DNA of 64,000 bases, taken from Modestobacter sp. Leaf380 (lineage in GTDB: Bacteria > Actinomycetota > Actinomycetes > Mycobacteriales > Geodermatophilaceae). The stretch covers positions 372,001 through 436,000 of the forward strand of contig NZ_LMQC01000019.1 of assembly GCF_001424485.1 (NCBI RefSeq), in the 5' to 3' direction. Made by a program: the position numbers and the translations under genes. The notes under the pieces are model-generated. The model ran no database searches, was not told the DNA's origin, and saw only the letters and a program-made list of their open reading frames with translations. This document shows positions 1 to 64,000 of this stretch, piece by piece. The number at the start of each line of letters is the position of its first letter. The stretch's first letter is position 1.

Positions 1-341
1 GCGGCCGAGCCCATGAGCAGCTTGCCGACCGCCGACCGCTTCTTCAGCCCGATGACCAGCAGCTCGGCCCCGGTCTCCTCGACCACCGCGGTGAGCTCCT
101 CGGAGACGTCCCGGCCGCGGACCGGCTGGCGCACCTCGGCGCGCACCCCGGAGGCGGTGAGCTCCTCGTGCAGGTCCAGCAGCGCCTGGCCCTGCAGGAA
201 GTCCGAGTCCACCAGGGCGTCCCCGCGGGAGCTGTTGACCACCACGAGCAGCGCGTCCCGGCGACGGGCCTCGACGAGAGCGTGGTCGAGCGCTGCGCGC
301 CCGCGGGCATTGGGGACGTACCCCACGACGACGACGGCCAT
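1..341 (-). CDS. Universal stress protein (UspA family), cut by the window edge
   Basis: The 113 visible residues begin MAVVVVGYVPNARGRAALDHA, the first beta strand and helix of a UspA fold. Near the break lies GLKKRSAVGKLLMGS, which matches the family ATP-binding pattern G-x2-G-x9-G-S in outline (the second Gly is not at the usual place). Family members are small cytoplasmic proteins that bind ATP and are induced by stress or starvation. The ATG at 341 is the only good start, and the C-terminal part lies outside the window. It is 18 nt downstream of tctA on the same strand, so it may be co-transcribed with the tct operon. Confidence 0.85.
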   Translation of the reverse strand, partial: MAVVVVGYVPNARGRAALDHALVEARRRDALLVVVNSSRGDALVDSDFLQGQALLDLHEELTASGVRAEVRQPVRGRDVSEELTAVVEETGAELLVIGLKKRSAVGKLLMGSA

Positions 342-358
342 GGCCTGATCCTCTCCCA

Positions 359-1918
359 TCACTGGTCCTTGCCCGACGTGACGCTGCGCTCGTCACGGTG
401 CTCCAGGTGCCCGTCGGCCTGGACCTCCTCAGGCGTGGCCCGCCGGCCCTTGACCAGGCGCAGCAGGAACGGCCCGACCAGCGCGAGCAGCGCCAGCAGC
501 AGCACGACGCGGCTGAACCAGGTGTCGACCAGCACGCCCAGGTCGCCGTCGCTGATGGCCAGCGCGCGACGCAGGTTGTTCTCCGCGATCGGGCCCAGGA
601 TCAGCCCGATGACCGCCGGGGCGACCGGCCAGCCGAAGCGCCGCATGACGAACCCGAGCAGGCCCAGCACCATGAGGATGACCAGGTCCAGCGGGTCGGC
701 GTTGACCGCGAAGGAGCCCAGCGAGGCGAAGACCAGGATGCCGGCGTACAGGTAGGGCCTGGGGATCTTCAGCAGCTTCACCCACACGCCGACCAGCGGC
801 AGGTTCAGCACCAGCAGCATGACGTTGCCGATGAACAACGAGGCGATCAGCGCCCAGACCAGCGGGCCCTCGGTGGTCAGCAGCGTCGGGCCGGGCTGGA
901 TGCCGTAGCCCTGGAACGCGGCCAGGATGATCGCCGCGGTGGCCGAGGTGGGCAGGCCCAGGGTCAGCAGCGGCACCAGCACACCCGCGGCGGCCGCGTT
1001 GTTGGCCGCCTCCGGCCCGGCGACGCCCTCGATGGCGCCCTTGCCGAACTCCTCGGGGTGCTTGGTGAGCTTGCGCTCGGTCGCGTAGGACAGGAACGTC
1101 GGGATCTCGGCGCCACCGGCGGGCAGCGCACCGAACGGGAACCCGAACGCCGTCCCGCGCAGCCAGGGCTTCCAGGACCGGGCGAAGTCCTGCTTGGTCA
1201 TCCAGCTGCCCTTGTGGTCGATGACCTGGACGGCGCCCTTGCGCAGCCGGCTGGCCACGAACAGCGACTCGCCCACCGCGAACAGCGCCACCGCGACCAC
1301 CACGACGTCGATGCCGTCGGACAGCTGCGGGATGCCCAGGGTGAACCGCTCCTGGCCGGTGATCACGTCGGTGCCGACCAGGCCCAGGTACAGCCCCAGG
1401 CACAGCGAGGCCAGCCCGCGCAGCGGGGAGGACCCCAGCACCGTGGCGACGGCGACGAAGGCGATGACGGCGAGGGCGAAGTAGTCCGCCGCGGTGATCC
1501 CGATGGCCAGGTCGACCACGGTCGGGGCCACCAGCGCCAGCAGCAGGGTGGCGATCGTGCCGGCCACGAAGGAGCCGATGGCGGCCGTGGCCAGGGCTGC
1601 CGAGCCCCGCCCGGCCTTGGCCATCTTGTTGCCCTCGAGCGCGGTCATGATCGAGCTGGACTCACCGGGGGTGTTCAGCAGGATCGACGTCGTCGACCCG
1701 CCGTACATGCCGCCGTAGTAGATCCCGGCGAACATGATCAGCGCCGCGGTCGGCTCCAGCACGTAGGTGGCCGGCAGCAGCAGCGCCACGGTCATCGCCG
1801 GGCCGATGCCCGGCAGCACGCCGACCGCCGTGCCCAGGACCACGCCCAGCAGCGCGAAGAGCAGGTTGACCGGCGTGATCGCGTCGGCGAACCCGCCCAG
1901 CAGTGCGTCGAAGCCCAT
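359..1918 (-). CDS. tctA: Tripartite tricarboxylate transporter, large permease TctA
   Basis: 519 residues, mostly hydrophobic, with about 12 membrane segments. It has the TctA signatures [17 protein letters not shown] near the N-terminus and [19 protein letters not shown] in the second half. TctA is the large membrane subunit of a secondary, ion-driven importer that takes substrate from a periplasmic-type binding protein. The track frame extends to a TTG at 1927, but the ATG at 1918 overlaps the tctB stop by one base (TGATG) and is preferred. Last tct gene of the tctC-tctB-tctA operon. Substrate (citrate or another carboxylate) cannot be read from sequence. Confidence 0.93.
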
Positions 1919-2529
1919 CAGAACCAACTCGTCACGAACTCGAGGACCGTGCCGCCGGGCAGCGCCACGTTGAGGGCCTTCACGAACACGACCCAGGCGA
2001 TGCAGCCCACGGCCAGGCCGATGAGGAAGGGCCGGACGATGCCGACCGCCCCCAGCGCCCAGGCGACCGCGGCGAACATCAGCGCCACCGCCAGCGGCCA
2101 GCCGATGACGTTGATCAGCAGCGCGTGGGCCAGGAAGGCCACCGCGATGACGGCGACGGCGCGCCAGTCGGTCGGGGCGTCGGGGTCGACGTCCTCGCTG
2201 TCGTCGGAGGCCGCCCGGTCACCGCGGAGCACCCGCAGGGCCAGCAGCGCACCGGTGGCCACGGTCAGCCCGCCCACCAGGTAGGGGAAGAACCGCGGGC
2301 CCAGGGTGTTCGTCGACCCCGGGACGGCGATCGCCCCGGCGTCGACCAGCAGGTAGACGCCCAGGGCGGCCAGCAGCAGGGCCAGCACCAGCTCGCCGGT
2401 GTTCCGGGCGGTGGTGCGGGGCTCGGTGCCCGCGCTCGCGTTCGCACCCGTGCTCACCGGCCCTGCTGGACGGTCCGTCTCGCTGGCGCTCACTGGCTCT
2501 GCTGGACGGTCCATCTCGCTGGCGCTCAC
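1918..2529 (-). CDS. tctB: Tripartite tricarboxylate transporter, small permease TctB
   Basis: 203 residues with four predicted membrane segments after a soluble N-terminal stretch. TctB is the poorly conserved small membrane subunit that partners TctA. The GTG start overlaps the tctC stop (GTGA), so translation is probably coupled. The first 24 codons are a 36-bp tandem duplication (see repeat feature), giving two further in-frame GTG codons at 2493 and 2457 that could also start. The hydrophobic core begins only after this tail, so the true N-terminus is uncertain. Confidence 0.85.
2458..2529 (-). repeat. 36-bp tandem duplication at the 5' end of tctB
   Basis: Two adjacent 36-bp units (2529-2494 and 2493-2458) encode [12 protein letters not shown] then [12 protein letters not shown], each starting with GTG. 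They differ at only a few bases, so the duplication looks recent. A third GTGAGC follows at 2457. Confidence 0.9.
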
Positions 2530-3509
2530 TGGATCAACCCGATCTCGGTCAGGACCTGGCGCACGCGGGTCTCCTCCTCGGCGAGGAAGTCGCCGTACTC
2601 GTCGCCGGTCATGAAGGTGTCCAGCCAGCCGTTGGTGTCCAGCGCCTCCGCCCACTCGTCGGTGTCGTGGGCCTCGGTGACCAGCGCGATCAGGTCCTCG
2701 CGGGCGCTGTCGCTCATGCCCGGCCGGGCCATCAGGCCGCGCCAGTTGGTGACCTCGACGTCGTAGCCGCTCTCCAGGATCGTGGGCACGTCGGGCACCT
2801 GGTTGGACCGCTCCGCGGTGGACACGGCGATGCCTCGCAGGTCACCGGACTGCACCTGCGGGCCGTAGTCGGCGGTGCCGGAGATGCCGGCCGCGACCTG
2901 GTTGCCCAGCAGCGCCGCCAGGGACTCCCCACCGCCGGAGTAGGCGATGTAGTTGACCTCGATCGGGTCGATGCCCACCGCCTGGGCCAGCAGCCCGGCG
3001 AGGATCTGGTCGGTGCCACCGGCCGAGCCGCCGGCGATCGGGGTGCCGCGGGGGTCCGCGGCCCAGCCCTGCACGAAGTCCTCGAGCGTCTCGTACGGCG
3101 ACTCCGCCGGGACGACGATCAGCTCGGTCTCGGCGATCAGCTGGGCGATCGGGGTGACGTCGGTGAGCCGGGTGGTCGAGTCGTTGGTGTCGATGGCCCC
3201 GACCATGACCAGGCCCATCATCATCAGCAGGGCGTCGTCGTCCTCACGGGCGAGCTGGCCCAGGCCGATGGTGCCGCCGGCGCCCTCGACGTTGAACACC
3301 TGCACGTTGCGGGCGACACCGGTCTGCTGGACGACCCGCTGCAGGGTGCGGGCGGTGGTGTCCCACCCGCCGCCCGGGCTGGCCGGGACCATCATGCGCA
3401 GGCGGGACAGGTCACCGGGTGAGACGACGGTGCCGGCACAGGCCGACAGGGCGGACAGGGCCGGCAGCGCGAGCGCTCCGGCGAGGAATCCTCTTCGGGT
3501 CAGCTGCAC
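2526..3509 (-). CDS. tctC: Tripartite tricarboxylate transporter binding lipoprotein TctC
   Basis: 327 residues. The N-terminus carries a twin Arg (LTRRGFLAG) and a lipobox LSAC with lipidated Cys24, so this is an exported, membrane-anchored binding protein, possibly Tat-exported. The TctC/Bug core follows, with PASPGGGWDTTARTLQ (ligand-loop region) and GGTIGLGQLAREDDD. Bug proteins deliver carboxylates to TctAB. First gene of the operon. It has a plausible promoter immediately upstream, with a 14-bp inverted repeat at 3603-3616 further up. Confidence 0.93.
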   Translation of the reverse strand: MQLTRRGFLAGALALPALSALSACAGTVVSPGDLSRLRMMVPASPGGGWDTTARTLQRVVQQTGVARNVQVFNVEGAGGTIGLGQLAREDDDALLMMMGLVMVGAIDTNDSTTRLTDVTPIAQLIAETELIVVPAESPYETLEDFVQGWAADPRGTPIAGGSAGGTDQILAGLLAQAVGIDPIEVNYIAYSGGGESLAALLGNQVAAGISGTADYGPQVQSGDLRGIAVSTAERSNQVPDVPTILESGYDVEVTNWRGLMARPGMSDSAREDLIALVTEAHDTDEWAEALDTNGWLDTFMTGDEYGDFLAEEETRVRQVLTEIGLIQ

Positions 3510-3555
3510 GGGAGGTGCACCCCCGACGCTGGGGAGACGGCGATCACGTCACGGG

Positions 3556-3584
3556 ACGCTAGGGGTGCGCGCGACCCACGTCAC
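3556..3584 (-). promoter_or_regulatory. Probable tctC promoter
   Basis: On the minus strand GTGACG (3584-3579), a 17-bp spacer and TAGCGT (3561-3556) form a -35/-10 pair upstream of tctC. TGACGTG recurs downstream at about 3545-3551. An inverted repeat TGGTTACACAACCA lies at 3603-3616 and could be a regulator site or the end of the neighbouring gene's leader. Inferred from pattern only. Confidence 0.4.
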
Positions 3585-3635
3585 ACGATCGGCGCTGTCC
3601 CTTGGTTACACAACCACCGCACAGCGGGCCCGGGC

Positions 3636-4232
3636 TCAGTCCAGCCAGGTCAGCAGCGGGTCCCGGACGACGTCGGCGAGGCGGGCGTAGCCGGCGGCCA
3701 GCGGGTGCACGCCGTCCCCGGCGCGGACCGAGGAGGCCCAGGTGTCGTCGTCGGCGAGCCCGGCGGCGACGTCGACGAAGGGCACCGAGCACTCCTCGCA
3801 CACCTGCGCCATCCCCAGCGACAGGTCGATCGCGCGGGCGGTCTGCGCCGGGTCCAGCGAGGGCGGCGGGCCGACCACGAAGGTGGCCCAGCCGGAGGCC
3901 CAGGCGTCGTCGAGCAGGTCGGTGAGGACGGCGAGGGTGCGCTCGTGCGGCACCCGCGGCCGACCGGCGGGCGCCGAGACGTCGTTGGCCCCGAAGGACA
4001 GCACCACCCGCCGGTCGTCGCCGTCGCGCAACCGGGCGGCGACCTCGTCGTGGAAGCGGCGCGCCACGTCCAGCGAGGTCTCCCGGCGGACGCCTAGCTC
4101 GTAGGCGGTCAGCGCCGTCCCGCTCGCCCGGGCCTCCGCGACCAACGGCCGCACCCACCCCGACCCGGTCTCGTCCCCGGTGCCGGCGGTGAAGGAGTCG
4201 CCGACGAAGCACACGCGCAGGTCCCTGGCCAC
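3636..4232 (-). CDS. SGNH/GDSL-type hydrolase
   Basis: 198 residues with the four SGNH blocks in order: block I CFVGDSFTAGTG (nucleophile Ser), block II in ELGVRRETS, block III LSFGANDVSAP (oxyanion Asn) and block V DGVHPLAAGY (catalytic Asp and His). There is no signal peptide, so it is probably cytoplasmic. Family members hydrolyse acyl esters of lipids, sugars or small molecules, and the substrate here is unknown. The GTG at 4232 is chosen because the GDS block starts nine residues later and CAGACT sits exactly 6 nt upstream, as expected for a leaderless start. Confidence 0.88.
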   Translation of the reverse strand: MARDLRVCFVGDSFTAGTGDETGSGWVRPLVAEARASGTALTAYELGVRRETSLDVARRFHDEVAARLRDGDDRRVVLSFGANDVSAPAGRPRVPHERTLAVLTDLLDDAWASGWATFVVGPPPSLDPAQTARAIDLSLGMAQVCEECSVPFVDVAAGLADDDTWASSVRAGDGVHPLAAGYARLADVVRDPLLTWLD

Positions 4233-4275
4233 GCGCGCAGTCTGCCGCCTCCCCGTGACGGTGAGGTGACGCGCT

Positions 4276-4320
4276 GCTGCGGGCTCAGAGCGCTGCGGGC
4301 TCGGAGGCGCTGCGGGCTCA
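4276..4320. repeat. Three tandem copies of a 16-17 bp repeat
   Basis: GCTGCGGGCTCAGAGC-type units begin at 4276, 4292 and 4309, between the SGNH hydrolase start and the end of otsB. The third unit overlaps the otsB stop codon. No obvious secondary structure or function. Confidence 0.75.
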
Positions 4321-5067
4321 GACGGCCAGGGCAGTCGCGAGCCGCTCCAGCAGGGCCCGCACGGAGTCCAGGTCGGCGACCCGGTGCTGCGCGGCCGTCG
4401 TCCCGGCGCCGACCTTGACCGTGACGTCCTCCCGGCCCAGGGCGGTGAAGGCGTCCTCGTCGGTGACGTCGTCGCCCAGGTAGAGGACGGCGTCGGCGCC
4501 CAGCTCGTCGCGCAGCCGGACCAGCGCGGTGCCCTTGTCGGCCGCGGTGAGCGCCAGCTCCATGACGTCCTTGCCGGGCTTGCGGGTGACCTCGGGCTCG
4601 GCGGCCGCGTCCGCGGCGGCCAGCAGCGCGCCGGCCGCGTCCCGGTCGGGAACCGTGCGCACGTGCACGGCGACGGCGGCCGGCTTGACCTCCAGCCGCG
4701 CCCCGGGCACGCCCTCCACCAGCGGTCCGACAGCCGCGACCAGCCGGTCCCGCGCGGCCAGCACCGCAGGGTCCAGGTCGCCGTCGAACTCGGCGCCGTG
4801 GCTGCCCACCCACCGGTAGGGGCCGGTGAAGCCGCTGGTGGCCCGCAGGTCGGCGACGCCGCGGCCGCTGACCAGCGCGACGGTGACACCCTCCGCGCCG
4901 GCCAGGCGGGTCAGCAGGTCCGCCGCCCACGGCTCGGGGCCGGCGGCCTGCGGGTCGTCGGCCAGCGCGGACAGCACGCCGTCGTAGTCGCTGGCCAGCA
5001 GCAGCGGTCGCCGCAGGGCCAGCACGTCCAGCGCGTCCTCCAGGTGGAGCCCCAGCTCGGTGGTCAC
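4318..5067 (-). CDS. otsB: Trehalose-6-phosphate phosphatase
   Basis: 249 residues, HAD superfamily. Motif I is SDYDGVL, with nucleophile Asp27 and acid/base Asp29. Other motifs are [16 protein letters not shown] (motif III Lys) and [12 protein letters not shown] (motif IV acidic residues). It removes phosphate from trehalose-6-phosphate to give trehalose, a compatible solute important in desiccation and osmotic stress. The GTG start overlaps the otsA stop (GTGA), so the two-step pathway is translationally coupled. Length is normal for bacterial OtsB. Confidence 0.95.
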
Positions 5068-6467
5068 GCCTGCGCCTCCAGGGCGTCGAAGAAGGAGTTC
5101 GCCCAGTGGTCCAGGTCGTGCTTGAGCAGGTACCGGCGCATCGCCTTCATGGCCTTGGCCGACTCGGCGGGGTCGGCCCGCAGCGCGCGCAGCAGCGCCT
5201 TCTTCACGCCGTCCTTGTCGTGCGGGTTGACCAGGTAGGCCTGCTTGAGCTCGGCGGCGGCCCCGGCGAACTCGCTGAGCACCAGGGTGCCGGCGTTGTC
5301 GCTGCGGGCGGCGACGTACTCCTTGGCGACCAGGTTCATGCCGTCCCGGTACGGCGTCACCAGCATGACGTCGGCGGCCCGGTACAGGGCGGCGAGCTCC
5401 TCGCGCGGCATCGACTGGTTGAAGTAGTGCACGGCCGGCCCCGACGTGGAGCCGAAGACGCCGTTGATGTGGCCGACCTGCTGCTCGATCGTCTCGCGCA
5501 TCGTCACGTAGTGCTCGACCCGCTCACGGCTGGGCGTGGCCACCTGCATGAAGACCGTGGACGGCGCCTCGACCTGCTCGTCCTCCAGCAGCTCCAGGAA
5601 GACCTCGAGCCGGACGCTGATCCCCTTGGTGTAGTCCAGCCGGTCGACCCCCAGCACCATCTTCTCGGGGTTGCCGAGCTCTCGGCGGATCTCTGCGGCC
5701 CGCTCCAGCACCGCCGGCGTGCGGGCCAGCTCGTCGAACGCGGCGACGTCGATGGAGATCGGGAAGGCCCGGGCGGTGACGGTGCGCCCGTCGTAGTCGA
5801 TCGTGCTGCCGCGGGTGGGCAGGTCGTGCAGCCGCTTGGCCAGCTGGACGAAGTTGGTGGCTGCGGCCGGCATCTGGAAGCCGATCAGGTCCGCGCCCAG
5901 CAGGCCCTCGACGATCGCGTTGCGCCACGGCAGCTGGGTGAACAGCTCGTAGGGCGGGAACGGGATGTGCAGGAAGAACCCGATCGTCAGGTCCGGGCGC
6001 AGCTGGCGCAGCATCGCCGGGACCAGCTGCAGCTGGTAGTCGTGCACCCAGACGATCGCGCCCTCGGCGGCGACCTCGGCGGCCTTCTCGGCGAACCGGC
6101 GGTTGACCTGCACGTAGCTGTTCCACCAGGTCCGGTGGTACTCCGGCTTCTCGACCACGTCGTGGTACAGCGGCCACAACGAGGCGTTGGAGAAGCCCTC
6201 GTAGTACTGGTCGACGTCGTCCTCGCTCAGCGCGACCGGGACCAGCTGCATCCCACCGGACTCGAAGGGCTCGGGAGCGTCACCGGAGGACCCCGACCAG
6301 CCCACCCACGCACCACCGCGCCCGGCCACGAACGGCTCCAGGGCGGTGACCAGGCCGCCGGGGCTGCGGGTCCAGCTGACCGACCCGTCCGGGGCCACCA
6401 CCTGGTCCACGGGCAGCCGGTTGGCGACGACGACGACGGGGCTCTCGGACTTCTGCTCAGCTGCCAT
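5064..6467 (-). CDS. otsA: Trehalose-6-phosphate synthase (GT20)
   Basis: 467 residues. It joins glucose from UDP- or GDP-glucose to glucose-6-phosphate. GT20 motifs are visible: ANRLPVD and SPGGLV near the N-terminus, [38 protein letters not shown] (nucleotide-sugar/phosphate site) and [17 protein letters not shown] near the C-terminus. It is the first gene of otsA-otsB. TAGGGT lies at 6483-6478, ten bases before the ATG, and may be the -10 of a very short leader. Confidence 0.96.
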
Positions 6468-6507
6468 ACCGACCCCGACCCTACTGAGCGCCCGCGTCGG
6501 TCGCAGG

Positions 6508-6861
6508 TCAGCGGACGATCACGTACCCGATCGTCGCCGCACCGACGCCCAGCAGCAACGAGCCGGTCAGGTACACCAGCGCCCGGCCGACCCGCCGTCC
6601 CTCCACCAGCCGGACGACGTCGTACCCGTAGGTGGAGAAGGTGGTGAGCGTCCCGCAGAAGCCGACGCCGACCAGTGCCACCACCGCGGGGGACAGGTCC
6701 CGCGCGCCGACGACGAGGCCCAGCACCAGGCTGCCCACGACGTTCACGACCAGGATCCCCACGACGCTGCCCGCGCCCCGCCACCGCACGGCCAGCCGGT
6801 CCGCGGCGAGCCGGACCGGGGCACCGACCAGCGCGCCCAGCACCACCCACAGCGCCGTCAC
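6508..6861 (-). CDS. crcB: CrcB/Fluc fluoride channel subunit 1
   Basis: 117 residues with four membrane segments. Fluc motifs include [12 protein letters not shown] (conserved Asn) and [15 protein letters not shown] (the G-x-x-TFSTF region lining the pore). Fluc proteins export toxic fluoride as antiparallel dimers. The GTG start overlaps the stop of the second crcB (GTGA). Two adjacent, different crcB genes imply a heterodimeric channel, as is common in Gram-positive bacteria. Confidence 0.93.
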
Positions 6862-7271
6862 GACCGGCCCTCCCCGGCCTCCGCCACACCGGGACGACCG
6901 ACCGCCGCCCGCCCCAGGACCAGCCCGACCACCACGGCCGCCAGCCCGCCCACCACGCTGACCAGCAGGTACCCGAGCGCCACCGGCCAGCGGCCGGCGT
7001 CGGCGAGCTGGACGGCGTCGACGGCCAGGGCGGAGAACGTCGTGTAGCCGCCGAGCACCCCGGTCGCCAGGAACGGCCGCAGCCACGGGTGCCCCGGCGC
7101 CCGGGCCAGCAGCACCGCCAGCAGCAGGCCGATGAGCAGGCAGCCGGTCACGTTCACCGTCACGGTCGCCCACGGCCAGGCGCCCGGACCGTGCGGCAGC
7201 CCGCGCCCCACCGCCCACCGGGCCAGCGCCCCCAGGGCACCGCCGGCGGCCACCACCCCGTAGGTCCGCAC
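6858..7271 (-). CDS. crcB: CrcB/Fluc fluoride channel subunit 2
   Basis: 137 residues if started at the GTG at 7271 (MRTYGVVAAGGALGALARW, the usual CrcB N-terminus). It has four membrane segments, with VTVNVTGCLLIGLL and LGGYTTFSALAVD as the pore motifs. An in-frame ATG at 7316 would add 15 residues but lies inside a hairpin element that is also found at 51.4 kb, so the shorter form is preferred. Likely partner of the downstream crcB. No fluoride riboswitch was recognised upstream. Confidence 0.88.
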   Translation of the reverse strand: MRTYGVVAAGGALGALARWAVGRGLPHGPGAWPWATVTVNVTGCLLIGLLLAVLLARAPGHPWLRPFLATGVLGGYTTFSALAVDAVQLADAGRWPVALGYLLVSVVGGLAAVVVGLVLGRAAVGRPGVAEAGEGRS

Positions 7272-7311
7272 GGTGCGGCAGCATGCCACCGAGGAGCCCG
7301 CGCCCCGCTTC

Positions 7312-7370
7312 GGCATGGGATCCCCCGCATACCGCTGGACGCGCGCGCCGTATGCGAGGGATCCCATGCC
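7312..7370. repeat. 59-bp hairpin element, copy 1
   Basis: Two 21-nt arms (7312-7332 and 7350-7370), each starting or ending GGCATGGGATCCC / GGGATCCCATGCC, flank a 17-nt loop. The arms contain one mismatch, which is a G-U pair in minus-strand RNA. This copy lies in the divergent gap between crcB and the CoA-transferase. Copy 2 at 51431-51489 has identical arms, the same mismatch and a different loop of the same length. Confidence 0.9.
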
Positions 7371-7410
7371 GGGGCGAGGCGGGGCGACACCGCGAGGAGA
7401 GGACGGCACC

Positions 7411-8511
7411 GTGGCCGGACCGTTGCAGGGAGTACGCGTCGTGGAGTTCGCCGGGCTGGGCCCGGGCCCGTTCTGCGGGATGCTGCTGGCCGACCTGGGC
7501 GCCGACGTCGTCCGGATCGACCGGCGCAGCGCCTCGACCGGGCTGGTCGGTTCGATGGGGGCGACGTCGCTGCTGGACCGCGGCAAGCGCTCGATCGCCC
7601 TGGACCTCAAGGACGACGCCGACCTGACCGTCGTCCGGGCGCTGGTGGAGCGGGCCGACGTGCTGCTGGAGGGCTTCCGGCCCGGCGTCATGGAGCGGCT
7701 GGGCCTGGGCCCGGAGCCGGCGCACGCGCTGAACCCGCGGCTGGTCTACGGCCGGATGACCGGCTGGGGCCAGACCGGCCCGCTGGCGCACAGCGCCGGG
7801 CACGACATCGGCTACATCGCGCTCACCGGCGCACTGGGCGCCTCCGGGCGGCCCGACGAGCGACCGGCTCCGCCGGTCAACCTGCTCGGCGACTTCGGCG
7901 GTGGCGGGGTCTTCCTGGCCCTGGGCGTCGTCGCCGGCGTCCTGCACGCCCGGACGACGGGGCAGGGCCAGGTCGTGGACGCCGCCATCGTCGACGGCAC
8001 CGCCGTCCTCACCACGATGCTGCACGGGATGCTGGACACCGGGGCGTGGACCGACGCCCGCGGGGTGAACCTGCTCGACACCGGGGCGCCGTTCTACGAC
8101 GTGTACCGCTGCGCCGACGGGCAGTTCCTGGCCGTCGGCGCGCTGGAGGAGCAGTTCTACGCCGCGCTGCTCACCGGTCTGGGCCTGGCCGACGACGCCA
8201 CGCTGCCCGACCGGGCGGACCCGGCCGCCTGGCCGGCGCTGCGTGAGCGCTTCACCGAGGTCTTCGCCGGCCGGACCCGGGACGAGTGGTGGCGGGTGTT
8301 CGCCGGCACGGACGCGTGCGTGGCGCCGGTCTGGTCACTGCTGGAGGCCACCGCGGACGAGCACAACCGGGAGCGCGGGGTGTTCGTCGAGGTGGAGGGC
8401 CGGGTGCAGCCCGCCGTCGCCCCGCGGTTCTCGGCGACCCCGGGGTCGGTGGGGTCGATCCCGGCCGTGGGCGAGCACGACGCCGAGGTCCGGGCCGAGC
8501 TGGGCCTGTGA
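7411..8511 (+). CDS. Class III CoA-transferase / alpha-methylacyl-CoA racemase family (CaiB-BaiF)
   Basis: 366 residues. N-terminal PLQGVRVVEFAGLGPGPFCGMLLADLG is typical of the family, with ADVVRID, DRGKRSIALDLK, EGFRPGVMERLGLG and GHDIGYIALTG (catalytic-region Asp of racemases) following. It closely resembles alpha-methylacyl-CoA racemases, which epimerise 2-methylacyl-CoAs from branched fatty acids or sterols; a CoA-transferase role is the alternative. GTG 7411 has a good Shine-Dalgarno (AGGAGAGGA). Stands alone, convergent with the peroxiredoxin gene. Confidence 0.9.
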   Translation: MAGPLQGVRVVEFAGLGPGPFCGMLLADLGADVVRIDRRSASTGLVGSMGATSLLDRGKRSIALDLKDDADLTVVRALVERADVLLEGFRPGVMERLGLGPEPAHALNPRLVYGRMTGWGQTGPLAHSAGHDIGYIALTGALGASGRPDERPAPPVNLLGDFGGGGVFLALGVVAGVLHARTTGQGQVVDAAIVDGTAVLTTMLHGMLDTGAWTDARGVNLLDTGAPFYDVYRCADGQFLAVGALEEQFYAALLTGLGLADDATLPDRADPAAWPALRERFTEVFAGRTRDEWWRVFAGTDACVAPVWSLLEATADEHNRERGVFVEVEGRVQPAVAPRFSATPGSVGSIPAVGEHDAEVRAELGL

Positions 8512-8518
8512 GGGGACA

Positions 8519-8553
8519 CCTGCCGGGCGGCGGATCGGCCACCGCCCGGCAGG
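8519..8553. terminator. Bidirectional terminator hairpin
   Basis: CCTGCCGGGCGG (8519-8530) pairs perfectly with CCGCCCGGCAGG (8542-8553) around an 11-nt loop, between convergent genes. There is no clear U-tract, as is usual in GC-rich actinobacteria. Confidence 0.7.
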
Positions 8554-8569
8554 GGGTCTCGCGTCGGCC

Positions 8570-9019
8570 TCAGGCGGGGGAGAGGGCGGCCAGCGCCTTG
8601 TCCGCGTGCTTGCCGAACCGGAACTCGCTCTTGAAGACGTCGCGGACCAGTCCGTCGGTCCCGATCACGTAGGTGTGCCGCTTGACCGGCGCCGCGGTCA
8701 TGTTCCGCTTGGTGCCGTAGGCCTCGCAGACCGCGCCGTCGACGTCGGCCAGCAGCGGGTAGTCGAAGCCGTTGCCCTCGGCGAAGGCCTTCTGCTTCTC
8801 CACGGAGTCCCGGCTGACGCCGATGCGCTGGGCGCCGACGGCAGCGAAGCGGGAGGCCTCGTCGCGCACGGTGCACATCTCGGTGGTGCAGCCCGAGGAG
8901 GACGCCAGCGGGTAGAAGAAGAGCACCACCGGGCCGTCGGCCAGCATCGTGGACAACCGCCGGGGCGTGCCGTCCTGGTCGGGCAGCTCGAAATCAGGGG
9001 CCACGTCACCGCGCTTCAT
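8570..9019 (-). CDS. bcp: Thiol peroxidase, BCP/PrxQ family
   Basis: 149 residues. It starts MKRGDVAPDFELPDQDG and has YPLASSSGCTTEMCTVRDE, which contains the peroxidatic Cys of GCTTEMC and a nearby Cys five residues later that acts as resolving Cys in many BCPs. It reduces hydrogen and organic peroxides using thioredoxin-type donors. ATG 9019 is the natural start. A parS-like palindrome lies 35 bp upstream. Confidence 0.92.
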   Translation of the reverse strand: MKRGDVAPDFELPDQDGTPRRLSTMLADGPVVLFFYPLASSSGCTTEMCTVRDEASRFAAVGAQRIGVSRDSVEKQKAFAEGNGFDYPLLADVDGAVCEAYGTKRNMTAAPVKRHTYVIGTDGLVRDVFKSEFRFGKHADKALAALSPA

Positions 9020-9053
9020 GTCCGGTGTTCGTGCCCGGGCCGAGATCGGTTCA

Positions 9054-9069
9054 GGTTCCACGTGGAACC
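9054..9069. other. parS-like ParB binding site 1
   Basis: GGTTCCACGTGGAACC is a perfect 16-bp palindrome matching the general bacterial parS pattern GTTnCACGTGnAAC. It lies between bcp and the PaaX-type gene. Confidence 0.65.
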
Positions 9070-9080
9070 GCTGTGCGCGG

Positions 9081-9935
9081 TCAGCGCAGCGAGCGCTGCT
9101 CCTGGTGCGTCCGGGGGCCGACGACGCTGCCGGGCTCCTCGCAGAGCCGCGCGGCCACGTGCTCCCGGGCGGCCTCACCGAGCCGGGCCGACAGCGCCGT
9201 CCAGGTGTCGCAGGCCTCCTGGCCGGGCCAGTCGGCGGGCTTGAGCTCCACGGGAAGGAAGGGGTCGCGGCCCACCGCGGCCGTGAACGCGTGCAGCGAG
9301 CGCAGGTGGGCGCGCAGCGCGGCGGCACCCGTCGGGCGGGGGGCCTCCAGCTGGGCTCGGAAGCCGGCGGTCAGCTCCCGCCAGCCCGCCGCCAGACCGT
9401 CGAGGTCCCAGCAGCGGTGGGCGAGCTCCAGGTCGGTGGCCGGCATGTCGGCGTCGGCCATCTGCGCCCGCAGCACGTCGAGGCGGGCGAAGGGCTCGGT
9501 GGCCAGCTCCGCACGGACCTCGTCCAGCGCGGCCTCCTGCGGGGAGATCCACGTCGCCGGGCCCAGCATCCCGAAGCCGTGCCGGCCCAGCGTGCGCCGG
9601 ACCCGCTCCCGGGTGGCCCGCTCGGTCTCGGGCACCGTGTAGATGACCATCCGCCACAGCCCGTCCCAGGGCTGCAGGCGCTGCTCGAGGCGCTCGGCCG
9701 CCCGCATCCGCACGGCCCGGAGCTGGTCGGTGGGCGTGTACAGCGTCTCCCGGCCGCAGCGGCTGGCCGCGAAGACGCCCTCGCGGCGCAGCCCGGCCAT
9801 CGCGACCCGGGTGGTGGGCTCCGCGACCTCGAGGTCCTCCAGCAGGCCGACGAGGACCTGCAGCCGGACCGGCTCGCGGGTGATCCGGTCGACGTGGGAG
9901 TCGAAGAGGTCCCCCACGAGGTCCTTGACGGTCAT
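9081..9935 (-). CDS. PaaX-type transcriptional regulator
   Basis: 284 residues. The N-terminal winged helix (residues about 15-90) reads RLQVLVGLLEDLEV then RVAMAGLRREGVFAASRCGRE. The middle domain has WRMVIYTVPETERATRERVRRTL (PaaX central, Cas2-like fold), and the C-terminal part has HRCWDLDGLAAGWREL. PaaX proteins repress aromatic acyl-CoA catabolism and respond to acyl-CoA ligands. No paa genes are nearby, so the target here is unknown. An inverted repeat at 9985-10001, about 50 bp upstream, is a candidate autoregulatory operator. Confidence 0.82.
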   Translation of the reverse strand: MTVKDLVGDLFDSHVDRITREPVRLQVLVGLLEDLEVAEPTTRVAMAGLRREGVFAASRCGRETLYTPTDQLRAVRMRAAERLEQRLQPWDGLWRMVIYTVPETERATRERVRRTLGRHGFGMLGPATWISPQEAALDEVRAELATEPFARLDVLRAQMADADMPATDLELAHRCWDLDGLAAGWRELTAGFRAQLEAPRPTGAAALRAHLRSLHAFTAAVGRDPFLPVELKPADWPGQEACDTWTALSARLGEAAREHVAARLCEEPGSVVGPRTHQEQRSLR

Positions 9936-9984
9936 GTCGTGAGTCTCCCTCACCACCCCCCGCCCGGTCAGCCCTCGGCGCCGG

Positions 9985-10001
9985 TACGAGACCGTTTCGT
10001 A
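9985..10001. promoter_or_regulatory. Candidate operator upstream of the PaaX-type gene
   Basis: TACGA-N7-TCGTA is an inverted repeat in the divergent gap between the PaaX-type regulator and the membrane-protein genes. Its position suits autoregulation. Confidence 0.4.
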
Positions 10002-10048
10002 GTCGGAGCGACCGCCGGTGGTCCGGGGCACGCTGGGATGATGACCCG

Positions 10049-10075
10049 GTGACCACCGCCCGAGGACGCCGATGA
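10049..10075 (+). CDS. Possible leaderless 8-codon leader peptide
   Basis: GTG 10049 opens an ORF reading M-T-T-A-R-G-R-R-stop. GATGAT lies exactly 6 nt upstream, the spacing seen at other leaderless starts in this window, and the TGA overlaps the ATG of the next gene (ATGA). It may start translation and couple it to the membrane protein. No homology is possible at this length. Confidence 0.35.
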   Translation: MTTARGRR

Positions 10076-10437
10076 TCCCGGCTCTGGTGGTCGCCGCGAC
10101 CGTGGCGGCCCTCGTCGTCGCCGCCCTGGGCGGTCTGTCGACGGTGCTGCGCCGGCGCACCGGGCTGGCCCACCTCGTCGCCGCCGGGGTCCTGCAGCTG
10201 GTGCTCCTGGTCCAGCTCGCGTTCGTCCTGGTCGGCCTGGCCCTCGGTGAGCGGCCGCCGGAGACCGCGACGTTCCTCGCCTACCTGTTCAGCGTCGTCC
10301 TCGTCCCGGTCGCGGGCGTGCTGTGGTCCCGCTCCGAGCCGACCCGCTGGGCCGGCACCGTGCTGGCCGTCGCCGGCCTCGTGGTCGCGGTCATGGTGTG
10401 GCGGCTGCTGCAGCTGTGGGAGGCCACCGGTGCCTGA
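10072..10437 (+). CDS. Small integral membrane protein, function unknown
   Basis: 121 residues with four hydrophobic segments (about 2-22, 33-55, 68-84, 92-113) joined by short Arg-rich loops. I do not recognise a family. The stop overlaps the next membrane-protein gene by 8 bp, and the LOV phosphatase follows, so the three may act together. ATG 10072 overlaps a possible leader peptide. The N-terminus MIPALVVAATVAALVVAALG could also be read as an uncleaved signal anchor. Confidence 0.7.
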   Translation: MIPALVVAATVAALVVAALGGLSTVLRRRTGLAHLVAAGVLQLVLLVQLAFVLVGLALGERPPETATFLAYLFSVVLVPVAGVLWSRSEPTRWAGTVLAVAGLVVAVMVWRLLQLWEATGA

Positions 10438-10930
10438 CCGCCTGGGCGCACCCGCCACCGGCCCGGCCGACGGCTCCACCTCCACCGGCCCCGGCCGGGT
10501 CCTGGTGGCCCTCTACGGCACCTTCGCCCTGGCCGCGGGTGCCCGTGCCGCCGTCCAGCTGGCCACCCAGTTCGACGAGGCCCCGCTGGCCTACCTGCTG
10601 TCCGCGTTCTCCGCCGTGGTCTACCTGGTGGCCACCGTCGGGCTGGCCCGCGGCGGCCGGTCGGGACGCCGCACCGCCGTCGTCGCGTGCCTGGTGGAGC
10701 TGGTCGGCGTCCTCGTCGTCGGCACCCTGTCGCTGGCCGACCGGCAGGCCTTCCCCGACGCCACCGTGTGGTCGGGCTTCGGGCAGGGCTACGGCTTCAT
10801 CCCCCTCGTGCTCCCGCTGCTGGGTCTGCTGTGGCTGCGCCACCTGCGCGAGCTGGACCGGGACGCCGAGTCCGACCGGGACGCCGAGCCGGGCCCGGAC
10901 GGAGCAGCGGAACGGGAGCGTCCCAGCTGA
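10430..10930 (+). CDS. Integral membrane protein, function unknown
   Basis: 166 residues with four hydrophobic segments from about residue 22 to 140. The C-terminal tail is acidic and ends in Asp/Glu/Arg-rich repeats (DRDAESDRDAEPG). GTG 10430 overlaps the previous stop, so the two are co-translated. The family is not recognised. Position 5' of the LOV-PP2C gene suggests, but does not prove, a link to the same signalling system. Confidence 0.75.
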   Translation: MPDRLGAPATGPADGSTSTGPGRVLVALYGTFALAAGARAAVQLATQFDEAPLAYLLSAFSAVVYLVATVGLARGGRSGRRTAVVACLVELVGVLVVGTLSLADRQAFPDATVWSGFGQGYGFIPLVLPLLGLLWLRHLRELDRDAESDRDAEPGPDGAAERERPS

Positions 10931-10975
10931 CGCCGTCCCGTGGTGCGCAACAGACACCCCGGATAGGCTGTGTCG

Positions 10976-13333
10976 GTGCCGCCTGAGCGCGACGACACGC
11001 GGGACGACGCCGCGACGATCCCCCCGGAAGCCGCAGCAGTGGTCTCCGGTGCCTCGGCGTCCGCTGACGAAGCCGGTGGTGAGCGCGGCCGGCAGGCCGA
11101 CATCGTCGGTGCGGCCAACGCCGCCGTCCACTCCACCGAGCACACCGGCCGCAGCGCCACCTCGGCCCTGCCCGGGGTGCTGTCCGACGTCCCGGTCGCC
11201 GTGCTGGTCATCGACCAGAACGAGGGCACGGTCGTCTACGCCAACACCGCCGCCGTCGAGTTGGCGGGCAGCGTGGGCCTGCCGCTGCCGATCGACGAGT
11301 GGGGCGCCTCGGCCGGCCTGACCGACCTCACCGGCGCCCCGCTGGCCAGCACCAGCAGCCCGCTGTCCGAGGTCGCCGGCGGCCGCCCGGTCGTCGGCGA
11401 GGCCGTCCGGCTGCTCCCGCACCGCAGCTCCGACGCCGACCGGGCCGACGCCGCGGACGAGGTCGACGGCCAGACCCTCTGGGTCACCGGCTTCCCGCTC
11501 TCCCAGGACGGCGACGGCGACCGGCTGGCCCTCGTGGTCTTCCTGCAGGTCGACGCCGGCGCCTCCGGCGACGACCCGGAGGCCCAGCTGCAGGCCCTCC
11601 GGGACCGTGCCGTGGTCGCCACCGACATCTGCTTCACCATCACCGACCCGCGGCAGCCCGACGACCCGCTGGTCTGGGTCAACCCCTCCTTCGGCCGGGT
11701 CACCGGCTACTCCTACGAGGACTCGGTGGGCCGCAACTGCCGCTTCCTGCAGGGGCCGGCGACCTCCGAGGCCTCGGTGGCGGCGATCCGGGCGGCCCTG
11801 CGCGAGCAGCGGCCGATCACCGAGACGCTGCTGAACTACCGCAAGGACGGCACGGCCTTCTGGAACCAGCTGTCCATCAGCCCGGTCTTCGACGGCCAGG
11901 GCGAGCTGGTCAGCTTCGTCGGCGTGCAGACCGACGTCACCGAGCGGGTCCGGGTCGAGGGCGAGCGGGAGGCCGCCTTCGCCGCCGAGCAGGCTGCCCG
12001 CCGGGAGGCCGAGACCGCGCAGGCCATCGCCGAGCAGGCCCGCGCCGACGCCGAGCGGGCGCAGGCCGAGGCCGAGATCGCACAGAGCCGGCTGGCCCTG
12101 ATGGCCGAGGCCACCAGCACCCTGTCGGCGACGCTGGAGATGACCGAGCTGCTGGACCGCCTCGCCGGGCTGTGCGTGCCGCTGCTGGCCGACTGGGTCT
12201 TCATCACCCTCGTCGACCCCTACGGCGACGTCCGGGAGACCGCCGCGCGGCACCGGGACGGGATGGCCGAGGAGCTGCGCCAGTTCAGCAACCTGCACGC
12301 CATGCACCTGCCCGAGGGCTCCCCGAGCCGGCAGGCACTGGAGGGCTCCAAGCCGGTGCACGTGCCCGAGATGACCGCCGAGCGGATGGGCGCGATCTTC
12401 ACCCACCCCTCGACCGAGGCGCTGTTCCGCAAGCTGGGCGGCACCTCGGTGCTGACCGTGCCGATGGTCGCCCGCCGCCGCACGCTGGGCGCGATGGCGC
12501 TGGTGATGACCAGCACGGACCGGGCCTTCGCCCGCGAGGACGTCGAGCTGGCCGACGACCTGTCCCGCCGCGCCGCGCTGGCCATGGACAACGTGCGGCT
12601 CTACCAGCAGGAGCACGAGGTCGCCGAGACCCTGCAGCGCTCCCTGCTGCCGCAGCTGCCGACGATCCCGCGGATCGCCTCGGCCGCGCACTACGTCAGC
12701 GCCTCCACCGCCGCCGACGTGGGCGGGGACTTCTACGACCTGCTGCAGCTGCCCGACGGCACCATCGGCATCGCCATCGGCGACGTCGTCGGGCACGACG
12801 TGGCCGCAGCGGCCGCGATGGGCCACCTCCGCGGGCTGCTGCGCGCCTGCGTCTGGGAGCCCACCGACCCCGACCCGGGTGCCGTGCTGGGCCGGGTCGA
12901 CCGGCTGGTGCAGGGCCTGCACGTGGCCTCGATGGCCACGATGGCCTACGTGCGGGCCACCCCGCCCGAGGGCGAGGGCCGGCCGTGGACGTTGAGCGTG
13001 GCGAACGCCGGACACCCGCCGCTGCTGCTGCGCCGTCCCGACGGCGGTGTCGACGTGCTCGACGGCGTCAGCGGGCTGCTGGTCGGGGTGGACACCGGGT
13101 CCAGCCGGGAGTCCCTGCACCTGGAGGTGCCGGTCGGGTCGACCCTGCTGGGCTACACCGACGGGCTCATCGAGCACCCCGGCGCCGACCTGGACGAGGG
13201 CATCGCCACCCTGGTGGAGCGGCTGCGCGCCGCTCCGGTGGGCGCCTCGCCGGCCGACCTCTGCGACCACGCCGTCGCCGCCGAGCTGGACCGCCGCGAC
13301 GACGTCGCGGTCATCGCCGTCCGCTTCGACTGA
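10976..13333 (+). CDS. PAS-LOV-GAF-PP2C (SpoIIE/RsbU-type) phosphatase, probable blue-light sensor
   Basis: 785 residues. After a low-complexity start come a PAS domain (about 62-195), a LOV domain (about 205-323), an Ala/Glu-rich coiled coil (about 325-372), a GAF domain (about 375-540) and a PP2C phosphatase (about 555-785). The LOV domain has every flavin-site mark: NPSFGRVTGY, GRNCRFLQG with photoactive Cys255, NYRKDG, FWNQL, and the signalling Gln in FVGVQTDVTE. The PP2C domain has GGDFYD, GDVVGHD, ANAGHPP, YTDGL and RRDDVAV metal-site motifs. Such proteins dephosphorylate anti-anti-sigma factors, here probably on blue light. GTG 10976 lies 6 nt after TAGGCT (leaderless); GTG 10970 is an alternative. 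Confidence 0.92.
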   Translation: MPPERDDTRDDAATIPPEAAAVVSGASASADEAGGERGRQADIVGAANAAVHSTEHTGRSATSALPGVLSDVPVAVLVIDQNEGTVVYANTAAVELAGSVGLPLPIDEWGASAGLTDLTGAPLASTSSPLSEVAGGRPVVGEAVRLLPHRSSDADRADAADEVDGQTLWVTGFPLSQDGDGDRLALVVFLQVDAGASGDDPEAQLQALRDRAVVATDICFTITDPRQPDDPLVWVNPSFGRVTGYSYEDSVGRNCRFLQGPATSEASVAAIRAALREQRPITETLLNYRKDGTAFWNQLSISPVFDGQGELVSFVGVQTDVTERVRVEGEREAAFAAEQAARREAETAQAIAEQARADAERAQAEAEIAQSRLALMAEATSTLSATLEMTELLDRLAGLCVPLLADWVFITLVDPYGDVRETAARHRDGMAEELRQFSNLHAMHLPEGSPSRQALEGSKPVHVPEMTAERMGAIFTHPSTEALFRKLGGTSVLTVPMVARRRTLGAMALVMTSTDRAFAREDVELADDLSRRAALAMDNVRLYQQEHEVAETLQRSLLPQLPTIPRIASAAHYVSASTAADVGGDFYDLLQLPDGTIGIAIGDVVGHDVAAAAAMGHLRGLLRACVWEPTDPDPGAVLGRVDRLVQGLHVASMATMAYVRATPPEGEGRPWTLSVANAGHPPLLLRRPDGGVDVLDGVSGLLVGVDTGSSRESLHLEVPVGSTLLGYTDGLIEHPGADLDEGIATLVERLRAAPVGASPADLCDHAVAAELDRRDDVAVIAVRFD

Positions 13334-13337
13334 CCGG

Positions 13338-13365
13338 CCGCCCTCCGGCCACGGCGGGAGGGCGG
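13338..13365. terminator. Bidirectional terminator hairpin
   Basis: CCGCCCTCC (13338-13346) pairs with GGAGGGCGG (13357-13365) between the convergent phosphatase and flavin reductase genes. Confidence 0.65.
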
Positions 13366-13367
13366 GG

Positions 13368-13886
13368 TCAGACCCCGGGCGGCGGGACGACGGCGGCCTG
13401 CAGGCCGTAGGCGCCGCGGTGGAAGACCAGCGGGGTGCGCTCGGCGGTGGCGCCCAGGTCCAGCACCCGGCCCACGACGATGGTGTGGTCCCCGCCGTCG
13501 TACTCCGACCACAGCTCGCAGTCGATCCAGGCCACCACGCCGTCGAGCACGGGGGAGCCGTGCGCGCTGGGCGACCAGGTGACCCCGGCGTACTTGTCCG
13601 TGCCGGAGCGGGCGAACGCGGAGGACAGCGCGGTCTGGTCGTCGGCGAGCACGTTGACGCAGAACCGGCCGATGTCGCGCAGCCGGGGCCAGGTGGTCGA
13701 CGTCCGGGCGGGGGCGAAGGCGACCAGCGGCGGGTCCAGGCTCAGCGAGGAGAACGACTGGCAGGTGAAGCCGATGGGGCCGTCCGCGGCGATGGCGGTG
13801 ACCACGGTGATGCCGGAGGCGAAGTGGCCCAGCACGTCCCGCATCACCCGGGGGTCGACGATCTCGGCCGGCGTCTGCTCGCTCAT
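13368..13886 (-). CDS. Flavin reductase family protein (FMN-binding split barrel)
   Basis: 172 residues. GHFASGITVVTAIAADGPIGFTCQSFSSLSLDPPLVAFAP is the classic flavin-reductase N-terminal half (shown here in pieces: FASGITVVTA, GFTCQSF, SLDPPLV), followed by GRFCVNVLADDQ and DHTIVVGRVL. Such enzymes supply reduced flavin to two-component monooxygenases, but no oxygenase gene is adjacent. The ATG overlaps the HMG-CoA lyase stop (ATGA), so the two are co-translated and may share a degradation pathway. Confidence 0.88.
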   Translation of the reverse strand: MSEQTPAEIVDPRVMRDVLGHFASGITVVTAIAADGPIGFTCQSFSSLSLDPPLVAFAPARTSTTWPRLRDIGRFCVNVLADDQTALSSAFARSGTDKYAGVTWSPSAHGSPVLDGVVAWIDCELWSEYDGGDHTIVVGRVLDLGATAERTPLVFHRGAYGLQAAVVPPPGV

Positions 13887-14854
13887 GCCGTCGATCCCAC
13901 CACCTCGGGCGGGAACACACCGCGTGGGGCGTTGCGACCTCCGGCACGCAGCAGCGAGCTGGGCAGCTCCCGGCCGACCGCCTCGGCGGTGACCCGGCCG
14001 GCCGCGAGCACCGCGTCCAGGTCGATCCCGGTGGCCACGCCGGCGTCCTCGAGCCAGTAGACGAGCTCCTCGGTGGCGATGTTGCCGCTGGCGCCGGGGG
14101 CGAACGGGCAGCCGCCCAGCCCGCCCACCGAGGAGTCCAGCTGGGTGACCCCGGCCTGCACGGCGGCCAGCGCGTTGGCCTGCCCGGTGCCGCGGGTGTC
14201 GTGGAAGTGCACGCCCAACGGGACGCCGGGGGTGGCCCGGCGGACCTCGTCGAGCAACCGGACCACCCGCAGCGGCGTCGTCGTCCCGATGGTGTCGCCC
14301 AGGCACAGGGCGTCGGCGCCGGCGGTCACCGCGGCCCGGGTGACGTCGACGGTGCGGTCCAGCGGGGTGCGCCCGTCGAAGGGGCAGTCCCAGGCCGTCG
14401 CGACGATGACCTCCAGGCTGCCGCCGGCGCCGTGCGCCAGGGCCGCGATGTCGGAGACGGCGCCGACGGCCTCGGAGGTGGACCGGCCGGCATTGGCCCG
14501 GCTGTGGCTGTCCGCGGCGCTGACCACGTACTCCAGGTCGGCGATGCCGGCGTCCACCGCGCGCTGGGCGCCGCGCGTGTTGGCCACCAGCGCGGAGAAG
14601 TGGACGCCCTCGAAGCGGTGCAGCTCGGCGGCCACCTGGTCGGCGTCGGCCAGCGCCGGGACCGCCTTCGGGGAGACGAACGACGTCACCTCGATGCGGC
14701 GGACCCCGGTCGCGACCAGCGCCTCCAGCATCGCGAGCTTGGCGGCCAGCGGGACCGGCGCCTCCAGCTGGAGGCCGTCGCGCATGCCGACCTCCCGGAC
14801 GTCGACGGCCGTGGGCAGCACCAGCTCGAAGTCGTTCACCCCCCGATCATGCAC
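13883..14854 (-). CDS. Hydroxymethylglutaryl-CoA lyase family protein
   Basis: 323 residues. DRE-TIM aldolase motifs are VREVGMRDGLQLE near the N-terminus, LCLGDTIGTTTP, VHFHDTRGTGQAN (metal His pair) and GLGGCPFAPGASGN with the catalytic Cys of HMG-CoA lyases. It splits HMG-CoA to acetyl-CoA and acetoacetate, as in leucine breakdown; other 3-hydroxyacyl-CoA substrates are possible. GTG 14854 overlaps the VOC gene stop by 8 bp. GTG 14839 is an equally plausible start and would leave a 7-bp gap. Confidence 0.9.
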   Translation of the reverse strand: MHDRGVNDFELVLPTAVDVREVGMRDGLQLEAPVPLAAKLAMLEALVATGVRRIEVTSFVSPKAVPALADADQVAAELHRFEGVHFSALVANTRGAQRAVDAGIADLEYVVSAADSHSRANAGRSTSEAVGAVSDIAALAHGAGGSLEVIVATAWDCPFDGRTPLDRTVDVTRAAVTAGADALCLGDTIGTTTPLRVVRLLDEVRRATPGVPLGVHFHDTRGTGQANALAAVQAGVTQLDSSVGGLGGCPFAPGASGNIATEELVYWLEDAGVATGIDLDAVLAAGRVTAEAVGRELPSSLLRAGGRNAPRGVFPPEVVGSTA

Positions 14855-15251
14855 CGCCCACGTTGAACATCCAGGGGGTGCCGAAGCGGTCGGTGCAGGC
14901 GCCGTACTCGTCGCCCCACATCTGCTTCTCCAGCGGCGTCTGGACCGTGCCGCCCTCCGACAGCTGCGCCCACCAGCCGCGCAGCTTCTCGGTGTCCGTG
15001 CCGCTGATGCACACCGTCATGCCGGCGGCCGCCTCGAAGCCCATGCCGGGGCCGGTGTCGGCGCCCATCAGCCGGATGCCGTCGGGGGTCTCCAGCTGGC
15101 CGTGCATGACCCGCTGGGCGTCGGGGCCCTCCATGCCGAACTCGGCGAAGGTGTTGAGCACCAGCTCGCCACCGAGCACGCGCTGGTAGGTCTCCATCGC
15201 CTCGCGGGCGGTGCCGTCGAAGGACAGGTAGGGGCACAGGTCGGCGGTCAT
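14847..15251 (-). CDS. PhnB-like VOC (glyoxalase/bleomycin resistance fold) protein
   Basis: 134 residues. MTADLCPYLSFDGTAREAMETYQ and the C-terminal DRFGTPWMFNVGG are typical of the PhnB/YjdN subgroup of VOC proteins. These are small, often dimeric and mostly of unknown substrate. The ATG at 15251 has a strong GAGGAGAG Shine-Dalgarno. First gene of a probable three-gene operon with the HMG-CoA lyase and flavin reductase. Confidence 0.85.
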   Translation of the reverse strand: MTADLCPYLSFDGTAREAMETYQRVLGGELVLNTFAEFGMEGPDAQRVMHGQLETPDGIRLMGADTGPGMGFEAAAGMTVCISGTDTEKLRGWWAQLSEGGTVQTPLEKQMWGDEYGACTDRFGTPWMFNVGGA

Positions 15252-15303
15252 CGGGCTCTCCTCGGGTCGGGTGTGCAGTGAGGACGCCGCGGACCGCGGG
15301 AAC

Positions 15304-15957
15304 TCATCGCACCGGGCCACCGGGGACCAGCGCGGCCGCGTGGAACTCGACCTCCGCGGCCAGCACCGCGGTGTACCAGCGGTCCAGCTGCCCGTCGGTG
15401 ACCTCCGGGCCCAGCGCGTCGACGTCGGCGGCCAGCGCGTCCACCTGGGTCAGGAACGGCGGCTGCGCGTGCAGGTCGACCCAGGCCTGCAGGTCCGGCT
15501 GCCGGGGGACGTCGACGCCGGCGGCCGCGGTGCACCAGCGGGCGTACATCGTCTCCGCGGCGTACATGCCGACCACGGCGGCGGCCCGGCCGCCCTCGGC
15601 GACCTGGGCGAGCACGACGTCGGCGAGCACCGCGGCCCGGGCCAGCACCGCCGGGGCCTCACCGGCGTCGACCGGGAACCGGCCGCGCAGCCCGGCGAAG
15701 TACTCCCGCTGGTCGGTGACCAGGTTGGTCAGCGACCGGGCGTGCGGCAGCAGCTCCTCCCAGGTCGGGGACTCCCAGACCACCCGGCCCAGCACCCGGG
15801 AGGCGGTGAGCACGAAGGCCTCCTCGACGAGCAGGTACCGGCCCAGGTCTGCCTCGGCCAGCGTCCCGTCGGTCACCTGCCGCACGAAGGGGATGCCGCA
15901 GGCCGCGTCCAGGGCGGCGGCCTGCCGCTCCAGCAGCGCCGCCGCCCGGCCGGTCAC
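15304..15957 (-). CDS. TenA-fold protein lacking the thiaminase cysteine (TenA_E-like)
   Basis: 217 residues, all-helical TenA/PqqC fold, with IPFVRQVTDGTL, FRYLLVEEAF-like (GRYLLVEEAF) and a C-terminal VEFHAAALVP. Where classical TenA has a catalytic Cys (PC-x-W-x-Y), this protein has MYAAETMYARW, so it belongs with the Glu-type TenA proteins whose substrates are poorly known. The GTG overlaps the upstream stop (GTGA), placing it as last gene of the LacI-controlled sugar operon. A classical Cys-type TenA is separately encoded at 48.8 kb. Confidence 0.82.
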   Translation of the reverse strand: MTGRAAALLERQAAALDAACGIPFVRQVTDGTLAEADLGRYLLVEEAFVLTASRVLGRVVWESPTWEELLPHARSLTNLVTDQREYFAGLRGRFPVDAGEAPAVLARAAVLADVVLAQVAEGGRAAAVVGMYAAETMYARWCTAAAGVDVPRQPDLQAWVDLHAQPPFLTQVDALAADVDALGPEVTDGQLDRWYTAVLAAEVEFHAAALVPGGPVR

Positions 15958-16703
15958 GCCCGGACCAGCCAGCGCACCAGCCCGTCGAACAGGTCCGTGT
16001 AGCCCGGCCACTGCTCGCAGAACGCCGGCGGCGCCCAGTGCGGGGAGCAGTCGGAGGTGAAGACGCCGGCCCGGCCCGAGCCGTAGGCGTCCACCGCGAC
16101 CAGCGGGTCGTCCCCCACGAGCGCGGGGACGACGGCGCCGGGACGGGCCACCACCCGGTTGTAGCCCAGCAGCAGGGGCCAGTCCGCGCCGGCCCCGCCC
16201 AGGGCCGGATGGTCGGCGTCGACGACGGTCGGGGTGACCCCGGCCGGGGCCTCCACCCGGTCGTCCTCGGGCAGCATCTCCACCGGCAGCACCTCGGCGA
16301 TGGCGGTCTGCCGGAAGGCAGCGCGGGCCTGGAACCCGGAGAAGGACAGGTAGCCGCCGATCATCAGCAGCGCCCCGCCGGCCCCGACCCAGTCGCGCAG
16401 CGCGGCGAGCCGGTCGGCGCCCGGGGTGAACCGCTCGAAGACCTGGGGGGCCAGCTGGATGGAGTTGGCGCCGATGTCGGAGAGCACGACGAGGTCGTAG
16501 GCGTCCAGCGCCGCGGCGTCGTCGGGGAAGTCGGTGGGCACCAGGTGCGCGGGCAGGTGCACCACCTCGTGCCCGCGGGAGGTGAGGGCGTCGCGCAGCG
16601 GGCCGACACCCTCCACGTAGGAGTGCACGGAGAACTCGTCGACGCCCTTCACGTGCGTCGAGGTCGTCATCCAGCTCTCACCGGCGATCAGGATCCGGGC
16701 CAC
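15954..16703 (-). CDS. Glutamine-amidotransferase-like protein (PF07090 / STM3548 type)
   Basis: 249 residues with a class-I amidotransferase-like fold: ILIAGESWMTTSTHVKGVDEF, YDLVVLSDIGANSIQL, GGALLMIGGYLSFSGFQ and VGRAGVFTSDCSPHWAP-like C-terminal part (GSGRAGVFTSD). The usual nucleophile Cys after the GG turn is absent, so it is not a normal glutaminase. Homologues occur beside sugar transport and phosphotriesterase-like genes in other bacteria (family knowledge). GTG start, one base after the phosphotriesterase gene. Confidence 0.78.
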   Translation of the reverse strand: MARILIAGESWMTTSTHVKGVDEFSVHSYVEGVGPLRDALTSRGHEVVHLPAHLVPTDFPDDAAALDAYDLVVLSDIGANSIQLAPQVFERFTPGADRLAALRDWVGAGGALLMIGGYLSFSGFQARAAFRQTAIAEVLPVEMLPEDDRVEAPAGVTPTVVDADHPALGGAGADWPLLLGYNRVVARPGAVVPALVGDDPLVAVDAYGSGRAGVFTSDCSPHWAPPAFCEQWPGYTDLFDGLVRWLVRA

Positions 16704-16704
16704 G

Positions 16705-17748
16705 TCAGCGTCCTCTCGATGCGCGCTCGAAGAGCGCGCGGGGGTTGGCGGTCATCAGGTCGGTCACCGTGGCCTCGGCCAGCCCGCTGCGGCGCAGCCG
16801 GTCGGCGAAGACGACGGGGACGTAGGCCAGCCCGTTGCCGCCGAAGCGGCTGAGCATGGCCTTGAGGAACAGGTCGTGGGACAGCAGCAGCCGGTCGCCG
16901 TGCCCGGCGTGCACCAGGGCGACGACGGCGGCGGCGGTCTCGGTGGGGGAGGGCGACTGGCCCTCACCGGGGTAGTCGAAGGGCATGCCGACCATGTCGA
17001 ACTCCAGCACCGGGCCGCGGTCGGCGACCGCCCGCTGGTAGTCCCGGTCGGCCCCCGAGGGGTCCATGTGGCACAGCACGACGGCGCCGGGGTCGACGCC
17101 CTCGGAGTCCAGGACGACGTCGAGCACCTCGTGCGCCCGCCGCTGCCAGCCGGGCAGGTGCACGAAGAGCGGCACGCCGACCTCGCGCTGGGCCCGGCAA
17201 GCGGCCCGCAGCGCCGTCCGCTCGTCGTCGGTGAAGGCGGGGGAAACCCCGATCTCGCCGATGACGCCGGGGCGGACGGCGTGGTCGGAGCGGAACTCGG
17301 CCACCAGCTCGGCAGCCAGCTCGTCGGGGGTGGAGGTGGCCACGTGCGGCGGGTGGGTGGCCTGCAGGTACCAGCCCGAGCCCATCACCACCTGCACGCC
17401 GGTCTGCCGGGCCAGCTCCAGCAGCCTGCCCGGGTGCCGGCCGATCCCCGGCGGGGTCAGGTCCACGACGGTGCGGCCGCCGACCGCGGCGAACGTGGTC
17501 AGGTCCGCGGCCATCGCGGCGGCGTCGTCCAGCCGGCAGTTGTCGGCGTTCTCGTAGGGGTGGTCGGCCAGCAGCCAGGCCAGGTCGGCCGACACCGGGG
17601 CGTCCAGCAGCTCGCGCAGCCGGGGGTCCGGCGAGGGCCGGTAGGCCACCGCGTTGTCGTTGACCAGGTGCTCGTGCGGCAGCACCAGCCCCAGGTCGGC
17701 TGCGTCGACGTCGCCGGTGACGGTCCGGACGGTGGTGGGGGTGGTCAT
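16705..17748 (-). CDS. Phosphotriesterase-homology protein (amidohydrolase superfamily)
   Basis: 347 residues. Metal ligands are visible in order: LPHEHLVND (H-x-H), VIGEIGVSP (Glu where true phosphotriesterases have a carbamylated Lys), PLFVHLPGW, VVLCHMDPSG and LLLSHDLF (Asp). This pattern marks the PHP/lactonase branch, which mostly hydrolyses lactones or carboxyl/phosphate esters of sugars. The ATG overlaps the permease stop (ATGA). In this operon it probably opens or dephosphorylates an intermediate of the imported compound (inference). Confidence 0.88.
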   Translation of the reverse strand: MTTPTTVRTVTGDVDAADLGLVLPHEHLVNDNAVAYRPSPDPRLRELLDAPVSADLAWLLADHPYENADNCRLDDAAAMAADLTTFAAVGGRTVVDLTPPGIGRHPGRLLELARQTGVQVVMGSGWYLQATHPPHVATSTPDELAAELVAEFRSDHAVRPGVIGEIGVSPAFTDDERTALRAACRAQREVGVPLFVHLPGWQRRAHEVLDVVLDSEGVDPGAVVLCHMDPSGADRDYQRAVADRGPVLEFDMVGMPFDYPGEGQSPSPTETAAAVVALVHAGHGDRLLLSHDLFLKAMLSRFGGNGLAYVPVVFADRLRRSGLAEATVTDLMTANPRALFERASRGR

Positions 17749-18785
17749 GTCCGCCGGGTGAGCCGCTGGACCAGGTACCCCAGGTCCTTGCCGCGCAGGT
17801 TGATCCACACGACCAGGACCAGCACGGCGCCGGTGATGATCGGGGTCAGGTAGGGGCTGACCGACAGCAGCGTCAGCCCGTTGGCGATCACCCCGGTCAG
17901 CAGGGCGCCGATCATCGTGCCGACGATGGTGCCGCGGCCGCCCAGCAGGCTGGTGCCGCCCAGCACGACGGCGGCGATGACGGTGAGCTCGAAGCCCTGG
18001 GCGCTGTTGGCCGAGCCGGAGCCCAGGCGGGCCGCGATGAGCAGCCCGGCCAGTCCCGCGGCCAGCCCGGAGAAGCCGAGGGCGGCCATCGTCACCAGCT
18101 TCACGTTCACCCCGGCCCGGCGCACCGACTCCTGGGCGGCGCCGATCCCGATCACGTACTGGCCGAAGCGGGTGTGGTGCAGCAGCACGATGCCCAGCAC
18201 GACGACGACCAGCGCGATCCAGGCGGTCGCCGAGAAGCCCAGCCAGCGGGCGGTGCCCAGCCGCGCCACGAAGGTGGTGGAGGCGATCGGGACGGAGAAG
18301 CCCTCGGTCTGGAACAGCGCGAGCCCGCGGACCACCGACAGCGTGGCGAGGGTGACGATGAAGGCCGGGATGCCCTGGTAGGCGGTGAACCAGCCGTTCA
18401 CCAGCCCCCAGCCCAGCCCCATCAGCAACGCGGCGACGACGACCAGCGAGGAGTCCCAGCCGCTGAGCAGCAGCTGTGCGGAGATCGCGGCGACGAAGGC
18501 GACGATCGACCCGACGGACAGGTCGATCTGCCCGGCGGTGATCACGAACGTCATCGCGACGCCGACGATCAGCACCGGGCCCACCTGGGTGGCCAGGTTG
18601 GAGATGTTGGCGAAGGTCAGGAAGTTCTCGTCGGCGACGGCGAAGAAGACGACGACCGCCAGCGTCACCGCGGCCATGACCAGGGTGGCCTTGTTGGTGC
18701 GCTCCCAGAAGGAGCGCTGGGCGGCCAGCCGCTGCACCGTGGGTGCAGGGCCGGCCCCGGCGGCGGGGGTCTCGGTGGTGGTCAT
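17745..18785 (-). CDS. Sugar ABC transporter permease (RbsC/FrcC family)
   Basis: 346 residues with about ten membrane segments. It contains the family signature AGQIDLSVGSIVAF and the C-terminal VVLGGTSLLGGRGTIVGTMIGALL. It forms the membrane channel of a ribose/monosaccharide-type importer. ATGA overlap with both the ATPase gene upstream and the phosphotriesterase gene downstream. Confidence 0.94.
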   Translation of the reverse strand: MTTTETPAAGAGPAPTVQRLAAQRSFWERTNKATLVMAAVTLAVVVFFAVADENFLTFANISNLATQVGPVLIVGVAMTFVITAGQIDLSVGSIVAFVAAISAQLLLSGWDSSLVVVAALLMGLGWGLVNGWFTAYQGIPAFIVTLATLSVVRGLALFQTEGFSVPIASTTFVARLGTARWLGFSATAWIALVVVVLGIVLLHHTRFGQYVIGIGAAQESVRRAGVNVKLVTMAALGFSGLAAGLAGLLIAARLGSGSANSAQGFELTVIAAVVLGGTSLLGGRGTIVGTMIGALLTGVIANGLTLLSVSPYLTPIITGAVLVLVVWINLRGKDLGYLVQRLTRRT

Positions 18786-19555
18786 GCCCGGCTCCCCTCG
18801 ATGCGGGTCTGCTGCGGTGTGCGGGTGATGAGGCCGACCAGCTTCTCGATGTCCAGGTCGGCGATGGCCGCGTCGTCGACGCTCTGGCCCTCGTACATCA
18901 CGGTGATCCGGTCGCAGACCCGGAACAGGTCCTGCAGCCGGTGGGTGATGAGGATGACGCCGACGCCCTGGGCGGCGACGTCCCCGATGAGCTTGAGGAC
19001 CGACTCCACCTCGGCGACGGCCAGCGCCGCGGTCGGCTCGTCGAGGATCAGCACGTCGGGGGCGAAGGACACCGCCCGGGCGATGGCGACGGTCTGCCGC
19101 TGACCGCCCGACAGCGTGCCGATCTCCTGGTGGGTGCTCGTCACCTTCACGTGCAGGTCGGCCAGGATCCGGGCCGCCTTCTCGTGCATGGTCTTCCGGT
19201 CGATGAACGGGCCGCGGCGCGGCTCCCGGCCCAGGAAGAGGTTGCTGGCGACGTCGAGGGTGTCGCACAGCGCCAGGTCCTGGTAGACGATGCCGATCTT
19301 CTCGGCCTGGGCGTCGGCGGGGGTGCTGAAGCGCACCGGCTTCCCGTGCACCCGGATCTCGCCCTCGTCGTGCTGGACCGCGCCGGCCAGCACCTTCATC
19401 AGCGTGGACTTGCCGGCGCCGTTGTCGCCCACGAGGCCGAGGACCTCCCCGCGTCGCAGGGTCAGGTCGACGCCGCGCAGGGACTTCACCGGCCCGTAGG
19501 ACTTGGTGATCCCGGCCAGCTCGACGAGCAGGTCGGCGGGGAGGTCTGGGCTCAT
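18782..19555 (-). CDS. Sugar ABC transporter ATPase with a single nucleotide-binding domain
   Basis: 257 residues. Walker A GDNGAGKST (43-51), signature LSGGQRQ, Walker B LILDEPTAAL and switch ITHRLQD are intact. RbsA-type ATPases usually carry two such domains in about 500 residues; this one carries one, like the FrcA/XylG-short subfamily, so it must work as a homodimer. ATGA overlap with the permease gene and five bases after the binding-protein gene. Confidence 0.94.
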   Translation of the reverse strand: MSPDLPADLLVELAGITKSYGPVKSLRGVDLTLRRGEVLGLVGDNGAGKSTLMKVLAGAVQHDEGEIRVHGKPVRFSTPADAQAEKIGIVYQDLALCDTLDVASNLFLGREPRRGPFIDRKTMHEKAARILADLHVKVTSTHQEIGTLSGGQRQTVAIARAVSFAPDVLILDEPTAALAVAEVESVLKLIGDVAAQGVGVILITHRLQDLFRVCDRITVMYEGQSVDDAAIADLDIEKLVGLITRTPQQTRIEGSRA

Positions 19556-19560
19556 GTCGG

Positions 19561-20571
19561 TCAGTCCTCCAGGTAGAAGGTGTAGTCGTCCACGTTGTCC
19601 GGGGTCACGATCTCCGTGGGCACCGGCTGGTCGGCCTCGACCGGGTTGCCGCAGGCCAGGTCGATCGCGGCGGCCGCGGCGCGGTAGCCGAACTCGAAGG
19701 TCTGCTGCTGCACGACGCCGGTGATCCAGCCGTCGCGCAGGCCCTGCACGGCCGGGTCGGACAGGTCCCAGCCGACGACGTCGACCCGGTCCTGGGCGCC
19801 CTGGCCGCGGACGGCCGCGGCCAGCCCGATCAGCGCGGGCTCGCCGGTGGCGTAGACGTAGGCCAGGTCCGGGTTGCCGGTGAGCAGGTTCTCCGCGGCG
19901 GTCTGGGCGGTCTCCTGCACGTTCTTGCCGTCGACGACGGTGCCCACGGTCATCCCGCCGGCGGTGACGACGTCCTCGAAGCCCTGCTGGCGCTCCAGCT
20001 GGATCGTCGAGTTCAGCGCACTGACGATGCCGACCTCGCCCTCCCCGCCGGACTGTTCCAGCAGCGCCTCGGCCATCAGCGCACCGCCCTCGGAGTTGGC
20101 GGTGCCCACCTGGGCGTCGATGGAGGGGTCGTCGATGATCGCGTCGACGGCGACCACCGGGATGCCGGCGGCGTCGGCGGCCTGCACGGAGGGCTTGATG
20201 CCCTCGGTGTCGATGGCGGCGACGATGATCGCGTCCACCCCGTCGGCGACCAGGGTGTCGATCGCGTTGGCCTGGGTCACCGAGTCGTCGTTGCCGCTGA
20301 TGATCTGCAGGTCGACGCCCTGCTCCTCGGCCATCGCCTGCGCGGCGGCGTTGATCTGGTTGAAGAACAGCGCCTGCAGGTTGATGGTCACCAGGCCGAT
20401 CTGCAGCGGGCCGTCGGCGGGCTCCGCGCAGCCGACGGGCTGTGCGCTGGGGGCCGGCAGCTCACTGGGTGCCTGGCTGCCGGGGGCGGCGTCCGAGCTG
20501 GGGGCGGCGCTGTCGCACGCGGCGAGAGCGAGCAGGCAGGCGCCTGCGGTGAGGGCGAGAGAGCGCTTCAC
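19561..20571 (-). CDS. Sugar ABC transporter substrate-binding lipoprotein
   Basis: 336 residues. Signal peptide with lipobox LAAC (Cys19), then a Ser/Ala/Pro linker and a periplasmic-binding-protein type I domain (LQIGLVTINLQALFFNQ, GVDAIIVAAIDTEGI, VYATGEPALIGLAAA, VVGWDLSD). It captures the unknown substrate of the operon outside the membrane. GTG 20571 has an upstream GGAGACCCC. The 92 bp before it are a low-complexity GGGTGC/TGGG-rich stretch. Confidence 0.93.
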   Translation of the reverse strand: MKRSLALTAGACLLALAACDSAAPSSDAAPGSQAPSELPAPSAQPVGCAEPADGPLQIGLVTINLQALFFNQINAAAQAMAEEQGVDLQIISGNDDSVTQANAIDTLVADGVDAIIVAAIDTEGIKPSVQAADAAGIPVVAVDAIIDDPSIDAQVGTANSEGGALMAEALLEQSGGEGEVGIVSALNSTIQLERQQGFEDVVTAGGMTVGTVVDGKNVQETAQTAAENLLTGNPDLAYVYATGEPALIGLAAAVRGQGAQDRVDVVGWDLSDPAVQGLRDGWITGVVQQQTFEFGYRAAAAAIDLACGNPVEADQPVPTEIVTPDNVDDYTFYLED

Positions 20572-20663
20572 GGGGTCTCCTCGGGGTGGGGGCGGTGCGG
20601 GGTGGCGGTGCCGTGCTGGGCGGTGCTGGGTGCTGGGTGCGGGTGCGGGTGCTGCCGGGAGGG

Positions 20664-21557
20664 TCAGGCGGTGCGGGTGGTCGCGCGCTCCAGGGCCGCG
20701 GTGACCTCGGCGGGGCCGGGTGCGGCGCGGGCGCCCTCGCGGGTGCAGGACAGGCTGGCGGCGACGGCGGCCCGGGTGGCGGCCCGGACCGGGTCCAGCC
20801 CGGCCGCGAGACCGGCCAGGTGGGTGCCGACGAAGCAGTCCCCGGCACCGGTGTCGTCGACCACGTCGACGGCGAGGGCCGGGCCGTCGGCGGCCCCGTC
20901 GGGGCCGGTCAGCGTCCAGCCCCGCGGCCCGTCGGTGACCACGAGGGTGGTCCGCGGGCCGGCGACGGAGGGGTCCAGGCCCAGCAGGCCGGTCAGCCGC
21001 TGACGGCCGACGACGACGTGGTCGGCGGTGGCCAGCGCCGTCCGGGCCAGCGCCGGGTCCTCGCAGCCGTCCAGGTCCACGGCCAGCTGCACCCCGGGCC
21101 GGACGGCGTGCGGCAGCTCGGCCGCCCGGTAGCCGTCGAGGTAGAGCAGCCCGCCCCCGGCGGTAGCCAGCCGGTCGGCGACCCGGCCGACGTGGGCGCC
21201 GTCCAGGGCGTCGTCCTGGCTGACCACCGAGCGGCGGCCCTCGCCGTCGACCAGCACGATCGCCGTGGACAGCCAGCCGGCCCGGTCGGTCCAGGAGGTG
21301 TCGACGCCCTCGGCGTCCAGCTGGGCCAGGAACAGGTCGCTGGGCAGGTCGGCGCCCACGACGCCGGCGAAGGCGGCGTCGGCCCCGGCCCGGGCCGCCG
21401 CGACGGCGGCGTTGGCGCCCATGCCGCCGGGCAACTGGTCGATCGCGGTGGCGTGCACCCGCTCGTCGGGGGCTGGGAAGCGCGGGACCCGGCCGACGAC
21501 GTCGAGGTTGGCGTAGCCGCAGAAGACGATCGGCCGCGCCGTCCCGGCGGTGCTCAC
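20664..21557 (-). CDS. PfkB/ribokinase-family carbohydrate kinase
   Basis: 297 residues. N-terminal FCGYANLDVVGRV and PGGMGANAAVAAARAGAD form the sugar-binding region, and VDDTGAGDCFVGTHLAGLA holds the anion hole and catalytic Asp. It phosphorylates a sugar, nucleoside or related alcohol. The GTG overlaps the btpA-like stop (GTGA). It should act just after import by the ABC transporter (inference). Confidence 0.92.
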   Translation of the reverse strand: MSTAGTARPIVFCGYANLDVVGRVPRFPAPDERVHATAIDQLPGGMGANAAVAAARAGADAAFAGVVGADLPSDLFLAQLDAEGVDTSWTDRAGWLSTAIVLVDGEGRRSVVSQDDALDGAHVGRVADRLATAGGGLLYLDGYRAAELPHAVRPGVQLAVDLDGCEDPALARTALATADHVVVGRQRLTGLLGLDPSVAGPRTTLVVTDGPRGWTLTGPDGAADGPALAVDVVDDTGAGDCFVGTHLAGLAAGLDPVRAATRAAVAASLSCTREGARAAPGPAEVTAALERATTRTA

Positions 21558-22405
21558 TTGCCGGCGGCGCGGGCCACGGCCCGCACCTTCTCCGGGGCGA
21601 CCCGGCCCCACCAGCGGCCGTTCTCCTTGGCCGCCGAGGCCACGATGGCCCCGTCGCACTCGGCCAGCAGCGCGGCGGCGTTGGTCGGGTCGACACCGCT
21701 GCCGATCACGACGGGCAGCTGGGTGTGGTCCCGGATGCCCACGACCTCCTCGACGGAGGTGGCGTGGCCGGTGCGGGAGCCGGTGGCGATGAGCACGTCG
21801 GCGTCGAAGAACTCGGCGTCCTCGGTCTGCTCGGCCAGCGTGCGGTCGGCGACGATGGCGTGCGCACCGTGCTTGACGTGCACGTCGGCGAAGACCTTGA
21901 CCGGGTCGGCGCCGATGCCGTGCCGGTAGCGGGTGGTGCGGGCGGCCTGGCCCTCGATGAGGCCCTCGTTGGCCACGTAGGCGTTGACCCACTGGTTGAC
22001 CCGCACCCAACCGGCCCCGGCGGCCCAGGCGCTGGCGACCGAGCACTCGCCGGCGTTGGACAGCACGCTCACCCCGACCCGCGGGCCCAGCTCGGCGACG
22101 ACGGCGGCGGTGACGACGCCCATCGAAGCGGCCACCTCGTAGCCGTGCTCGCCGGGCTTGAGGAAGGGCAGGTCCCAGTGGTTCTCCACGATCACCGAGT
22201 CGAAGCCGTTGGCGGTGTAGGCCTGGGCCTCCTCGACGGCGAAGCGGGCGATCTCGGCGACCGGCTGGCCGCGGTAGGCGGGGCTGCCGGGGAGCGCCGG
22301 CAGGTGCACGGCGCCGATCAGCGTGGTGCCGCCACCGAAGAGCTCGGCCATCGCCGAGGGCTTGCGGGGGAAGACCCCGAGCGGAGCAGACACCGTCGTC
22401 ACCAT
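21554..22405 (-). CDS. BtpA/SgcQ family TIM-barrel protein
   Basis: 283 residues. Typical BtpA stretches are IGAVHLPALPGSPAY, GFDSVIVENHWDLPF, VSVLSNAGECSVASAWAAG and GSGVDPTNAAALL. The family takes its name from a photosystem-I biogenesis protein, but non-photosynthetic members sit in sugar operons (SgcQ) with unknown reactions. ATG 22405 is first in the operon; the internal GTG at 22392 is an alternative. Two LacI-type operators lie just upstream. Confidence 0.88.
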   Translation of the reverse strand: MVTTVSAPLGVFPRKPSAMAELFGGGTTLIGAVHLPALPGSPAYRGQPVAEIARFAVEEAQAYTANGFDSVIVENHWDLPFLKPGEHGYEVAASMGVVTAAVVAELGPRVGVSVLSNAGECSVASAWAAGAGWVRVNQWVNAYVANEGLIEGQAARTTRYRHGIGADPVKVFADVHVKHGAHAIVADRTLAEQTEDAEFFDADVLIATGSRTGHATSVEEVVGIRDHTQLPVVIGSGVDPTNAAALLAECDGAIVASAAKENGRWWGRVAPEKVRAVARAAGK

Positions 22406-22408
22406 CCG

Positions 22409-22422
22409 TGTAATCGATTGCC
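22409..22422. promoter_or_regulatory. LacI-family operator O1
   Basis: TGTAATCGATTGCC, four bases upstream of the btpA-like start. It matches the LacI-family half-site pattern around a central CG and is nearly identical to O2 in the opposite orientation. Confidence 0.7.
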
Positions 22423-22434
22423 TTGACGTGACCG

Positions 22435-22465
22435 ACGTTACTGCGCACTGCCCGGTCGCCGTCAA
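22435..22465 (-). promoter_or_regulatory. Candidate promoter of the btpA-like operon
   Basis: Minus-strand TTGACG (22465-22460) and TAACGT (22440-22435) with a long 19-bp spacer. It lies between O1 and O2, so a bound LacI protein would block it. Confidence 0.35.
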
Positions 22466-22467
22466 GA

Positions 22468-22481
22468 GGCAATCGTTTACA
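22468..22481. promoter_or_regulatory. LacI-family operator O2
   Basis: GGCAATCGTTTACA, whose reverse complement TGTAAACGATTGCC differs from O1 at one base. Both copies are followed by TTGACG, so each operator abuts a -35-like element. Confidence 0.7.
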
Positions 22482-22589
22482 TTCGTGTTGCGGCTGGTCA
22501 GCGACATGACGGTCACGTGACGCCGAGACGGTCCCGTACCGATCGGACATGATGTGCCCGACGGCGGCCCACGACGGGCCAGGACGGGG

Positions 22590-23612
22590 GTGACGGTGGG
22601 CCGGGTGACGATCCGGGACGTGGCCGAGCGGGCCGGCGTCTCGACCGCGACGGTCTCCCGGGCCCTGTCGGGGGCCAAGCCGGTCTCGCCCGCGGTCCTC
22701 GAGCAGGTCACCCGGGCGGCCACGGACCTGGGCTACTCCGGCAACGGCATCGCCAGCGCGCTGCGCCGCAGCCGCACCGACACCGTGGGCATGGTCGTGC
22801 CCAGCATCGCCAACCCGTTCTTCACCGCGCTGGTGGAGAGCGTCGAGCACGCCCTGCAGCAGGCCGGCCGCCAGCTCTTCCTCTGCTCCTCCCGGTCCGA
22901 CCCGGCGATGGAGGCCCTCCGGCTGCGCAGCCTGGTCGCCCGCCAGGTCGACGGCATCGTCATCAGCCCCGTGCACGGCACGCTCAGCACCGAGGCGGTG
23001 GCCTGGGCGGCGGGCCAGCTGCCGCTGGTGCAGGTCGACCGGTACGTCAGCGGCGTGACCAGCGACTGGGTCGGGGTCGACGACGACGCGGCCCTGCGCC
23101 TGGTCCTGGACCACCTCGCCGGCCGCGGCGTGCGGTCCGCGGCCTTCGTCAGCTCCACGCTCACCAACTCCTCCACCGAGCTGCGCGTCGCCGGGTTCAC
23201 CGCGCACACCGGCCGGCTCGGCATCGACGTCGCCGAGGTGCTGCTGGGCGACTACTCGATCGACTGGGGCCGGGAGGCCACCCGGCGGATGCTGGCCGCG
23301 GGCCCGCTGCCCGACGCCGTCGTCTGCGCCGACGACCTGATCGCGCTGGGCGTCCTGCAGGCCTGCGCCGAGGCCGGGGTCTCGGTGCCCCGCGACGTGC
23401 TGGTCACCGGCTTCGACGACATCCCCTACTCGGCGCTGTCGGACCCCCCGCTGACCACCGTGCGCCAGCCGCAGGACGAGATCGCCGTCGAGGCCGTCCG
23501 GCTGCTGTCGGCCGCCCTGGGCACCAGCCGGGACTCCCCGGCGTACACCGCGCTGACCCCCTCCCTCGTCGTGCGGGCCAGCACCGGGGGCGGGTCGACC
23601 CGCCCCCGGTGA
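22590..23612 (+). CDS. LacI-family transcriptional regulator
   Basis: 340 residues. The HTH is VTIRDVAERAGVSTATVSRAL, followed by hinge helix NGIASALRR and a periplasmic-binding-protein-like sensor domain (GMVVPSIANPFFTALV, VTGFDDIPYSALSDPPLTTVRQP). It is divergent from the BtpA-kinase-transporter operon and almost certainly controls it through O1/O2. GTG 22590 is preferred because AGGACGGGG precedes it. Its last codons form a perfect palindrome. Confidence 0.94.
   Translation: MTVGRVTIRDVAERAGVSTATVSRALSGAKPVSPAVLEQVTRAATDLGYSGNGIASALRRSRTDTVGMVVPSIANPFFTALVESVEHALQQAGRQLFLCSSRSDPAMEALRLRSLVARQVDGIVISPVHGTLSTEAVAWAAGQLPLVQVDRYVSGVTSDWVGVDDDAALRLVLDHLAGRGVRSAAFVSSTLTNSSTELRVAGFTAHTGRLGIDVAEVLLGDYSIDWGREATRRMLAAGPLPDAVVCADDLIALGVLQACAEAGVSVPRDVLVTGFDDIPYSALSDPPLTTVRQPQDEIAVEAVRLLSAALGTSRDSPAYTALTPSLVVRASTGGGSTRPR
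23582..23611. terminator. 30-bp perfect palindrome at the lacI-type stop codon
   Basis: CACCGGGGGCGGGTC and its exact reverse complement are adjacent (23582-23596 / 23597-23611) and overlap the TGA. It probably terminates the regulator gene and the convergent AIM24-like gene. Confidence 0.6.
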
Positions 23613-23616
23613 GAGG

Positions 23617-24363
23617 TCAGCGCCCGCCCAGCAACGAGCCGAGCGCCCCGCCCAGACCGCCCTCGCCGGCCTGCTGCCCGGAGCCCTGACCGGCCAGCGC
23701 GCTCACCGGGGGCTCCTCCGAGGCCTGCACGACGACGAAGCCGCGCCCGGAGAACGAGAGCGTGAAGCGCTCCCCGGTGGTCCGCCCCAGCAGGGTGCCC
23801 AGCCCGAACGAGTCGTTGGCCTGCACGCCGGTCTGCAGGCTGGAGGACCAGGCGACGGCGGCCTGCGGGTCGGCGTAGGTGGGCTGGTCGACGCTGAGCA
23901 CCACGGGCTGGCCCTTGGTGGTGATCGCGATCCGGCCCACCCCGGTGAACACGCAGTTGAACAACCCGGCGCTGCTGGACATCCCGGCCCCCGACACCCG
24001 GCGGACGTCGTAGGACAGCGTCGGGTCGAAGGCCAGCACGTTGGCCCCGTTGATGGTCAGCCCGTCGGAGCCGTCCAGGTCGATGAGGTGCACGTCCTGG
24101 GCGGCGTCGGCGAGGAACAGGTCGCCCTGGCCGCTGACCTTCATCAGCGGGACGCCCTCGCCGGTCAGCTTCTGCTTGACGAAGCGCGCCAGACCGCCCG
24201 AGCCGAGCGCGTCGAACTGCAGCTGGCCCTGGTAGGCGACCATCGAGCCCGCCCGGGCGTAGACCTCGCCCTGCAGGCCGACGCGGCACATCTTGCCGCC
24301 CTGCTTCTGGATGCCGGGCGCCTGGCTCTCGGCGAACTGGGGTGCGAACAGCTCACTGTGCAC
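23617..24363 (-). CDS. AIM24 / TIGR00266 family protein
   Basis: 248 residues. Beta-rich AIM24 fold with GEVYARAGSMVAYQG, DLFLADAAQDVHLIDLDG and GLFNCVFTGVGRIAITTKGQPVVL. The C-terminal 30 residues are Gly/Gln-rich. The family was named for a yeast mitochondrial protein, and bacterial roles are unknown. GTG start. No operon partner is clear; the M20 peptidase gene ends 51 bp upstream on the same strand. Confidence 0.85.
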   Translation of the reverse strand: MHSELFAPQFAESQAPGIQKQGGKMCRVGLQGEVYARAGSMVAYQGQLQFDALGSGGLARFVKQKLTGEGVPLMKVSGQGDLFLADAAQDVHLIDLDGSDGLTINGANVLAFDPTLSYDVRRVSGAGMSSSAGLFNCVFTGVGRIAITTKGQPVVLSVDQPTYADPQAAVAWSSSLQTGVQANDSFGLGTLLGRTTGERFTLSFSGRGFVVVQASEEPPVSALAGQGSGQQAGEGGLGGALGSLLGGR

Positions 24364-24414
24364 GTGCTGACCTCTCGAGACGACGACCCCGTGGCGCCGT
24401 CATCCTGCCGGGCC

Positions 24415-25491
24415 TCACCGCCAGCGCGCCACCACGTCGGCGAAGGCCACCGCGGCCGCCTGCACCTCGGCCACCTCCACGTACTCGTCCCGGGCGTGCA
24501 TGACCGCCGGCGTACCGGGCCCCCAGACGACGACGGGCGCACCGCCCACGGCCTGCTGCAGCACCGAGCCGTCGGTGAAGTAGGTGGCGGGCTCGGGCCG
24601 GACGACGGCGGGCAGCCCGCGCACCCACGGGTCGTCGGCGTCGGTGCGCAGTGCCGGCAGGTCCACCCGGACGTCGACGCCGGCCACCTCGGGCTGGGCC
24701 CGCCACCAGGCCTGCAGCGCGGCGCCGTCCCTGACGGTGCGCATGTCCACGACCACCTCGGCGGCGTCGGGCACCACGTTGGGCACCGTGCCGCCGGCGA
24801 TGACGCCGGGGTTCCAGGTCTCGGTGCCCAGGAAGTCGTGGGTGGCCAGCGGCAGCTCGGCACCGGCGCGGGCCAGCACCGCGACGAGGTCCAGCACGGC
24901 GTTGTGGCCCAGGTGCGGCGTGCTGCCGTGCGCGGCCCGCCCGGCTGCCCGGACGGCGAGCCACAGCGCACCGCGGTGGCCCAGCACCAGCTCGTTCGCC
25001 GTCGCCTCGGGGACGACGACCGCCCCGGTGGGCACGTCGGCCAGCGCCCGGGCGGCGGCCACCGCGCCCTTCGAGCCGATCTCCTCGTCACTGGTGAGCA
25101 GCAGGCCCACCGGGGTCTCCGGGTCGGCGCCGGCGATCGCGGCGACGGCGGCGACCAGGCCGGCCTTCATGTCCGAGCCGCCCCGGCCCCAGACGCGGCC
25201 GTCCTCGAGGTCGGCGCCGAACGGGTCGCGCTGCCACTGCGCCGCGTCCGCGGCCGGCACCGTGTCGACGTGGCAGGCGAAGAGCAGCCGGGGCCGCTGC
25301 GGGTCCGTGGGGGTGGTCAGCAGCGTCCACGGCTGGTCGGCGTCGCCGCCGTCGGTGCGCTGCAGGTGCGGGGCCCGCTCGGCGAGCACGTCGGTGACCA
25401 GGCCGATGAGGTCGCGCTGCGGGCGCGGGTCCCCGGACACGGTGGGACGGGCGACGAGCTCACGGACCAGGGCGACGACGTCGGTGCTCAC
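24415..25491 (-). CDS. M20-family metallopeptidase / deacylase (ArgE/DapE-like)
   Basis: 358 residues. Zinc-site motifs in order: LLFACHVDTVP (His, catalytic Asp), GRGGSDMKAGLVA (bridging Asp), TSDEEIGSKGA (catalytic Glu pair) and VPEATAN; the final His is near AVMHARDEYVE. Such enzymes remove acyl groups from amino acids or dipeptides. Substrate cannot be told between N-acetylornithine, succinyl-DAP and others. GTG 25491 has GGGTGG upstream; GTG 25500 is an alternative start. Confidence 0.88.
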   Translation of the reverse strand: MSTDVVALVRELVARPTVSGDPRPQRDLIGLVTDVLAERAPHLQRTDGGDADQPWTLLTTPTDPQRPRLLFACHVDTVPAADAAQWQRDPFGADLEDGRVWGRGGSDMKAGLVAAVAAIAGADPETPVGLLLTSDEEIGSKGAVAAARALADVPTGAVVVPEATANELVLGHRGALWLAVRAAGRAAHGSTPHLGHNAVLDLVAVLARAGAELPLATHDFLGTETWNPGVIAGGTVPNVVPDAAEVVVDMRTVRDGAALQAWWRAQPEVAGVDVRVDLPALRTDADDPWVRGLPAVVRPEPATYFTDGSVLQQAVGGAPVVVWGPGTPAVMHARDEYVEVAEVQAAAVAFADVVARWR

Positions 25492-25514
25492 CGGGCCCAC
25501 CCTGCCCGACGGGT

Positions 25515-25542
25515 GGCGGGCGTTCCACGTGGAACGCCCGCC
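25515..25542. other. parS-like site 2 inside a 28-bp perfect palindrome
   Basis: GTTCCACGTGGAAC (25522-25535) is flanked by GC arms that extend the symmetry to 28 bp. It lies between the stop of the Pro-rich membrane-protein gene and the M20 gene start, so it could be a terminator hairpin as well as, or instead of, a ParB site. Confidence 0.6.
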
Positions 25543-25546
25543 GGTG

Positions 25547-26236
25547 TCACCAGCGCTGGACGCCCTGCGGCGGCGGGGCCTGCTGCCCCGTGCCGCGCCC
25601 GGCGGCGATCCAGCCGCCGACCAGCGGCAGGGCGGCGAGCACGGCGGCGACCGTCGGGACGGGCAGCAGGAAGACCACGAGGGTGGCCTGGCCCGACGCC
25701 GTCCCGTAGCTGGACGCGGCGCTGACCACGGCCTGCAGCAGCACGGTGACCGCCAGGGCGGCGGCGCCCCCGACGAGGAACCAGCGGTCGGTGCGGGCCA
25801 GCAGCCGGATGGCGCCGTAGATCAGCGCCGCGCCGGCGGGCAGGCCGACGACGACGCCCAGCCAGGTGGAGCTGCCGCCGTCCGAGCCGGCCAGCAGGAC
25901 GATGCCGACCAGGCCCCAGAGGATCGCGGCGCCGCCGGCGACGAAGCCCAGCACAGCGGCCGAGGAGGCCTGCGAGGGACGGCCCGGGCCCTTGGGCCAG
26001 GGGGCCGCCACGGGCACCGGCGCCCAGTACCCGGCGCCGTAGCCGGGCGGCGGTGCCGCGCCCCACGGGCCGGGCGGCGGCGGGGCGGCACCGTAGGAGG
26101 GCGGCGGGGCGTACCCGCCGGGCGCCGCGTTCCCGGCGGGGGGCCCGGGCCGGCCCGCGGGCGCACCGCCCGGCGTCCAGCCCTGCCCCGGAGGGGTGGC
26201 GTCCCAGCTCTGTCCGTCGTCGCGTGGCCCGGTCAT
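25547..26236 (-). CDS. Pro/Gly-rich N-tail membrane protein
   Basis: 229 residues. The first 85 are Pro/Gly/Tyr-rich (PPGQGWTPGG, APPPSYGAAPPPP), followed by four hydrophobic segments and a short Gln/Pro tail ending QGVQRW. Such tails are common in actinobacterial membrane proteins of unknown function. ATG 26236 is the only sensible start. Confidence 0.8.
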   Translation of the reverse strand: MTGPRDDGQSWDATPPGQGWTPGGAPAGRPGPPAGNAAPGGYAPPPSYGAAPPPPGPWGAAPPPGYGAGYWAPVPVAAPWPKGPGRPSQASSAAVLGFVAGGAAILWGLVGIVLLAGSDGGSSTWLGVVVGLPAGAALIYGAIRLLARTDRWFLVGGAAALAVTVLLQAVVSAASSYGTASGQATLVVFLLPVPTVAAVLAALPLVGGWIAAGRGTGQQAPPPQGVQRW

Positions 26237-26310
26237 GGCGCCAGTCTGCCGGTCCCCGGCGCGTGCGGGGCCCACCGCCACGGGCGGGCCACCCGCAGGG
26301 GGCAGCCCCC

Positions 26311-26745
26311 TCAGCGGCGCTCGAGCGTCCGGGTCATCTGCTCCTCGGTCTCGTCGGCCAGCGTGGCCAGCGCCGGCTTGAGCAGCGGCCCGGCCAGGGC
26401 GGCGAGCCCGTGGAAGTCGAAGTCGGCGTGGTAGCGGATCTCGGTGGTCTGCGGCGTGGGCGCGGTGAACGTCAGGTCGTCGGTCGACGTCGCGGTCGTG
26501 TTCTCCCCGACGAAGACCAGGTGGTCGGGCTCCCAGCGCTCCAGCCGGTACTCCAGCTCGGTCTCCCGGCCCAGGAACTCGCTGACGTTGTGCCACCGCG
26601 CGCCGACCGCCAGCGGCAGGCCGTCGGTCCGGGTGCAGGTCTTCGTCCCGGGGTCCCACTCCTCGGCGTGCGAGAAGTCGGCCAGGTACTCCACGACCTC
26701 CTCGAGGGGTCGCTGGACGGTGAAGGTGCGCTCGACGCTCGGCAC
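26311..26745 (-). CDS. SRPBCC (START/polyketide cyclase-like) protein
   Basis: 144 residues. MPSVERTFTVQRPLEEVVEYLADFSHAEEWDPG is the usual SRPBCC opening, and the C-terminal helix is ALAGPLLKPALATLADETEEQM. The fold binds hydrophobic ligands. GTG 26745 with strong GAGGAGA upstream. Just upstream, a 13-bp sequence CGGTCTGGGGGAT is repeated in tandem (26758-26783). Confidence 0.85.
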   Translation of the reverse strand: MPSVERTFTVQRPLEEVVEYLADFSHAEEWDPGTKTCTRTDGLPLAVGARWHNVSEFLGRETELEYRLERWEPDHLVFVGENTTATSTDDLTFTAPTPQTTEIRYHADFDFHGLAALAGPLLKPALATLADETEEQMTRTLERR

Positions 26746-26842
26746 GGGGGATCTCCTCGGTCTGGGGGATCGGTCTGGGGGATCGGTGGGGAGGACTGCC
26801 CTCCACCTGCCCCGCCCCGACCAGGCCGACACCCGCACAACG

Positions 26843-26879
26843 CGACGCGCCCCCTCCCCAGCGGGGAGAGGGCGCGTCG
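26843..26879 (-). terminator. Terminator after glpD
   Basis: CGACGCGCC (26843-26851) pairs with GGCGCGTCG (26871-26879), with an inner CTCCCC/GGGGAG stem. It lies 11 bp downstream of the glpD stop. Confidence 0.75.
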
Positions 26880-26889
26880 GTGTGGCGGG

Positions 26890-28620
26890 TCAGACCAGCG
26901 CGCGGCCCACGGCGACGGCGCGGGTGTCCGGGGCGGCGACCCGGACGGCGTCGGCGGCCTGGTCGTCGGACTCGGTCTGCGAGCGGCGCTCGGCCTCCAC
27001 GCGGGCGGCGTAGGAGGCCACCTCGTTGGCGATCCGCTCGTCGTCCCAACCCAGGACGCCGGCGACGGCGCGGGCGACGGGCTCGGCGGACTCGGTGCCG
27101 CGGTGCGGGGTCTCGATGGAGATCCGGGTGCGGCGGGCGAGCAGGTCGTCCAGGTGCAGGGCGCCCTCGCGGGCGGCACCCCAGACCATCTCGACCATCA
27201 GGTACTCCTCGGCCCCGGGGACCGGCTGCAGCAGCGAGCTGTCCTCGTCGGCCAGGGCCAGCACGTCGGGGGTCAGCGAGCCGTAGCGGTTGAGCAGGTG
27301 CTCGGCGCGGAAGCGCGGCACGCCCCACTGGTCGGCGAGCCGGTCCAGGGAGTTGACCATCGCGAAGTAGCCCTCGGCACCCACCAGCGGGACGTCCTCG
27401 GTGACCGACTTCGGGATGGTGCGGGTGACGTCCTCGGCGACGGCGTCCACGGCGTCGGCGGCCATCGGCCGGTAGGTCGTGTACTTGCCGCCGGCGACGG
27501 AGATGACGCCGGGCGTGGGCCGGGCGACGGCGTGCTCGCGGGAGAGCTGGCTGGTGTCCTCGGACTCACCGGACAGCAGCGGGCGCAGGCCGGCGTAGAC
27601 ACCGGAGATGTCCTCGTGCACCAGCGGGGTGGTCAGCACCTTGTTGACGTGCTCGAGGATGTAGTCGATGTCGGCCTTGGACGCCGCGGGGTGCGCCTTG
27701 TCCAGGTCCCAGTCGGTGTCGGTGGTGCCCACGATCCAGTGCGAGCCCCACGGGATGACGAACAGGACCGACTTCTCGGTCTTGAGGATCAGCCCGGTCT
27801 CGCCGTTGATCCGGTCGCGCGGGACGACGATGTGCACGCCCTTGGAGGCCCGCACGTGGAAGCGGCCGCGGCCGCCGACCAGGGTCTGCAGGTCGTCGGT
27901 CCACACGCCGGTGGCGTTGACGACGACCTCGCTCTTGACGTCGACCTCCTGGCCGGTCTCCACGTCACGCACCCGGGCGCCGACGACGCGGCCCCCGGCG
28001 TGGATGAAGGAGACGACCTCGGCGGAGTTCAGCACGGTGGCGCCGTACTTGGCGGCGGTCATCGCGACGGTGAGGGTGTGCCGGGCGTCGTCGGCCTGCG
28101 CGTCGTAGTAGCGGACGGCGCCGACGAGGGCGTCGGGCTTGAGCGCCGGGAAGAGCTGGCGGGCACCGGTGCGGGTCAGGTGCTTCTGCCCGGGCATCGG
28201 CTCGGACAGCGCGCCGAAGCGGGCCAGGCCGTCGTAGAGCGCCAGGCCGGCGGTCACGTAGGGCCGCTCCCACACGCGGTGGGTCAGCGGGTACAGGAAG
28301 GCCAGCGGCTTCACCAGGTGCGGGCTGATCCGGTTCACCGCGAGGTCGCGCTCGTGCAGCGCCTCGCGGACCAGGCCGAAGTCGAACTGCTCCAGGTAGC
28401 GCAGGCCACCGTGGAAGAGCTTGGAGGACCGGGACGACGTCCCGGAGGCGTAGTCGCGGGCCTCGACCAGGGCGGTCTTCAGGCCACGGGTGGCCGCGTC
28501 CAGCGCGACACCCGCGCCGGTGACGCCGCCTCCGACGACGAGGACCTCGAACTCCTCGGCGGCCAGCGCGGCCCAGGCGGCAGCGCGCTGCTCGGGGCTC
28601 AGCGTGGTGGGTGCGGACAT
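26890..28620 (-). CDS. glpD: Aerobic glycerol-3-phosphate dehydrogenase
   Basis: 576 residues. FAD-binding VLVVGGGVTGAGVALDAATRG at the N-terminus, SGTSSRSSKLFHGGLRYLEQ (family signature), ATGVWTDD, VGTTDTDWD and GGKYTTYRPMA, plus a C-terminal helical cap domain. It oxidises glycerol-3-phosphate to dihydroxyacetone phosphate at the membrane, feeding electrons to quinone. Lies 173 bp downstream of one glycerol kinase, with its own possible promoter region and an inverted repeat at 28771-28785 in the gap. Confidence 0.96.
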   Translation of the reverse strand: MSAPTTLSPEQRAAAWAALAAEEFEVLVVGGGVTGAGVALDAATRGLKTALVEARDYASGTSSRSSKLFHGGLRYLEQFDFGLVREALHERDLAVNRISPHLVKPLAFLYPLTHRVWERPYVTAGLALYDGLARFGALSEPMPGQKHLTRTGARQLFPALKPDALVGAVRYYDAQADDARHTLTVAMTAAKYGATVLNSAEVVSFIHAGGRVVGARVRDVETGQEVDVKSEVVVNATGVWTDDLQTLVGGRGRFHVRASKGVHIVVPRDRINGETGLILKTEKSVLFVIPWGSHWIVGTTDTDWDLDKAHPAASKADIDYILEHVNKVLTTPLVHEDISGVYAGLRPLLSGESEDTSQLSREHAVARPTPGVISVAGGKYTTYRPMAADAVDAVAEDVTRTIPKSVTEDVPLVGAEGYFAMVNSLDRLADQWGVPRFRAEHLLNRYGSLTPDVLALADEDSSLLQPVPGAEEYLMVEMVWGAAREGALHLDDLLARRTRISIETPHRGTESAEPVARAVAGVLGWDDERIANEVASYAARVEAERRSQTESDDQAADAVRVAAPDTRAVAVGRALV

Positions 28621-28770
28621 GGGGGACTCCTGGTCTCGCCGCCACGTGGACGGCGTCGTCCTGGCGGGTGCCCCGGGACCGGTGCACCTCGGTGTGCGGG
28701 CCGCGGGTGTGACCCCGGGCTCTTGACGTCCACGGTAGGTCGGCGGCGGGAGCCCCGCGAACCCCGGCGT

Positions 28771-28785
28771 CCGACAATCTCGGAC
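28771..28785. promoter_or_regulatory. Candidate IclR-type operator upstream of glpD
   Basis: TCCGACAATCTCGGA is an inverted repeat (TCCGA-N5-TCGGA), 150 bp upstream of glpD. TCCGACGATGTCGCA in the iclR-glpF gap matches it at 12 of 15 positions. Confidence 0.5.
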
Positions 28786-28793
28786 ACCGCAGG

Positions 28794-30305
28794 TCAGGGG
28801 TAGGGCGCGCCCCAGGCGATCGACAGCGCCACGGCGCGCTCCCAGGTCGGGTACTCCGCGGTCAGCTGGGCGGCGCGCGCGGGCACCGGTGACCACTGCG
28901 CCGACCGGTGCCAGTTGCGGCGCAGCGCCTCGACGTCGGCCCACAGCCCGACGGCCAGGCCGGCGGCGTAGGCGGCGCCCAGCGACACCGTCTCCCCGAC
29001 CATCGGCCGGACGACGGGGGTGTCCAGCACGTCGGCGACGAACTGCATGAGCAGGTTGTTCGTCGTCATCCCGCCGTCGACCCGCAGTGCCGGCAGCGCG
29101 AGGCCGGAGTCCGCGGCCATCGCCTGGACGACGTCGCGGGTCTGCCAGCCGGTCGCCTCCAGCACCGCGCGGGCCAGGTGGCCCTTGGTGACGTAGGAGG
29201 TGAGCCCGGCGACCATGCCGCGGGCCTCCCCGCGCCAGTGCGGGGCCAGCAGCCCGGAGAACGCCGGCACGACGTAGCAGCCGCCGTTGTCCTGCACGGT
29301 GCGCGCCAGGGTCTCGACCTCGGGCGCGGTGGCGATCAGCCCCAGGCCGTCGCGCAGCCACTGCACCAGCGCCCCGGCGACGGCGACCGACCCCTCCAGC
29401 GCGTAGTGCACCGGCTCCCCGGCCAGCTGGTAGGCCACCGTGGAGATCGACCCGGAGCGGGTGCGGACCAGCTCGGTGCCGGTGTTCTGCAGCAGGAAGC
29501 TGCCGGTGCCGTAGGTGCACTTGGCCTCGCCCGGGGCGAAGCAGGCCTGCCCGAACAGCGCGGCCTGCTGGTCGCCCAGCGCCCCGGTGATGGGGATGGC
29601 GGGGGACAGCGCGGTGGCCACCCCGAGCTGGCCGACCGAGGGCCGGATCTCGGGCAGCAGGGCCGCCGGGACGCCGAAGAAGTCCAGCAGCGCGGGGTCC
29701 CACTCGCAGGTGCGCACGTCCATCAGCGACGTCCGGCTGGCGTTGGTGACGTCGGTGACGTGCACACCGCCGTCCGGGCCGCCGGTCAGGTTCCAGACCA
29801 GCCAGCTCTCCATCGTGCCGAACAGCAGCTCGCCGCGTCCGGCGCGCTCCCGGGCGCGCGGGACGTGGTCGAGCACCCAGCGCAGCCGGGGTCCGGCGAA
29901 GTACCCGGCGATGTCCATGCCGCTCCGCTCGGCGACGATCCCGGCGTCCGGGCGGGCGCAGAGCTCGCGGACCAGGTCGGCGGTGCGGGTGTCCTGCCAG
30001 ACGATCGCCCGGGTGACCGGCCGCCCGGTGACCCGGTCCCAGACGACCGTGGTCTCCCGCTGGTTGGCGATGCCCAGCGCGACGACCTCGCCCTGCGCGG
30101 CGCCGACGTCGTGCAGCACCTGGGCCGCGGTGCGCTGGGTGTTGGCCCAGACCTCCATCGGGTCGTGCTCGACCCACCCCGGGCGCGGGAACCACTGCCG
30201 GTGCTCGCGCTGGCGGACCGCGACCATCCGACCGGCCCGGTCGAAGACGATGGCCCGGGTCGACGTCGTGCCCTGGTCGACGGCCAGCACGTACCGCTCA
30301 GCCAC
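28794..30305 (-). CDS. glpK: Glycerol kinase, paralogue 2
   Basis: 503 residues, FGGY family. [17 protein letters not shown] (phosphate 1 loop), [45 protein letters not shown] and DGGMTTNNLLMQFVAD (adenosine site) are present. It phosphorylates glycerol to glycerol-3-phosphate. The GTG start overlaps the IclR gene by 8 bp, so it is co-transcribed with the regulator and lies upstream of glpD. A second, clearly diverged glpK is next to glpF on the other strand. Confidence 0.94.
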   Translation of the reverse strand: MAERYVLAVDQGTTSTRAIVFDRAGRMVAVRQREHRQWFPRPGWVEHDPMEVWANTQRTAAQVLHDVGAAQGEVVALGIANQRETTVVWDRVTGRPVTRAIVWQDTRTADLVRELCARPDAGIVAERSGMDIAGYFAGPRLRWVLDHVPRARERAGRGELLFGTMESWLVWNLTGGPDGGVHVTDVTNASRTSLMDVRTCEWDPALLDFFGVPAALLPEIRPSVGQLGVATALSPAIPITGALGDQQAALFGQACFAPGEAKCTYGTGSFLLQNTGTELVRTRSGSISTVAYQLAGEPVHYALEGSVAVAGALVQWLRDGLGLIATAPEVETLARTVQDNGGCYVVPAFSGLLAPHWRGEARGMVAGLTSYVTKGHLARAVLEATGWQTRDVVQAMAADSGLALPALRVDGGMTTNNLLMQFVADVLDTPVVRPMVGETVSLGAAYAAGLAVGLWADVEALRRNWHRSAQWSPVPARAAQLTAEYPTWERAVALSIAWGAPYP

Positions 30306-31035
30306 CGGACACCCGCTGCCCCCGCCAGCCCAGCTCGCGGGAGACGGCCTGCGCGGCCTCGAGCACCATCGACACCAGCCGGGCGCGCGGCTGGCCGTGC
30401 CGGTCCAGCACGACGTCCAGCGGCCCGGTGACGCCCATCGCCGCGACGACCAGACCCGTGGACCCGCGGACCGGGGCGGCGACCCCGCCGGTGCCGCTGG
30501 TGTGCTCGCCGTGCTCGGTGGCCCACCCGCGGGTGCGCACGGTGGACAGCTCGGCGCGGCCGGCGTCCTGGGGGCCGCGGGTGGAGCGGTGCGGGGCGAA
30601 CGCGCTCAGCACCCGGCCCAGCGCCGTCCGGTCGGCGGGCAGCGCGGTGCCGACGTCGAGGGTCTGGGCGGAGTCGTCGGGCCGGAACACGTGGTGGACG
30701 ACGACGACGTCCCCGCCCTCCAGCGTGGCCAGCCGGACCGACTGGCCGCTGCGGGAGGCCAGCGCGTCGGCCCAGTTCGACGCCCGGGAGCGCAGCTCGT
30801 TGACGTCGAGGTGGCTGGTGCCCAACCGCAGCAGCCCCGGACCCAGCGCGTAGCGGCCGACCCGGTCCTGCTCCACGAAGCCGACGCCCAGCAGCGTGCG
30901 CAGCAGGCTGTGCGCCGTCGTCTTGGGCAGCCCGACGGCCGCGGCGATGTCGGTGACGCCGAGGGTGCCGGCGCTCCCCGCCACGACCTGCAGGATCGCG
31001 GCGGCCCGCTCGATCGACTGCACGGTGCCCGGCAC
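30298..31035 (-). CDS. IclR-family regulator, probable glycerol regulator (GylR-like)
   Basis: 245 residues. N-terminal winged HTH: VQSIERAAAILQVV, GVTDIAAAVGLPKTTAHSLLRTL. The C-terminal IclR effector domain covers GQSVRLATLEGGDVVVVHHV to the end. GylR, an IclR protein, controls glycerol operons in Streptomyces (family knowledge), and this gene sits between glpF-glpK and glpK-glpD. GTG 31035 starts right before the HTH; the frame stays open upstream to 31062. Confidence 0.9.
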   Translation of the reverse strand: MPGTVQSIERAAAILQVVAGSAGTLGVTDIAAAVGLPKTTAHSLLRTLLGVGFVEQDRVGRYALGPGLLRLGTSHLDVNELRSRASNWADALASRSGQSVRLATLEGGDVVVVHHVFRPDDSAQTLDVGTALPADRTALGRVLSAFAPHRSTRGPQDAGRAELSTVRTRGWATEHGEHTSGTGGVAAPVRGSTGLVVAAMGVTGPLDVVLDRHGQPRARLVSMVLEAAQAVSRELGWRGQRVSGG

Positions 31036-31095
31036 ACCGCGGACGGTAGGGCATCGGGTCACCAGCCGACCGGGACACGACCCCGTCCGGTTCCG

Positions 31096-31110
31096 TCCGA
31101 CGATGTCGCA
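31096..31110. promoter_or_regulatory. Candidate IclR-type operator in the iclR-glpF gap
   Basis: TCCGACGATGTCGCA, related to the glpD-proximal site at 28771-28785. It sits about 50 bp before the likely glpF transcription start. Confidence 0.45.
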
Positions 31111-31124
31111 CCAGGCGTCTTCCG

Positions 31125-31178
31125 GAGAGTGATCGGGCGCACCTAGCGTCGCCCGGACAGCGCTGGAGGGTGATCGGG
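31125..31178. promoter_or_regulatory. Probable glpF promoter with a spaced 13-bp direct repeat
   Basis: TAGCGT (31144-31149) is a likely -10. GAGAGTGATCGGG (31125-31137) and GAGGGTGATCGGG (31166-31178) flank it, 41 bp apart, so one copy falls in the spacer and the other just after the start site. They are candidate repressor sites. Confidence 0.4.
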
Positions 31179-31251
31179 GACACAGGCGGACAGCCTCTGG
31201 CGTTCACAACCGGCCCGCACCGCCGCGGGCCCGTAGACAGGAGTTCCCCCT

Positions 31252-31989
31252 TTGACCACCAGTCTGTGGACCGTCTTCGGCAGCGAGGTCACCGGCACGG
31301 CGATCCTCATCCTGCTCGGCGTCGGCGTCGTCGCCAACGTGCTGCTGGCCAAGTCCGGCGCACTCGGCGGCGGGTACATCGTGATCATCTTCGGCTGGGG
31401 GCTCGCGGTCTTCGCGGGCGTCTTCGCCGCGGCCTCCTCCGGGGCCCACCTGAACCCCGCCGTCACGATCGGGCTGCTGGTCAGCGGCGCCGACGAGTAC
31501 GCACCGGGCGTCGCGGTCACCCTGACCTCGACGCTGGTCTACTTCGCCGCCGAGTTCCTCGGTGCGTTCATCGGCGCCGTGCTGGCCTGGCTGGCCTTCC
31601 GCAAGCACTACGAGGCCGAGACCGAGGCCGGCACCATCCTGGGCACCTTCTCCACCGGGCCGGCGATCAAGAGCCCGATCGACAACATCGTCACCGAGGC
31701 GCTGGGCACCTTCGTCCTCGTCTACATCGTGCTGCGCTTCGGCGACACCCCGACCGAGATCGGCCCGCTGGCCGTCGCGCTCATCGTCGTCGGCATCGGC
31801 GCCTCGCTCGGTGGTCCCACCGGCTACGCCATCAACCCGGCCCGCGACCTGGGCCCCCGCATCGCGCACTTCCTGCTGCCCATCAAGCACAAGGGCACCA
31901 GCAACTGGGGTTACGCCTGGGTGCCGATCGTCGGCCCGGTCATCGGCGCCGTCCTCGCCGGCCTGTTCGCCGCGCACATCTCCATCTAG
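31252..31989 (+). CDS. glpF: Glycerol facilitator (aquaglyceroporin)
   Basis: 245 residues, six membrane helices and both NPA pore motifs: SGAHLNPAVT and AINPARDLGPR. The D-x-G-P-R after the second NPA marks a glycerol- rather than water-selective channel. It starts at TTG 31252 with AGGAG eight bases upstream, a rare start codon. It is followed by glpK after 48 bp, forming an uptake-and-trap pair. Confidence 0.95.
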   Translation: MTTSLWTVFGSEVTGTAILILLGVGVVANVLLAKSGALGGGYIVIIFGWGLAVFAGVFAAASSGAHLNPAVTIGLLVSGADEYAPGVAVTLTSTLVYFAAEFLGAFIGAVLAWLAFRKHYEAETEAGTILGTFSTGPAIKSPIDNIVTEALGTFVLVYIVLRFGDTPTEIGPLAVALIVVGIGASLGGPTGYAINPARDLGPRIAHFLLPIKHKGTSNWGYAWVPIVGPVIGAVLAGLFAAHISI

Positions 31990-32037
31990 CCAGCACCCGC
32001 ACCCCCGAGCCACACCTCAGAGCAGAGGAGACACCCC

Positions 32038-33555
32038 ATGGCCCAGTACGTGGCCGCGATCGACCAGGGCACCACCAGCACGCGCTGCATGCTCTTCGAC
32101 CACGACGGCAAGGTCGTCGCCGTCGGGCAGAAGGAGCACCAGCAGATCTTCCCCCGGGCCGGCTGGGTCGAGCACGACCCGCTGGAGATCTGGGCGAACA
32201 CCCGCGAGGTCGTGGGCCAGGCCCTCGCCCGCGGCAACGCCTCCACCTCCGACATCGTCGCCGTGGGCATCACCAACCAGCGCGAGACCACCGTCGTCTG
32301 GGACAGGACCACCGGCCAGCCGGTCTACAACGCGATCGTCTGGCAGGACACCCGCACCGGGAAGATCTGCGACGAGCTGGCCGCACTGGGCGGTGGCGAC
32401 GAGCGCTACAAGGACCGGGTCGGCCTGCCGCTGGCGACCTACTTCGCCGGCCCCAAGGTCCGCTGGATCCTGGACAACGTCGACGGCGCCCGCGCGAAGG
32501 CCGAGTCCGGTGACCTGGTCATGGGCACCATCGACTCCTGGCTGATCTGGAACATGACCGGCGGCACCGACGGCGGCCTGCACCTCACCGACGTCTCCAA
32601 CGCCTCCCGCACGATGCTGATGGACTACCGCACCCTGGAGTGGCTGCCCGACATCGCCGAGGAGATGGGCATCCCGATGTCCATGCTCCCCGAGATCCGG
32701 TCCAACTCCGAGGTCTACGGCAAGGGCCGCGCCGCCGGCTTCCTCGCCGGGGTGCCCATCTCCGGGTCGCTCGGCGACCAGCAGGCCGCCACCTTCGGCC
32801 AGGTCTGCTTCGAGAAGGGCATGGCCAAGAACACCTACGGCACGGGCAACTTCATGCTGCTCAACACCGGCGAGGAGGCCGTCCCCTCGGAGAACGGCCT
32901 GCTCACCACGCTCTGCTACAAGCTGGGCGACGCCAAGCCGGTGTACGCCCTCGAGGGTTCGATCGCCGTCACCGGCTCGCTGGTGCAGTGGCTGCGGGAC
33001 AACCTGGGCATGATCAAGGACGCCCCCGAGGTGGAGACGCTGGCCGCCGGCGTCGAGGACAACGGCGGGGCCTACATCGTCCCGGCGTTCTCCGGGCTCT
33101 TCGCCCCGCACTGGCGCTCCGACGCCCGCGGCGCCCTGGTCGGCCTCACCCGGTTCGTCAACAAGGGCCACATCGCCCGCGCCGTCCTGGAGGCCACCGC
33201 CTTCCAGACCCGCGAGGTGCTGGACGCGATGAACGCCGACTCCGGGGTCGACCTCACCGAGCTGCGCGTGGACGGCGGCATGGTCGGCAACGAGCTGCTC
33301 ATGCAGTTCCAGGCCGACGTCCTCGACGTGCCCGTGATCCGACCGGAGATCGTGGAGACCACGGCCCTGGGCGCCGCCTACGCCGCGGGCCTCGCCGTCG
33401 GGTTCTGGTCCTCCCTGGACGAGCTCACCGCCAAGTGGGCCGAGGACAAGCGCTGGGAGCCGCAGATGGCCTCCGATGAGCGCGAGCGCACCTACCGCAA
33501 CTGGCAGAAGGCGGTCACCAAGACCCTGGACTGGGTCGACGACGACGTCTCCTGA
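32038..33555 (+). CDS. glpK: Glycerol kinase, paralogue 1
   Basis: 505 residues, FGGY family. [57 protein letters not shown] and [16 protein letters not shown] are present. It phosphorylates glycerol entering through GlpF. ATG 32038 has AGAGGAGA upstream. It resembles the main GlpK of actinobacteria more closely than paralogue 2 (judged by eye). Confidence 0.96.
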
Positions 33556-33666
33556 CGCCGCCCCCTGAGCGTGGATCAGGGGCCCTGATCAGGGTCCGTC
33601 CTCCCTCACCACATGTCGTGGGGGAGGACGGACTCTGTCGTAGGACCCTGATCCACGCTCCCGGCG

Positions 33667-33670
<4 letters not shown>
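33552..33670. terminator. Large composite palindrome between convergent glpK and pgm
   Basis: CTGACGCCG (33552-33560) pairs with CGGCGTCAG (33662-33670), and these include the stop codons of both genes. Inside, GAGCGTGGATCAGGG (33567-33581) pairs with CCCTGATCCACGCTC (33646-33660), and TCCGTCCTCCC pairs with GGGAGGACGGA in the centre. GGATCAGGG/CCCTGATC also allows alternative local hairpins. It is far larger than a simple bidirectional terminator. Confidence 0.8.
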
Positions 33671-35301
<1,631 letters not shown>

Positions 35302-35358
35302 GGGTCGATCCTGGCCTGCCCCGGGCCGCAGCGGCGACCCGGCGTCCCCCGTCCGGGG

Positions 35359-35841
35359 TCAGAACCCGGTGGACACCCCCACCAGGGCGCCGAGCACCAG
35401 GAAGCCCACGCCGATCCAGCCCAGCACGATGCCGGCCACCGCCAGTCCGCCGCCGGCGTCGCCGCGCTGGCGGATCTGGTTGCGGGCCACGTAGCCGAAC
35501 ACCAGCGCCAGCACGCTGCCGATCCAGTACAGCCAGAGGATGCCCAGCACCAGCGAGGCGATCGCCATGCCGTTGGTGGGGCGGGCGATCTGGTAGCCGT
35601 AGGGCACCTGCGCGTACGGCGGCTGCCCGTAGGCGCCCTGCGGGTACTGCGCGGTGGGGTACTGGCCCTGCGCGTACTGCCCCTGCGGGTACTGGCCGTA
35701 CTGCTGCTGCCCGTACTGGGCCTGGCCGTACTGCGGCTGCCCGTACTGGGTCTGGTCGTACTGCGGCTGCCCGTGCTGCGGCTGGTCGTGCGGCCCGGGG
35801 GTCGGCTGCGGGCCGGTCCCGTCACGGTCGTGGTCGGCCAC
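35359..35841 (-). CDS. DUF4190-like membrane protein with Gln/Tyr-rich tail
   Basis: 160 residues. About 80 residues of Q-Y-G-Q repeats (PQYGQAQYGQQQYGQYP) precede two membrane segments of the DUF4190 type: NGMAIASLVLGILWLYW and GLAVAGIVLGWIGVGFLVL. The tail is low-complexity and intrinsically disordered. Function unknown. GTG 35841 with GAGGAGA upstream. Confidence 0.8.
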   Translation of the reverse strand: MADHDRDGTGPQPTPGPHDQPQHGQPQYDQTQYGQPQYGQAQYGQQQYGQYPQGQYAQGQYPTAQYPQGAYGQPPYAQVPYGYQIARPTNGMAIASLVLGILWLYWIGSVLALVFGYVARNQIRQRGDAGGGLAVAGIVLGWIGVGFLVLGALVGVSTGF

Positions 35842-35980
35842 GTCAGGTCTCCTCGGTCGCGGGGGCTGGCGTCCGGGGAGCTTACGGGCCGGCCGAGCCC
35901 GGACGGGGCCGCAACCCCGCGTCGGGCGCCACCGGCTCGTGCGGCGCCGCCGTGTCGTACCCCCGCCGTAGCCTGGCGGG

Positions 35981-38900
35981 GTGCTCGAGGCGTGGGGGGT
36001 GGAGGCGACCGACGCCGCCCTCACCGCGCACGTCGGCCCCGAGGTCTTCCGGCGGGCCCTCGCGGTCGCCGACTCCGGCGGCGTGCAGTCCGTCGAGCCC
36101 TCCCCGGACGGCCGGCGGATCAGCGCCACCGTGCGCGGCTCGGCCCCCCAGCCCTACCGGACGACGATGCTGCTGGCCGGCCGCGACCGCGAGGGCTGGA
36201 CCAGCGTCTGCACCTGCCCGGTCGCGGTGGAGTGCAAGCACGCGGTCGCCGCCCTGCTGGTGCTGCGCTCGCGCACAGCGACCGACCCGGGCCCCGTCGT
36301 CCCCGAGTGGGAGCGCGCCCTCGCCGAGCTGGTCGGCGCCCCCGCCGGCCGCGGGTCGGCCCCGGTGCCGGTCGGCCTGCAGTTCGACGTCGCCGCCGAG
36401 CTCGCCGGCCGGGCCTCGGTGGGCGCACCGGGTGCGCGGCCGCGACTGGTGAAGCTGCGCCCCGTCGTCCCCGGGCGGAACGGGCGGTGGGTGCGTACCG
36501 GCATCACCTGGAAGCAGCTGCAGTACGACAACGCGCAGGCCGGCTGGGACCCCACCCACGTGGCCGCGCTGCGCGCGCTGTTCGCCACCCACCAGGCCTC
36601 GCGCAACCAGTACTACTCCTACGCCCCGACCGACGTGTACCTGCACGAGTTCGGCCCGGGCCTGTGGCGGATGCTCGACCAGGCCGTCGGCGACGGCGTC
36701 GCGCTGGTCAGTGCCGGCAGCCGGCCGCGGCCGGTCCTCCTGCTCCAGGACGCCGCCGAGATCGCCGTCGACGCCCGCCGCGGACCCGACGGCGCCCGGC
36801 TGCACGCGGTGCTGCGGGCCGGCGGCCGGGTCCGGGAGGCCGCCCAGCTGTCCTTCCTGGGGCACCCGGCGCACGGCGTCACCGTCTACGAGCCCGACCC
36901 GGGGACGGCGCTGCTCATCGCCCGCCTGGACCGACCGGCCGCCCCGGCGCTGGCCGGCCTGGCCGCCCGGGGCGGCAGCGTCGCCATCCCCGCCGGCGAC
37001 GTCGACCGCTTCCTCCGGGACTGGTACCCCGACCTGCGGGCCCGGGTGCCGGTGGTGTCCGCCGACGACTCGCTGCCACTGCCCGAGGTCGTCACCCCCC
37101 GGCTGTGCCTGACCGTCCGGTACCCCGGCGACCTGTCGGTGGACCTGTCCTGGGAGGTGCAGTACGGGCCGGACCGGTCCTTCCCGCCCGCCCTGGACGA
37201 CACCGAGGAGCCCGGCACCGGCCGGGACCTGCCCGCCGAGCGGGAGCTGGAGCGCCAGCTGCCCGGCGTCGCCGGGGGTCTGCCGGAGCTGTGGACGCTG
37301 GACCGCCGGCTGGCCGTGCACGCCGAGCTGCGCGGCATGGAGGCGATGGAGTTCAGCACCGAGGTGCTGCCCGCGCTGGAGGCCGACCCCGGGCTGGACG
37401 TCGTCCTGCAGGGCGCGCCGCCGGACTACCGGCAGTCCACCTCGGCACCGCAGATCGCCTTCACCGCCAGGGACAACACCTCCTCGGACTGGTTCGACCT
37501 GGGCGTCGCGGTCACGGTCGAGGGCCAGGTGGTGCCCTTCGCGCAGCTCTTCCAGGCCCTGGTCAGCGGCCGGACCCGGCTGATGCTGGTCACCGGCACC
37601 TGGTTCTCCCTGGAGCGCCCGGAGTTCGACCGGCTCCGCGAGCTCATCGAGGAGGCCCGCGGCCTGGAGGACGTGCCCGCCGACGGCGTCGTCGCGGTCA
37701 ACCGGTTCCAGGCCGGCTGGTGGGAGGAGCTGCTCACCCTGGGCGTGCTGGAGGAGCAGAGCACCCGCTGGACCCGCGACGTGCAGGGCCTGCTCGACGG
37801 CGGCACCGCCGACCCGCCCAAGGCCCCCGCCGGGCTGGCCGCGGACCTGCGGCCCTACCAGTACGACGGCTACGCCTGGCTGTCCTTCCTGTGGGACCGG
37901 CGGCTGGGCGGGGTGCTCGCCGACGACATGGGGCTGGGCAAGACCCTGCAGACCCTGGCGCTGCTGGCCCGCGCGCACGAGGCCGGCGAGCTGGACGAGA
38001 CGCCGGTGCTCGTCGTCGCCCCGACCAGCGTGCTGTCCACCTGGGCCCGGGAGGCCGCCCGGTTCACCCCCGACCTGCGGGTGGCCGTCGTCCGGGAGAC
38101 CGAGCGCCGCCGCGGGACGACGCTGGCGCAGCACGTGGCCGGTGCGCACGTCGTCGTCACCTCCTACGCGGTGTTCCGGCTGGAGGACGAGCAGCTGCAG
38201 GCACTGCCCTGGCGCGGGCTGGTGCTCGACGAGGCGCAGACGGTGAAGAACCACCAGGGCCGCACCTACCAGTGCGCCCGCAAGCTCGACGCCCCGTTCA
38301 CCCTGGCGCTGACCGGCACGCCGCTGGAGAACAGCGTGATGGACCTGTGGTCGCTGCTGTCGATCACCGCGCCCGGCCTCTTCCCGGACCCCTCCGCCTT
38401 CACCCACCACTTCCGCACGCCCATCGAGCGCGACGGCGACCGGGAGCGGCTGGCCACGCTGCGCCGCCGGATCCGGCCGCTGGTGCTGCGCCGCACCAAG
38501 GAGGCGGTGGCCCCGGAGCTGCCGCCCAAGCAGGAGCAGGTGCTGGAGGTGACCCTCAACCCCGAGCACGAGAAGCTCTACCAGACCCACCTGCAGCGGG
38601 AGCGGTCCAAGGTGCTCGGCCTGGTCGAGGACATGGCCAAGAACCGGTTCACCATCTTCCAGTCCCTCACCCTGCTGCGGCAGCTGAGCCTGGACCCGGC
38701 GCTGGTGGACCCCGAGTACGCCGACGTCGCCTCCAGCAAGGCCGACGCCTTCGTCGAGCACCTCACCGAGGTCGTCGAGGAGGGCCACCGGGTGCTGGTG
38801 TTCAGCCAGTTCACCCGCTTCCTCAAGCGGATCCGGGACCGGCTGACCGCCGAGGGCATCGACTGGGCCTACCTGGACGGCTCCACCCGCGACCGGGACG

Positions 38901-39235
38901 CCGTCCTGGAGGGCTTCCGCACCGGGACGGCGCCGGTGTTCCTGATCAGCCTGAAGGCCGGCGGCTCGGGCCTGACCATCACCGAGGCCGACTACGTCTA
39001 CGTGCTGGACCCGTGGTGGAACCCGGCGACCGAGGCCCAGGCCGTGGACCGGACGCACCGGATCGGCCAGGACAAGACCGTGATGGTCTACCGGCTCGTC
39101 GCCGCCGGGACCATCGAGGAGAAGGTCATGGAGCTCAAGGCGCGCAAGTCCGAGCTGTTCAGCAACGTGGTGGGGGAGGGCGCACTGTCCTCGGGGGCGC
39201 TCACCGCCGACGACGTGCGCGGGCTCTTCGCCTGA
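35981..39235 (+). CDS. SNF2-family helicase with SWIM zinc finger
   Basis: 1084 residues. A SWIM motif (Cys77, Cys79, Cys85, His87 in VCTCPVAVECKH) is followed by a long middle region and a full SNF2 motor: LADDMGLGKTLQ (about 647), LVLDEAQTVKNH (about 748), TGTPLENSVMDLWSLL, then the C-terminal lobe with YLDGSTRDRDAVLEGF, LKAGGSGLTITEADYV and VDRTHRIGQDKTV. Family members remodel protein-DNA complexes. GTG 35981 is preceded at 6 nt by TAGCCT, suggesting a leaderless mRNA. Confidence 0.94.
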   Translation: MLEAWGVEATDAALTAHVGPEVFRRALAVADSGGVQSVEPSPDGRRISATVRGSAPQPYRTTMLLAGRDREGWTSVCTCPVAVECKHAVAALLVLRSRTATDPGPVVPEWERALAELVGAPAGRGSAPVPVGLQFDVAAELAGRASVGAPGARPRLVKLRPVVPGRNGRWVRTGITWKQLQYDNAQAGWDPTHVAALRALFATHQASRNQYYSYAPTDVYLHEFGPGLWRMLDQAVGDGVALVSAGSRPRPVLLLQDAAEIAVDARRGPDGARLHAVLRAGGRVREAAQLSFLGHPAHGVTVYEPDPGTALLIARLDRPAAPALAGLAARGGSVAIPAGDVDRFLRDWYPDLRARVPVVSADDSLPLPEVVTPRLCLTVRYPGDLSVDLSWEVQYGPDRSFPPALDDTEEPGTGRDLPAERELERQLPGVAGGLPELWTLDRRLAVHAELRGMEAMEFSTEVLPALEADPGLDVVLQGAPPDYRQSTSAPQIAFTARDNTSSDWFDLGVAVTVEGQVVPFAQLFQALVSGRTRLMLVTGTWFSLERPEFDRLRELIEEARGLEDVPADGVVAVNRFQAGWWEELLTLGVLEEQSTRWTRDVQGLLDGGTADPPKAPAGLAADLRPYQYDGYAWLSFLWDRRLGGVLADDMGLGKTLQTLALLARAHEAGELDETPVLVVAPTSVLSTWAREAARFTPDLRVAVVRETERRRGTTLAQHVAGAHVVVTSYAVFRLEDEQLQALPWRGLVLDEAQTVKNHQGRTYQCARKLDAPFTLALTGTPLENSVMDLWSLLSITAPGLFPDPSAFTHHFRTPIERDGDRERLATLRRRIRPLVLRRTKEAVAPELPPKQEQVLEVTLNPEHEKLYQTHLQRERSKVLGLVEDMAKNRFTIFQSLTLLRQLSLDPALVDPEYADVASSKADAFVEHLTEVVEEGHRVLVFSQFTRFLKRIRDRLTAEGIDWAYLDGSTRDRDAVLEGFRTGTAPVFLISLKAGGSGLTITEADYVYVLDPWWNPATEAQAVDRTHRIGQDKTVMVYRLVAAGTIEEKVMELKARKSELFSNVVGEGALSSGALTADDVRGLFA

Positions 39236-39244
39236 CCCCCTCGC

Positions 39245-40078
39245 TCAGTCCTCCACCTGCACCAGGAACCGCCGCACCGCCTCGGTGAACACCTCGGGCT
39301 GCTCGGAGTGCACCCAGTGCCCGGCGTGCTTGACCCGCAGCAGCCGCACCCGGGGGAACAGCTCGGTCATCCGCGGCCGGTCGGACTCCAGCACGTAGGT
39401 GGAGGAGGCGCCGGCGATCCACAGCACCGGGCCGTCGTAGACCGCACCGGGCGGCGGCTCGGGGAACTGTCGCAGCACGCCCAGGTCCCGGCCCAGCAGC
39501 TCCAGGTTCAGCCGCCAGCGCCACCCCTTCGTGCCGTCGCGCACCAGGGACTGCAGCAGGAACGCCCGCACCATGTCGCTGGGCACCGCCGGGCGCAGGG
39601 CGGCGTCGGCGTCCTCCCGGCTGGTGAGGGCGTCCAGGTCGATGGCCCGCATCGCGGCGATGAAGGCCGCGAACGGCGACGCCTCCTCGTCCGGGTCCCC
39701 GGTGCGGCCGCCGGACTCCGGGTAGACCGAGGGGGAGATGTCGACGACGACCAGCGCGCGCAGCAGCTCCGGGTGCCGCAGCGCCAGCTGCATCGCCACC
39801 TTGCCGCCCATCGAGTGCCCGACCAGGGTGACCGGCTCGTCCCAGGAGGCCAGCAGCCGGGCCAGCTGCTCGGCCATGTCCACGTAGTCGACCCGGTCGG
39901 TCCACGGCGAGTGGCCGTGGTCGGGCAGGTCCACCAGCGTCACCCGGTGGCCCTCGTCGGCCAGCCGCCGGGCGATCGTCGTCCAGTTGCGTCCCTGACC
40001 GAACAGCCCGTGCACGAAGGCGACCCGGGGGCCGGCGTCGCCCAGCGTGCGGGTGGCCAGCTCGAGGTCGGCGCTCAC
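39245..40078 (-). CDS. Alpha/beta hydrolase (YbfF-like esterase)
   Basis: 277 residues. VAFVHGLFGQGRNWTTIARRL holds the oxyanion HG, GHSMGGKVAMQLAL the nucleophile Ser, and VKHAGHWVHSEQP the catalytic His. The closest familiar type is the YbfF/PldB acyl esterase group. GTG overlaps the ATP-grasp gene stop (GTGA), so both are co-translated, but a shared pathway is not obvious. Confidence 0.88.
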   Translation of the reverse strand: MSADLELATRTLGDAGPRVAFVHGLFGQGRNWTTIARRLADEGHRVTLVDLPDHGHSPWTDRVDYVDMAEQLARLLASWDEPVTLVGHSMGGKVAMQLALRHPELLRALVVVDISPSVYPESGGRTGDPDEEASPFAAFIAAMRAIDLDALTSREDADAALRPAVPSDMVRAFLLQSLVRDGTKGWRWRLNLELLGRDLGVLRQFPEPPPGAVYDGPVLWIAGASSTYVLESDRPRMTELFPRVRLLRVKHAGHWVHSEQPEVFTEAVRRFLVQVED

Positions 40079-40905
40079 GCCGCGACCCCGGCCAGAGCGG
40101 CCAGCAGCTCGGCGGCCGGGGTGCTGGTCGGCCGGTCGCTGACCTGCCCGTCGCCCAGCTCCACCACCCGCCAGACGCCGTCGGCGCGCCGCACCAGGTC
40201 GACGGTGACGAACGGCAGGCCCAGCGCGGTCACGCCGGCGGCGGGGACGGCGAGGTCGGGGTCCTGCGGCACCTCGCCCGGGGTGTCGGGGTGCGCGGTG
40301 ACCAGCGCGCACCGGCCCCCCACCCACCAGGTGCGGGCCTCGGGGCCGGTGAACTCCTCGAACCGGCGGACGACGACCGACCCCACCAGGTCCTCACCCC
40401 GCAGCTCCACGAACCGGTCAACGACCCGGCGGGCGGCCACCGCGTCGGTGACGTCGGGGACCAGGCAGGCCTCGTGCCAGGAGTGCTTGAGGGACTTGGT
40501 GTGGTCGCGCAGCACGGCGGCACCGCTGCCGAGCCAGGCCGCGTCCCCGCCGGTGTCCCAGCGCGACTCCGGGGTGACCCCGGCCAGCGCCGGGTACCAG
40601 CCGGGCAGCTCGTGGGCGGTCCGGTACTGCTCCGGCGACGTGCGCAGCCGGGTGCCACGGGCCGCCAGCGCCTCGGCCAGCCCGGCGTACTGCCCGCTGC
40701 GCAGCATCCAGCCCCGGTAGACGGCGTCCTCGTCGGCCGGGACGCCGCGCACGGCCCGCGCGAGGTCGGGCTCGGACCGGGTCAGCTCGTCGTGGTCGAC
40801 CAGCGCGACGGTCAGGCCCAGCTCCGCGGCGGCGGCCGCCTCGGGCGCCCAGTGCTCGTCCACCCGACGGGGCGCGAGCGGGTCACGGGGCAGGAGCAGC
40901 AGCAC
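40075..40905 (-). CDS. ATP-grasp domain protein (DUF4343-like)
   Basis: 276 residues. An N-terminal Rossmann-like half (VLLLLPRDPLAPRRV, GLTVALVDHDEL) is followed by an ATP-grasp half: VLRDHTKSLKHSWHEACLVPDV, VVRRFEEFTGPEARTWWV and FVTVDLVRRADGVWRVVELGDGQVSD, which has the Asp and Glu expected for metal binding. These enzymes ligate a carboxylate to an amine or thiol; some modify peptides. Substrate unknown. GTG 40905 follows CACACT by 6 nt. Confidence 0.75.
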   Translation of the reverse strand: MLLLLPRDPLAPRRVDEHWAPEAAAAAELGLTVALVDHDELTRSEPDLARAVRGVPADEDAVYRGWMLRSGQYAGLAEALAARGTRLRTSPEQYRTAHELPGWYPALAGVTPESRWDTGGDAAWLGSGAAVLRDHTKSLKHSWHEACLVPDVTDAVAARRVVDRFVELRGEDLVGSVVVRRFEEFTGPEARTWWVGGRCALVTAHPDTPGEVPQDPDLAVPAAGVTALGLPFVTVDLVRRADGVWRVVELGDGQVSDRPTSTPAAELLAALAGVAA

Positions 40906-40989
40906 GGGACCAGTGTGACGTGCCCGGTAGTCCCCCGACCGTGTCGTGCACCCGGACGGGTGGTCACCCAGGGTCATGGTGTCCCGGTG

Positions 40990-41694
40990 ATGAGCGGAGA
41001 GGCGGTGGTCTGGGCGGGCAGCGGCACCGCCTGGGCGTCGGTCGGGTGGGGCGAGCCGGTCGCCGAGGTGCTGACGAGCCTGGGCTGGCACGTCTCCGTC
41101 GTCCCGTGGGGCGACCCCGCCGCCGAGCACCAGGGCCGGCCCGGCGTGCTGCACGTGTTCACCGGCGGGCTGGAGCCCGTCTCCTCCGGCACCGCCGCGA
41201 TGGCCGACCGGCTCGACGCCGTCCGCGCCGGGCTGGCCGCCGCCGACGCCGACCGGGCCTCCGTCGTGGGCATCTGCCTGGGCGCCCAGATGATCGCCGC
41301 GGTCAGCGGCGACGTACTGCCCGAGGCCGTCCCCGGCGGCGGCGAGGTGGGGACGACGACGCTGCGCGGGCGCGGCGTGCCCGACGTCCACGTGGCCACC
41401 GCGCACGTCCAGCAGGTCCCCGCGTCCTACCTGCGCACCCCCGGCGTCCGGCTGACCTGGACCGACGAGGTCAGCACCGTGCAGGGCTTCACGGTGGGCC
41501 CCCGGGTGGCCGGCGTCCAGTTCCACCCCGAGCTGTGCGTCGTGGAGGCCGGCTGGGCCGGCGCCGCGTTCACCGACCTGCTCACCGTGCCCGCCGCCGT
41601 CGGCGCCCGCGGACCACTGGACCCGGCCCGCTCGCTGGGATCGGTGCTGGCCCTGGCCGGGGCGCAGCGGGTGGTCCGGACGCTGGCCGCCTGA
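40990..41694 (+). CDS. Class I glutamine amidotransferase domain protein
   Basis: 234 residues. Nucleophile Cys in VGICLGAQMIAA and the His-Glu pair in VQFHPELCV complete the triad. It resembles stand-alone GuaA-like GATase domains that hydrolyse glutamine or gamma-glutamyl compounds. The synthetase partner is not adjacent. ATG 40990 is preferred over the preceding GTG. Confidence 0.85.
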   Translation: MSGEAVVWAGSGTAWASVGWGEPVAEVLTSLGWHVSVVPWGDPAAEHQGRPGVLHVFTGGLEPVSSGTAAMADRLDAVRAGLAAADADRASVVGICLGAQMIAAVSGDVLPEAVPGGGEVGTTTLRGRGVPDVHVATAHVQQVPASYLRTPGVRLTWTDEVSTVQGFTVGPRVAGVQFHPELCVVEAGWAGAAFTDLLTVPAAVGARGPLDPARSLGSVLALAGAQRVVRTLAA

Positions 41695-41709
41695 CGCCGT
41701 CCGACCCCC

Positions 41710-41729
41710 GGCCCGGCGCCGGTCGGGCC
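41710..41729 (+). terminator. Possible terminator after the amidotransferase gene
   Basis: GGCCCG (41710-41715) and CGGGCC (41724-41729) form a short hairpin, flanked by a wider TCCGAC/GTCGGA pair. Confidence 0.4.
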
Positions 41730-41798
41730 GCCTGACACGGTTGTCGGACCCCTGACCCAGCGTCGCTCGGGTCCCGCCCCACCCAGCCGAGGAGCCCC

Positions 41799-43562
41799 GT
41801 GCCCGGTCGCCGTCGTCGTGCCAGCCCGACCCGCCGGTCGACGTCGTCCGCGACCCCGCGGGCCGCCGCACCCCGCACGGCCGCGCCCCGCAAGGCCGCA
41901 CCCCGGAAGGCGGCACCCCGGAAGGCGGCCGCACCCGTCACCAGGCCCGCCGCCGGCCCGGGGGAGCGGGTGTGGGTGCTGGCGGTGCCCTTCCGCGCAC
42001 CCGCGCCCGGCGCGGTCTGGGACGCCGACCTGCAGGCCCACGTCTGGGTCGGCGCGCAGCCCCCGCCCGAGCTCGCCGGCTACGTCCCCGGGCCGTACAC
42101 GTTCGAGCGCTTCCTGGAGGACGAGCTCAACGCCGAGCCCCGCCCGCTGCCGGCCGGTGAGCCGATGACCCCCCGGGCCGAGCAGGTCAGCGGGGCGGCC
42201 GCGATCGCTGCGCACGCCGCGGCGGGTGGCCGGATGTTCCTGCTCGGCGACGACCCCGGCGTCGGCAAGACCGGCACCGCGGTGCTGGCCGTGCAGCAGA
42301 TCGCCGCCCAGCGCGGCTCCCGGCGGGTGCTCGTCGTCGCCGACCGGCCGGCAGCCATCACCGTGCCGCACTGGACCCGGTCGATCGCCGCCTTCGGGGA
42401 CGGCGGCCTGCGCTGGTGCGTGACCACCTGGGACCGGCTGGCCAAGGTGCGCTCGCTGTCCTTCGACGTCGTCGTCGCCGACGAGGCGCACATGGTGCGT
42501 CACACCACGACCCAGCGGTGGAAGCACTGGAAGGCGGTGTCCGGGTCGGGTCGGGTGAAGGACGCGCCCTTCGTGCTGCTCACCACCGCCACCCCGGCGC
42601 ACTCCCCGCTGGAGCTGCCCTACCTGGCCCCGCACTTCGCCGCGCTGCACGACGAGCCGCTGCGCGCCTGGTCGGACCTGCCGACCCGGCTCACCGAGCA
42701 CGGGTTCCACGTGGAACGGGGCCGGTACGGCGCCACCTGGACCGAGGACCCCGACGAGCGCCGCGCCGACCTGGCCCGGCTGCGCGGCTGGCTGACCGAC
42801 ACCGACCCGCCCTCCACGCTGCACCGCGCGGCCCCCTGGGGCGACGTGCAGGTGACCGGGACGGCGGTCGAGCTGACCCCGGCCGAGCGGGCGCAGTACG
42901 ACGCCGGCTGGCAGGAGTTCCGGGCCGAGATGCAGCTGGCCCGACGGGCGAAGCAGACCGCCCGCGGCCGGGCGGCCCTGCTCCGGTTCCGGCAGAAGGC
43001 CGGGCTGATCCGGGTGCCGGCGACCGTCGACTGGGTCAAGGCGCAGGTGGAGGCCGACCGGCAGGTCGCGGTGTCGGTGGAGTTCGTGGAGACCGCCGCC
43101 GACCCGATCCGGCAGGCCCTGCTGGACGCCGGCATCGGCGTATCGGGCATCTACGGCCGGGACCGCTTCGACGTCGAGGCCGAGCGGCTGCGCTTCCAGA
43201 CCGGGGAGTCCCGGGTGTGCGTGTTCACCGTGACCGCCTCGATCAGCCTGCACGCCGGGGAGCAGCTGCCCGGTCGGCGCACCGCCTCGACCACCCCGCG
43301 GGTCGGGCTGTTCCACCAGCCCCGGTTCTCCGGCATCGCCGCCCGCCAGGTCACCGGCCGCACCCACCGGGACCACCAGGTCTCCCCGTGGCGGATCGCC
43401 TTCGCCGCCGACACCGTCGAGGAGCAGGTTGCCCGGGTGATGGTCGAGCGCCTCGCCGTCACCGGCTCGACCGCCGGCGGCGACACCGCCGGCCTGCAGC
43501 AGATCGCCGAGCTGCTGGACGCCGACTGGCTCCCCGCCGCCTCCCTCACCGGCGCCGACTGA
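41799..43562 (+). CDS. Superfamily 2 helicase-like protein with a basic Ala/Pro/Lys tail
   Basis: 587 residues. The N-terminal 50 residues hold repeated APRKA units, like histone-H1 tails. The motor has Walker A GDDPGVGKTGT (about 149), box II VVADEAHMV (about 226), a TTATPAHSPLELPY motif III and a motif-VI-like RQVTGRTHRDHQ. Motif VI and the following EEQVARVMVERL recall Strawberry-notch and phage SNF2-like helicases. The gene contains a parS-like site at 42704. GTG 41799 with GAGGAG upstream. DNA-repair or phage-derived origin are both possible. Confidence 0.82.
   Translation: MPGRRRRASPTRRSTSSATPRAAAPRTAAPRKAAPRKAAPRKAAAPVTRPAAGPGERVWVLAVPFRAPAPGAVWDADLQAHVWVGAQPPPELAGYVPGPYTFERFLEDELNAEPRPLPAGEPMTPRAEQVSGAAAIAAHAAAGGRMFLLGDDPGVGKTGTAVLAVQQIAAQRGSRRVLVVADRPAAITVPHWTRSIAAFGDGGLRWCVTTWDRLAKVRSLSFDVVVADEAHMVRHTTTQRWKHWKAVSGSGRVKDAPFVLLTTATPAHSPLELPYLAPHFAALHDEPLRAWSDLPTRLTEHGFHVERGRYGATWTEDPDERRADLARLRGWLTDTDPPSTLHRAAPWGDVQVTGTAVELTPAERAQYDAGWQEFRAEMQLARRAKQTARGRAALLRFRQKAGLIRVPATVDWVKAQVEADRQVAVSVEFVETAADPIRQALLDAGIGVSGIYGRDRFDVEAERLRFQTGESRVCVFTVTASISLHAGEQLPGRRTASTTPRVGLFHQPRFSGIAARQVTGRTHRDHQVSPWRIAFAADTVEEQVARVMVERLAVTGSTAGGDTAGLQQIAELLDADWLPAASLTGAD
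42703..42718. other. parS-like ParB binding site 3
   Basis: GGTTCCACGTGGAACG with perfect 14-bp core GTTCCACGTGGAAC, inside the helicase-like gene (encoding FHVER). Confidence 0.6.
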
Positions 43563-43605
43563 CCGGCCCTCACCCCGCAGCCGCCGCCACAGCCGACATC
43601 GCAGA

Positions 43606-43651
43606 ACGGCGACGCCGACACCGGCGGTGGTGGGCGCGTCGGCGTCGCCGT
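43606..43651. terminator. Bidirectional terminator, 14-bp perfect stem
   Basis: ACGGCGACGCCGAC (43606-43619) pairs perfectly with GTCGGCGTCGCCGT (43638-43651) around 18 nt, between the convergent helicase-like and GNAT genes. Confidence 0.75.
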
Positions 43652-43712
43652 CCTGACGTCTCGGCCCCGCGCGACCCTCGGGCGGGGGCTCAGGCGGGAG
43701 TCGGGCAGGGGC

Positions 43713-44144
43713 TCAGGTGGGGGCGACGACCCGCATCGGGAGGTGCGGGATGCCGTCCTCCAGGTAGTCCTCGCCGGAGCGCACGAAGCCGAAGCGGCCG
43801 TACCAGGCCTCGAGGTACGCCTGGGCGCCGATGTCGACGGTCCGCCCGGCGCACAGCTCCAGACCCCGCGCGATGAGCTGGGCGGACAGGCCCCGGCCGC
43901 GGGCGCCCTGCGCCGTCGCGACCCGGCCGATGGCCCGGTCCTCGCCGTTCTCCAGCACCCGGATGCAGGAGACGGGCACGCCGTCCTCGGCGACCCACAC
44001 GTGCACGGTGCCGGGCTCGGTGTCCCGGCCGTCGAGCTCGGGGTAGGGGCAGGTCTGCTCCACCACGAAGACGTCGACCCGCAGCTCGAGCAGGCCGTAC
44101 AGCTCCAGCGGGGTCAGGTCGGCGAAGCGCTTCTCCACGATCAC
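43713..44144 (-). CDS. GNAT N-acetyltransferase, ElaA type
   Basis: 143 residues. DLTPLELYGLLELRVDVFVVEQTCPYPELDGRD is the ElaA-type opening, and IGRVATAQGARGRGLSAQLI holds the acetyl-CoA phosphate loop (R-x-x-G-R-G). C-terminal YGRFGFVRSGEDYLEDGIPH is typical. Substrate unknown. GTG 44144 follows GAGGAT by 6 nt, which favours it over the upstream TTG at 44162. Confidence 0.88.
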   Translation of the reverse strand: MIVEKRFADLTPLELYGLLELRVDVFVVEQTCPYPELDGRDTEPGTVHVWVAEDGVPVSCIRVLENGEDRAIGRVATAQGARGRGLSAQLIARGLELCAGRTVDIGAQAYLEAWYGRFGFVRSGEDYLEDGIPHLPMRVVAPT

Positions 44145-44198
44145 CGGACCATCCTCACGCAACCGGCCGACCGGGTGGACCGGTCGGCCGGGCGCGGG

Positions 44199-45740
44199 TC
44201 AGCTCGGGTGGCCGTCGACGGTGCCGTCGACCGGGACCGGGGTGCCGTTGCCGGTGCCCCTGCCGGTGAAGGACTCCGCAGCGTCCCCGGACAGCCGCTT
44301 GAGCAGCGAGGCGACGTCGATGCCGGTCAGGTCGCCGGACAGCTGCAGGCCCTGGGCGACGTTGGAGGCCACCGAGCGGGACAGCGAGCCGGGACCGTCG
44401 GCGCTGATCACGGTCATCTTGTCCACGCTGGAGAGCGGCGCGGCGGCGGCGGCCACGACCTCGGGCAGCACCTTGACCAGCAGGTCCAGGATCGCGGCCT
44501 CGCCGTAGGTGCTGAACGCCTGCGAGCGGGCGTCCATCGACTCGGCCTCGGCCTTGCCCTTGGCCAGGATCGCGGCGGCCTCGGCCGAGCCCTCCCGCTC
44601 GACGGCCTCGGCGATGGCCTGGCGGCGCAGCTTCTCGGCCTCACCGCGCTTGGCGCCCTCGATGGCCTCGGCCTCGGCCAGGGCGGAACGGCGGGCTCGC
44701 TCACCCTCACCGGAGAGCTTGGCCTGCTCGGCCGCGGCCTGGGCGGCGGCGATGGTGGCCTGCCGGTCGGCCTCGGCGGTGAGGATGCGCGAGTTCTTGC
44801 GGCCCTCGGCCTCCTGCTCGACCCGGTACCGCTCGGCGTCGGCGGGACGGCGGACCTGGGTGTCCAGCTGGGCCTGGGTCAGCGTCGCGGTGCGCGCGGC
44901 GACCTTCTCCTGCTCGGCGAGCACCTGCTGGTCCTGGGCGGCCTGGGCCAGCGGGCCGGCGGCGGCGGCGCGGGCCTTGGCGGCGTCGGTCTCCGCGGCG
45001 ATCTCGGACTGCTTGAGGGCCAGCTGGCGCTGGGAGACCGCGATGGCCTCGTCGGCGAGCAGCTGCTCCTGCTGCGCGGCCTGGCGGGCGCGGGCCTCGG
45101 CGATCGAGGCCTCCTTGAGCACCCGGGCGGCCTCAGGGCGGCCCAGGTCGGCCAGGTAGGTGCCTTCGGCCTGGATGTCCTGCAGCTGGAAGGTGTCCAG
45201 CACCAGGCCCTGGCCGGTGAGGGAGGACTCGGCCTCCTCGGCGACGGCGGAGGCGAAGGCCGCGCGGTCGCGGATGATCTCCTCGATGGTCAGCCGGCCC
45301 ACGATCGAGCGCAGCGCACCGGCGAGCACCTCGGAGGTGAAGGTGTCGATGCCGCCCTGCTGGTTCAGGAAGCGCTGGGCGGCGGCCCGGATCGAGGACT
45401 CGTTGCCCCCGACCTTGACGATCGCCACGCCCTCCAGGTCGCACTTGACGCCCTGCTTGCTCACCGCGCCGCGGATGCCGACCGGGATGCGCCGGCTGGA
45501 CAGGTCGATGGAGTGCAGCTTCTGGACCACCGGCAGCACGAAGACGCTGGCGCCCATGACGACCTTCTGGCCCGACATGTCCCGGCTGACGGCGCCGTCG
45601 GCGGCGGTGACGGAGCGGCCCTGCCGTCCGGTGACCAGGAAGGCTTGGTTGGGACCGGCCACCTTGATCCGGGACAGCACCAGCAGGACGAGCAGGACCA
45701 CCAGCACGGCGATGCCGCCGATGGCGTAGAGCAGGGTCAT
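44199..45740 (-). CDS. Flotillin-like SPFH membrane scaffold protein
   Basis: 513 residues. One N-terminal membrane hairpin segment (AIGGIAVLVVLLVLLVLSR), then an SPFH/band-7 domain (about 25-190) and a long Ala/Glu coiled coil, where AEAE repeats define the flotillin domain (about 200-410). Flotillins mark fluid lipid microdomains and scaffold membrane complexes. The ATG overlaps the NfeD-like stop (ATGA), the usual flotillin-NfeD pairing. Confidence 0.93.
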   Translation of the reverse strand: MTLLYAIGGIAVLVVLLVLLVLSRIKVAGPNQAFLVTGRQGRSVTAADGAVSRDMSGQKVVMGASVFVLPVVQKLHSIDLSSRRIPVGIRGAVSKQGVKCDLEGVAIVKVGGNESSIRAAAQRFLNQQGGIDTFTSEVLAGALRSIVGRLTIEEIIRDRAAFASAVAEEAESSLTGQGLVLDTFQLQDIQAEGTYLADLGRPEAARVLKEASIAEARARQAAQQEQLLADEAIAVSQRQLALKQSEIAAETDAAKARAAAAGPLAQAAQDQQVLAEQEKVAARTATLTQAQLDTQVRRPADAERYRVEQEAEGRKNSRILTAEADRQATIAAAQAAAEQAKLSGEGERARRSALAEAEAIEGAKRGEAEKLRRQAIAEAVEREGSAEAAAILAKGKAEAESMDARSQAFSTYGEAAILDLLVKVLPEVVAAAAAPLSSVDKMTVISADGPGSLSRSVASNVAQGLQLSGDLTGIDVASLLKRLSGDAAESFTGRGTGNGTPVPVDGTVDGHPS

Positions 45741-46300
45741 GAAGGTCCTCCACGGAGCTCGGGAGCAGGGGGGTGCGGGTTCTCGGGTGCGGTCGAGACG
45801 ACCTCCACCGAGGTCGGCGACGGGGTGTCGACGACGTACACGGGCGTGCCGGCGGGCAGCGTGACGTCGCTGCGCGCCGCGTACTTGAGGTGCTGCCCGG
45901 CCACGGTCAGCCGGACCTCGCCGTAGCCACCGGCGGGCACGGTGGAGACCACCACGCCCTGGCTGCCCAGAAGGTGGCCGGCGGTGAGCGTGGGTTCGGT
46001 GGGCATGTCGCGCAGGCCCGCGGACAGCTTGACCGCGCCGGCGGCGAGGGGGAGCGCGACGACCAGACCGGCCACCAGGCACAACAGCACGGTGACGACG
46101 CCGGGCAGCCGGGGGAGCAGCGCGGACGCCGCGGCGCCGCCGAAGCCGACGCCGCCCAGGCCGGCGGCCAGCGCGGGGACGGAGAACGGGCCGTCGACGT
46201 CGCCGCCGAACTCACCGATCTCCCCGACCACCAGGGACAGCACGAGGACGACGATCCCCAGCCCGCCCACGGCCAGGAACGTCACTGCGATCGGGTCCAA
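45737..46300 (-). CDS. NfeD-like membrane protein
   Basis: 187 residues. Three to four membrane segments, then a C-terminal OB-fold domain with [24 protein letters not shown] and [19 protein letters not shown]. It belongs to the NfeD type that partners flotillin. TTG 46300 follows AAGGGGCA and is the best start; it is an unusual codon. Confidence 0.85.
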
Positions 46301-46429
46301 CCGTGCCCCTTCCCCGTGTGTGGTCCCCCCACCCTCACAGCCCGGTCCCGGTCGATCAAGCACGGGACCGTCTCGGTGGACGGACCTCACCCCTGTGGAC
46401 GACGTCGGGCACGCCCTGCCAGGATCGGT

Positions 46430-46512
46430 GTCGACACGGGGTGTCCCGACCGCGGGACTGAGAGCACACCCGTCGAACCTGCTCCAGCTGACACTGGCGA
46501 AGGGATGTCGAC
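46430..46512 (+). ncRNA. TPP riboswitch (THI element) controlling thiM operon
   Basis: The conserved core is present in order: GGGGTGTCCC, ACTGAGA, GAACCTG, and CTGACACTGGCGAAGGGA. The 5' strand GTCGACA (46430-46436) can pair with TGTCGAC (46506-46512), which includes two bases of the thiM ATG. TPP binding would therefore hide the start site, so control is probably at translation. Confidence 0.95.
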
Positions 46513-47320
46513 CCTGATGGACGCTGCCGACCTGCGGGCTGCCCGCACCGCGCTGACCGACTCCGCACCACTCGTGCACTGCCTGACCAACACCGTCGTC
46601 CAGACGATCACCGCGAACGCGCTGCTGGCGGTGGGCGCCGCGCCGGCGATGGTGGACGCCCCCGAGGAGGCGGCCGGGTTCGCCGCCATCGCCTCGGCGG
46701 TGCTGGTCAACGTGGGCACCGTCAACGCCCGGACGGCGGAGGCGATGCGGCTGGCCGCCCGGTCCGCCGGGGACGCCGGCACCCCGTGGGTGCTGGACCC
46801 GGTGGCGGTGGGCGGGCTGCCGTTCCGCACCGGACTGGCCGCCGAGCTGGTGCAGCTGCGCCCGGCCGTGGTCCGGGGCAACGCCTCGGAGGTGCTCGCC
46901 CTGGCCGGTGCGGGCGCCGGTGGGCGCGGCGTGGACAGCACCCACAGCACCGACGACGCACTGGAGGCCGCGGCCGACCTGGCCCGGCGGACCGGCGGCG
47001 TGGTCGCGGTCAGCGGGGAGGTCGACGTCGTCACCGACGGCACCACGACGGTCCGGGTCGGCGGCGGGCACGTGCTGCTGACCCGCACCACCGGCGCCGG
47101 CTGCGCCCTCGGCGCGCTCACCGCGGCCTACGTCGCGGCGACCGGCTCCCCGCTGCTGGGCGCGGTGGCCGCGCACGCGCACGTCGCGGTGGCCGCCGAG
47201 CGGGCCGCGGCCACCGCCGCCGGGCCCGGCAGCTTCGCGATCGCCTGGCTGGACGCCCTGGACGCCGTCGGCCCCGACGACCTCGCCGCCGCTGACCTCG
47301 CCGCCGCCGACCTCCGATGA
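46505..47320 (+). CDS. thiM: Hydroxyethylthiazole kinase
   Basis: 271 residues. ThiM motifs include [47 protein letters not shown] and [19 protein letters not shown] (anion hole and catalytic Cys/Asp region). It salvages the thiazole moiety of thiamine by phosphorylation. ATG 46505 lies in the riboswitch P1 stem. First of four overlapping genes. Confidence 0.96.
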
Positions 47321-47967
47321 GGTTCGACCCCACCCTCTACCTGGTCACGGACACCGCGTTGTGCGCCCCCCGGTCGGTGCCCGAGGTGGTCGCCGCCGCG
47401 GCCGCCGGTGGGGTGACCGCCGTCCAGGTGCGGGACAAGACGGCCTCGCGCCGGGAGCTGCTGGAGCTGACCCGGGCCGTGCGGGCGGCGCTGACCGACC
47501 GGCCCGACGTCGCGGTGGTGGTCGACGACGCGGTCGACGTCGCCCTGCTGGCCGGCGCGGACGGCGTGCACCTGGGCCAGGACGACCTGCCGGTCACCGA
47601 GGTGCGGGCGCTGGCCCCACACCTGCACCTGGGCCTGTCGATCGGCTCGGCCGCGGACCTCGACGCCGCCCTCGCGCTGCCCGCCGGCACGGTGGACCTG
47701 GTCGGGCTGTCCCCGCTGTGGTCCACCCCGACCAAACCCGACGCCGGCCCCGAGCTGGGCCTGGACGTCGTGCGGGAGCTGGCCGCCCGGGCACGGACCG
47801 CCGGGATCGCCGCGGTGGCGATCGGCGGCATCCACGCCGACCGGGTCGCCGAGGTGTCCGCGACCGGGGTCGACGGGCTGTGCGTGGTGTCCGACGTCTG
47901 CGCCGCGGCCGACCCCCGGGCCGCCGCCACGCAGCTGCGCCGGGCGCTGACCGGGGCGCCGGCGTGA
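47317..47967 (+). CDS. thiE: Thiamine phosphate synthase
   Basis: 216 residues, TIM barrel. [44 protein letters not shown] and [19 protein letters not shown] are ThiE marks, with [11 protein letters not shown] at the phosphate site. It joins HMP-pyrophosphate to thiazole phosphate. The ATG overlaps the thiM stop (ATGA). Confidence 0.96.
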
Positions 47968-48812
47968 GCGCCCGGGTGGCGTTGACCATCGCGGGCTCGG
48001 ACCCCAGTGGTGGTGCCGGCATCCAGGCCGACCTGGCCACCTTCGCCGGGCGCACCACCTACGGCACCGCGGTGCTGACCGCGCTCACCGCACAGAACAC
48101 CCACGGCGTCACCGGCGTGCACCCGGTCCCGGCGGCGTTCGTCAGCCAGCAGCTGGAGACCCTGCTCGACGACGTCACCGTGCACGCCGCCAAGACCGGG
48201 ATGCTCGGCTCGGCGGCCGTGGTGCACGCCGTCGTCGACGTGCTCACCCGGCGGTCGGTCGGCCCGCTGGTCGTCGACCCGGTGATGGTCGCGACCAGCG
48301 GGGACCAGCTGATCGACGACGACGCCGTGGACGCCGTCCGGACGGCACTGCTGCCCATCGCCGACCTGGTGACGCCGAACGTGCCGGAGGCGGCCCGGTT
48401 GTTGCACGTGGAACCGGCCCGCACCGTGGCCGACCTCCGCGAGCAGGCCGTCGCCCTGCTCGCGCTCGGCCCCGGTGCGGTGCTGGTCAAGGGCGGGCAC
48501 CTGGCCCACGAGCTGGGGGAGAGCGTCGACGTCCTCGCCGTGCGGGAGCCGGACGGGTCGACGTCGGTGCACCTGAGCCGCCGTCCCCTGGTGGACACCG
48601 CGAACACCCACGGCACCGGCTGCACGCTGTCCGCGGCCCTGGCGGCCGAGGCCACGACGGCCGGGTCCGCCGGCACCAGCCCGGACTGGCCGTCCGCGGT
48701 CGAGGCAGCCCGGGACGTGCTGCAGGCCGCCCTGCTGCACGCCGACCGGCTGGGCGTCGGCTCGGGCAACGGCCCGGTGTCGCACGGCGCGTACTCCCAG
48801 GGAGAGCTGTGA
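47964..48812 (+). CDS. thiD: Hydroxymethylpyrimidine (phosphate) kinase
   Basis: 282 residues. ALTIAGSDPSGGAGIQADLATF at the N-terminus, GLTAQNTHGV-type motif (TALTAQNTHGVTGV), DPVMVATSGDQL and TANTHGTGCTLSAALAAE at the phosphate site. It phosphorylates HMP and HMP-P. GTG overlaps the thiE stop (GTGA). Includes an imperfect parS-like core (GTTGCACGTGGAAC, one mismatch) at 48401-48414. Confidence 0.96.
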   Translation: MSARVALTIAGSDPSGGAGIQADLATFAGRTTYGTAVLTALTAQNTHGVTGVHPVPAAFVSQQLETLLDDVTVHAAKTGMLGSAAVVHAVVDVLTRRSVGPLVVDPVMVATSGDQLIDDDAVDAVRTALLPIADLVTPNVPEAARLLHVEPARTVADLREQAVALLALGPGAVLVKGGHLAHELGESVDVLAVREPDGSTSVHLSRRPLVDTANTHGTGCTLSAALAAEATTAGSAGTSPDWPSAVEAARDVLQAALLHADRLGVGSGNGPVSHGAYSQGEL

Positions 48813-49465
48813 GCTTCTCCGACGACGCCTGGACCCGCACCGCCGTCGTCCGGGCGGAGATCGAGGCACTGGAGTTCCTCGCCGAGCTCGCCGACGGCAC
48901 GCTGGACGCCGGTGCGTTCCGGCAGTACCTGGAGCAGGACGCGCTCTACCTGGCCGGCTACGCCCGGGCGCTGGCCCTGCTGGCCGCCCGGGCACCGGAC
49001 GCCGCGGCCACCTCGTTCTGGGCCCGGTCCGCGCACGGCGCCGGGGTGGTGGAGGGCGCGCTGCACACCGACCTGCTGGAGGTCCTCGGCGGTGCCGAGC
49101 GCACCACCGAGCCCAGCCCGTCGTGCCTGGCCTACGTGTCCTACCTGGTCGCCACCTGCGCGACGGAGCCCTACGCGGTGGGCTGCGCGGCGGTGCTGCC
49201 CTGCTTCTGGGTCTACGCCGACACCGGCGTCCGGCTGGCCGCCACCGCCCGGGCCACGCCCGACCACCCCTACGCCCGGTGGGTCGCCGCCTACGACGAC
49301 CCGGCGTTCCAGGAGTCGACCCGGCAGGCCCGCACCCTCACCGACACCGCCGCCCGGGACGCCACGCCCGCGCAGGTCGAGGCCATGCACCGGGCCTTCG
49401 CCGTCGCCACCCGGTACGAGCTGGGGTTCTGGCGGTCGGCGCACCAGCGGGAGGGCTGGGGCTGA
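48809..49465 (+). CDS. tenA: TenA aminopyrimidine aminohydrolase, Cys type
   Basis: 218 residues. It keeps the classical LPCFWVYAD Cys site, with FRQYLEQDALYLAGYARALAL and the C-terminal FAVATRYELGFWRSAH. TenA salvages HMP from degraded thiamine. GTG overlaps the thiD stop (GTGA), completing thiM-thiE-thiD-tenA. Contrast the Cys-less TenA homologue at 15.3 kb. Confidence 0.94.
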   Translation: MSFSDDAWTRTAVVRAEIEALEFLAELADGTLDAGAFRQYLEQDALYLAGYARALALLAARAPDAAATSFWARSAHGAGVVEGALHTDLLEVLGGAERTTEPSPSCLAYVSYLVATCATEPYAVGCAAVLPCFWVYADTGVRLAATARATPDHPYARWVAAYDDPAFQESTRQARTLTDTAARDATPAQVEAMHRAFAVATRYELGFWRSAHQREGWG

Positions 49466-49466
49466 G

Positions 49467-50801
49467 TCACCGCCAGTCGGGCGGGTCCGCGGGGGTCAGG
49501 TCCGGGTCGTCCCCCGCGAAGGTGCGCACCCGGCCCGGCCCCGTGTTCGGGCCCTCGAAGCGGACGGTCACCCGGTTCAGCCCGGCACCCCACACCCAGC
49601 CGGTGCCGTGCTCGGTGTGCGCGACGTCCTGGCCGGGGTGCCAGACCCGCAGCGCCGGGCCGGGGGTGGGGTCGGCCGGCACCGTCTCGTCGTCCTGCGG
49701 CTCGTCGGTGACGGCGACCGGTTCCTGCGCCGGGGCGAACAGGTCGCCCTGCACGTAGGTGGCCAGCCCGCTGACGCCGACGCCGAGCAGCCGCAGGCCG
49801 CCGGTGCGGTCCACCCCGGCCAACAGCCGCTGGGCGACCTCGGCGATGGAGCGCGGGTCGTCGACGGGCTGGGCCAGGGTCTGCGAGCGGGTCAGCGTGG
49901 AGAAGTCGTAACGGCGGACCTTGAGGGTGACGGTGCGGCCCGCCGTCCCGTTGCGGGCCAGCCGGGTGCCGACCCGGCCGGCCAGGTGCTCCACCTCGGC
50001 GGCCAGCCGGACCGGGTCGGTGAGGTCCTGGGCGTAGGTCTGCTCGGCGCTGACGCTCTTGGCCTCCCGGTCGGCGACGACGGGCCGGTCGTCGTCGGCG
50101 CGGGCCAGCCGGTAGAGCCCGGCGCCGTGGGCCTGCCCGACCAGGGTGGTGAGGTCGACCAGGGTCAGCCGGTGCAGGTCGGCGACGGTGGACACCTTGA
50201 TCTGGGCCAGGCGCTCCGCCGTCGCCGGGCCGACACCGCCCAGCGCGCGCACCGACAGCGGGTGCAGCACGGCCAGCTCCTCGCCCGGGGCGACGACCGT
50301 CAACCCGTCGGGCTTGCGCAGCTCGGAGCCGATCTTGGCCAGCGACTTGGAGCTGGCGACCCCCACAGACCCGGTCACCCCGCCGGTGGCCTCGGCGATC
50401 CGGGCCTTGAGGTCCTCGGCCAGCGCGGTGACGCCCGCGACCGAGGTGTCGTGGTCACCCGCGGCCAGGTCGACGTAGGCCTCGTCGATGCTCACCGGCT
50501 CCACCAGCGGCGACAGCTCCCGCAGCAGGTCCATCACCAGCGCCGACGTCTTCGCGTACGCCGGGAACCGCGGGCCCAGGAACGCCGTCCCGGGCGGGCA
50601 GCGGCGGCGCGCCTCGGCCGTCGGCATCGCACTGCGGGCACCGAACACCCGGGCCTCGTAGGACGCCGTGGACACCACGCCCCGCCCACCGGTGCCGCCC
50701 ACGATCACCGGCCGCCCGCGCAGGCTGGGCTTGTCGCGCTGCTCGACGGCGGCGAAGAACGCGTCCAGGTCCAGGTGCAGGACACTCGCCTCACGCCGCA
50801 C
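49467..50801 (-). CDS. dinB: DNA polymerase IV (Y family)
   Basis: 444 residues. VLHLDLDAFFAAVEQRDKP holds the first catalytic Asp pair, SYEARVFGARSAMPTAEA the nucleotide site, and SIDEAYVDL the second acidic pair; a helix-hairpin-helix (LGGVGPATAERLAQIKV) and little-finger domain follow. It is an error-prone translesion polymerase. About 90 extra C-terminal residues follow, with GWVWGAGLNRVTVRFEGPN, an actinobacterial extension. GTG 50801 is the start. Confidence 0.94.
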   Translation of the reverse strand: MRREASVLHLDLDAFFAAVEQRDKPSLRGRPVIVGGTGGRGVVSTASYEARVFGARSAMPTAEARRRCPPGTAFLGPRFPAYAKTSALVMDLLRELSPLVEPVSIDEAYVDLAAGDHDTSVAGVTALAEDLKARIAEATGGVTGSVGVASSKSLAKIGSELRKPDGLTVVAPGEELAVLHPLSVRALGGVGPATAERLAQIKVSTVADLHRLTLVDLTTLVGQAHGAGLYRLARADDDRPVVADREAKSVSAEQTYAQDLTDPVRLAAEVEHLAGRVGTRLARNGTAGRTVTLKVRRYDFSTLTRSQTLAQPVDDPRSIAEVAQRLLAGVDRTGGLRLLGVGVSGLATYVQGDLFAPAQEPVAVTDEPQDDETVPADPTPGPALRVWHPGQDVAHTEHGTGWVWGAGLNRVTVRFEGPNTGPGRVRTFAGDDPDLTPADPPDWR

Positions 50802-50839
50802 CCGGTCGATGATCCTCCTGTGCCGGGGATGATCGACCG

Positions 50840-51424
50840 GTGACCGAGACGAACGAGTGGGCCCGCATGTCGGCCGCGGACCCCGAGCACTCCTCCCGCT
50901 ACGTCGCGCGCTTCCGTGGGCTGGCCGCCGACGGCGTCGACCTGGACGGCGAGGCCCGGCTCGTCGACGCGATGCTGGCCCGCGGCTCCCGGGTGCTCGA
51001 CGCCGGCTGCGGCCCCGGCCGGGTGGGTGCCGCGCTGCACGCCGCCGGCCACGAGGTCGTCGGTGTCGACGCCGACCCGGTGCTGGTCGCCGCCGCGCAG
51101 GCCGACCACCCCGGCCCCACCTGGCAGGTCGGCGACCTGGCCGAGCTGTCGGTGCCCGGCCGGTTCGACGTCGTCGTCTGCGCGGGCAACGTGATGGCGT
51201 TCCTGGCGCCCTCCACCCGGCGGCGCGTGCTGGCCGGGTTCCGCGCGCACGTGGTGCCCGGCGGGCGCGCCGTCACCGGCTTCGGCGCCGAACGCGGCTA
51301 CCCCTTCCCCGAGTTCCTCGACGACGCCCGCGCCGTCGGCTGGTCGGTGGACCTGCTGCTGTCCACCTGGGACCTGCAGCCCTTCACCGACGACGCCGAC
51401 TTCCTGGTCGCCGTCCTCAGCTGA
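50840..51424 (+). CDS. Class I SAM-dependent methyltransferase
   Basis: 194 residues. VLDAGCGPGRVGAALHAAGHEVVGVDAD is motif I and the acidic loop, with FDVVVCAGNVMAF (motif II). Substrate unknown. GTG 50840 lies 6 nt after GATGAT. Divergent from dinB, with only 38 bp between. Confidence 0.9.
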   Translation: MTETNEWARMSAADPEHSSRYVARFRGLAADGVDLDGEARLVDAMLARGSRVLDAGCGPGRVGAALHAAGHEVVGVDADPVLVAAAQADHPGPTWQVGDLAELSVPGRFDVVVCAGNVMAFLAPSTRRRVLAGFRAHVVPGGRAVTGFGAERGYPFPEFLDDARAVGWSVDLLLSTWDLQPFTDDADFLVAVLS

Positions 51425-51430
51425 CGCCCC

Positions 51431-51489
51431 GGCATGGGATCCCCCGCATACAGCGTGCGCCCTCTGCCGTATGCGAGGGATCCCATGCC
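51431..51489. repeat. 59-bp hairpin element, copy 2
   Basis: Arms 51431-51451 and 51469-51489 are identical to copy 1 (7312-7370), including the single mismatch. The 17-nt loop is of the same length but different sequence. It lies between convergent genes here, where it can also serve as terminator. Confidence 0.9.
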
Positions 51490-51507
51490 CAGTCAGACGA
51501 GGCCCAG

Positions 51508-52386
51508 TCAGACGAGGCGCAGGGTGCGGGGGGAGCGGCCGACGGCCACCTGCTGCCCCCAGGACAGCGTCAGGTGGTCGTCCTCCAGGCCGTCGCCGAA
51601 CGCGACCAGCCCGTCGGACTCCACCGTCATGCGCAGCACGTCGTCGCCGGTGAGCAGGCCCTCGGTGCAGGTGGTGCCGGTGACCGGAGAGGGCCAGGCC
51701 TCCCGGACGAACCAGGCCAGCGCCGCGTCGGTGGGGCCGGGCAGGGCCAGCGGGCTGCGCCGCTCCTGCGCCGCCGACCGGCACCACCCGGTCGCCCCGG
51801 TGCCGGTGGCCACCAGCACCCCGGACGACGCCTGGCGCTCGGCGTCGGCACCGGGGGCGTGCAGCCGGTAGCGGGCGGTCTGGTGGGTGGGCTGGCCCAG
51901 GTAGACCTCGTTGAGCGCGAGCAGGGTCTGCCCGTCGTCCGCGGTGGCCTGGACCATGGTGAGCTCCCGGACCCGGTCCCGGGTGGCGAGCAGCCGGCCG
52001 ACGTCGGCGGCCCGGTGCCGGACCAGCACGCCGGCGTTGCGGCCGGGTTCGGGGTCCACCCCGACGACGGGCTGCCCGTCGAGGTACTTGGCCACGTTGG
52101 CGACCAGGCCGTCCTGCCCGACCACCAGGACGACGTCGTCCGGGGCGAAGAGGAAGCGCGGCAGGTCGGCCCGCTCGACGCTGCCCCGCCGCCAGTCCAG
52201 CGGCACCTGGGCCAGCGCGGTGGCGACGGCGGCCTGCTGGGCGGTGTCGTGCGCGGCGACCTCCTCGACGTCCCGCCCGCGGCTGCGCAGGAAGAACGCA
52301 GCCTGCCCGCGGGTGCCGTGCCGGGCCACCAGCTCGCTGAGCTCGGTGGCCCGGTGCACGAGCACCACCCGGGGCGCCAGGCTCAC
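51508..52386 (-). CDS. NAD kinase-like protein, divergent active site
   Basis: 292 residues. Outline of the NADK fold: [18 protein letters not shown] replaces GGDG with [30 protein letters not shown] (NE/D motif) and [15 protein letters not shown] in place of TPTGSTAY. The key Asp, Asn and Glu are kept. It may phosphorylate NAD(H) or a related nucleotide, or be a regulatory relic. GTG overlaps the SPFH gene stop (GTGA); the Nudix-HTH regulator is divergent beyond it. Confidence 0.72.
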
Positions 52387-53402
52387 GGCCGGCCGCCGTC
52401 CCCCGAGCCGCCGGCCCCCAGCTTGGCCAGCAGGCCGGTGAGCAGCTCCGGGGTGACGGTCAGGTTCTGCACCTGCGGCAGGTTCGCGGCCATCTGGCGC
52501 AGGGCCAGGGCGTAGACCGTCTCCACGGGCATGTCGACCCAGGCGGCCAGCTCGGCGGTGTTGGCCGCGCCCTGCGCCTCGCCCAGCACCCGCTTGCGCT
52601 CGGCGTCCACGTCGGCGGCGGCCCGGTCCCGGCGGGCCTTCGACTCCGCGGCCACCTCGGCCGCGGCCGCGGCGTTCTCCGCCTCCCGCCGGGCGTTGAC
52701 CCCGCGCTGGGCGACCAGTTCCTCCTCGCGGCGGGCCAGCTCGACCTGGTTGGCCAGCTCGTTCTCCGCGATCGCCCGCTCCCGCTCCACCGCCACGGCC
52801 CGCCGTGAGTAGGTGGCGGCGTCGGCGTCGGCCTGCACCTGCTCCCGGGTCGGCGTCCGCAGGGCCCGCTCGACGTCGGGTTCGGGCCGGATGGCGACCA
52901 CCCGGACGTCGATGACGGCGATGCCGGTCTCGACCAGCCGACCGTCAGCGGCCAGCCCGGCCGCCACGGTGTCCCGCACGGTGCGGACGCCGCCGGTCAG
53001 CGCCACGGTCATCGGGGTGGCCGCGAGCAGGTCGATCGCGTGCTGCTGGGCCGACTCGGTGAGCAGGCCGGCCACCTGCTCCAGCGGGGTGCCCCGCCAG
53101 CGGCCGGTGTCCGGGTCGATGGAGAAGTCCACCCGCCCGGCGGCCAGCACCGGGTCGGCGAACCGGAAGGTCAGGGTCATCTGGACGGTGGTGTCCTGGA
53201 AGTCCGCGGTCCGGGCGTGGAAGAGCAGCGGGAGCTCCCGGTCGTCGACGGGGATCTCGCTGAGCACGGCCGACAGCGGCCGGAACCAGAAGCTGGCGCC
53301 GGTGCCGGCGTGCCGCAGCCGGCCGGCGGTGACGTGCTGGACGTGGGCGGTCGCGGAGCCCCGCAGGTGCCGCACGAGGGGGTACCGGGCGATGTCGGCC
53401 AT
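52383..53402 (-). CDS. SPFH/band-7 domain protein without membrane anchor
   Basis: 339 residues. An SPFH core (about 45-190; [36 protein letters not shown]) precedes an Arg/Ala/Glu coiled coil (190-275) and a Leu/Ala-rich C-terminus. Unlike the flotillin at 44 kb there is no hydrophobic N-terminal segment, so it is probably cytosolic or peripheral. ATG 53402 with AGGAGG upstream. Overlaps the NAD-kinase-like gene. Confidence 0.82.
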
Positions 53403-53417
53403 CTCTGCCTCCTGTTG

Positions 53418-53438
53418 TTGTCGTCAGCCAGACGATAA
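53418..53438. promoter_or_regulatory. Candidate operator for the Nudix-HTH regulator
   Basis: TTGTCGTC-N5-GACGATAA inverted repeat; TTGTCGTCA recurs at 53452-53460. It overlaps the -10 of the SPFH promoter. Confidence 0.5.
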
Positions 53439-53461
53439 GCAGGTGCAGGGCTTGTCGTCAA
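53432..53461 (-). promoter_or_regulatory. Probable promoter of the SPFH-NAD-kinase-like operon
   Basis: Minus-strand TTGACG (53461-53456), an 18-bp spacer and TATCGT (53437-53432). The leader would be about 22 nt and carry AGGAGG. Confidence 0.5.
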
Positions 53462-53481
53462 GGTGACGCTAGGGTGGGGTC

Positions 53482-54153
53482 ATGGGCCACCCGGCAGTCG
53501 CGGTCACCGTCGACCTCGTCGTCCTCACCGTGCGGGAGGACGCGCTCTGCGTGCTGCTGGTCCGCCGCGGCGTCGAACCGCACCGGGGCCGAGAGGCCCT
53601 CCCCGGCGGCTTCCTGCGCCCGGACGAGGACCTGGCCGCCGCGGCCGCCCGCGAGCTCGCCGAGGAGACCGGCCTCACCGTCGGGCACCTGGAGCAGCTG
53701 GCCTCCTACGGCGCCCCCGACCGGGACCCCCGCCAGCGCGTGGTCACCGTGGCGCACCTGGCGCTGGTGCCCGACCAGCCGCTGCCCACCGCCGGCACCG
53801 ACGCCGCCGACGCCCGCTGGGTCCCCGTCGCCGACGCCTGCGGGCTCGCCTTCGACCACGACCGGGTGCTCGCCGACGGCGTCGAGCGGGCCCGGGCCAA
53901 GCTCGAGTACACCGCCCTGGCGACGGCGTTCTGCCCGCCGGCGTTCACCGTCGCCCAGCTGCGCCGGGTCTACGAGGTCGTCTGGGGCCGGGCCCTGGAC
54001 CCGCGGAACTTCCACCGCAAGGTCACCGGCACCCCCGGCCTGCTGGAGCCCACCGGCGAGACCACCACGAGGGACGGCGGCCGCCCCGCGCAGCTGTTCC
54101 GCCGCGGCCCGGCCGACACCCTGCACCCGCCCTTCCTCCGCACCGACGCCTGA
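53482..54153 (+). CDS. Nudix domain - winged HTH regulator (NrtR-like)
   Basis: 223 residues. A complete Nudix box begins at Gly43 (GFLRPDE then RELAEETGL), so hydrolase activity may persist. The C-terminal winged HTH runs from about 150 (FTVAQLRRVYEVVWGRALDPRNFHRK). NrtR-family proteins sense ADP-ribose or related NAD metabolites and control NAD genes. It is divergent from the SPFH/NAD-kinase-like operon. ATG 53482 sits 6 nt after TAGGGT, so the mRNA is probably leaderless. Confidence 0.87.
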   Translation: MGHPAVAVTVDLVVLTVREDALCVLLVRRGVEPHRGREALPGGFLRPDEDLAAAAARELAEETGLTVGHLEQLASYGAPDRDPRQRVVTVAHLALVPDQPLPTAGTDAADARWVPVADACGLAFDHDRVLADGVERARAKLEYTALATAFCPPAFTVAQLRRVYEVVWGRALDPRNFHRKVTGTPGLLEPTGETTTRDGGRPAQLFRRGPADTLHPPFLRTDA

Positions 54154-54186
54154 CCCGGCCGAGCCCGGGCCTGCGTCGCGGCGGGT

Positions 54187-54555
54187 TCAGCGGCGGAGCC
54201 CCGCGGGTGCCCGGCAGCGCCAGGCGTCGGTGACCAGCTCGGTGAGCAGGGCAGGGTCGACGTCGTCCAAGCGGACCAGCACGGCGGGGTGGCCGTCGAA
54301 GTGCGGGACGGTGAAGCAGACGTCGGGCTCGGCGGCCAGCAGCTCCGCCTTCTCGCCCTCACCCGCGACCCGGACGGCGAGCACCTCGCCCGCGGGGACG
54401 TCGTCCCCCAGGTCGGCGCGGTCTTCGACGCCCAGCGGCCGGGCCCACACGAAGGTCTTGCCGGCGACCTCCCAGGCGCGGTTGCCGTAGCTGGTGCCCT
54501 CGGTGACCTCCGGCAGCGCGGAGGCGGTGCGTTCGACGTCTGCCCAGGTGGCCAT
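54187..54555 (-). CDS. MmcQ/YjbR family protein
   Basis: 122 residues. MATWADVERTASALPEVTEGTSYGNRAWEV and FVWARPL are typical, with the C-terminal DPALLTELVTDAWRCRAP. This double-wing fold is of unknown function, with a suggested DNA-binding role. ATG 54555 follows CAGGGT by 7 nt. Confidence 0.85.
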   Translation of the reverse strand: MATWADVERTASALPEVTEGTSYGNRAWEVAGKTFVWARPLGVEDRADLGDDVPAGEVLAVRVAGEGEKAELLAAEPDVCFTVPHFDGHPAVLVRLDDVDPALLTELVTDAWRCRAPAGLRR

Positions 54556-54574
54556 GCCGGTCACCCTGGCCCGG

Positions 54575-55420
54575 TCAGCCGGCCCCGGCAAGGGCCGACC
54601 GCACCCGGTCGGCCACCTGGGCCATCGTGTCCCGCGCACGGACGGGGTCCTCGGTGAGGAAGTAGTGGTCCACCCCGGGTGTCTCGTGGTGCCAGACGTC
54701 GACGCCGGCCTCCCGCAGCCGCTGCACGTAGCGCACCCCGTCCCGGCGCAGGGTGTCCCGCTCGGCGGTGAGCACCAGCGCCGGCGGCAGACCAGCCAGG
54801 TCCGGGGCCAGCAGTGGGGACGCGTAGGGCTCCGACCGGGTGGCGACGTCGGGGAAGTAGACCCGGCGGACCAGGCCGCGCAGCGCCGGGGAGATCATCC
54901 CGGTCCCGGCGGGGAGCTCCGATGCCATGTCCAGGGCAGGGATGCCCAGCACCTGCAGCACGGGGGCTGACGAGCCGCGGTCCCGGGCCATCAGCGCCAC
55001 CGCGGCCGCCATCCCGCCGCCGGAGGAGAACCCGCCGACCGACACCCGCCGGTGCCGGCCCGCGACCCAGGCGGCGACGTCGTGGCACTGCTCCTGGGCG
55101 ACCGGGTACGCGACGTGGGGGCCGGTGCGGAAGTCGACGTTGTAGACGGTCGCCCCGGTGCTGGCGGTCAGGTAACGGCACCACCAGTCGTCCATCTGCG
55201 GGTACCGCATCAGCCACGCACCGCCGTGGGCGTGCACGTGGGCGCCGTCCCCGGTGCCCCGGTAGACGTGCACCGGCACCCGGCCGTACGCGGTGCCCAC
55301 CCGGACCACCTCGGGGTCGGGCAGCTCGGAACCGGCGAACCGCAGCTCCTCGCCGTACCGGACCGTCCACCGCGCGGTGGCGTGCATCGTCATCGCCTGG
55401 AGCCGATCGGTGAGCCGCAT
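54575..55420 (-). CDS. Alpha/beta hydrolase fold-3 (HSL-type) esterase
   Basis: 281 residues. HAHGGAWLMRYPQ holds the HGG oxyanion motif, GGFSSGGGMAAAVAL the nucleophile Ser, and HETPGVDHYF the catalytic His. HSL-type esterases act on short acyl esters. Convergent with nothing; divergent from the cupin gene by 55 bp. Confidence 0.9.
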   Translation of the reverse strand: MRLTDRLQAMTMHATARWTVRYGEELRFAGSELPDPEVVRVGTAYGRVPVHVYRGTGDGAHVHAHGGAWLMRYPQMDDWWCRYLTASTGATVYNVDFRTGPHVAYPVAQEQCHDVAAWVAGRHRRVSVGGFSSGGGMAAAVALMARDRGSSAPVLQVLGIPALDMASELPAGTGMISPALRGLVRRVYFPDVATRSEPYASPLLAPDLAGLPPALVLTAERDTLRRDGVRYVQRLREAGVDVWHHETPGVDHYFLTEDPVRARDTMAQVADRVRSALAGAG

Positions 55421-55475
55421 GCCCGGTGTTCGTCACCGGTCGACGGACGGTTGGTCCCGCTGGTAGGACCGGGGA

Positions 55476-55934
55476 ATGAGCTACGTCCCCGACCCGGCGA
55501 CCGTCTCCCGGCAGCGCGACCAGGAGCTCGCGGGGCGGACCCGCTTCATCGCCACCGGCGCGCAGACCCGGGGCGACTTCGGGCTCTTCGAGGTCACGCT
55601 GCCACCGGGCGGCGGGGGCCCGGGTCCGCACGTGCACCGCACGTTCAGCGAGTCCTTCCACGTGCTGGAGGGCCGGCTCGCCGTCCTGGACGGCGACACC
55701 TGGACCACCGCCGGCCCCGGCGACCTGGTCTACGTCCCCCGCTCCGGCGTGCACGGCTTCCACGCCGCCGACGCCGACGCCGGCTGCCGGTTCCTGCTGC
55801 TGTTCACCCCGGGCGCCCCGCGGGAGGACTACTTCCGCGGCATGGTCGAGCTGCGCGCCGGCGGCCACGTGCCCACCGCCGAGGAGCTCGACGAGCTCGC
55901 CGCCCGGTACGACCAGCTCAACCTCCGGGACTGA
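55476..55934 (+). CDS. Cupin-domain protein
   Basis: 152 residues. One beta-barrel cupin with GPHVHRTFSESFHVLEGRLAV (His, His, Glu-type metal site) and VYVPRSGVHGFHA (second His). Function unknown. It ends 17 bp inside the oppositely oriented VOC gene. Confidence 0.87.
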   Translation: MSYVPDPATVSRQRDQELAGRTRFIATGAQTRGDFGLFEVTLPPGGGGPGPHVHRTFSESFHVLEGRLAVLDGDTWTTAGPGDLVYVPRSGVHGFHAADADAGCRFLLLFTPGAPREDYFRGMVELRAGGHVPTAEELDELAARYDQLNLRD

Positions 55935-56640
55935 CCTGCAGGTCGTCCCGGTCCTGCTCTCCCTGGTCCTGCTCGTCCCGGTCCTCCCAGGTGCAGACGC
56001 AGATCTCGTTGCCCTCGGCGTCGGCCAGCACCCAGAACGAGCGCGCGTCGGCGTCGGAGAGCAGCCGGCCACCGGCCGCCAGCGCTGCGGCCACCCGGGC
56101 GTCGGCCTCGTCGTGCGGCACGGTGACGTCCAGGTGGATGCGGTTGCGCTGGTCGCGGGGGGCGTCCATCTGCTGGAACCAGACCGTCGGCAGGACACCC
56201 GCCGGGTCCACCAGCGCCTCGTCGTCCCCGGGCTGCGGCACCAGGCCCAGGACGGCGGCCCAGAACGGCAGCACCGCGGGGATGTCCAGGGCGTCGACGG
56301 CGATCTCCAGTGCCTGCACCGGGTGCGCGCCGCCGGGACGCACCGGTCGGTCCAGCACCTCGGTGACCCGGTGCGCCAGCTCGACGTCCCGCGCCGTGAC
56401 GACGCCCCCGGAACGGGTCTGCAGACCCAGCTCGACCCGGCCGGGGCGCAGGTCCACCCGCAGGTGGCCGTCGGCGTCGGCACCGAGCACGTCGGTGACG
56501 GCGGCCGCCAGACGGGCCCCCTGGGCGAGGGAGTCGACGGGCACCGAGGTGCACAGCTCGGCCAGCAGCAGCCGCCAGCCGATCGCCTCGACGGCCCGGG
56601 AGGCCTCGGTGCGGGTGAGCGGCACGTCGGGGGTGGTCAC
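55918..56640 (-). CDS. Pterin-carbinolamine-dehydratase-like / VOC fusion protein
   Basis: 240 residues. Residues 1-100 resemble 4a-hydroxytetrahydrobiopterin dehydratase (RTEASRAVEAIGWRLLL, then LQTRSGGVVTARDVELAHRV), although the usual catalytic His triad is not seen. Residues 105-225 form a VOC domain (ALEIAVDALDIPAVLPFWAAVLG, VWFQQMDAPRDQRNRIHLDV, SFWVLADAEGNEICVC). A short Asp/Gln/Glu-rich tail follows. Such fusions are found in actinobacteria; function unknown. ATG 56640, just downstream of dnaB. Confidence 0.8.
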   Translation of the reverse strand: MTTPDVPLTRTEASRAVEAIGWRLLLAELCTSVPVDSLAQGARLAAAVTDVLGADADGHLRVDLRPGRVELGLQTRSGGVVTARDVELAHRVTEVLDRPVRPGGAHPVQALEIAVDALDIPAVLPFWAAVLGLVPQPGDDEALVDPAGVLPTVWFQQMDAPRDQRNRIHLDVTVPHDEADARVAAALAAGGRLLSDADARSFWVLADAEGNEICVCTWEDRDEQDQGEQDRDDLQVSPGG

Positions 56641-56642
56641 GG

Positions 56643-58013
56643 TCAGTTCGCCATGTCCACGAAGCGCGAGTAGTGACCCTGGAAGGCGACGGTGACGTTC
56701 GCGGTGGGGCCGTTGCGGTGCTTGACCAGCATGATGTCGGCCTCGCCGGCCCGCGGGGACTCCTTCTCGTACATGTCCTCGCGGTGGATCATCATCACCA
56801 TGTCGGCGTCCTGCTCGATGGAGCCGGACTCACGGAGGTCGGACAGCATCGGCTTCTTGTCCTGGCGCTGCTCGGAGCCACGGTTGAGCTGGCTCATCGC
56901 GATCACCGGGACCTCGAGCTCCTTGGCCAGCAGCTTGAGGGCACGGGAGAACTCCGAGACCTCCTGCTGGCGGGACTCCACCCGCTTGCCCGACGTCATC
57001 AGCTGCAGGTAGTCGATCACCACGAGCTTGAGGTCGTTGCGCTGCTTGAGCCGCCGGGCCTTGGCCCGGATCTCCATCATCGTCATGTTGGGGGAGTCGT
57101 CGATGTAGAGCGGGGCGTCGGCGACCTCGCCCATCCGGCGGGCCAGCTTCGACCAGTCCTCGTCGCTGAGCGAGCCGGCGCGCATGTGGTGCAGCGGCAC
57201 CTTCGCCTCGGCCGACAGCAGACGCATGGTGATCTCGTGCTTGCTCATCTCCAGGCTGAAGATGCAGGCGGCCTGGTGGTGCTTGACCGAGGCGTTGCGG
57301 GCGATGTCCAGCCCCAGGGTGGACTTGCCGACGCCGGGTCGGGCCGCGATGACGATCATCTGACCGGCCTGCAGGCCGTTGGTCAGCTCGTCGAGGTCGC
57401 GGATGCCGGTGGGCACACCGCGGGCGGTGCCACCGCGGCTGGCGATGGCGTCCAGCTCGTCCATGGTGGGCTGCAGGACGTCCTCGAGGCGCGAGTAGTC
57501 CTCGCTCATCCGCTTCTCGGTGACGTCGTAGATCTCCTGCTGCGCCCGGTCGACGATGTCGTCGACGTCGCCCTTGCCGCCGGCCGCGCCGTAGCCCAGC
57601 TGGACCACCCGGGTGCCGGCCTCGACCAGGCGGCGCAGCACGGCCTGCTCGGCCACGATCGCGGCGTAGTAGCCGGCGTTCGCCGCCGTGGGCGTGGACT
57701 GGATGAGCGTGTGCAGGTAGACCGCCCCGCCCATCTTGGACAGCTGGTCGGTGCGGTTGAGCTCGGCGGAGACGGTGATCGCGTCGGCGGGCTCACCGCG
57801 GCCGTAGAGGTCCAGGACGCAGTCGAAGACGATCTGGTGGGCCGGGCGGTAGAAGTCCGCCCCGTGCAGGACCTCCACGACGTCGGCGATGGCGTCCTTG
57901 CTCAGCAGCATGCCGCCGAGCACCGACTGCTCGGCAGCGACGTCCTGAGGGGGCTGGCGGTCGTACTGCGGTGCCGCGGCCACCGGCCTGCTGATGTCGT
58001 CGACCACTGCCAC
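56643..58013 (-). CDS. dnaB: Replicative DNA helicase
   Basis: 456 residues. N-terminal DnaB domain (VAAEQSVLGGMLLSKDAIADVVEVL), then RecA-like core with Walker A AARPGVGKSTLGL, Walker B KLVVIDYLQLM, MSQLNRGSEQR and QDADMVMMIHR. It unwinds DNA at the fork. No intein interrupts it, unlike dnaB of some mycobacteria. GTG 58013 (or 58007) begins the conserved VAVVDDI part. Confidence 0.95.
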   Translation of the reverse strand: MAVVDDISRPVAAAPQYDRQPPQDVAAEQSVLGGMLLSKDAIADVVEVLHGADFYRPAHQIVFDCVLDLYGRGEPADAITVSAELNRTDQLSKMGGAVYLHTLIQSTPTAANAGYYAAIVAEQAVLRRLVEAGTRVVQLGYGAAGGKGDVDDIVDRAQQEIYDVTEKRMSEDYSRLEDVLQPTMDELDAIASRGGTARGVPTGIRDLDELTNGLQAGQMIVIAARPGVGKSTLGLDIARNASVKHHQAACIFSLEMSKHEITMRLLSAEAKVPLHHMRAGSLSDEDWSKLARRMGEVADAPLYIDDSPNMTMMEIRAKARRLKQRNDLKLVVIDYLQLMTSGKRVESRQQEVSEFSRALKLLAKELEVPVIAMSQLNRGSEQRQDKKPMLSDLRESGSIEQDADMVMMIHREDMYEKESPRAGEADIMLVKHRNGPTANVTVAFQGHYSRFVDMAN

Positions 58014-58148
58014 TGTCGTGAGCCCCCATCTGTTGCGCGCCACTGCCGGGACGGGGCACCTCGGGGTGCCCCGTCCGTCGTCGTCCTTCGTATCGCGGGG
58101 CACCGACAGAACCGGTGCTGACCACCCCGCGCGGTGGATCCAGCGGTG

Positions 58149-58177
58149 ACGCTAGGCAGCCGGGGGGCCGCCGTCCA
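58149..58177 (-). promoter_or_regulatory. Probable dnaB promoter
   Basis: Minus-strand TGGACG (58177-58172), a 17-bp spacer and TAGCGT (58154-58149). TAGCGT is the same -10 as proposed for tctC and glpF. Confidence 0.45.
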
Positions 58178-58455
58178 CGAGCGCTGTGCACAGGCCTCTG
58201 CACAACCTGGGGACAGAGCCGTGGACGGACGGTGCCTCCGTGTGGAGGGGACGGGGACGGCTGCCCGTCATCGGCCGTCCGGGCCCCGGCCACCTGCCGG
58301 TCTCCTGCGCGGAGCCTGTGGACGGGAGAAACTTCTGCTCCGCCGCGGGGCCCGGGCGCGTCGCGGCGCCCGCCCTCGTCCCGGTGTCCAACGTCGACGT
58401 GCTGTCCGCCGTGGTCCGGCGTCACCGGCCGGGCGGGGACCCCGACCCGGAAACG

Positions 58456-58495
58456 CCACGAGGGGCGCCGGACCGGAGTCCGACGCCCCTCGTGG
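58456..58495 (-). terminator. Terminator of the rpsF-rplI operon
   Basis: CCACGAGGGGCG (58456-58467) pairs with CGCCCCTCGTGG (58484-58495), with inner CGGAC/GTCCG, and is followed on the minus strand by CGTTT. It lies 20 bp after the rplI stop. Confidence 0.85.
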
Positions 58496-58514
58496 GCGGT
58501 GCTGGGTGCTGCTG

Positions 58515-58970
58515 TCAGGCTGCGACGACCTCGATGGCCAGCGCGGCGCTGACCTCGGGGTGGACGCGCACCGTGACGGTGTGCGAGCCGGTGCTCTTGA
58601 TCGAGCTGGGCAGCTCGACCCGGCGGCGGTCCAGCGAGGGACCACCGGCGGCGGTCACCGCGGCGACGACGTCGGCCGTGGTGATCGAGCCGAACAGACG
58701 ACCGCCGTTGCCGGCCTTGGCCGGGACGGAGACCGACAGCGAGGAGAGCTGGCCGGCGATCTGCTTGGCCTCCTCGAGGGTGGCGACGTCGCGGGCGGCC
58801 CGCGCACGGCGCAGGCCCTCGACCTGCTTCTGGGCACCGCGGGTGGCCATGATGGCCAGGCCGCGGGGCAGGAGGTAGTTGCGGGCGTACCCGCCCTTCA
58901 CCTCGACGGTGTCCCCGGCAGAGCCGAGGCCGGTGACCTCCTGGGTCAGGATCAGCTTCGATGCGCTCAT
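58515..58970 (-). CDS. rplI: Ribosomal protein bL9
   Basis: 151 residues. MSASKLILTQEVTGLGSAGDTVEVKGGYARNYLLPRGLA is the universal L9 opening (shown in part: GDTVEVKGGYARNYLLPRG), and the C-terminal domain ends IKSTGSHTVTVRVHPEVSA. It binds 23S rRNA and aids frame maintenance. The ATG follows rpsR after two bases. Confidence 0.97.
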   Translation of the reverse strand: MSASKLILTQEVTGLGSAGDTVEVKGGYARNYLLPRGLAIMATRGAQKQVEGLRRARAARDVATLEEAKQIAGQLSSLSVSVPAKAGNGGRLFGSITTADVVAAVTAAGGPSLDRRRVELPSSIKSTGSHTVTVRVHPEVSAALAIEVVAA

Positions 58971-58972
58971 GG

Positions 58973-59209
58973 TCAGCGCGCCGTGGAGGTGTAGGGCAGC
59001 AGGGCCATCTCGCGGCTGTTCTTCACGGCCACGGCGACGTCACGCTGGTGCTGGCTGCAGTTGCCGCTGACGCGGCGGGCGCGGATCTTGCCCCGGTCGG
59101 AGATGAACTTCCGGAGCAGGGTGGTGTCCTTGTAGTCGACACCGGTCGCCTTGTCCTTGCAGAACTGGCAGACCTTCTTCTTGGGCTTGCGGATGGGTGG
59201 CTTGGGCAC
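58973..59209 (-). CDS. rpsR: Ribosomal protein bS18, zinc-binding type
   Basis: 78 residues. Cys14, Cys17 (CQFC), Cys51 and His54 (CSQH) form a complete zinc site, so this is the C-plus isoform; a zinc-free paralogue, if any, is elsewhere. [16 protein letters not shown] is typical. It pairs with S6 on the 30S platform. Confidence 0.97.
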
Positions 59210-59242
59210 AGGGTTCTCCTGGATTGCTTGTGGAGTACGAGA

Positions 59243-59758
59243 TCAGAAGGGCGGTTCGTCCGAGGACGACGCCGGGGTCGACCAGGGGTCGCTGGAAGCG
59301 CTGCTGCCGCCACCGCCGCCGCCGCCGGAGGAGCCGAAGCCCCCACCGCCGCCGCCGCCGGAGCCGCCACCGAACCCGCCGCCGTCACTGCCGCGGTTGG
59401 CCTTGGTGACCTTCGCGGTGGCGTAACGGAGCGAGGGGCCGATCTCGTCGACCTCGAGCTCGATGACGGTGCGCTTCTCGCCCTCCTTCGTGTCGAAGGA
59501 GCGCTGCTTGAGGCGACCGCTGACGATGACCCGGGAGCCACGGGTGAGCGACTCGGCGACGTTCTCCGCCGCCTGGCGCCACACGTTGCACCGCAGGAAG
59601 AGCGCCTCGCCGTCCTTCCACTCCGACGTCTGACGGTCGAAGGTCCGCGGCGTGGAGGCCACGGTGAAGTTCGCGACGGCTGCGCCGGACGGCGTGAAAC
59701 GCAACTCCGGGTCGGCGGTCAGGTTGCCGATGACGGTGATGACGGTCTCGCCGGCCAT
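59243..59758 (-). CDS. ssb: Single-stranded DNA-binding protein
   Basis: 171 residues. OB-fold: [49 protein letters not shown] and [13 protein letters not shown] Gly/Ser-rich linker precedes the acidic tip SSDEPPF, which recruits repair and replication proteins. Middle gene of rpsF-ssb-rpsR, the common bacterial order. Confidence 0.97.
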
Positions 59759-59760
59759 GG

Positions 59761-60048
59761 TCAGTGAGCCTCGGGCCGCATCAGCTTGGTGCGCAGGATG
59801 GACTCGTTGAGGTTCAGCTGACGGTCCAGCTCGGCCACCGCAGCGGGCTCGGCCTGGATGTCGACGATGGCGTAGATGCCCTCGACGTTCTTCTTGATCT
59901 CGTAGGCGAGACGTCGACGACCCCAGATGTCGGTCTTGACGGTGCCACCGGAGTTGGTGACGACCGACAGGAACCGGTCCAGGCTGGGAGCGATGGTGCG
60001 CTCCTCGAGCTCGGGGTCGAGGATGATCATCAGTTCGTAGTGACGCAC
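59761..60048 (-). CDS. rpsF: Ribosomal protein bS6
   Basis: 95 residues. [27 protein letters not shown] and [23 protein letters not shown] are characteristic. GTG 60048 with AGGAGG 11 bp upstream. First gene of rpsF-ssb-rpsR-rplI. S6 with S18 is expected to regulate it through the leader hairpin. Confidence 0.97.
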
Positions 60049-60059
60049 GGAGAACCCCA

Positions 60060-60103
60060 CCTCCTCTGGTCTCAGCGGCTGCAGAGGATCTGCAGCAGGA
60101 GGG
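60060..60103 (-). ncRNA. Candidate S6:S18-binding rpsF leader
   Basis: In minus-strand RNA CCUCC (60102-60098) can pair with GGAGG (60064-60060), hiding the rpsF Shine-Dalgarno. Inside is the hairpin CUGCAG-AUCCU-CUGCAG followed by CCG in the 3' interior loop. A CCG beside such a stem is the hallmark of S6:S18 leaders. Confidence 0.6.
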
Positions 60104-60164
60104 CTGTACACGCGTCGCGCGCCCTGAGGACCGCACCTGACGGTCGACCGGACGCGCTCGTTCC

Positions 60165-60173
60165 ACAGTACCA
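60165..60173 (-). promoter_or_regulatory. Probable rpsF extended -10
   Basis: Minus-strand TGGTACTGT is an extended -10 (TGn-TACTGT). It would give a leader of about 110 nt holding the S6:S18 hairpin. No good -35 was found. Confidence 0.4.
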
Positions 60174-60190
60174 GCCGGTCAGACGCACGC

Positions 60191-60221
60191 CCGGCCCCCG
60201 TCCACAGGGGACGAGGGCCGG
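60191..60221 (-). terminator. Terminator after the cupredoxin-like gene
   Basis: CCGGCCCCCGTCC (60191-60203) pairs, with one mismatch, with GGACGAGGGCCGG (60209-60221), 15 bp beyond the stop. Confidence 0.7.
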
Positions 60222-60235
60222 TCGCGGCGGTGGGA

Positions 60236-61285
60236 CTAGGCAGCGGCGGCGCGGTCCGCGGTGCGCTGGGACAGGTGGGTCCGCACCAGGGCGGCGCTGA
60301 CCCCGGCCAGGGCGACGACGGCGGCCAGGGCCGGCACCGACAGCGCCGGGTCGGGACCGGCGGCCGCGGTGTCCGAGGCGGTGGCGACGTCGTCCCCGGC
60401 GCCCTCGCCCAGACCGGACCCGCCCAGGCCGGCGAGCTCGCCGAAGACCGGGACCGAGGCGCCGTCGTAGCTGCCCGCGTTGCCGCCGCCGCCGCTGGCC
60501 GCGGAGGGCTGGGTCCGCGGGCTGAAGCGGGTCGGGTCGAACGCGGCGGCCGCCGAGGTGTCCACCGGGGCCATCTGACCGGCGGACGTGGTGGTGCCGT
60601 AGGAGTAGGCCGTGCCCTCCAGCGGGGTGCCCGTCTCGGCCGGCGCCGAGGCGGTCGGGGTCTCGGCGACCGGGGCGGTCGGGGTGACCGGGACCGGCGC
60701 CTGGGGCACCGGCAGGGAGGGGACGACGGCCGGGGGGACGGTCACCGGCGGCAGGGTCGGCAGGTTCACCGAGGGCAGGTTCGGCAGCGGCACCAGCGTG
60801 TTCACCACGAACGGGGTGGGCACCGGCAGCGCCGGCAGCTGCCCCAGCGTGGCGTCGATCAGACCCTGGGTGAGCGCCGGCCCGCTGCTCACCACGCGGT
60901 AGGCGTAGGTGATCGAGCAGACGGCGCAGCTCTGGCCGAAGGACTCCGAGACGCTCGCCCCAGCGGGCAGGGGCTTGGTCCCTGACGGCAGCCGGAGGGT
61001 CACGTCGGTCGAGACGGTGACGTCCACCAGGGAGGGGAGCAGCCCGCCGCCCACCCGCAGCGGCTTGTCGGCGATCTGGTTGCTGAAGGTGACCGTGCCG
61101 CCGGCGTCCACGGACACGATCGGCGGCGTCAGGTCCCGGATGGCGACCGTGGCGGTCGGCGCCGCGCTCGCGGTCGGGGCGGCGAGCACCGACCCGGCCA
61201 CGGCCAGCAGCCAGCCCAGGGTGGCCACGGCGATGCCGCGTCGTGCCGTCCGGCGGAGTCGCCCGCTGTCCACCGCGCTGTCCAT
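60236..61285 (-). CDS. Exported cupredoxin-like protein with Pro/Val-rich stalk and C-terminal membrane anchor
   Basis: 349 residues. Signal peptide (residues about 17-42, cleaved near SAAPTA), a plastocyanin-like N-terminal domain ([21 protein letters not shown], two Cys in SCAVCSITY), then a long Pro/Val/Thr stalk, a Gly/Ser linker and a C-terminal hydrophobic segment ([21 protein letters not shown]) with a basic tail. No complete copper-ligand set is visible. Position matches a membrane-protein slot next to rpsF in other actinobacteria. Function unknown. Confidence 0.72.
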
Positions 61286-61446
61286 CTGTGCCTCCACGTC
61301 GAGGTGTCCACGCTCACCTGTACCCACGAGTGACGGGTACCACGGTGGAGAACGATGATGTGACCCAGGCGATACGGGCGCCACTCGAGAGACCCACCCG
61401 TCCGGTGCCGGCCGGGACCGTCGGTGGTGCGTGGCAGGGTCGGGGC

Positions 61447-62259
61447 ATGTCGAACCAGCCCGTCGGGGTGCACGTCGGATCCGGTCTGACCGAGGCCAAC
61501 GAGGTCGCCGACGGCGGGGTGCTGGCCAGGGCCGCCGAGGTCGACGCCGCCGCGGTGCAGGTGTTCCTGGCCGACCCGCAGGACTGGAAGGCCCCGGAGC
61601 CGCGGCCCGACGTCGAGGAGCTGCGCGCCAGCGACGTCGTCGTCTTCGTGCACGCCCCCTACGTGCTCAACCCGGCCTCGACGAACAACCGGATCCGGAT
61701 CCCCAGCCGCAAGCTGCTCGGCCAGCACGCCGCGGCCTCGGCGGCCATCGGCGCCGCCGGGATGGTGGTGCACGGCGGGCACGTCACCGGCCGGGACGAC
61801 CCCGCCGCCGGGTTCGACAACTGGCGCAAGACCTTCGCCCGACAGGCCGACGACGGCGGCTTCCCGCTCCCGGTGCTGATCGAGAACACCGCCGGCGGGG
61901 ACAAGGCGATGGCCCGCGAGCTGGACGCGCTGGCCCGGCTGTGGGAGGCCGTCGGCGAGTTCGGGGCCGGGTTCGTGCTGGACACCTGCCACGCCTGGGC
62001 GGCCGGCTGGGACCTGGCGACCGTGGTCGAGGACGTCCGGGCGGTCACCGGCCGGATCGACCTGGTGCACCTGAACAACAGCCGGGACGCCGCCGGCTCG
62101 GCCCGGGACCGGCACGCGCCGCTGTCGGCCGGGGAGATCCCCACCGAGCTGCTGCTGGAGGTGGCCCGCACCGCCGGCTGCCCGGTGGTGCTGGAGACGC
62201 CGGGCGACCCGGCCTCGCACGCCGAGGAGATCGCCCTGCTGCGTCAGACGCTGGGCTGA
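61447..62259 (+). CDS. Endonuclease IV-like TIM-barrel protein (AP endonuclease 2 family)
   Basis: 270 residues. Metal-site residues follow the Nfo pattern: VVFVHAPYVLNPAS, MVVHGGHVTG (His), VLIENTAGG (Glu), FVLDTCHAW (Asp, His), LVHLNNSRD (His), RDRHAPL and VVLETPG (Glu). Endonuclease IV cuts DNA at abasic sites. ATG 61447 lies 6 nt after CAGGGT. Its 3' end overlaps the convergent GT87 gene by 16 bp. Confidence 0.88.
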   Translation: MSNQPVGVHVGSGLTEANEVADGGVLARAAEVDAAAVQVFLADPQDWKAPEPRPDVEELRASDVVVFVHAPYVLNPASTNNRIRIPSRKLLGQHAAASAAIGAAGMVVHGGHVTGRDDPAAGFDNWRKTFARQADDGGFPLPVLIENTAGGDKAMARELDALARLWEAVGEFGAGFVLDTCHAWAAGWDLATVVEDVRAVTGRIDLVHLNNSRDAAGSARDRHAPLSAGEIPTELLLEVARTAGCPVVLETPGDPASHAEEIALLRQTLG

Positions 62260-63842
62260 GGCGCAGGAGCCCGCTCGGCCACCGGTCGACCGACCCTCTC
62301 CAGCCGCCACCCGCGCAGCCGGAACCGGTCCGGAGCGCCGTCCAGCACGCCACCGCCGGGGTCGTCGGTGCCCGGCCAGCTGCGCCGGACCCGGTCCCGT
62401 GCGGGGTGCCACACGTCCCGGACGACCAGCCCGACCAGCACCAGGACGGCGACGTCGCGCACCCCCACCGCCAGGAAGAACCACTCGACGTCGATGCCCC
62501 GGTTGTCCGTGCCGAGGTACCAGAGCAGCCGGGGCACCCACAGCAGCGCCTCGGTGGCCTGCCAGGCCAGCAGCGACCGCCAGCCGGGCCGGGCCAGCAC
62601 GGCCAGGGGGAGCAGCCACAGGGAGTACTGCGGGCTCCACACCTTGTTCACCAGCAGGAAGCCCGCGACCAGCAGGAACGCGAGCTGGGCGACCCGGGGG
62701 CGCACCGGTGCGGCCAGCGCGAGCCAGCCCACCGCCGCCGCCATCGCCACCAGCCCGACGGCCACGACGGCGTTGAGCACCTCGGGGCTCTGCCCGGCGG
62801 CCAGCGGGCCGTCCAGGAACCGGCCACCGGAGGCGGTGATCGCGAGGTTCCACAGCGTGTCCGGGTCGGCGGGCCGGCTGTCGTTGAGGGCGAAGAAGCG
62901 CTGCCAGTTCTCCGGCGCCAGCAGCGCCACGGGCAGGTTCGTGGCCAGCCACGCCCCGGCGGCGGCCACCGTGGTGGTCAGCCAGGGCCGCAGCGTGCCG
63001 GTCCGCAGGCACAGCACCAGCAGCGCGCCCAGCAGCAGGACCGGGTACAGCTTGGCCGCCACGCCCAGCCCGATCAGCACCCCGGCCAGGGCCGGGTGCT
63101 CCCTGGCCCACGCCCACAGGCCCAGCATCGCCAACGCCACGGCGAACAGGTCCCAGTTGGTGAAGGCGTGCACGAGCAGCAGCGGGGAGAGCCCGACCAT
63201 CGCGGCGTCCCACGGCCGGCGACCGGCCAGGCCGACGACCGAGCGGGTCACCAGCAGCGCGCACACCGACAGCAGGAGGCAGGTGACGACGTAGTAGCTC
63301 TGCACCGGCACGACCGCGGGCAGCAGCCCGACCGTGCGGGCCAGGGAGTCGTAGCCGCGGGCGAGCACCGAGGCCACCCACTCGAAGCCCCCGGTCAGCA
63401 CGGGGTACTCCACCGGGGAGTCCAGGTAGGGCACCTGCGCTCGGTCCAGCCCGTGCAGGCTGAACAGCGGGATCGTGTCGGAGTAGCAGAAGTGCGTGTA
63501 CTGCTTGGAGCCCGTCCAGTCCCCGTCCGAGCAGGGGCTCTGCTTCGCCCAGGCGAAGGCCAGGCCGATCACGGTGAACAGCAGCGACACCCGCAGCGGG
63601 GTCCAGAACAGCGCCCGCCCGGTGACCGCGTGCCGTCCCCACGGCCCGCCGAACGCCTCGCTGGCCTGGGCGACGACGCGGTCGGTCCAGCTGGGCACCA
63701 CCCGGTCCGGCCAGGGCGGGGCGGCGATCCGAGGCGGCTCGCTGACCGCGGCCGCGACCGGCCGCCCGGGGTCCCCCGGGGACGGCGCGGGCCCGTCGTC
63801 CGGCTGGTCGGCCGGGGACGGGCCCGTGTCGTCCGTGGTCAC
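62244..63842 (-). CDS. GT87-type (DUF2029) membrane glycosyltransferase
   Basis: 532 residues. A Pro/Asp-rich N-tail of about 80 residues leads into some ten or more membrane helices. Conserved-looking stretches are SPVEYPVLTGGFEWV, HAFTNWDLFAVALAMLG, GVAAKLYPVLLLGAL and NKVWSPQYSLWLLPL. GT87 enzymes use polyprenyl-phosphate mannose and build cell-envelope glycans. Gene order (PBP-GT87-rpsF region) matches that near oriC in Mycobacterium. GTG 63842 follows CACACT by 6 nt. Confidence 0.87.
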   Translation of the reverse strand: MTTDDTGPSPADQPDDGPAPSPGDPGRPVAAAVSEPPRIAAPPWPDRVVPSWTDRVVAQASEAFGGPWGRHAVTGRALFWTPLRVSLLFTVIGLAFAWAKQSPCSDGDWTGSKQYTHFCYSDTIPLFSLHGLDRAQVPYLDSPVEYPVLTGGFEWVASVLARGYDSLARTVGLLPAVVPVQSYYVVTCLLLSVCALLVTRSVVGLAGRRPWDAAMVGLSPLLLVHAFTNWDLFAVALAMLGLWAWAREHPALAGVLIGLGVAAKLYPVLLLGALLVLCLRTGTLRPWLTTTVAAAGAWLATNLPVALLAPENWQRFFALNDSRPADPDTLWNLAITASGGRFLDGPLAAGQSPEVLNAVVAVGLVAMAAAVGWLALAAPVRPRVAQLAFLLVAGFLLVNKVWSPQYSLWLLPLAVLARPGWRSLLAWQATEALLWVPRLLWYLGTDNRGIDVEWFFLAVGVRDVAVLVLVGLVVRDVWHPARDRVRRSWPGTDDPGGGVLDGAPDRFRLRGWRLERVGRPVAERAPAPQPSV

Positions 63843-63855
63843 CGGGTCAGTGTGC

Positions 63856-64000
63856 CTAAGCCGTCGGCTGTCCCGGCACCACCGGCGGGACGACCGGCGG
63901 GTTGGGGTTGGGGTTGGGGTTCGGGGCGGGCGCCGGGGAGGGGCTGGGGCTCGGCGGCGTCGTCACGGGAGGAGTGGTCGGCGGCGCGGGCGCCGGCTCC
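63856..64000 (-). CDS. Pro-rich C-terminal tail of a larger protein, probably a penicillin-binding protein
   Basis: The last 48 codons before TAG (63858-63856) read as Pro/Thr/Ser/Asn repeats (PAPNPNPNPNPPVVPPV). Such tails end bifunctional PBPs (PonA) in actinobacteria, and PonA precedes the GT87 gene in the related gene order. The protein's folded part lies outside the window. Confidence 0.55.
   Translation of the reverse strand, partial: EPAPAPPTTPPVTTPPSPSPSPAPAPNPNPNPNPPVVPPVVPGQPTA

What the first reader, a model, noticed from the sequence alone, without database searches (positions are those of the whole stretch)
51508..54153. SPFH - NAD-kinase-like - Nudix/HTH regulator locus
A soluble SPFH protein is overlapped by a divergent NAD-kinase homologue (GQDG for GGDG, TGTGATG for TPTGSTA). 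A divergent NrtR-like Nudix regulator with a full Nudix box lies opposite. An inverted repeat covers the -10 of the operon. This looks like a self-contained, NAD-metabolite-sensing module linked to a membrane or scaffold protein, with no obvious textbook equivalent.
Basis: partly seen in the sequence, partly recalled or inferred. Interest (0 to 1): 0.75.

Follow-up and report, generated by a model that had tools for sequence, protein, structure and literature searches.

The report
NAD-linked SPFH–kinase module with repressor
Three neighbouring bacterial genes - a repressor of the type that controls NAD production, a likely cage- or scaffold-forming protein and an unusual relative of the enzyme that turns NAD into NADP - occur together as a unit in very different bacteria, which points to an uncharacterised response to trouble with NAD, a central molecule of cell energy.

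Summary
At 51508-54153 a Nudix/winged-helix repressor gene faces a two-gene operon: a soluble SPFH protein and, overlapping it by 4 bp, a protein with the NAD-kinase fold. The kinase and SPFH genes are adjacent in 80 of 80 related loci, nearly all actinobacterial; the repressor is divergent and adjacent in 65 of 80. In 96 sampled genomes of the family the same 15 carry all three genes. The trio is also on plasmids of Rhizobium, Cupriavidus, Providencia and Methylomonas. Two 21-bp operators cover the operon's -35 and -10; at least one (up to 3 mismatches) is present in 81 of 81 loci, none in shuffles. In 10 of 15 genomes where the repressor gene has moved away, the operator precedes it there. 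In 10 such genomes searched it also precedes nadA, nadB-nadC, nadE, pncB or pnuC in some. The repressor is therefore an NrtR-type NAD regulator; in the window's genome its only good sites are these two. The kinase is closest to human mitochondrial NADK2 but reads GQDGL, not GGDGT, at the phosphate loop (Gln in 80 of 81), also in Proteobacteria and a spirochaete. The genome has two ordinary NAD kinases besides. Catalysis, effector and cage formation are inferred.

The parts
51508..52386 (-). NAD-kinase-fold protein of the NADK2 type with a GQDGL phosphate loop (292 aa, GTG start, overlaps the SPFH stop by 4 bp)
   Evidence: PDB profile best hit human NADK2 6.4e-16; AlphaFold pLDDT 93.2; VIA Z 24.4 to 7r4l
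52108..52119 (-). codons of the loop GQDG (residues 90-93), against GGDG in NAD kinases
   Evidence: sequence; Q91 in 80 of 81 and D92 in 81 of 81 members
52383..53402 (-). SPFH (Band 7) protein, SPFH domain 1-174 then a 115-residue helix, no evident membrane helix
53418..53438 (-). operator 2, TTATCGTCTGGCTGACGACAA, covering the -10 (TATCGT, 53437-53432) of the SPFH-kinase operon
53452..53472 (-). operator 1, CTAGCGTCACCTTGACGACAA, containing the -35 (TTGACG, 53461-53456) of the operon and reaching the possible -10 of the regulator gene
53470..53475 (+). TAGGGT, possible -10 of the regulator gene; the start codon follows at 53482, so the transcript may be leaderless
   Evidence: sequence only; inference
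53482..54153 (+). Nudix/NrtR-type winged-helix repressor with intact Nudix box (223 aa)

Best explanation
This is a compact, horizontally mobile NAD-stress module. An NrtR-type repressor (Nudix sensor domain plus winged helix) binds two 21-bp operators and shuts off both its own gene and a divergent operon. Its ligand, most likely ADP-ribose or another product of NAD breakdown, releases it. The operon then makes an SPFH protein, expected to assemble into a ring or dome, and in coupled translation a NADK2-type kinase that works with it. The kinase most likely phosphorylates NAD(H), or a close NAD-derived dinucleotide, through an altered phosphate loop (GQDGL) that probably changes the phosphoryl donor or the kinetics compared with the housekeeping NAD kinases of the cell. 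Shown by computation: gene unit, operators, operator-regulator pairing, membership of the operon in an NAD regulon (in other genomes), fold, conserved residues. Inferred: effector, scaffold assembly, physical complex, substrate. My probabilities: module and repression 0.9; NAD-linked signal 0.8; physical SPFH-kinase complex 0.6; active pyridine-nucleotide kinase 0.45.
For: Gene unit: SPFH and kinase side by side in 80 of 80 loci, with a 4-bp overlap in 67 of 81 including the window. All-or-none inheritance: 15 of 96 family genomes have the kinase (one only as a 40-residue fragment at a contig edge), the same 15 have the SPFH gene, and the same 15 plus one weaker case have the regulator. In 396 genomes of the phylum all 13 with a strong kinase match also have the SPFH gene (14 in all). 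Operators: at least one site in 81 of 81 loci and two in 65 of 81, spaced 34 bp in 49 and 33 bp in 11, against 0.00 loci on average in 20 shuffles. Pairing in trans: in the 15 loci without an adjacent regulator a site (up to 3 mismatches) is still upstream of the SPFH gene, and in 10 of those 15 genomes a regulator homologue elsewhere has the operator just upstream, while 0 of 8 second paralogues (L103-L110) do. NAD link: in 10 of those genomes the site lies 5-28 bp before the first possible start codon of nadA (2), nadE (5), nadB-nadC (1), pncB (1) and pnuC (1), and 47 bp before pnuC in an Arthrobacter. Fold. Spread to other phyla with GQDGLVAN kept in all 10 plasmid loci read (9 distinct proteins).
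Against: I found no wet-lab fact for any member. GQDG breaks the GGDG motif, which is thought to take part in catalysis (PMC8553519), so the protein may be inactive. A Leu after GGDG occurs in some ordinary alphaproteobacterial NAD kinases (same passages), so only the Gly-to-Gln change is really odd. The SPFH model is weak as a whole (pTM 0.54) and assembly was not modelled. In 5 of 15 genomes without an adjacent regulator no regulator with a matching site was found. Of 36 extra operator-like regions read, 26 had no NAD biosynthesis or uptake gene (one of them is a regulator's own promoter); most are 2-mismatch sites that may be chance. One nadE site (L150) also faces a divergent glutamine-synthetase-like gene. 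In the window's own genome the only sites under 3 mismatches are local, and in 13 of 14 searched genomes with an adjacent regulator every site with 0-1 mismatch is local; their 2-mismatch sites were not read. In the gammaproteobacterial loci the palindromes were seen by eye and a strict repeat search reported few of them.
Confidence: 0.6

Rival explanations
1. The kinase-like protein is a pseudokinase: it binds NAD(H) or NADP(H) without phosphorylating them and switches assembly or activity of the SPFH scaffold according to the pyridine-nucleotide state.
For: The second Gly of GGDG is Gln in 80 of 81 aligned members and in all 10 loci of the plasmid set; two ordinary NAD kinases can supply NADP in the same cell; the tight 4-bp overlap suggests a fixed partner.
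Against: The catalytic-type Asp (D92), the N-E pair (159-160) and T196, G197, T199, G200, W201 are invariant in the 81, which is unusual for a protein that no longer catalyses.
Confidence: 0.22
2. The enzyme phosphorylates a different acceptor, such as ADP-ribose, NAAD, NMN or a signalling dinucleotide, so as to detoxify or mark products of NAD breakdown; the Nudix repressor with its intact box may hydrolyse the same ligand.
For: The repressor belongs to a family whose known ligands include ADP-ribose (PMC6800001 and PMC4666351 passages); its Nudix box is complete in 65 of 65, whereas MsNrtR has a less conserved box and no detectable hydrolysis.
Against: The loops that can be compared resemble NADK2, an NAD(H) kinase; no direct evidence on the substrate.
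Confidence: 0.2
3. It is a defence or conflict module: NAD cleavage by TIR or Sir2 effectors during phage attack yields ADP-ribose, which derepresses the SPFH-kinase operon to restore or withhold the dinucleotide pool.
For: Patchy, partly plasmid-borne distribution across phyla; in Kitasatospora (G005) two TIR-domain genes carry the operator 26 and 37 bp upstream (2-mismatch sites).
Against: No PADLOC match for kinase or SPFH; no homologue in phage records or confirmed in viral contigs; no recurrent defence neighbour seen; TIR link seen in one genome only.
Confidence: 0.12
4. An ordinary redundant NAD kinase that happens to sit beside an SPFH gene.
For: The NAD-kinase fold over its whole length.
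Against: The window protein does not reach Pfam's NAD_kinase model; the signature GQDGLVAN is kept from Actinobacteria to a spirochaete; the unit is inherited all or none.
Confidence: 0.08

Closest known systems
[quoted passage not shown]
   Same: Nudix domain followed by the NrtR winged helix; divergent arrangement with a palindrome between the genes; in some Streptomyces-type genomes the operator sits before nadA, nadB-nadC, nadE, pncB or pnuC
   Different: Operator TTATCGTC-N5-GACGA(T/C)AA against GTTTTCGA-N7-TCGAAAAC of MsNrtR (PMC6800001, passages); intact Nudix box; in the window's genome good sites lie only at the SPFH-kinase operon; the NrtR equivalog cut-off is not reached
Human mitochondrial NAD kinase NADK2 (C5orf33), PDB 7r4j-7r4m, 7n29
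   Same: Best sequence and structure match; shares the SSG...TGTG...W loop and the GVxxxPxRxxG segment
   Different: NADK2 has GGDGT, this family GQDGL; this protein is shorter and is encoded with an SPFH partner
Bacterial NAD kinases (PpnK/NadK)
   Same: Fold, Asp of the GGDG loop, N-E/D pair
   Different: GQDGL for [13 protein letters not shown] for TPTGSTAY; the window protein does not reach Pfam NAD_kinase
SPFH proteins: HflK/C, stomatin, prohibitin, erlin, flotillin, major vault protein
   Same: SPFH domain followed by a long helix; best VIA Z 13.3 to 14.3 for HflK/C, erlin, prohibitin, vault and flotillin chains, nearly tied, with large rmsd where the long helix is included
   Different: No evident membrane helix; coupled to a kinase gene; assembly unknown

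Membership tests
NrtR regulators | N-terminal Nudix domain plus C-terminal NrtR winged helix | tested here: met
   Pfam NUDIX 3.8e-22 and NrtR_WHD 2e-15 above cut-off; PDB matches 2fml, AraR 5bs6 and 3gz5 (recalled as SoNrtR) at 3e-41 or better
NrtR regulators | NCBIfam equivalog NF050029 cut-off | tested here: not met
   143.8 bits against a cut-off of 400; so NrtR-type, not the narrow equivalog
NrtR regulators | Palindromic operator before its own gene and before NAD-metabolism genes | tested here: met
   own operon; homologues in other genomes. No site of fewer than 3 mismatches before any other gene in the window's own genome
NrtR regulators | Response to ADP-ribose or NAD | not testable with these tools
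   needs a binding assay
NAD kinases | GGDG motif | tested here: not met
   G-Q-D-G, Q in 80 of 81
NAD kinases | NE/D short motif | tested here: met
   N159 and E160 in 81 of 81; N-D or N-E in the plasmid relatives
NAD kinases | Pfam NAD_kinase (PF01513) match | tested here: not met
   window protein: no match up to E 1; 51 of 81 members match at E up to 0.1, best 2.5e-4
NAD kinases | NAD-kinase fold | tested here: met
   pLDDT 93.2 model; Z 24.4, 2.9 A over 274 residues to 7r4l, and Z 21.4 to 7qvs
NAD kinases | Phosphorylation of NAD(H) | not testable with these tools
   needs an enzyme assay
NADK2 type | SSG...TGTG...W loop in place of TPTGSTAY | tested here: met
   alignment to 7r4j/7n29; T196 G197 T199 G200 W201 invariant
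NADK2 type | GGDGT phosphate loop | tested here: not met
   GQDGL
SPFH/Band 7 | SPFH domain | tested here: met
   PF01145 37.6 bits against 23.6; fold
SPFH/Band 7 | Membrane anchor and ring or cage assembly | tested here: inconclusive
   no hydrophobic helix by hydropathy; assembly not modelled; lipidation or peripheral binding not excluded
Known anti-phage systems | PADLOC protein models | tested here: not met
   no match for kinase or SPFH; only a weak match of the regulator's Nudix domain (PDC-S07, 17.8 bits, 4.6e-4)

The most novel reading that the evidence does not exclude
A soluble SPFH cage or dome that houses, or is gated by, a pyridine-nucleotide kinase with a new phosphate loop (GQDG): a bacterial NAD(P) stress compartment or store, switched on by an ADP-ribose-sensing Nudix repressor and moved between phyla on plasmids. 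It would be a new class of enzyme-scaffold assembly and a third, inducible branch of NADP(H) supply or NAD protection beside the housekeeping NAD kinases.
Probability: 0.25. Interest if true: 0.88.

Novelty: new variant of a known kind. Interest (0 to 1): 0.7.

Why it matters
A review's figure legend still gives bacteria a single cytosolic NAD kinase (PMC8553519). This genome has two canonical ones and, beside them, a separate NADK2-type branch with a changed phosphate loop and predicted inducible control. It is inherited all or none with an SPFH protein and its own NAD-regulon repressor in the family sampled, and occurs in at least three phyla (Actinomycetota, Pseudomonadota, Spirochaetota; the spirochaete has the SPFH and kinase genes, with a Nudix homologue about 4 kb off). 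It gives a concrete handle on what soluble SPFH proteins do, on the origin of the mitochondrial type of NAD kinase, and on how bacteria answer NAD breakdown. In the plasmid records that name it, the gene is called 'sugar kinase', 'ATP-NAD kinase PpnK-type protein' or 'hypothetical protein', so the system is easily passed over.

Tried and rejected
Ordinary NAD kinase: rejected as a filing because GGDG and the Pfam model are not met; the fold alone does not suffice. TGTG as a new motif: rejected, NADK2 has it. Leu after GxDG as a sure sign of a new phosphate donor: weakened, because some alphaproteobacterial NAD kinases read GGDGL. Defence system: PADLOC gave nothing for kinase or SPFH; kept as a rival only because of two TIR genes in one genome. 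Vault homology of the SPFH protein: vault chains score Z 11.1 to 13.6, beside HflK/C 14.3, erlin and prohibitin 13.8, flotillin 13.3, so no special vault claim is made. Viral origin: viral contigs gave 109 pattern matches, none confirmed; phages none. Escherichia coli: no DNA match to the Providencia operon; only DNA at about 65% identity or better could be found that way. Conserved extra neighbours: apart from the trio no ORF cluster is in more than 10 of the 81 loci; the larger ones are confined to one or two genera, a few 5-locus clusters mix genera at scattered positions, and two 10-locus clusters lie antisense inside the trio and look like shadow frames. That ORF filter was imperfect: it recovered the kinase itself in only 56 loci and the regulator in 52. 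Rfam at gathering thresholds gave only the TPP riboswitch. ADP-ribosylglycohydrolase genes near sites (L148, L152) are 125-138 bp away and were not counted as targets. A Sir2-like frame near L153 was seen only as translated text and not verified. The phylum survey's 61 'matches' were cut to 13 strong ones (E at most 1e-33, one of them in two pieces); the other 48 (19-40 bits) are read as ordinary NAD kinases, which is inference. L013's SPFH start is probably called too far downstream and was left out of alignment A2. Inverted-repeat search in proteobacterial promoters: one imperfect pair in Providencia, none in Methylomonas, one short unrelated pair in Proteus, a perfect 17-bp pair (among three) in Cupriavidus, a 22-nt pair at 77% in Rhizobium; so operator conservation outside Actinomycetota rests on reading by eye.

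Limits: the 80 loci are the best-scoring of at least 294 relatives and are skewed to a few genera (Lentzea, Actinoplanes, Kribbella, Streptomyces), so counts are not independent events.
Full report
WHAT IS THERE. The window is 64 kb of a 4.76-Mb genome (G000); the nearest named relatives of its kinase-like protein are in Klenkia (83-88% identity). Three genes lie at 51508-54153. On the minus strand an SPFH gene (52383-53402) is followed, with a 4-bp overlap, by a gene for a protein related to NAD kinases (51508-52386). On the plus strand a Nudix/winged-helix gene (53482-54153) points away from them. Pfam gives Band_7 at 3e-9 for the second protein and NUDIX 3.8e-22 plus NrtR_WHD 2e-15 for the third. 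The first reaches no Pfam model above cut-off. NCBIfam gives weak NAD-kinase matches for the first (best 1.2e-7) and an NrtR match below its cut-off for the third.

IS IT CONSERVED. A scan of the genome collection found at least 294 relatives of the kinase-like protein and kept the best 80 loci, nearly all actinobacterial by title; one is a MAG labelled Chloroflexi. The SPFH gene is directly upstream in 80 of 80. The regulator homologue is divergent and within 600 bp in 65 of 80 (one cut by a contig end); one more is 4.6 kb away in the same locus. The 4-bp overlap is kept in 67 of 81, counting the window. Apart from the trio no ORF cluster occurs in more than 10 of the 81 loci, and the larger clusters are confined to one or two genera. 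In a sample of 96 genomes of the family, 15 have the kinase (E up to 0.001; one as a fragment at a contig edge), the same 15 have the SPFH gene (E up to 1e-20; one match with a TGA inside the matched range), and the same 15 have the regulator (E up to 1e-60); one further genome has a weaker regulator homologue alone. Across 396 genomes of the phylum 13 have a strong kinase match. All 13 have the SPFH gene, and one more has an SPFH match only. So the unit is inherited all or none in the family, and is patchy.

BEYOND ACTINOBACTERIA. A protein search of plasmid records found 57 with a homologue, 42 of them Rhizobium. I opened 10 of the 57 records and searched them with all three proteins. The SPFH gene is adjacent in all 10 (partial match in one). 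The divergent Nudix regulator is adjacent in 6: Rhizobium etli p42f, Cupriavidus, Providencia, Acinetobacter, Methylomonas and Proteus. In Treponema a Nudix homologue lies about 4 kb off; Roseomonas, Kitasatospora and the uncultured-bacterium plasmid showed none. No homologue was found in phage records, and none was confirmed in viral contigs.

THE OPERATORS. A second copy (53452-53472) holds its -35. Allowing 3 mismatches, at least one site is present within 130 bp upstream of the SPFH gene in 81 of 81 loci and two in 65 of 81; the mean over 20 dinucleotide shuffles is 0.00 loci. The two copies are 34 bp apart in 49 loci, 33 bp in 11, and 45, 36 or 25 bp in five. In 51 of 81 loci TTGAC(A/G), a spacer of 16, 17 or 19, and T(T/A)ATCGT are visible, so the operators are built into the promoter. 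In the window's genome no other site has fewer than 3 mismatches. In the gammaproteobacterial loci the promoter region carries repeated GTGTC-N5-GACA-like palindromes with the same GTC-N5-GAC core (read by eye; a strict inverted-repeat search reported few of them).

REGULATOR AND OPERATOR BELONG TOGETHER. Fifteen of the 80 loci have no regulator beside them, yet keep an upstream site, with altered letters in the two Nocardia and a few others. In their 15 genomes I searched for the regulator. In 10 of 15 a homologue elsewhere (in one case 4.6 kb off) has the operator immediately upstream, each with 2 mismatches. Of eight second paralogues read (L103-L110) none has it, nor has L098. The five genomes without a match are the two Nocardia, G003, G006 and G008.

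THE REGULON IS NAD METABOLISM. In 10 of these genomes a pattern of 14 fixed and 2 two-fold positions, with up to 2 mismatches, gave 92 strand-wise matches (a palindrome counts twice) against 11 for the reversed pattern. I read the regions of all listed sites other than those at the SPFH genes and known regulators, 36 in all; one, L177, is the G013 regulator's own promoter. In 10 of the 36 a gene of NAD synthesis or uptake begins 5-28 bp after a site, counted to its first possible start codon: nadE in five genomes (G003, G004, G005, G014, G015), nadA in two (G003, G007), a nadB-nadC fusion in G003 with two sites, pncB and pnuC in G005. The two nadA, nadB-nadC, pncB and two of the nadE were checked by NCBIfam and pnuC by Pfam; the other three nadE were named from their evident likeness to these. 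The G005 nadE site also faces a divergent glutamine-synthetase-like gene. Of the six sites with 0-1 mismatch that are not at an SPFH or regulator gene, three are at NAD genes. Two TIR-domain genes in G005 also have a 2-mismatch site 26 and 37 bp upstream. In 14 genomes with an adjacent regulator (81 strand-wise matches against 20 control) every site with 0-1 mismatch falls at the SPFH operon itself, except one 47 bp before pnuC in an Arthrobacter; the 2-mismatch sites there were not read. NrtR regulators are known to repress NAD genes and to respond to ADP-ribose, or NAD in the case of NdnR (PMC6800001 and PMC4666351, passages only). The operator here differs from that of MsNrtR. Hence the SPFH-kinase operon is a member of an NrtR-type NAD regulon, which in the window's genome has shrunk to, or begun as, this operon alone.

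THE KINASE-LIKE PROTEIN. A profile of 81 members finds human mitochondrial NADK2 first (6.4e-16) and bacterial NAD kinases next (8.8e-7). The AlphaFold model is good (pLDDT 93.2, pTM 0.88) and matches NADK2 at Z 24.4, 2.9 A over 274 residues, ahead of bacterial NAD kinases at Z 21.4 or less. The SSG...TGTG...W loop is the NADK2 form. The catalytic-type Asp92, N159-E160 and D265-G266 are invariant. Gln91 stands in the second place of GGDG in 80 of 81, and GQDGLVAN is kept in all 10 loci of the plasmid set, nine of them from outside Actinomycetota or from an unnamed bacterium (two have the same protein). Leu after the loop is not unique, since alphaproteobacterial NAD kinases with GGDGL exist (PMC8553519, passages). 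The same review links the residue after GGDG with the choice of ATP or polyphosphate as donor. The genome has two canonical NAD kinases, one beside a gene that looks like tlyA, both GGDGT. I therefore do not file the protein as an NAD kinase; it is a GQDG-type relative of NADK2 that probably works like one.

THE SPFH PROTEIN. The model shows the SPFH domain at 1-174 and one helix of 115 residues, with a mean pLDDT of 85.6 but a pTM of only 0.54. The best structural relatives are HflK/C (Z 14.3), erlins and prohibitins (13.8), the major vault protein (13.6) and flotillin (13.3), nearly tied and with large rmsd where the long helix is included. There is no membrane helix by hydropathy. Ring or dome assembly is inference from these relatives.

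HOW IT WORKS (best reading). The repressor sits on both palindromes and blocks the -35 and -10 of the operon and its own promoter. When NAD is broken down, a product (ADP-ribose is the family's usual ligand) fills the Nudix pocket and the repressor leaves. SPFH protein and kinase are made in coupled translation. The kinase, held on an SPFH assembly, phosphorylates NAD(H) or a near relative, raising NADP(H) or shielding the pool. The intact Nudix box, unlike the less conserved one of MsNrtR, would let the repressor destroy its own inducer and so reset. The operator step is well supported by comparison; the ligand, assembly and chemistry are not shown.

LITERATURE. Full-text searches for NrtR with SPFH (0 papers), Nudix with SPFH and NAD kinase (0), SPFH with NAD kinase (0), SPFH with Nudix (5, judged unrelated from listing and a passage search in one), band 7 with NrtR (1, unrelated by title), NrtR with Streptomyces and NAD (11; listing, and passages of three) and SPFH with Streptomyces and operon (11; listing only) showed no description of this unit. 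The founding NrtR paper was not held, so a table entry there cannot be excluded.

Noticed in passing
46427-46522(+): TPP riboswitch (Rfam RF00059, 63.5 bits) ahead of what look by eye like thiamine genes (thiM, thiE, thiD and a tenA-like gene).
   Followed up: no
7315-7367 and 51434-51486: Two copies of a 53-bp hairpin with 18-bp arms (ATGGGATCCCCCGCATAC, one mismatch between the arms); chance expectation 0.02 matches, 4 found. The second copy lies between convergent genes and may be a terminator or a dispersed repeat.
   Followed up: partly
L149:2360-2953 and L175:3021-3626 (Kitasatospora, G005): Two TIR-domain genes with a 2-mismatch NAD-regulon operator 37 and 26 bp upstream: a possible NAD-cleaving effector under control of the NAD repressor.
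   Followed up: partly
L151:3023-3077 (Allonocardiopsis, G009): A pair of operator-like sites with the same 34-bp spacing between an adenosine deaminase gene and a divergent nucleotidyltransferase-like gene, near what look like thymidine phosphorylase and cytidine deaminase genes.
   Followed up: partly
L204, L205, L208: On an uncultured-bacterium plasmid, an Acinetobacter plasmid and a Proteus record the kinase-like gene lies next to tet(H) or tet(J) tetracycline-resistance genes, so part of the module may travel with them. In L204 only part of the SPFH gene is matched; in L205 it is not annotated.
   Followed up: no
L103-L110: Streptomyces and relatives hold a second regulator paralogue (about 55-64% identical to the window's) without this operator; its targets are unknown.
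   Followed up: no
L148:3198-4796 and L152:1769-2872: ADP-ribosylglycohydrolase genes 125-138 bp from operator-like sites; possibly regulon members, possibly chance.
   Followed up: no
L001:1336-2262: One of the two ordinary NAD kinases of the genome follows a gene that looks like a flavin disulfide oxidoreductase; the other lies beside a tlyA-like gene (L002).
   Followed up: no
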